Assembly: GCA_021783385.1 (NCBI GenBank)
Contig: JAJXTX010000050.1
Location: forward strand, 1-12,994
DNA from: Pseudomonadota bacterium
Lineage (GTDB): Bacteria; Pseudomonadota; Gammaproteobacteria; Xanthomonadales; Rhodanobacteraceae
Direction of reading: 5' to 3'
DNA: 12,994 nucleotides
Below the pieces are notes generated by a model. It ran no database searches, had not been told where the DNA came from, and saw nothing but the letters and a program-made list of their open reading frames with translations. A program made the translations under genes and the position numbers. Below are positions 1 to 12,994 of this stretch, in pieces. Numbering within the stretch: position 1 is the stretch's first letter; each line of letters begins with the position of its first letter.

Positions 1-160
1 GATGCAGGACGCCACCCGCTTCCACTACACGCTGCCGGCGCGGAGCGTGGCGACCTTCGTATGGAACCCGGATCAGACCGGCCGGCGCGAGGATGCTGCG
101 AGTCCAGCGCAGGGCACCAGGACGCCCACGGCGAGCGACGAGCGCAAAACGGGCAACTGA
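1..160 (+). CDS. C-terminal end of a glycoside hydrolase, probably GH30-like (partial)
   Basis: The reading frame starting at base 2 is open from the window edge and ends in TGA at 158-160, giving about 52 residues. It begins with a strand-like segment, RFHYTLPARSVATFVW, which resembles the last beta strand of the C-terminal beta-sandwich domain of GH30-type glucosylceramidases and glucuronoxylanases. Those proteins typically end in a phrase like 'YTLPA-S-V-T-F-V'. A hydrophilic, low-complexity tail of about 33 residues follows (TGRREDAASPAQG and onward), which is longer than usual. The catalytic barrel lies outside the window, so neither substrate nor family can be confirmed. Other secreted glycosidases with a similar C-terminal sandwich remain possible. 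The next gene starts 51 bp downstream on the same strand, so cotranscription is possible. Confidence 0.5.
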   Translation, partial: MQDATRFHYTLPARSVATFVWNPDQTGRREDAASPAQGTRTPTASDERKTGN

Positions 161-211
161 TGCAGAGTAGGCCGTGTTCTGACAGGCGTCTTTCCTTACC
201 GACGGGACCGC

Positions 212-1603
212 ATGATGTGCCCAGCCTCCAGCTTGTTTCGAGATCTCGTCGCCGCGGCGATCATTCTTGTGAGCATCGCCACGCTGCCGCTGTGCGCGCA
301 AGCGGCGCCCGCAACGCAGCGTCCCAAGGTGGTTGTCATCAGTCTGGACGCCTTCGGTGCGGCCAGCCTGCATGAGCCGGAACTGCCTGCGCCAACGCTG
401 CACGCACTGATGCGGCGTGGCGCGTATGCGGTGTCGATGCAGCCGATCAACCCCACCATCACCTGGCCCAACCACACCGCCATGGTCACCGGCGACAACG
501 CGAGCCTGCATCACGTGCTGGTCAACGGGCTCATTGTCAACCAACGTACCGCCACGCCACCCAGGGTCGACATGGGGGCGTCGAAGGCCCGGCTGGTCGC
601 CGTGCCTACCGTGTACGATGCCGCGCATCGGGCCGGCCTCACCACCGCGCAGGTCGACTGGGTCGCGATCGAAGACGCCAACAGCATCGACTGGCAATTC
701 GCCGAGCATCCCGATCCCGACGGCGCCATCGAGCGAGACCTGCTGCGGCAAGGCGTCGTCACGCACGACCAGCTCGTGCATTTCGGCGCGCCATCGCAGG
801 CGTGGCGCGACCGCATCTACACCCGCGCGGCGATCGACATCATCCGGAAGCACCATCCCGACCTGCTGCTGCTGCACTTGCTGGCGCTCGACAACATCGA
901 GCACGAGACCGGCTTCGGCAACGACTCGGGACGCAACACCATCGCCTTTCTGGATGATCGCGTGAAGGAGGTCATCGACGCGGTGCGCGCCGCCGGCGAG
1001 CTCGACCGCACCACCTTCATCATCGTCTCCGACCACGGCCAGCAAAGCGTTCATCAGCGGTTGCGCCCCAATGTCCTGCTCCGGCAGGCCGGGCTGCAGT
1101 CAGGCGCGGCGGCGCAGCCCACCTTCTGCATCGCCGATGGCGGTTTCGCGCTGGTCTTTCAGCCGCACGCCACGGCCGCCTCGATCCAAAGGCTGCAAGA
1201 GCTGTTCGCGGGCAGGCCCGGCATCCGCTCGGCGCTCACGCCCGCACAGGCGGCGCAAGACGGCTGGCCGACGCCGGCGCAGACTGATCAGGCCCCCGAC
1301 CTCTTGCTCTATGCCGCCGACGGCTACGAATTCGTCGAGGGCGACACCGGCCCGTTCGTGACCCCGACCCGGCAAGTCGGCGCCCACGGCTACCCCAACT
1401 CCGACCCGCTGATGCAGGGCATCTTCATCGCGGCGGGGTTTGGCATCCGGCCGAGGGGCGAAATTCCGGCGTTTCCCAACGTCGACGTGGCACCGACGAT
1501 CGCGCGGCTGCTCGGCGTTTCCCTCGGCACGATCCAGGGCAAGCCGCTGACGGACATTCTGGAAAAGCAGCCGGGCGAGCGGCCGGCACGCACCACTCCA
1601 TGA
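212..1603 (+). CDS. Secreted nucleotide pyrophosphatase/phosphodiesterase, alkaline phosphatase superfamily
   Basis: The 463-residue product has an N-terminal signal peptide: a hydrophobic stretch around residues 12-27 and a likely cleavage after AQA near residue 31. It should act in the periplasm. The rest matches the type I phosphodiesterase/NPP fold, which hydrolyses phosphodiester or pyrophosphate bonds with two metal ions. Visible active-site residues are D46 in VVISLDA, the nucleophile T84 in PTITWPNH, D227 and H231 in LDNIEHETG, D274-H275 in IVSDHGQ, and H392 in GAHGYPNSDP. This is the complete set expected for an active enzyme. The start chosen is the first of two adjacent ATGs, with a weak GGGA purine run at 204-207. 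The actual substrate (nucleotides, phospholipid head groups, sugar nucleotides) cannot be read from the sequence. The gene is convergent with the DUF481 gene. Confidence 0.87.
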   Translation: MMCPASSLFRDLVAAAIILVSIATLPLCAQAAPATQRPKVVVISLDAFGAASLHEPELPAPTLHALMRRGAYAVSMQPINPTITWPNHTAMVTGDNASLHHVLVNGLIVNQRTATPPRVDMGASKARLVAVPTVYDAAHRAGLTTAQVDWVAIEDANSIDWQFAEHPDPDGAIERDLLRQGVVTHDQLVHFGAPSQAWRDRIYTRAAIDIIRKHHPDLLLLHLLALDNIEHETGFGNDSGRNTIAFLDDRVKEVIDAVRAAGELDRTTFIIVSDHGQQSVHQRLRPNVLLRQAGLQSGAAAQPTFCIADGGFALVFQPHATAASIQRLQELFAGRPGIRSALTPAQAAQDGWPTPAQTDQAPDLLLYAADGYEFVEGDTGPFVTPTRQVGAHGYPNSDPLMQGIFIAAGFGIRPRGEIPAFPNVDVAPTIARLLGVSLGTIQGKPLTDILEKQPGERPARTTP

Positions 1604-1658
1604 GAGGCGGCCCCGCCGCACGCGACAGGGCCATCTCGGCCAACGGCAGCAGCTCAGC

Positions 1659-2501
1659 TCAGAAGCTGTAGACCAGGTTGGTGGTGGTGAGGGTGTCGGT
1701 TTTTTTCACGCTGGGCAGCACGCTGCTGTTGTGGCGCACCTGGAAACCGATCTTCAGCGCCAGCTTGCGCGTCATGCTGACGGCAAGGCCGGCATCATTC
1801 TGCAGATAGGTGTTCTTCGAGCCCGCTTCCATCAGGAAGGTATCCTCGAGCGAAGTGTTGTCGGTGAGCTTGTACTTGTAGTTGACCAGCCCGCGCGCCA
1901 CCGCCTCGGCCTTGGTCGGCTGCTGCTGCCGCACGCTGACGCCGTTGGCCACCACGTAAACGTCCGCCGGCCGGTAGCGCTTGTAACCGGGGCCGATTTC
2001 GAACGACAGCTCATTGCGGTCGTCCTTCAGGGCGATGTAGCCGTAACCGAGCGAGACAATGCCCTGCCACAGGTTGGCGCCGAACTGGTCGTGCTCGTAG
2101 CGGGCGGCCGAGACGATGTAGCTGCGCGGGTCGAGCTTGTAGCCGACCGAGGCGCCGGTGTCGTAGCGGCTCGCGGTGGTGTTGAACTGGGTGATGCTGT
2201 TGCCGGCCGCGTCGACCAGCCGCTGCTGGCTCTTGGAGCGCAGCGCGTCGAGGAAGAAGCTGTTCTTCCACTGCTCGTTTTCCTGGTTCAGGCCCAGCTT
2301 GGCGTTGATGTTCTGCGAACGCGAGTTGCCGGTGGCGGAAGCGAAGCCGAACTCACCCGAACCACTCCAGCCGCCGTTGCTGGCCGCGCTGCTGCTGTCG
2401 GTGCTGCTGTCGGTGCCGCTGGCGGGCACCGCATCCTGGGCCTGGACGGCAAGGCTGGTCAGGGCGGCCAGCAGCAGGCCGGCGATCAGGGTCTTTTTCA
2501 T
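1659..2501 (-). CDS. DUF481 family outer-membrane beta-barrel protein (YdiY-like)
   Basis: The 280-residue protein starts MKKTLIAGLLLAALTSLAVQAQ, a typical Sec signal peptide with a cleavage site after VQA near residue 21. A Ser/Asp/Thr-rich linker (about 24-42) precedes GWSGSGEFGFASATGNSRSQNINAKLG, the characteristic opening of DUF481. The family is often annotated as putative salt-induced outer-membrane protein. Alternating hydrophobic and polar strands continue to the end, and the protein terminates in VYSF. A C-terminal aromatic residue is the usual BAM-recognition signal of outer-membrane barrels. The function is unknown beyond membrane localisation. It is transcribed divergently from the WYL regulator, whose gene starts 172 bp away, so regulation by that neighbour is possible but not shown. 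Confidence 0.9.
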   Translation of the reverse strand: MKKTLIAGLLLAALTSLAVQAQDAVPASGTDSSTDSSSAASNGGWSGSGEFGFASATGNSRSQNINAKLGLNQENEQWKNSFFLDALRSKSQQRLVDAAGNSITQFNTTASRYDTGASVGYKLDPRSYIVSAARYEHDQFGANLWQGIVSLGYGYIALKDDRNELSFEIGPGYKRYRPADVYVVANGVSVRQQQPTKAEAVARGLVNYKYKLTDNTSLEDTFLMEAGSKNTYLQNDAGLAVSMTRKLALKIGFQVRHNSSVLPSVKKTDTLTTTNLVYSF

Positions 2502-2575
2502 CGGAGACAGTCCATTTGTTAAAGAATAGTGAGCTGCCTACCTTAACGGGGCGGTTTGAACTCGCAATGAACAAT

Positions 2576-2587
2576 GCTGCATGCAGC
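2576..2587. promoter_or_regulatory. Perfect 12-bp palindrome in a divergent intergenic region
   Basis: GCTGCATGCAGC is its own reverse complement and lies in the 172-bp gap between the divergent DUF481 and WYL-regulator genes. A palindrome in such a position could be an operator for the WYL regulator. No second copy was noticed in the window, so this is a weak candidate. Confidence 0.25.
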
Positions 2588-2673
2588 CCCGCGCACATGG
2601 GCCGGCTTGCGACGATGCGCTGCCGCCACCATGCTGGAAGCTGTCTCACCCACGCTGCGCCGACGGACAGACC

Positions 2674-3654
2674 ATGGACCGCTACGAACGCATCTTGACC
2701 CTGCACCGGCTGTTGAAGTCGGCGCACTATCCGGTGGCGCTGTCGCGCCTGATGGCCGAGCTGGAATGCTCGCGCGCCACGCTGTACCGCGACGTGGCGT
2801 TTCTGCGCGATGCGCTGGGCGCGCCGATCGAGAGCGCGGGCGGCGAACAGGCCGCCTTTCGCTACGCGCTGGGCGAGGGCGCGCGCTTCGAGCTGCCGGG
2901 GCTGTGGCTGACCTCCGACGAGCTGGCCGCGCTGCTGGCATTGAACGAGCTGATCAGCCGCTCCGGCCCGGGCGTGCTGGCCGGCGCGCTGGCCCCGTTC
3001 AAGGCGCGCATCGAGGGCCTGCTGTCCGACCACGGCAGCGGCAAGGCGCTGCCGATCGAGCGCATCCGGGTGATCCCGTGGGGCGAGCGCAAGCTCGACC
3101 AGCAGGTATTCCGCATCGTCGCCGGCGCCGTGCTGGAGCGCCGCCAGCTGCGCTTCCACTACCGCGCGCGCACCACCAACGCGGACAGCCGGCGCACGGT
3201 CTCGCCGCAGCGCCTGACCCACTACCGCGACAACTGGTACCTCGACGTGTGGGACCACGACCGCGAGGCGCTGCGCAGCTTTGCGGTGGATCGCATGAGC
3301 GACGCGCATGCGCTGGAGGCCGCCGCCATCGACGTCGGCGAGAGCGACCTCAACGAGCTGCTCGCCTCCAGCTACGGCATCTTCGCCGGCAAGCCGAAGG
3401 CATGGGCGACGATCCGCTTTTCCTCCCACGCCGCGCGCTGGGTGGCCGACGAGCACTGGCACTCGCAGCAGAAAGGCGAGTGGCTGGCCGACGGCCGCTA
3501 CGAATTGAAGTTGCCGTATTCCAACTCCAAGGAGTTGCTGATGGACGTGCTGAAGTACGGCCCGGATGCCGAAGTCGTGGCCCCGCTGCCGCTGCGCGAG
3601 GAAATGAAGATCCTGCTGCAGCTGGCGCTGTCGGGCTACGCCCGGCCTTCATGA
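2674..3654 (+). CDS. YafY-type transcriptional regulator with HTH and WYL domains
   Basis: The 326-residue protein begins MDRYERILTLHRLLKS, the usual start of the winged-helix YafY/DeoR-like domain. The recognition helix is around residues 33-45 (SRATLYRDVAFLR). The WYL domain spans about 140-210, with the motif itself at residues 188-190 in RDNWYLDVW. A WCX-like dimerisation segment follows to the end (SSHAARWVADEHW, then LPLREEMKILL). WYL domains usually sense a ligand such as nucleotides or nucleic acid ends. Some members control DNA-damage or defence genes, but many such YafY-type proteins have no known target. The frame is open upstream to 2581, but homologues begin at the MDRYERI position, so ATG 2674 is preferred. 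It is divergent from the DUF481 gene. No defence genes are adjacent here. Confidence 0.92.
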   Translation: MDRYERILTLHRLLKSAHYPVALSRLMAELECSRATLYRDVAFLRDALGAPIESAGGEQAAFRYALGEGARFELPGLWLTSDELAALLALNELISRSGPGVLAGALAPFKARIEGLLSDHGSGKALPIERIRVIPWGERKLDQQVFRIVAGAVLERRQLRFHYRARTTNADSRRTVSPQRLTHYRDNWYLDVWDHDREALRSFAVDRMSDAHALEAAAIDVGESDLNELLASSYGIFAGKPKAWATIRFSSHAARWVADEHWHSQQKGEWLADGRYELKLPYSNSKELLMDVLKYGPDAEVVAPLPLREEMKILLQLALSGYARPS

Positions 3655-3921
3655 ATCATTCGGCAGCAACCTCTCGTTGCTGACCATCTGATCCGGACGC
3701 ATACAACGCAGCCACACATTCGCGCGAGCCGGCCGCTTCCTCTCGCGCGCCACGAGGAAGCGGCGCATGGCCGGCTTGTCGGTCAACCTTTGCCAACTCG
3801 GTTGACCATGCTCGCCAGCAGCCTGTCGGGCTTGGGTCGGCCGATTTGAGTCCGTTGCGCAAGCAAGGATCCGGTCGATCCGCTGATCGACCGTCGCCGG
3901 GTTGCTGGCTTGCTGCTCCAT
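3649..3921 (-). CDS. Possible small ORF or decayed gene downstream of the dab operon
   Basis: A 90-codon frame starts at ATG 3921, preceded by GTGGGGA at a suitable Shine-Dalgarno distance (six bases between GGGGA and ATG). The product begins MEQQASNPATVDQRIDRIL and is hydrophilic and Arg-rich. I do not recognise it. Third-position G/C preference is strong at the beginning (to about codon 18). It then fits the neighbouring frame better (reading LLAQRTQIGRPKPDRLLASM, stop near 3785), and then returns. That pattern suggests either a frameshifted remnant or no gene at all. Its end overlaps the stop region of the WYL-regulator gene on the other strand by 6 bp. It lies 57 bp beyond the DUF6671 stop in the same direction. 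Confidence 0.2.
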   Translation of the reverse strand: MEQQASNPATVDQRIDRILACATDSNRPTQARQAAGEHGQPSWQRLTDKPAMRRFLVARERKRPARANVWLRCMRPDQMVSNERLLPNDS

Positions 3922-3978
3922 CTTGTTTCCCCACTTCGGTTTGCCGACGGGAGTTGTCGACCCGGCCCATCCAATCGA
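3655..3978. other. Intergenic stretch between convergent WYL-regulator and DUF6671 genes
   Basis: No secure gene is present apart from the doubtful small minus-strand frame listed separately. The stretch is dense in perfect inverted repeats and is the natural place for the 3' ends of both the WYL-regulator transcript and the dab-cysD-DUF6671 operon. None of the stems is followed by a clear T-run on either strand, so canonical intrinsic terminators are not evident. Confidence 0.6.
3664..3893. repeat. Cluster of four perfect inverted repeats
   Basis: Four separate potential stem-loops lie in 230 bp. The first is CAGCAAC/GTTGCTG at 3664-3670 and 3676-3682 (5-nt loop). The second is GCCGCTTCCTC/GAGGAAGCGGC at 3732-3742 and 3754-3764 (11-bp stem, 11-nt loop). 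It is extended by outer AGCCG/CGGCT arms at 3727-3731 and 3772-3776. The third is GGTCAACC/GGTTGACC at 3781-3788 and 3800-3807 (11-nt loop). The fourth is CGGTCGATC/GATCGACCG at 3872-3880 and 3885-3893 (4-nt loop). They are unrelated in sequence. Termination or RNA-end stabilisation for the convergent transcripts, or a structured RNA, are the options. All stems were paired by eye. Confidence 0.6.
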
Positions 3979-4875
3979 TCAGGGGTTGCAGTGCGGGCAG
4001 TCGCCGGGGTCGGCATGGCTGCGACCATCGGGCCGGGGGCGATGCTCGCGATGGTCACACGCAACACAGCCAAAGATTTCGTGACGAACCAGCTGGCTGG
4101 GAAAGCCGCACCACTCGCAGGGCAAGCCGGTCTCGATATCCACCTGACCATAACCTGGCGTGCTGCAGCACGGGCAGCACGTCGCCGCTCGCCTGCACAG
4201 CTTTCGTGCAAGACGATCGATGACGGCCATGCGGGTCGGGTTCATATGGGCGCGCATGTCGGTCTGGACGAATGCCTGGCCATCTGAAGAACAGGCGGCG
4301 CATTCGGTGACGGCAGCGGCCAGGGCCCGTCGGCAGCGCAGGCCTTTGTATATCGGAAACGGCGGCGTCTTGAACGCATTCGGTTTCACGATCACGGCGT
4401 GCTGCGGAAAGTGGATACGATCAAGAAAAGTGCCGAACTCGCTGGAAGACGTCACGTCTGCATGTCGATAGACAGGCTCATCCTCCACCAGACACTCGGT
4501 GATGATGATGTCGCGCGTGTCATCGACAAGCACGATCATCTCGATGCCGCCTGCAACAAAAGGTATCCGTGGGTGCGGGCCATAGCTGCCCTCACTGGCG
4601 ACACCGATCGGCCGCCTCGTCATGGCCATGCCGAGGCGGGCCTTGGCGATGGCCGCCTCGCGCATGCTGCCAGCGCGCGGGATTTCTCCGGTGAAGGTGC
4701 CGAGCGAGTCGGTATCCAGGCCTGGCGGCACGTCAACGACCAGACCTAGCCCATCAAGCAACGCTGGTGCGATCGCCGCCTCCTTGCCGTGCATCGTGGC
4801 AGGTACGCCGCATTGCCCGGCATACGGACGGGCGCTGGGCTGACCACGGTCATCGCGTCGTTCTGGTCGTCGCAT
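3979..4875 (-). CDS. DUF6671 family protein with C-terminal zinc-ribbon cysteines
   Basis: The 298-residue protein matches the uncharacterised DUF6671 family as I remember it. Conserved stretches are ATMHGKEAAIAP (26-37), GLDTDSLGTFTGEIPR (52-67), KARLGM (78-83), GVASEGSYGPHP (91-102) and DMRAHMNPTRM (206-216). The C-terminal third carries paired cysteines: C192/C195, a CCPCC cluster at 233-237, C253/C256, C270/C273 and C293/C296. This is consistent with two zinc-binding ribbons. No signal peptide or membrane helix is seen, so it is probably cytoplasmic. The start ATG shares its A with the cysD stop (TGATG), and GGGAGGG at 4885-4891 is a good ribosome site, which fixes the start and implies translational coupling. 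The function is unknown. It is the last gene of the dabB-dabA-cysD operon. Confidence 0.85.
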   Translation of the reverse strand: MRRPERRDDRGQPSARPYAGQCGVPATMHGKEAAIAPALLDGLGLVVDVPPGLDTDSLGTFTGEIPRAGSMREAAIAKARLGMAMTRRPIGVASEGSYGPHPRIPFVAGGIEMIVLVDDTRDIIITECLVEDEPVYRHADVTSSSEFGTFLDRIHFPQHAVIVKPNAFKTPPFPIYKGLRCRRALAAAVTECAACSSDGQAFVQTDMRAHMNPTRMAVIDRLARKLCRRAATCCPCCSTPGYGQVDIETGLPCEWCGFPSQLVRHEIFGCVACDHREHRPRPDGRSHADPGDCPHCNP

Positions 4876-5771
4876 CAGAAGTAGCCCTCCCGCTTTTGCC
4901 GTTCGAGCGACCCGCGGTCACCGAGGCGACCGGCTCGCTCGGACGTCTGCGCGCCCCTTGTTGCCTGAACGACAGCGGGCAGGGTGTCGGCATGGGAAGC
5001 TTCCGCGGCAGTCACCGGCCAGCAGCCGAGGGTGCGGAATCGCACTTTCTCGAGGCGGGCCTGTTCGCCAGGAAGCCAGCGCATGCGCCGCGGGTCATCG
5101 ACCACAATGCGCAACCCTCCGCGCATCACCACCGGTCGTTCGCGTGCGAGATAAAGCGGCACCAGGTCGACCCCCCGTTGCAGGATCCAGTGCCAGAGAT
5201 CGTGCTCGGTCCAATTGGAAAGCGGGAATGCACGGATCGTTTCGCCCGGTGCCCGTTGCCAGTTGAAGCAGCGCCACAATTCGGGGCGTTGCGAACGAGG
5301 CTCCCAGCTCTGGCTCGCGCTGCGTACCGAAACGATACGCTCCTTGGCGCGGGTGGCCTCCTCGTCGCGCCGCGCACCACCGAAGATGACGTCGTAGCCA
5401 CCGTCACGCAGTGCCTGCTTGAGCGGCTCGGTACGCATCAGCGTGGTATAGACATCGCCATGGTCGAATGGATTGAGCGACTGCGCCCGCCCTTCCTCGT
5501 TGGCATGCACGAGCAGTCGAAAGCCATGTTGCCGCGCAAAGGCATCGCGGAATGCCAGCACATCAGCGAACTCCCAGGTCGAGTCGATATGCAGTAACGG
5601 CAGCGGCGGTGGCGAAGGGTAAAAGGCGCGCAGCGCCAGCTGCGCGAGCACGGTCGAGTCCTTGCCGCCGGAAAACAGCAGCACCGGATTTCTGGCCTCG
5701 GCCACCCCCTCACGCAGAATCTCGATCGCCTCGGCTTCGAGCGTTGCCAGATGGGCCGGCAGGTCACTCAT
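4875..5771 (-). CDS. cysD: Sulfate adenylyltransferase subunit 2 (CysD), PP-loop ATPase family
   Basis: The 298-residue protein aligns along its whole length with E. coli CysD (about 302 residues), the catalytic subunit that makes adenosine 5'-phosphosulfate from ATP and sulfate. Visible motifs are the PP-loop SGGKDS (34-39; E. coli has SIGKDS), [10 protein letters not shown] (59-68), GGARRDEE (131-138) with [17 protein letters not shown] (183-193), [11 protein letters not shown] (244-254), and the terminal [11 protein letters not shown]. The enzyme normally needs the GTPase partner CysN, which is absent from this window. The frame is open upstream to 6029, but the homology starts at [11 protein letters not shown] 5771 overlaps the dabA stop as ATGA, so that start is chosen. 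Placement inside a dab operon is unusual. A dedicated role distinct from cysteine biosynthesis is possible but inferred only. Confidence 0.93.
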
Positions 5772-8227
5772 GCCGGCATGGCCTCGGACAGCGGCGTGCT
5801 GGCTCCGGTGTCGGTCATCGACTGCCAGCACAGGTTTCCGGCATAACGCCACGCCATCCGGCCCTGCGCATCCAGCGCGAAGAGATGCATCCAGCGATGC
5901 TCGAACAGTGCGCGCAAACCGTCGTGGCGTTCGAGAATGTTGATGATCGCCTCGCGCGGTGCATCCACCAGCACCGACAGTCGCAGTGGCTGATGCATCA
6001 AACGCTCGCCGTCGTGCACCGATTGCCACGGCAGGCCGGCGCGCAGCAGGCCACCATTGCCTTCCACCACGCCGATGCCGCCAGTGACGTTGTGCAGCAG
6101 CTTGTTGCCCGCGCCGAACAGCTCCGGCGCCACGCTTGAGCCGTAATACTGCAGGCTGATCCAGCTGGCCACCACCACCGGCGCGGTGAGGATCGTTTCC
6201 AGTACGCCAAAGCCCGGATCCTGCTGCCAGTCGTAGTCGTGCAGGAAGGCCCGTCCGCCAAGGTCACGCATTGTCGTGCGACGACGCGGTGCGACGATGA
6301 AGCACTGGCAGCCCGCCAGCGCCCATTCGGGACGCACCTCGGACCAGTCCCTGGCCCGGCGTAGCACGTCGGCAGTCGTGGCGGCCCGCGGCAGGCGCAG
6401 CATGCGTTCGCCGCGGGCGAGTGATCCGGCGGCGTCAAACCAGCGCCGGGCCTGTGCGATGTCCTTCGCGTGGGTCGCCGTGCGATGGTCACGGTCATAC
6501 AGCGTGACGATGTCGGTGGTGGTGTGGTGCAGCGCGGCGACGAACAAGGTGTCTGGCGGGATCGCGATGCCACGCTCGGCGAGTCCTGCACGGACGGCCG
6601 CATCGTTGAGCAAACCGGCCATCAGTCGAGCGTTGACGTCGCCTGCGTTGCCGCCGCAGGCGCCGCAGTGCAACCCGGCGGCGTGCGGGTTGTTGACCAC
6701 ATCGGCGCCGTGGCCGGCAAGCACGACCAGGCGCGCAAAGCCACCTGTCAGCGACATCGCCCGCAGCGCGCCCTCGGCGATGGCAATGCGTGTGACCAGA
6801 TCGGGCACCGGTTCCAGCCGCGGTGCGGGATCCGTTGCCTGCACCTTGCGGCCCAGGGCGAGTCCATCGCGCACCAGCTTGCCGATATAAACCGGCCCGG
6901 TGGACTCGACGAAGGCGAATGATGAGATCGCGGCCAGCTTGAAACGACCCCATGCACGCGTTGCCCGCTTGCCGATGCGCACATCGTGATCATGTCTGGC
7001 GGTGGCATCATCGGTCTGACCCGTAGAGCTTTTCAGTTGGGCATGCATCAATACCGGAAGGCGCGCCTCCGGCACGTCCGATGCAAAACGCCGATGCGCC
7101 ACGCCGATGCCGAAAAAGCCGGCCAGTCCGAGAGTCCGTATGGAGGGATCGAGACCTTCCAGTGCGCGCCGAAACACCTCCGAACGCACGTCGATGCAGA
7201 ATGCCACCTGCAGCGAGGCGGGAGTGGGCGGTGGCATGGCTGCGTCGTGAGCCATCACGGCGGCGAGCTTTCTTTGCTCGGCGCGCTCACAGGCCTCCTG
7301 CAGGGTCATGTCGATGAGGTCGTCGGGTGTGGGGGCGAGCGGTTCGGCGCAGGCCCGGATCGCGTTGCGCCAGCGCGCCTCGATGCCCGACGCATACTGC
7401 TGGCAAAGGGCCACCTCCCATACCAGCCGGATCGCCAGCAGGTCGACGACGGTGGTGTCGTGGTCACCGGTCAGTCCGGCCTGCCATTGCCGGTAGCGGG
7501 CCATTTGCGGCCAGCCGCCAAGGCTGACCAGCAATCGGTGGAAGTAGCCCTCCAGCGCGGCATCGGCAAGACCCAGCGTGTGCGTGCATGCTTCGATGAC
7601 GTGTTCGGCAGCGTCGGGCAACTGCGCCACCCGATTGGCGAAGCCCCGCAAGCCGGCGATCTCCGGCGTAAGGTCAAGGCTGGCGACGGCGCGCCAGGCA
7701 TCATAGGCGCTGCGCGCCCTGGGAACGGCCCACAGTGCCTGGCCTTGGTCGAAGTAACCGGCGGCCCAGTGGCTGATGCGTGCGGTCACGATGGCAGGCC
7801 AATCGATGCCGCTCAGTTCGGCGGCGAGATCGGCCACGGTGACCAGCGCGGCGGGCACCGGGTGTTCCCGGGCCGCCATCGCCTTCAGTTGCCCCGGCGT
7901 ATCAACTCCAGAAATCTTCGGCACCGCTTTTATGGCGTCCGCAAGATCGGCGTCGCTGATGTCACCCGAACGGATGCGTTCGGCGTACCAGCGACGCGGC
8001 ATGGTGGTGCGCACGCCAGCCGCCCGGCCGAGTCGTGTCGCCGCCATCGCCAGCGATTCGCTGGTATGGCCCAGATAGGGATTGACGGCCACGCTGGCGG
8101 CCAATGGCCACAGCGGTGGAATGAGCAGGCTGGCGCGTCGGGCCGCTTCGCAGATACGTGGTGGAACGGGTGCGGCCAGATCGGTGGATGACATCAGCAT
8201 GGACTTGCTGCTCGTTGATTTGTTCAC
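5768..8227 (-). CDS. dabA: DabA (DUF2309/UPF0753), zinc subunit of an inorganic-carbon pump
   Basis: The 819-residue protein has the full length of the DUF2309 family. DabA is a beta-carbonic-anhydrase-like subunit that, with membrane partner DabB, is proposed to convert CO2 to bicarbonate vectorially in the cytoplasm using the cation gradient. The zinc-site residues are present: C344 and D346 in [11 protein letters not shown]506 in [10 protein letters not shown], and C521 in [10 protein letters not shown]. The H-to-C spacing of 15 residues equals that reported for the Halothiobacillus protein. Other family marks are [18 protein letters not shown] near the N-terminus and [17 protein letters not shown] with GLPWQSVHD near the C-terminus. 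The start is GTG at 8227, overlapping the dabB stop as GTGA. ATG codons at 8203 and 8197 are alternatives, and no strong ribosome site distinguishes them. It is followed by cysD with an ATGA overlap. Confidence 0.95.
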
Positions 8228-9795
8228 GACGGCTTGCGCGCGGACCAGCCGCCCAGCATCTGGTCCAGCACCGCGTTGATGTAGAAGCCGTTCGACAGAT
8301 GCACGCGCAGGCCCCGTGCCGCGGGGTGGTCAGCCCACAGCGGCAGCAGCGCCTGGGCCACCGCCACGGCGCCAAAGCTCAGGATCGCCAGCACCATCAG
8401 GGTCCATGCGAGTCGGTCCGGAGCCGGGGTGGTAGGCAACGTGCCGGCCGTCAGCCAGGCTGCGGTGACCTGCAGCGAGAAGTAGCCGATCGCCGCCGCG
8501 GCGGAATACACGATGGTCTTGCCGGTCAGGGCGCGCGGTGCCCCGTCGGCCAGCCCCTGCGCCAGCAGATAGGCGACACCGAAGATCAGGATCGCGCCCA
8601 GCGCCAGCGCCTGTGGCGATTCGTGTTGCAGCCCGAAAACCAGACCGAAGCTCGTGCCGATCACGGCATAGATGGCGAGCGCCAGGAAGAAGGCACGGCC
8701 GACCGCCGTACCATCAGGCACCGCCACCGGCCCCGGTTGCCGGGTGGAGACGACCTCCTCCACCGCACCGCCGGAGGCGAGGAAGGCGTGCGCCTTGTAC
8801 AGCGAGTGCGCCACGATGTGCAGCAGTGCCAGCGGGAAAAGCGCCAGCCCGCATTGCAATGTCATGAAGCCCATCTGCGCCACGGTCGACCAGGCCAGCG
8901 AGGTCTTCACCGCTGGCTGCGTCAGCATCACCAGCGCACCAAAGATCGCCGTGAAGCCGCCCACCATCGCCAGCAGCGCCAGCACCCCAGGCGCCAGCAA
9001 CATGACGTCGGCGAAGCGGATCAGCAAAAAGCCGCCGCCGTTGATCACGCCCGCATGCAGCAGGGCGGACACCGGCGTGGGCGCCTCCATCACTTCGGTC
9101 AGCCAGCCGTGGGTGGGAAACTGTGCGGACTTCAGCAGCGCGGCCAGCGCCAGGGCGGCCGCGGCGAACCCGATCATGCCCGACGCCTCACCAACGCGGG
9201 CCGCGGCATTGATTTTGGCGATGTCGGTGCTGCCGTAGGCGAAGGCGAGCATGCCGGTCGCAGCGATCAGTGCTGCCGCACCCAGGGTCGAAAATAGTTG
9301 CTTCTTGCGCGCCGCGCGCCGCGCGGCTTCCCGCCCGGCATAGAACAACAGCAGTCGGTGCAGCGCGATGCTGGTCCCGATCCAGGCCACCACCAGTTGC
9401 ACCAGGTTGCCTGCTGCCACCAGCAGCAGCACGGCGGCCAGGGTAGCGCAGAGCCAGCCGGTGAAGGCGCCCTGCCGAGCCTCGCCATCCAGGTAGGTGC
9501 TCGTGTAACGCACCACGATCCAGCCGACGAAGCTGACCAGCAGCAGCATGCTCGCACTCACCGCATCGAGTCGTGCCGATAATCCGACCCCAGCCATGCC
9601 GATAAGCCTGCTCTCGCCCACTCCCCGCGCGATCAGCAGGACAAGTGCCAACAGCGAAACCAGCAGCGCCAGCATGGCGCAAGCCTCGGCGAGCTTCGGC
9701 ATCCACCGCGGACGCCGTTCCGCGCAAAACGCGCACAGGATCGCGATGAGGAACAGCGGTAGTGGTGCCGCCAGGGGTAACAGATAGGGCGACAA
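8224..9795 (-). CDS. dabB: DabB, NuoL/Mrp-like proton-conducting membrane subunit
   Basis: The 523-residue polytopic membrane protein belongs to the NADH-quinone oxidoreductase subunit 5/MrpA antiporter family. It has the signature [11 protein letters not shown] (222-232) and [18 protein letters not shown] (237-254), which carry the conserved Lys, Glu and His residues of the ion pathway. No other Nuo genes are present, and dabA follows immediately, so this is DabB (MpsA-like), which couples ion flow to CO2 hydration. Hydrophobic helices begin at residue 4 and continue throughout. The upstream frame is open to 9969, but the extra 58 residues are non-family. TTG 9795 has an AGGAG ribosome site seven bases away and gives [14 protein letters not shown] (first residue read as Met), the natural first helix. 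It is the first gene of the operon, 60 bp downstream of a LysR-type composite element. Confidence 0.93.
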
Positions 9796-9802
9796 GGCGG
9801 GT

Positions 9803-9807
9803 CTCCT
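9803..9807 (-). promoter_or_regulatory. Ribosome binding site deciding the TTG start of dabB
   Basis: The minus strand reads AGGAG here, seven bases before TTG at 9795-9793. No ATG or GTG with a comparable site lies nearby in frame, so the operon's first gene appears to use the weak TTG initiator with a strong Shine-Dalgarno sequence. Confidence 0.75.
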
Positions 9808-9855
9808 GGAAGGATTGCTGGGAGTTTCAAGGTAACGATTGGCGCAACAATAAAA

Positions 9856-9895
9856 AAATTCATTGTTTGTTATTTTTGGTTCGCTAAAATCGAAC
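9856..9895. promoter_or_regulatory. Composite LysR-type element upstream of dabB (copy 1)
   Basis: Block A, AAATTCATTGTTTG (9856-9869), is followed by ten variable bases and then block B, TTCGCTAAAATCGAAC (9880-9895). The same two blocks with the same spacing occur at 11388-11427, differing by one base in the thirty conserved positions. Block B contains the palindrome TTCG-N7-CGAA with T-N11-A geometry, the usual LysR half-site pattern. Its edge is 60 bp upstream of the dabB TTG, a suitable place for activation. Binding by the nearby LysR protein is inferred. Confidence 0.7.
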
Positions 9896-10169
9896 ATTGA
9901 AAACACGCACGGGTACCCGGTGCGGCTGCCACCATGCCGTACAAATGTCCCCGTGGTAACGCGACGCAAGCCTGATAAAGACCCGGCGAAGCGCTACAGC
10001 CTGCGTGGCATCAGTGGTTCACGGCTGCCGCCCCTGCTGCGCACAGGTAGCTGGCGCGGCGAGCGACTCTTGCTCCGGCGCGGCGCTGTGGAAGTCGGGC
10101 GAAATGGCGCGGCGAGATGGCTAGCGCGCACCCGGTCTGCCTGACGATCGTTCTCGCCCCAGCATGACG

Positions 10170-10188
10170 CGCGCGCTCAAAGCGTGCG
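10170..10188 (-). terminator. Hairpin just downstream of sua5, possible terminator
   Basis: CGCGCGCT (10170-10177) and AGCGTGCG (10181-10188) form an 8-bp stem with one G-U pair and a CAA loop on the plus strand, 21 bp past the sua5 stop. There is no T-run after it on the minus strand, so it is a weak terminator candidate. An overlapping longer-range pair, TTCTCGC/GCGAGAA (10151-10157 and 10186-10192), could compete. Confidence 0.3.
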
Positions 10189-10208
10189 AGAAGCTCGACG
10201 GGTCTTGC

Positions 10209-11219
10209 CTACCGTTGGCGCGCTGCGGCAAACGCGCGCCCGTCACCGAGCCCTGCTGCGCGCACCAGGCGGTCGCACAGTGCGGCACCCAGGCCTTCGT
10301 CCAGTGGCGGCACGGCGACGAGTACATCCAGACCCAGGTCGTCGGCCTGCCGCAGCAGGGCGTACAACTGTTGCGCTTGCTGTTCGCTGGCTGTGCCCAG
10401 CGACAACCACGGCACGCCCGGAGGCAGGTTTTCTGGCCGGCACGCTGAAAGCAGACCGGCGCGAGCGCCGTTCCGATGCCATGTCTCCAGGGCTGCCAAC
10501 GCGTCCTCGGCTGCTGTCAGCACCACCCTGGCGCGCGGTGCATAGTGCGATGTCATCGCGCCGGGGCGGCGCACAGCGGGGTCCGCACGGTCGAGCACGG
10601 TACCTCCGGTCACGCGCCGCAGGTCCTGCGAGGTGATGCCACCGGGCCGCAGGATACGCATGCCCTCGTCAACAAAATCCACGATGGTCGATTCGACACC
10701 TATGCGGCAAGGACCGCCATCGAGCAACAAGTCAACGGCGTCACCAAGCTCCGACTGGACATGCCGTGCCGTGGTGGGGCTGACCCGGCCGTGGCGATTG
10801 GCTGACGGCGCGGCGACGCCGCCGCCGAACTGCGCCAGCAGGTCCAACGCCAGCGGATGTGATGGAACGCGCAGGGCCACCGTGTCCAGCCCACCCGTGA
10901 CGACGTCAAGCACGCCCGGCACGCGTGGCAGAACCAGGGTCAGCGGGCCGGGCCAGAAGGCTTCGGCCAGCTGCCACGCGGCGGTCGGCACCTCGCGCGC
11001 CCACTGCCTGATTTGCGCCGGCCGGTGAATATGCACGATTAACGGATGATCGGCCGGCCGCTGCTTGGCCGAAAAAATTCGTGCCACCGCCTGCGCGCTG
11101 CCGGCATCGGCGCCCAGACCGTAGACCGTCTCGGTAGGCAGGCCGACCAGGCCGCCGTCGCGCAATACCTGGGCTGCGCGCGCGGCATCGGTGGTCAGTC
11201 TGGCGTCGGCGTTGCTCAT
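10209..11219 (-). CDS. sua5: L-threonylcarbamoyladenylate synthase, Sua5 type
   Basis: The 336-residue protein makes threonylcarbamoyl-AMP from threonine, bicarbonate and ATP, the first step of the universal tRNA t6A37 modification. The N-terminal YrdC/TsaC domain (about 10-200) shows LPTETVYGLGADA (27-39), KQRPADHPL (52-60), WPGPLTLVLP (89-98), LRVPSHP (116-122) and APSANRHGRVSPT (137-149). The linker motif RPGAMTSHYAPRA (218-230) and a C-terminal Rossmann-like domain mark it as the long Sua5 form, not the short TsaC. ATG 11219 is preceded by GGAAG at a good distance. The upstream open frame to 11444 lacks homology and crosses the lysR regulatory region. It lies between the dab operon and lysR, in the dab direction but 413 bp from dabB, so probably a separate unit. 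Its use of bicarbonate as substrate may make the neighbourhood more than chance. Confidence 0.95.
   Translation of the reverse strand: MSNADARLTTDAARAAQVLRDGGLVGLPTETVYGLGADAGSAQAVARIFSAKQRPADHPLIVHIHRPAQIRQWAREVPTAAWQLAEAFWPGPLTLVLPRVPGVLDVVTGGLDTVALRVPSHPLALDLLAQFGGGVAAPSANRHGRVSPTTARHVQSELGDAVDLLLDGGPCRIGVESTIVDFVDEGMRILRPGGITSQDLRRVTGGTVLDRADPAVRRPGAMTSHYAPRARVVLTAAEDALAALETWHRNGARAGLLSACRPENLPPGVPWLSLGTASEQQAQQLYALLRQADDLGLDVLVAVPPLDEGLGAALCDRLVRAAGLGDGRAFAAARQR
10443..10459. repeat. 17-bp exact repeat, copy inside sua5
   Basis: CGCTGAAAGCAGACCGG here is repeated exactly at 11303-11319. This copy lies in the C-terminal coding part of sua5 (minus strand, encoding part of AGLLSACRP). The flanking bases differ at once on both sides. 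An exact 17-mer is unlikely by chance in 13 kb, but its meaning is unknown. Confidence 0.55.
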
Positions 11220-11302
11220 ACTGCCGGCTTCCGCAGAGCATGCGACCGCGGGCCACGGCCACGCGCGGCCGTCGCAGCAACAGACAATCGCGATCGCATG
11301 AC

Positions 11303-11319
11303 CGCTGAAAGCAGACCGG
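11303..11319. repeat. 17-bp exact repeat, copy upstream of sua5
   Basis: This is the second copy of CGCTGAAAGCAGACCGG, in the same orientation, 860 bp from the one inside sua5. It lies in the divergent region between the sua5 start and the lysR regulatory element, about 84 bp upstream of the sua5 ATG. Confidence 0.55.
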
Positions 11320-11387
11320 GCAGCAAGGTGGAGCTCCGGGAGGGGCAGTTCGGACCGCCACGGTAGCAAGGCATACCATCGCAAGAT

Positions 11388-11427
11388 AAATTCATTGTTT
11401 GATGGAAATGATTCGTTAAAATCGAAC
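11388..11427. promoter_or_regulatory. Composite LysR-type element abutting the lysR start (copy 2)
   Basis: AAATTCATTGTTTG (11388-11401), ten variable bases, then TTCGTTAAAATCGAAC (11412-11427) repeats the element found upstream of dabB. On the plus strand it also contains a promoter-like pair: TTGTTT (11395-11400), sixteen bases, TAAAAT (11417-11422). Its right edge is three bases before the lysR ATG, so the regulator bound here would cover its own promoter and start. This would suit autoregulation. Confidence 0.7.
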
Positions 11428-11430
11428 TGT

Positions 11431-12321
11431 ATGAGTGCTCTCAATTACAACCATCTGCGTTACTTTTGGGCCGTCGCGCATGAGGGCAATCTGACCCGAA
11501 CAGCGGCACGACTGCACCTGACGCAGTCGGCCTTGTCGGTGCAGATCCGCAAGCTGGAAGAGCAGCTCGGCCACCCGCTGTTCGAGCGGCGTGGACGACA
11601 ATTGCACCTCACCGAAGTGGGCCGAATCACGCTCGATCATGCGGACGCCATCTTCGCCAGCGGTGAGGAGTTGCTGGGAACCTTGCGTGATGCCGGTGCC
11701 AGCCGGCGGCCGCTGAGGCTTGGTGCCCTGGCTACGCTCTCGCGCAACTTCCAGATGGAATTTTTGCAGCCGGTGCTCGGGCGCCCCGACATCGAGATCA
11801 TCGTGCGCTCGGGCAATACCGCCGACCTGCTGGGCTCGTTGCAATCCTTGAGTCTGGACATCGTGCTGATCAATCAGCCCCCGGCGCGCGATGCACTCAA
11901 GCCGCTGGTTTCCCATCGCCTGGCCGAAAGGCCGGTGAGCCTCATCGGAACCCCGGAACGTTTCCGCAAACCGTGCAGCCTGGCAGAACGACTCAGAGAC
12001 CATCCGGTCATTCTGCCGACGCGGGAGACGAGTATCCGGATCGGCTTTGATGCCTTGATGAACCAGCTCGGCGTTCGTCCGCATATCGTGGCCGAGGTCG
12101 ACGACATGGCCATGCTGCGACTGCTGGCACGTGAAGACATCGGGCTGGCCGTATTGCCGTCGATTGTCGTGAAAGATGAGATCACGGCAGGCTCGCTGGT
12201 CGAGGGCGATCCACTGAAAGGGATCACTGAGACCTTTTACGCGGTCACGTTGGATCGCCGTTTCCCCAACCCTGTGCTGAGGGAACTTATTCGTCATGAG
12301 AAAGCGCTTTCAAGACACTGA
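11431..12321 (+). CDS. LysR-family transcriptional regulator, NhaR-like
   Basis: The 296-residue protein starts MSALNYNHLRYFWAVAHEGN, close to the N-terminus of NhaR-type LysR proteins (compare NYNHLYYFW in E. coli NhaR). The helix-turn-helix covers about 20-60 (LTRTAARLHLTQSALSVQIRKLEEQLGHPLFER). The effector domain runs from about residue 90 to 290, with RPLRLGALATLSRNF and LLAREDIGLAVLP as typical segments. ATG 11431 is chosen because homology begins there. The frame extends to a TTG at 11395, but this would run through the operator-like element. No Shine-Dalgarno sequence precedes the ATG, and a -10-like TAAAAT ends eight bases before it, so the mRNA may be leaderless. The shared element upstream of dabB makes it the likely activator of the dab operon. 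NhaR-like proteins can respond to sodium or pH, which would fit an ion-driven pump, but the signal is not known here. Confidence 0.93.
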   Translation: MSALNYNHLRYFWAVAHEGNLTRTAARLHLTQSALSVQIRKLEEQLGHPLFERRGRQLHLTEVGRITLDHADAIFASGEELLGTLRDAGASRRPLRLGALATLSRNFQMEFLQPVLGRPDIEIIVRSGNTADLLGSLQSLSLDIVLINQPPARDALKPLVSHRLAERPVSLIGTPERFRKPCSLAERLRDHPVILPTRETSIRIGFDALMNQLGVRPHIVAEVDDMAMLRLLAREDIGLAVLPSIVVKDEITAGSLVEGDPLKGITETFYAVTLDRRFPNPVLRELIRHEKALSRH

Positions 12322-12455
12322 ACCCTGCGAACGACAGCTTCAGAATCGAGGCGAATCTCGAGCACCGCGGAGGGCAGTTTGGGGCCAAAGCCTGCCTGTG
12401 GTCGCCATCGCCGGGAATGGCCGACCTGTTGGTGGCGCGGGGCAGTCAGGTGGCG

Positions 12456-12497
12456 AAAATGCGCGTTTGACTGGCGCTTTTTGCAGCAGTAAAGCGC
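12456..12497. terminator. Hairpins between convergent lysR and SLC13 genes
   Basis: Two alternative structures overlap. AAAATGCGC (12456-12464) can pair with GCGCTTTTT (12474-12482) around a 9-nt loop, with a T-T mismatch, placing T-residues at the 3' side as for a terminator of lysR. Alternatively GCGCTTT (12474-12480) pairs perfectly with AAAGCGC (12491-12497) next to the SLC13 stop. Either could end the convergent transcripts. Neither is a textbook terminator. Confidence 0.35.
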
Positions 12498-12994
12498 TCA
12501 CCGCCCCACCGCCCGAAACGGCCAGAAGTGCGGGATCAGCCACATCGACAGCGCGCAGAAGATGGCGATCAGCGGAATGCCGACCTTCATGAAATCGGTG
12601 AAGCGGTAGCCGCCGGCGTAATACACCATGGTGTTGGTGGGGTAGCCCACCGGAGTGGCGAACGAGGTGGCCGCAGCGAACGCCACCGCCACCACGAACG
12701 GGCGCGCATCGGCGTGCGCCGCGTGTGCCACGGTCACCGCGATGCCGACCATCAGCACCACCGACGGGTTGTGCCCCATCAGCTCGGTGAGCAGTGCCGT
12801 CAGCAGGTACACCATCAGCAGCGCGGCCAGCGGTCCGTGGCCGCCGACCAGCCGCATCGCACCCCCCACCACCACCGTCGACAGGCCGGTGTGCTCGATC
12901 GCCAGGCCCAGCGGCAGGATCGCGCCGAGCAGCACGATGATCTTCCAGTCCATGCTTTCGTAGACGTCCTTGCGGCCGAAGCAGCCGGTCAGCG
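12498..12994 (-). CDS. SLC13-family permease, C-terminal part (partial)
   Basis: The frame is open from the right window edge to TGA at 12498, giving about 165 residues. It begins LTGCFGRKDVYESMDWKIIVLLGAILPLG, matching the inner region of SLC13/ArsB-type permeases after the regulatory domain. It ends with the family signature SFATPVGYPTNTMVY followed by GGYRFTDFMKVGIPL and a last helix, LIAIFCALSMWLIPHFWPF. At least four membrane helices are visible. Family members carry sulfate, dicarboxylates or other anions with sodium or protons. The substrate cannot be read from this part. The apparent internal ATG at 12953 is not the start. It is convergent with lysR, so not part of the dab operon, though a sulfate permease near cysD would be notable. 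Confidence 0.87.
   Translation of the reverse strand, partial: LTGCFGRKDVYESMDWKIIVLLGAILPLGLAIEHTGLSTVVVGGAMRLVGGHGPLAALLMVYLLTALLTELMGHNPSVVLMVGIAVTVAHAAHADARPFVVAVAFAAATSFATPVGYPTNTMVYYAGGYRFTDFMKVGIPLIAIFCALSMWLIPHFWPFRAVGR

Follow-up and report, generated by a model that had tools for sequence, protein, structure and literature searches.

A LysR-flanked DabAB locus with a CysN-less CysD and DUF6671: a putative cassette for inorganic-carbon starvation

The closest described systems are the DAB (DabAB)/MpsAB complexes, which the locus analysed here resembles in DabB, in a DabA with a zinc-site motif and in an adjacent LysR gene. Unlike this locus, they have no CysD, Sua5 or DUF6671 mentioned as companions in the excerpts of PMC13144422. 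For its CysD, the reference is the sulfate adenylyltransferase CysDN (1ZUN): The similarity spans residues 3-298 of 1zun_A, and the differences are the lack of CysN alongside and a Glu for Lys87. DUF6671, to which Pfam assigns no function, differs from the RdgB/YjjX/HAM1 ITPase superfamily by an identity of only ~10-18%, four extra CxxC pairs and its linkage to inorganic-carbon genes. A word search of one open-access library yielded neither a paper on dabA, dabB and cysD as a joint operon nor one on DUF6671 nor one on a carboxylated lysine in connection with cysD/cysN.

Gene arrangement and host genome

The window is a contiguous stretch of 12,994 nucleotides. Gene calls confirm that dabB, dabA, cysD and the DUF6671 gene follow each other on the minus strand (Table 1) with the stop/start overlaps GTGA, ATGA and TGATG, exactly as claimed in the initial annotation. 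The dabB start codon is TTG, with AGGAG upstream. The unit is larger than these four genes: It includes sua5 and a divergently oriented lysR, both of which had been overlooked. The outer genes of the window (a DASS fragment, WYL, a phosphodiesterase and DUF481) do not occur among the matches listed across 133 loci.

Table 1. Features of the locus in window coordinates
Feature	Position	Strand	Evidence
DUF6671: ITPase-like domain and four CxxC pairs	3979..4875	-	PF20376 171.1 bits
CysD-like adenylyltransferase subunit without CysN	4875..5771	-	PF01507 150.6 bits; 1zun_A match
Codon of CysD Glu67, replacing Lys87 of 1ZUN	5571..5573	-	residue alignment
DabA, cytoplasmic beta-CA-like subunit	5768..8227	-	PF10070 854.5 bits
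DabB, proton-antiporter-like membrane subunit	8224..9795	-	PF00361 124.8 bits, PF00662
Second palindrome copy, ~85 bases upstream of dabB	9880..9894		
Sua5 threonylcarbamoyl-AMP synthase	10209..11219	-	PF01300, PF03481; TIGR00057
Palindrome TTCG-N7-CGAA in the lysR-sua5 intergenic region, possible LysR site	11412..11426		
LysR-type regulator, divergent from operon	11428..12321	+	PF00126, PF03466

Adjacent DabB (PF00361) and DabA (PF10070) define a DAB pump at the gene level. DabA carries C344-x-D346-x-R348, H506 and C521, which correspond to the Cys2His zinc site and the Asp-Arg dyad; the residues are those named in excerpts of PMC13144422 and were located by motif, not by alignment to the DabA2 sequence. 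DabAB would accumulate bicarbonate.

Among NCBIfam models, NhaR is nearest to the lysR product, with a score below its cut-off. LysR adjoins dabB also in the loci L017-L023, L025 and L127-L130 (L026 is apparently the same contig as L017). The palindrome TTCG-N7-CGAA is present twice in the window compared to 0.23 expected occurrences, for a pattern picked after the sequence had been inspected, and L127 has a palindrome pair at the same two places.

Sua5 contains both the YrdC domain and the Sua5 C-terminal domain (Sua5_C) and scores 190.4 bits with TIGR00057 (cut-off 123.2). Within one family (f1), Sua5_C was found in all 11 DabA genomes and in two others. Since outside f1 the order sample comprises 30 genomes with Sua5_C and 2 with DabA, the Sua5-DAB pairing is confined to this family. 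Sua5 would provide a backup for the initial step of t6A formation in tRNA, which has a high demand for bicarbonate; for t6A synthesis by the human enzymes, an excerpt of PMC5951830 gives a bicarbonate Km of 31 mM.

The genome to which the window belongs is 80% complete and split into 377 contigs. A second CysD is located on contig C238, where it is cut by the contig end. CysN is encoded on C357; it is also contig-cut and continues into a sequence that, judged by eye, is CysC-like. The CysD of the window is, hence, not the sole copy.

A recurrent Lys-to-Glu exchange in CysD without CysN

Homology of the window CysD to 1zun_A is full-length (E 1.9e-92). It passes NCBIfam NF003587 (364.6 vs cut-off 195) and stays below the stricter models NF009214 (388.4 vs 413) and TIGR02039 (373.7 vs 396.6). 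The absence of a neighbouring CysN was correctly noticed before: Neither gene calls nor Pfam reveal one in the window. Neither of the two conditions initially set for a refutation holds: The linkage is not restricted to one strain, and the window CysD is a second copy. Among 149 relatives, 13 genomes have DabA, and in 9 of these the cysD-DUF6671 pair is located at dab; it also occurs in other families and on Mesorhizobium plasmids. Of the 18 CysDs found in linkage with DAB or DUF6671, none has CysN alongside. All 18 genomes encode another CysD, next to which CysN is found in 17 cases, and in 17 of the 18, DUF6671 lies within the same small locus. In the tree, dab-linked CysDs are separate from CysN-linked ones, and the orphan CysDs together do not constitute a single clade (L082 and L083 were left out of the first tree, the partial L154 and the fragment L262 out of trees). 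Three orphans have no DAB or DUF6671 alongside; their neighbour gene is at least 86% like one annotated as crotonyl-CoA carboxylase/reductase.

A neighbourhood assembled by chance or hitch-hiking on mobile DNA would agree with the patchy distribution within the genus (12 of 149 relatives) and with 12 plasmid records that contain DUF6671. It is, however, contradicted already by the recurrence of the neighbourhood, in which separate CysD duplications of unrelated lineages end up beside the same genes, and is highly improbable.

The initial annotation considered all catalytic motifs of CysD to be intact. This holds for the PP-loop, but not for the position corresponding to Lys87 of 1ZUN: It is Lys in 29/29 CysN-linked CysDs and Glu in 21/21 aligned orphans, among them the window CysD (Glu67). 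Likewise, Glu is found in 120/120 near homologues, whereas 120/120 CysN-type homologues have Lys. Among 146 near-invariant columns, position 87 is the only one changed in every orphan group, and the tree requires at least four separate changes (the long branch L261 was excluded before residue alignment, L254 also from the residue tree). Several of the altered columns lie close to the PP-loop (1ZUN residues 50-55 and 84-91).

These data bear on another explanation, a plain second CysD for extra sulfate activation that is co-regulated with carbon uptake and in which Glu is neutral or partner-related. The ordinary CysD and CysN elsewhere in the genomes and the retained catalytic PP-loop speak for it. 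The identical residue at the identical column after at least four separate changes and the uniform Glu/Lys partition of the homologues speak against it, and we regard it as quite unlikely; simple co-regulation, as proposed initially, leaves the recurrent exchange unexplained.

DUF6671 and its neighbourhoods across phyla

DUF6671 comprises an ITPase-like domain (residues ~20-233) and four CxxC pairs (234-296). Its structure model (pLDDT 91.6) predicts a fold of the ITPase/RdgB/YjjX type as in the ITPase/YjjX/Maf superfamily. At the sequence level, the best PDB match has an E of only 0.1, and a conserved T-x-H-G-K stretch bears only a loose resemblance to the nucleotide-binding motif T-x-N-x-x-K. 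The C-terminal part modelled alone (pLDDT 93.9) yields a best Foldseek E of 0.48, too weak for assigning a fold to it. Of the 80 loci, 77 passed the filter, and the alignment combined 76 of these with the window protein and 10 further ones. With its NTP-pyrophosphatase-type fold and zinc-ribbon-like CxxC pairs, DUF6671 would be the marker of the cassette. A role in defence was considered and rejected: In PADLOC, CysD has one weak match (BrxP, E 0.0024), and DUF6671, DabA and DabB have no match.

In many phyla, DUF6671 adjoins bicarbonate importers (DabAB, SbtA), bicarbonate users (PurK, Sua5) and members of families in which a lysine is carbamylated by CO2 (PyrC, IlvD, Mur ligases). At least one of these is located within 8 kb of DUF6671 at 59 of 80 loci, and DabA or SbtA at 46. 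Near-to-far counts are 28:0 for DabA, 13:0 for PyrC and 9:0 for SbtA; the enrichment is not significant for Sua5 (3:1) and carboxyltransferase (4:1). CmpC-like ABC matches (16/80 loci), which can be of the nitrate or the bicarbonate type, are left out of the counts, and 21 loci, some on short contigs, have none of the counted genes. In 398 genomes, five of eight DUF6671 genes are at most 1.3 kb away from DabA. Of the 12 plasmid records, 11 were read, and all 11 have DabAB, SbtA or such enzymes alongside. Conversely, DAB genomes without CysD or DUF6671 are common: This applies to 4 of the 13 relatives (the weak DUF6671 matches of G059 and G109 were left out of the fetched loci), and 64 of 69 DabA genomes in the phylum sample lack a DUF6671 match, 40 inspected stretches covering part of these genomes. 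What had been described as a carbon-sulfur fusion is better seen as one case of a wider, DUF6671-marked inorganic-carbon cassette, which elsewhere includes Sua5, PyrC, IlvD, PurEK and Mur ligases.

Alternatively, the orphan CysD might adenylate a non-sulfate substrate, possibly with DUF6671 taking the role of CysN, and the Lys-to-Glu exchange would remove an anion-binding lysine. The consistent lack of CysN, the company of DUF6671 with its predicted nucleotide-enzyme fold and the alterations near the PP-loop agree with such a repurposing. Against it stand the full-length CysD similarity and the retention of near-invariant columns: If a column counts as retained when one or more rows of a group have it, the number is 127-142 of 146 in four of the five groups, which are proteobacterial and planctomycete, and 124 in the remaining one. 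DUF6671 is not an obligate partner of the orphan CysD: G464 and G331 have a Glu-type CysD without a listed DUF6671 match, and 72 of 80 DUF6671 loci lack CysD. Repurposing, which had been among the initial proposals, is a serious alternative, though less likely than not.

A candidate low-CO2 isozyme

We favour the view that the window contains a LysR-flanked cassette for inorganic-carbon starvation, with CysD as its low-CO2 isozyme; judged from sequence, this is probable though far from certain. The view is based on the gene order, its recurrence in separate lineages, the second CysDs, the lack of an adjacent CysN and the repeated Lys-to-Glu exchange. As an additional isozyme of the small subunit of sulfate adenylyltransferase, encoded without CysN alongside, the window CysD would replace the ordinary CysD under CO2 scarcity. 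It would be expressed at low CO2, continue to adenylylate sulfate and probably share the CysN encoded elsewhere. As for the presumed reason for the exchange, it may allow the spare CysD to work without CO2. The initial interpretation as a whole is partly supported.

The Zur regulon provides zinc-independent paralogues under zinc starvation. The cassette would follow the same starvation logic, in which an importer is paired with spare versions of enzymes that depend on the ligand in short supply. In the window, CO2/bicarbonate would take the place of zinc, and the regulator is of LysR type.

A bolder version remains tentative: Ordinary CysD might depend on CO2 via a carboxylated Lys87, a spare CysD with Glu as mimic might have been recruited at least four times separately by CO2-short bacteria, and DUF6671 might mark widespread CO2-starvation cassettes in which a bicarbonate importer is combined with copies of enzymes that require CO2. 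A general Glu replacement of carbamylated lysines in the island enzymes was rejected, as the lysine is kept in 17/17 readable PyrC rows and 4/4 IlvD rows. The Mur/FolC-type ligases presumably keep it, too, judged by eye at the expected site rather than by alignment to a reference. This retention counts against a carboxylated Lys87 mimicked by Glu. Against the low-CO2 isozyme in general speaks that sulfate activation is not known to require CO2.

The link between DUF6671 and inorganic carbon can be used to locate such cassettes in different phyla and to compile the enzymes that fail without CO2. For CysD, the Lys/Glu rule narrows an operon association down to one residue and to the question of whether CO2 is needed for sulfate activation.

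The gene unit in the window and among relatives

The four genes dabB, dabA, cysD and DUF6671, which the initial annotation had proposed as an operon, are present on the minus strand with the overlaps GTGA, ATGA and TGATG. The unit is bigger than described there: It takes in a Sua5 gene and a divergent lysR gene. DabA motifs match the residues of the DAB2 zinc site named in an excerpt of PMC13144422. Two further genes flank the unit. The WYL-domain regulator has related models in PADLOC; nothing in the 133 fetched loci points to it as a cassette member. The other gene encodes the C-terminal portion of an anion transporter of DASS/CitMHS type (PF03600 61.7 bits, PF00939 32 bits) and is unmatched in the same 133 loci.

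Features of the window
Feature	Position	Strand	Remark
WYL-domain regulator	2671-3654	+	downstream of DUF6671, opposite strand
DUF6671 gene	3979-4875	-	gene call and family match
cysD	4875-5771	-	gene call and family match
dabA	5768-8227	-	gene call and family match
dabB	8224-9795	-	gene call and family match
TTCG-N7-CGAA, copy 2	9880-9894		before dabB
Sua5 gene	10209-11219	-	upstream of dabB, same strand as operon
TTCG-N7-CGAA, copy 1	11412-11426		between lysR and sua5
LysR gene	11428-12321		divergent from minus-strand operon
DASS/CitMHS-type transporter, C-terminal part	12498-12953	-	open at contig end

The palindrome TTCG-N7-CGAA, a pattern picked post hoc from reading the window sequence, occurs twice versus 0.23 times expected (two reached in 3 of 200 shuffles). 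The relative G033 (locus L127) has it at both corresponding places, and L017, L018, L027 and L199 carry one copy directly before lysR. Of the 99 exact copies in all scanned loci (2278 kb), nine fall within the 400 bases before lysR, which add up to 23.6 kb. These 400 bases hold no exact copy in most other loci, L019-L023 and L025 included.

Among 149 genomes, DabA was matched in 13 and DUF6671 in 12 (the window's own counted, two weak). Nine of the 11 non-window DUF6671 loci were fetched, omitting the two weak ones. LysR, dabB, dabA, cysD and DUF6671 occur together in eight of them, and the ninth (L024) has DUF6671 and no dab genes. With the window, 9 of 13 DabA genomes thus carry the cysD-DUF6671 pair at the dab locus, so that the linkage is not confined to one strain; it is repeated in separate lineages. 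G033, G074, G111 and G119 lack the pair at this locus. G036 has a shortened DUF6671 (L025:451-1068) with part of the domain missing and an otherwise complete cassette.

The window, L017 and L018 have Sua5 upstream of dabB; in L020, L023 and L025 it is placed between dabA and cysD, and in G047, G072 and G087 it is distant from the dab locus. In one family (f1) of the order sample, all 11 DabA carriers have the Sua5 C-terminal domain, which is also found in two other f1 genomes (G068, G085; Fisher 2e-12 to 7e-12, assuming 80 to 90 genomes in f1 and without correction for relatedness). The pairing fails outside f1 (Sua5_C in 30 genomes of the order sample, DabA in two). YrdC-domain genes were counted in 18 genomes: two in each of the 12 DAB genomes apart from that of the window, one in each of four hand-picked DAB-free genus members, one in G085 and one in the window's genome, which is incomplete. 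For human t6A synthesis, a bicarbonate Km of 31 mM is given in an excerpt of PMC5951830.

DUF6671 at inorganic-carbon loci

The gene neighbourhoods indicate that DUF6671 is a marker of inorganic-carbon loci. A genome-collection scan yielded at least 572 confirmed DUF6671 loci, of which the best 80 were analysed using Pfam names from representatives. Within 8 kb of DUF6671, 46 of these 80 encode a bicarbonate importer (DabA 34, SbtA 12), 17 Sua5, PurK, PurE or a carboxyltransferase, and 21 PyrC, IlvD or a Mur/FolC-type ligase. In total, 59 loci have at least one of these genes, and the remaining 21 lack them all. MurF and FolC contain a CO2-carbamylated lysine. The same is stated in excerpts for dihydroorotase (PMC8659124), IlvD/EDD (PMC5770437) and MurE and MurD (PMC3829189). 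Counts within 3 kb versus beyond 5 kb in the same best 80 loci were 28:0 for DabA, 13:0 for PyrC (p 1.9e-5), 9:0 for SbtA (p 5.5e-4), 7:1 each for CysD and isocitrate dehydrogenase (ICDH; p 0.014), 5:0 for PurK (p 0.015) and 4:0 each for IlvD and two Mur-type queries (p 0.035), with p-values that ignore relatedness and multiple testing. The LysR control gave 3:3; Sua5 (3:1), carboxyltransferase (4:1) and a CmpC-like query (13:8) were not significant.

In a phylum sample of 398 genomes, DabA was matched in 69 and DUF6671 in nine, eight above the cut-off. Five of these eight DUF6671 genes lie within 1.3 kb of DabA; in the other three, SbtA (G295), a CmpC-like gene (G284) or no query match (G374) was found. 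Twelve plasmid records contain DUF6671, and the surroundings read in 11 agree with the inorganic-carbon linkage. DabAB adjoins in seven, among them plasmids from Mycolicibacterium (with carbonic anhydrase), Nocardia (with Sua5), Fuscovulum (with IlvD) and two from Mesorhizobium (with CysD). SbtA adjoins on two Arthrobacter plasmids, one also with IlvD. The Methylocystis rosea plasmid combines DUF6671 with IlvD, PyrC and an acyl-CoA carboxylase subunit, that of Pseudomonas hygromyciniae with PyrC, then IlvD, Sua5 and MurF-like matches.

Other neighbours recur. An isocitrate dehydrogenase with bacterial C-terminal domain (L068:3169-4641) is near DUF6671 in nine of the best 80 loci, and a flavodiiron-like protein with beta-lactamase, flavodoxin and flavin-reductase domains in L093 (12665-14665) and eight other cyanobacterial loci. 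Flavodiiron-like genes are induced at low CO2. TerC-family membrane proteins adjoin DUF6671 in Actinomycetota and on one Pseudomonas plasmid (L089:10949-11968, L268, L272). In a cyanobacterial-line MAG (L082:4875-7604), a CysD-like gene lies between two DUF6671 genes beside DabAB.

CysD copies and position 87

The comparison of CysD copies drew on relatives, on genomes of the phylum sample and on seven genomes from the collection. In 18 genomes, one copy adjoins DabA, DabB or DUF6671. The absence of CysN beside the window CysD, already remarked upon in the initial annotation, extends to all 18 linked copies (up to 1.5 kb scanned on each side). Every one of these genomes has a second CysD, adjoined by CysN in 17; in the window's genome this copy is cut at a contig end. 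Altogether, 29 copies adjoin CysN. Three copies adjoin neither CysN nor DAB/DUF6671, one in G331 and two in M. rosea; they lie beside a gene at least 86% identical to the M. rosea homologue, which has a plasmid relative with the annotation crotonyl-CoA carboxylase/reductase. A single clade of the 18 linked CysDs is rejected (p-AU 2e-6). The Schlesneria orphan, i.e. a CysD without adjoining CysN, is sister of the CysN-linked copy of the same genome (267 of 296 residues identical).

Among 146 near-invariant columns, each at least 92% uniform across 27 CysN-linked CysDs, only that of Lys87 in 1ZUN, which corresponds to residue 67 of the window CysD, is altered in all six orphan groups, always to Glu. 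With the long-branched L261 left out of the alignment, position 87 is Lys in 29/29 CysN-linked rows and Glu in 21/21 orphans. On a tree built without column 87, well-supported branches force four changes, and a single origin of Glu87 is rejected (p-AU 2e-6). If Lys is ancestral, these would be four gains of Glu. In a random model in which each of four lineages alters as many columns as observed, they share any changed column in 0.33% of draws, the same residue not yet being required. The closest database homologues of the window CysD have Glu (120/120, mostly the window's own clade, counted without regard to gene context), those of the CysN-linked profile Lys (120/120, of low diversity with at least 75% likeness in sampled pairs). 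CysD is matched in 354 plasmid records, and the seven plasmid copies inspected follow the same rule: Glu in 3/3 without annotated adjoining CysN, Lys in 4/4 with CysN.

A probable cassette for CO2 starvation

The best supported reading is a CO2-starvation cassette that would combine an importer with spare bicarbonate-consuming and CO2-sensitive enzymes and is probably governed by LysR. The orphan CysD would be its isozyme for low CO2. The Lys-to-Glu exchange suggests that Lys87 of ordinary CysD may be carboxylated by CO2 and that Glu may provide the same charge without CO2. The same exchange of a carboxylated lysine for Glu is found in the amidohydrolase superfamily. Two results count against such mimicry: A word search within one open-access library retrieved no report of a carboxylated lysine in CysD, and PyrC and IlvD copies near DUF6671 retain their lysine. 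The main rival is an orphan CysD changed in substrate or partner. G464 and G331, which have Glu-type CysD and no DUF6671 match listed, argue against DUF6671 as a required partner; a new substrate is untouched by these cases.

What the initial annotation observed was correct and its interpretation correct in part. The window CysD is not classed as a canonical CysDN subunit; it is a CysD paralogue, possibly with the same function. The finding gains strength over its first version from recurring across separate lineages, each time with a change at one and the same residue that is open to a direct test.
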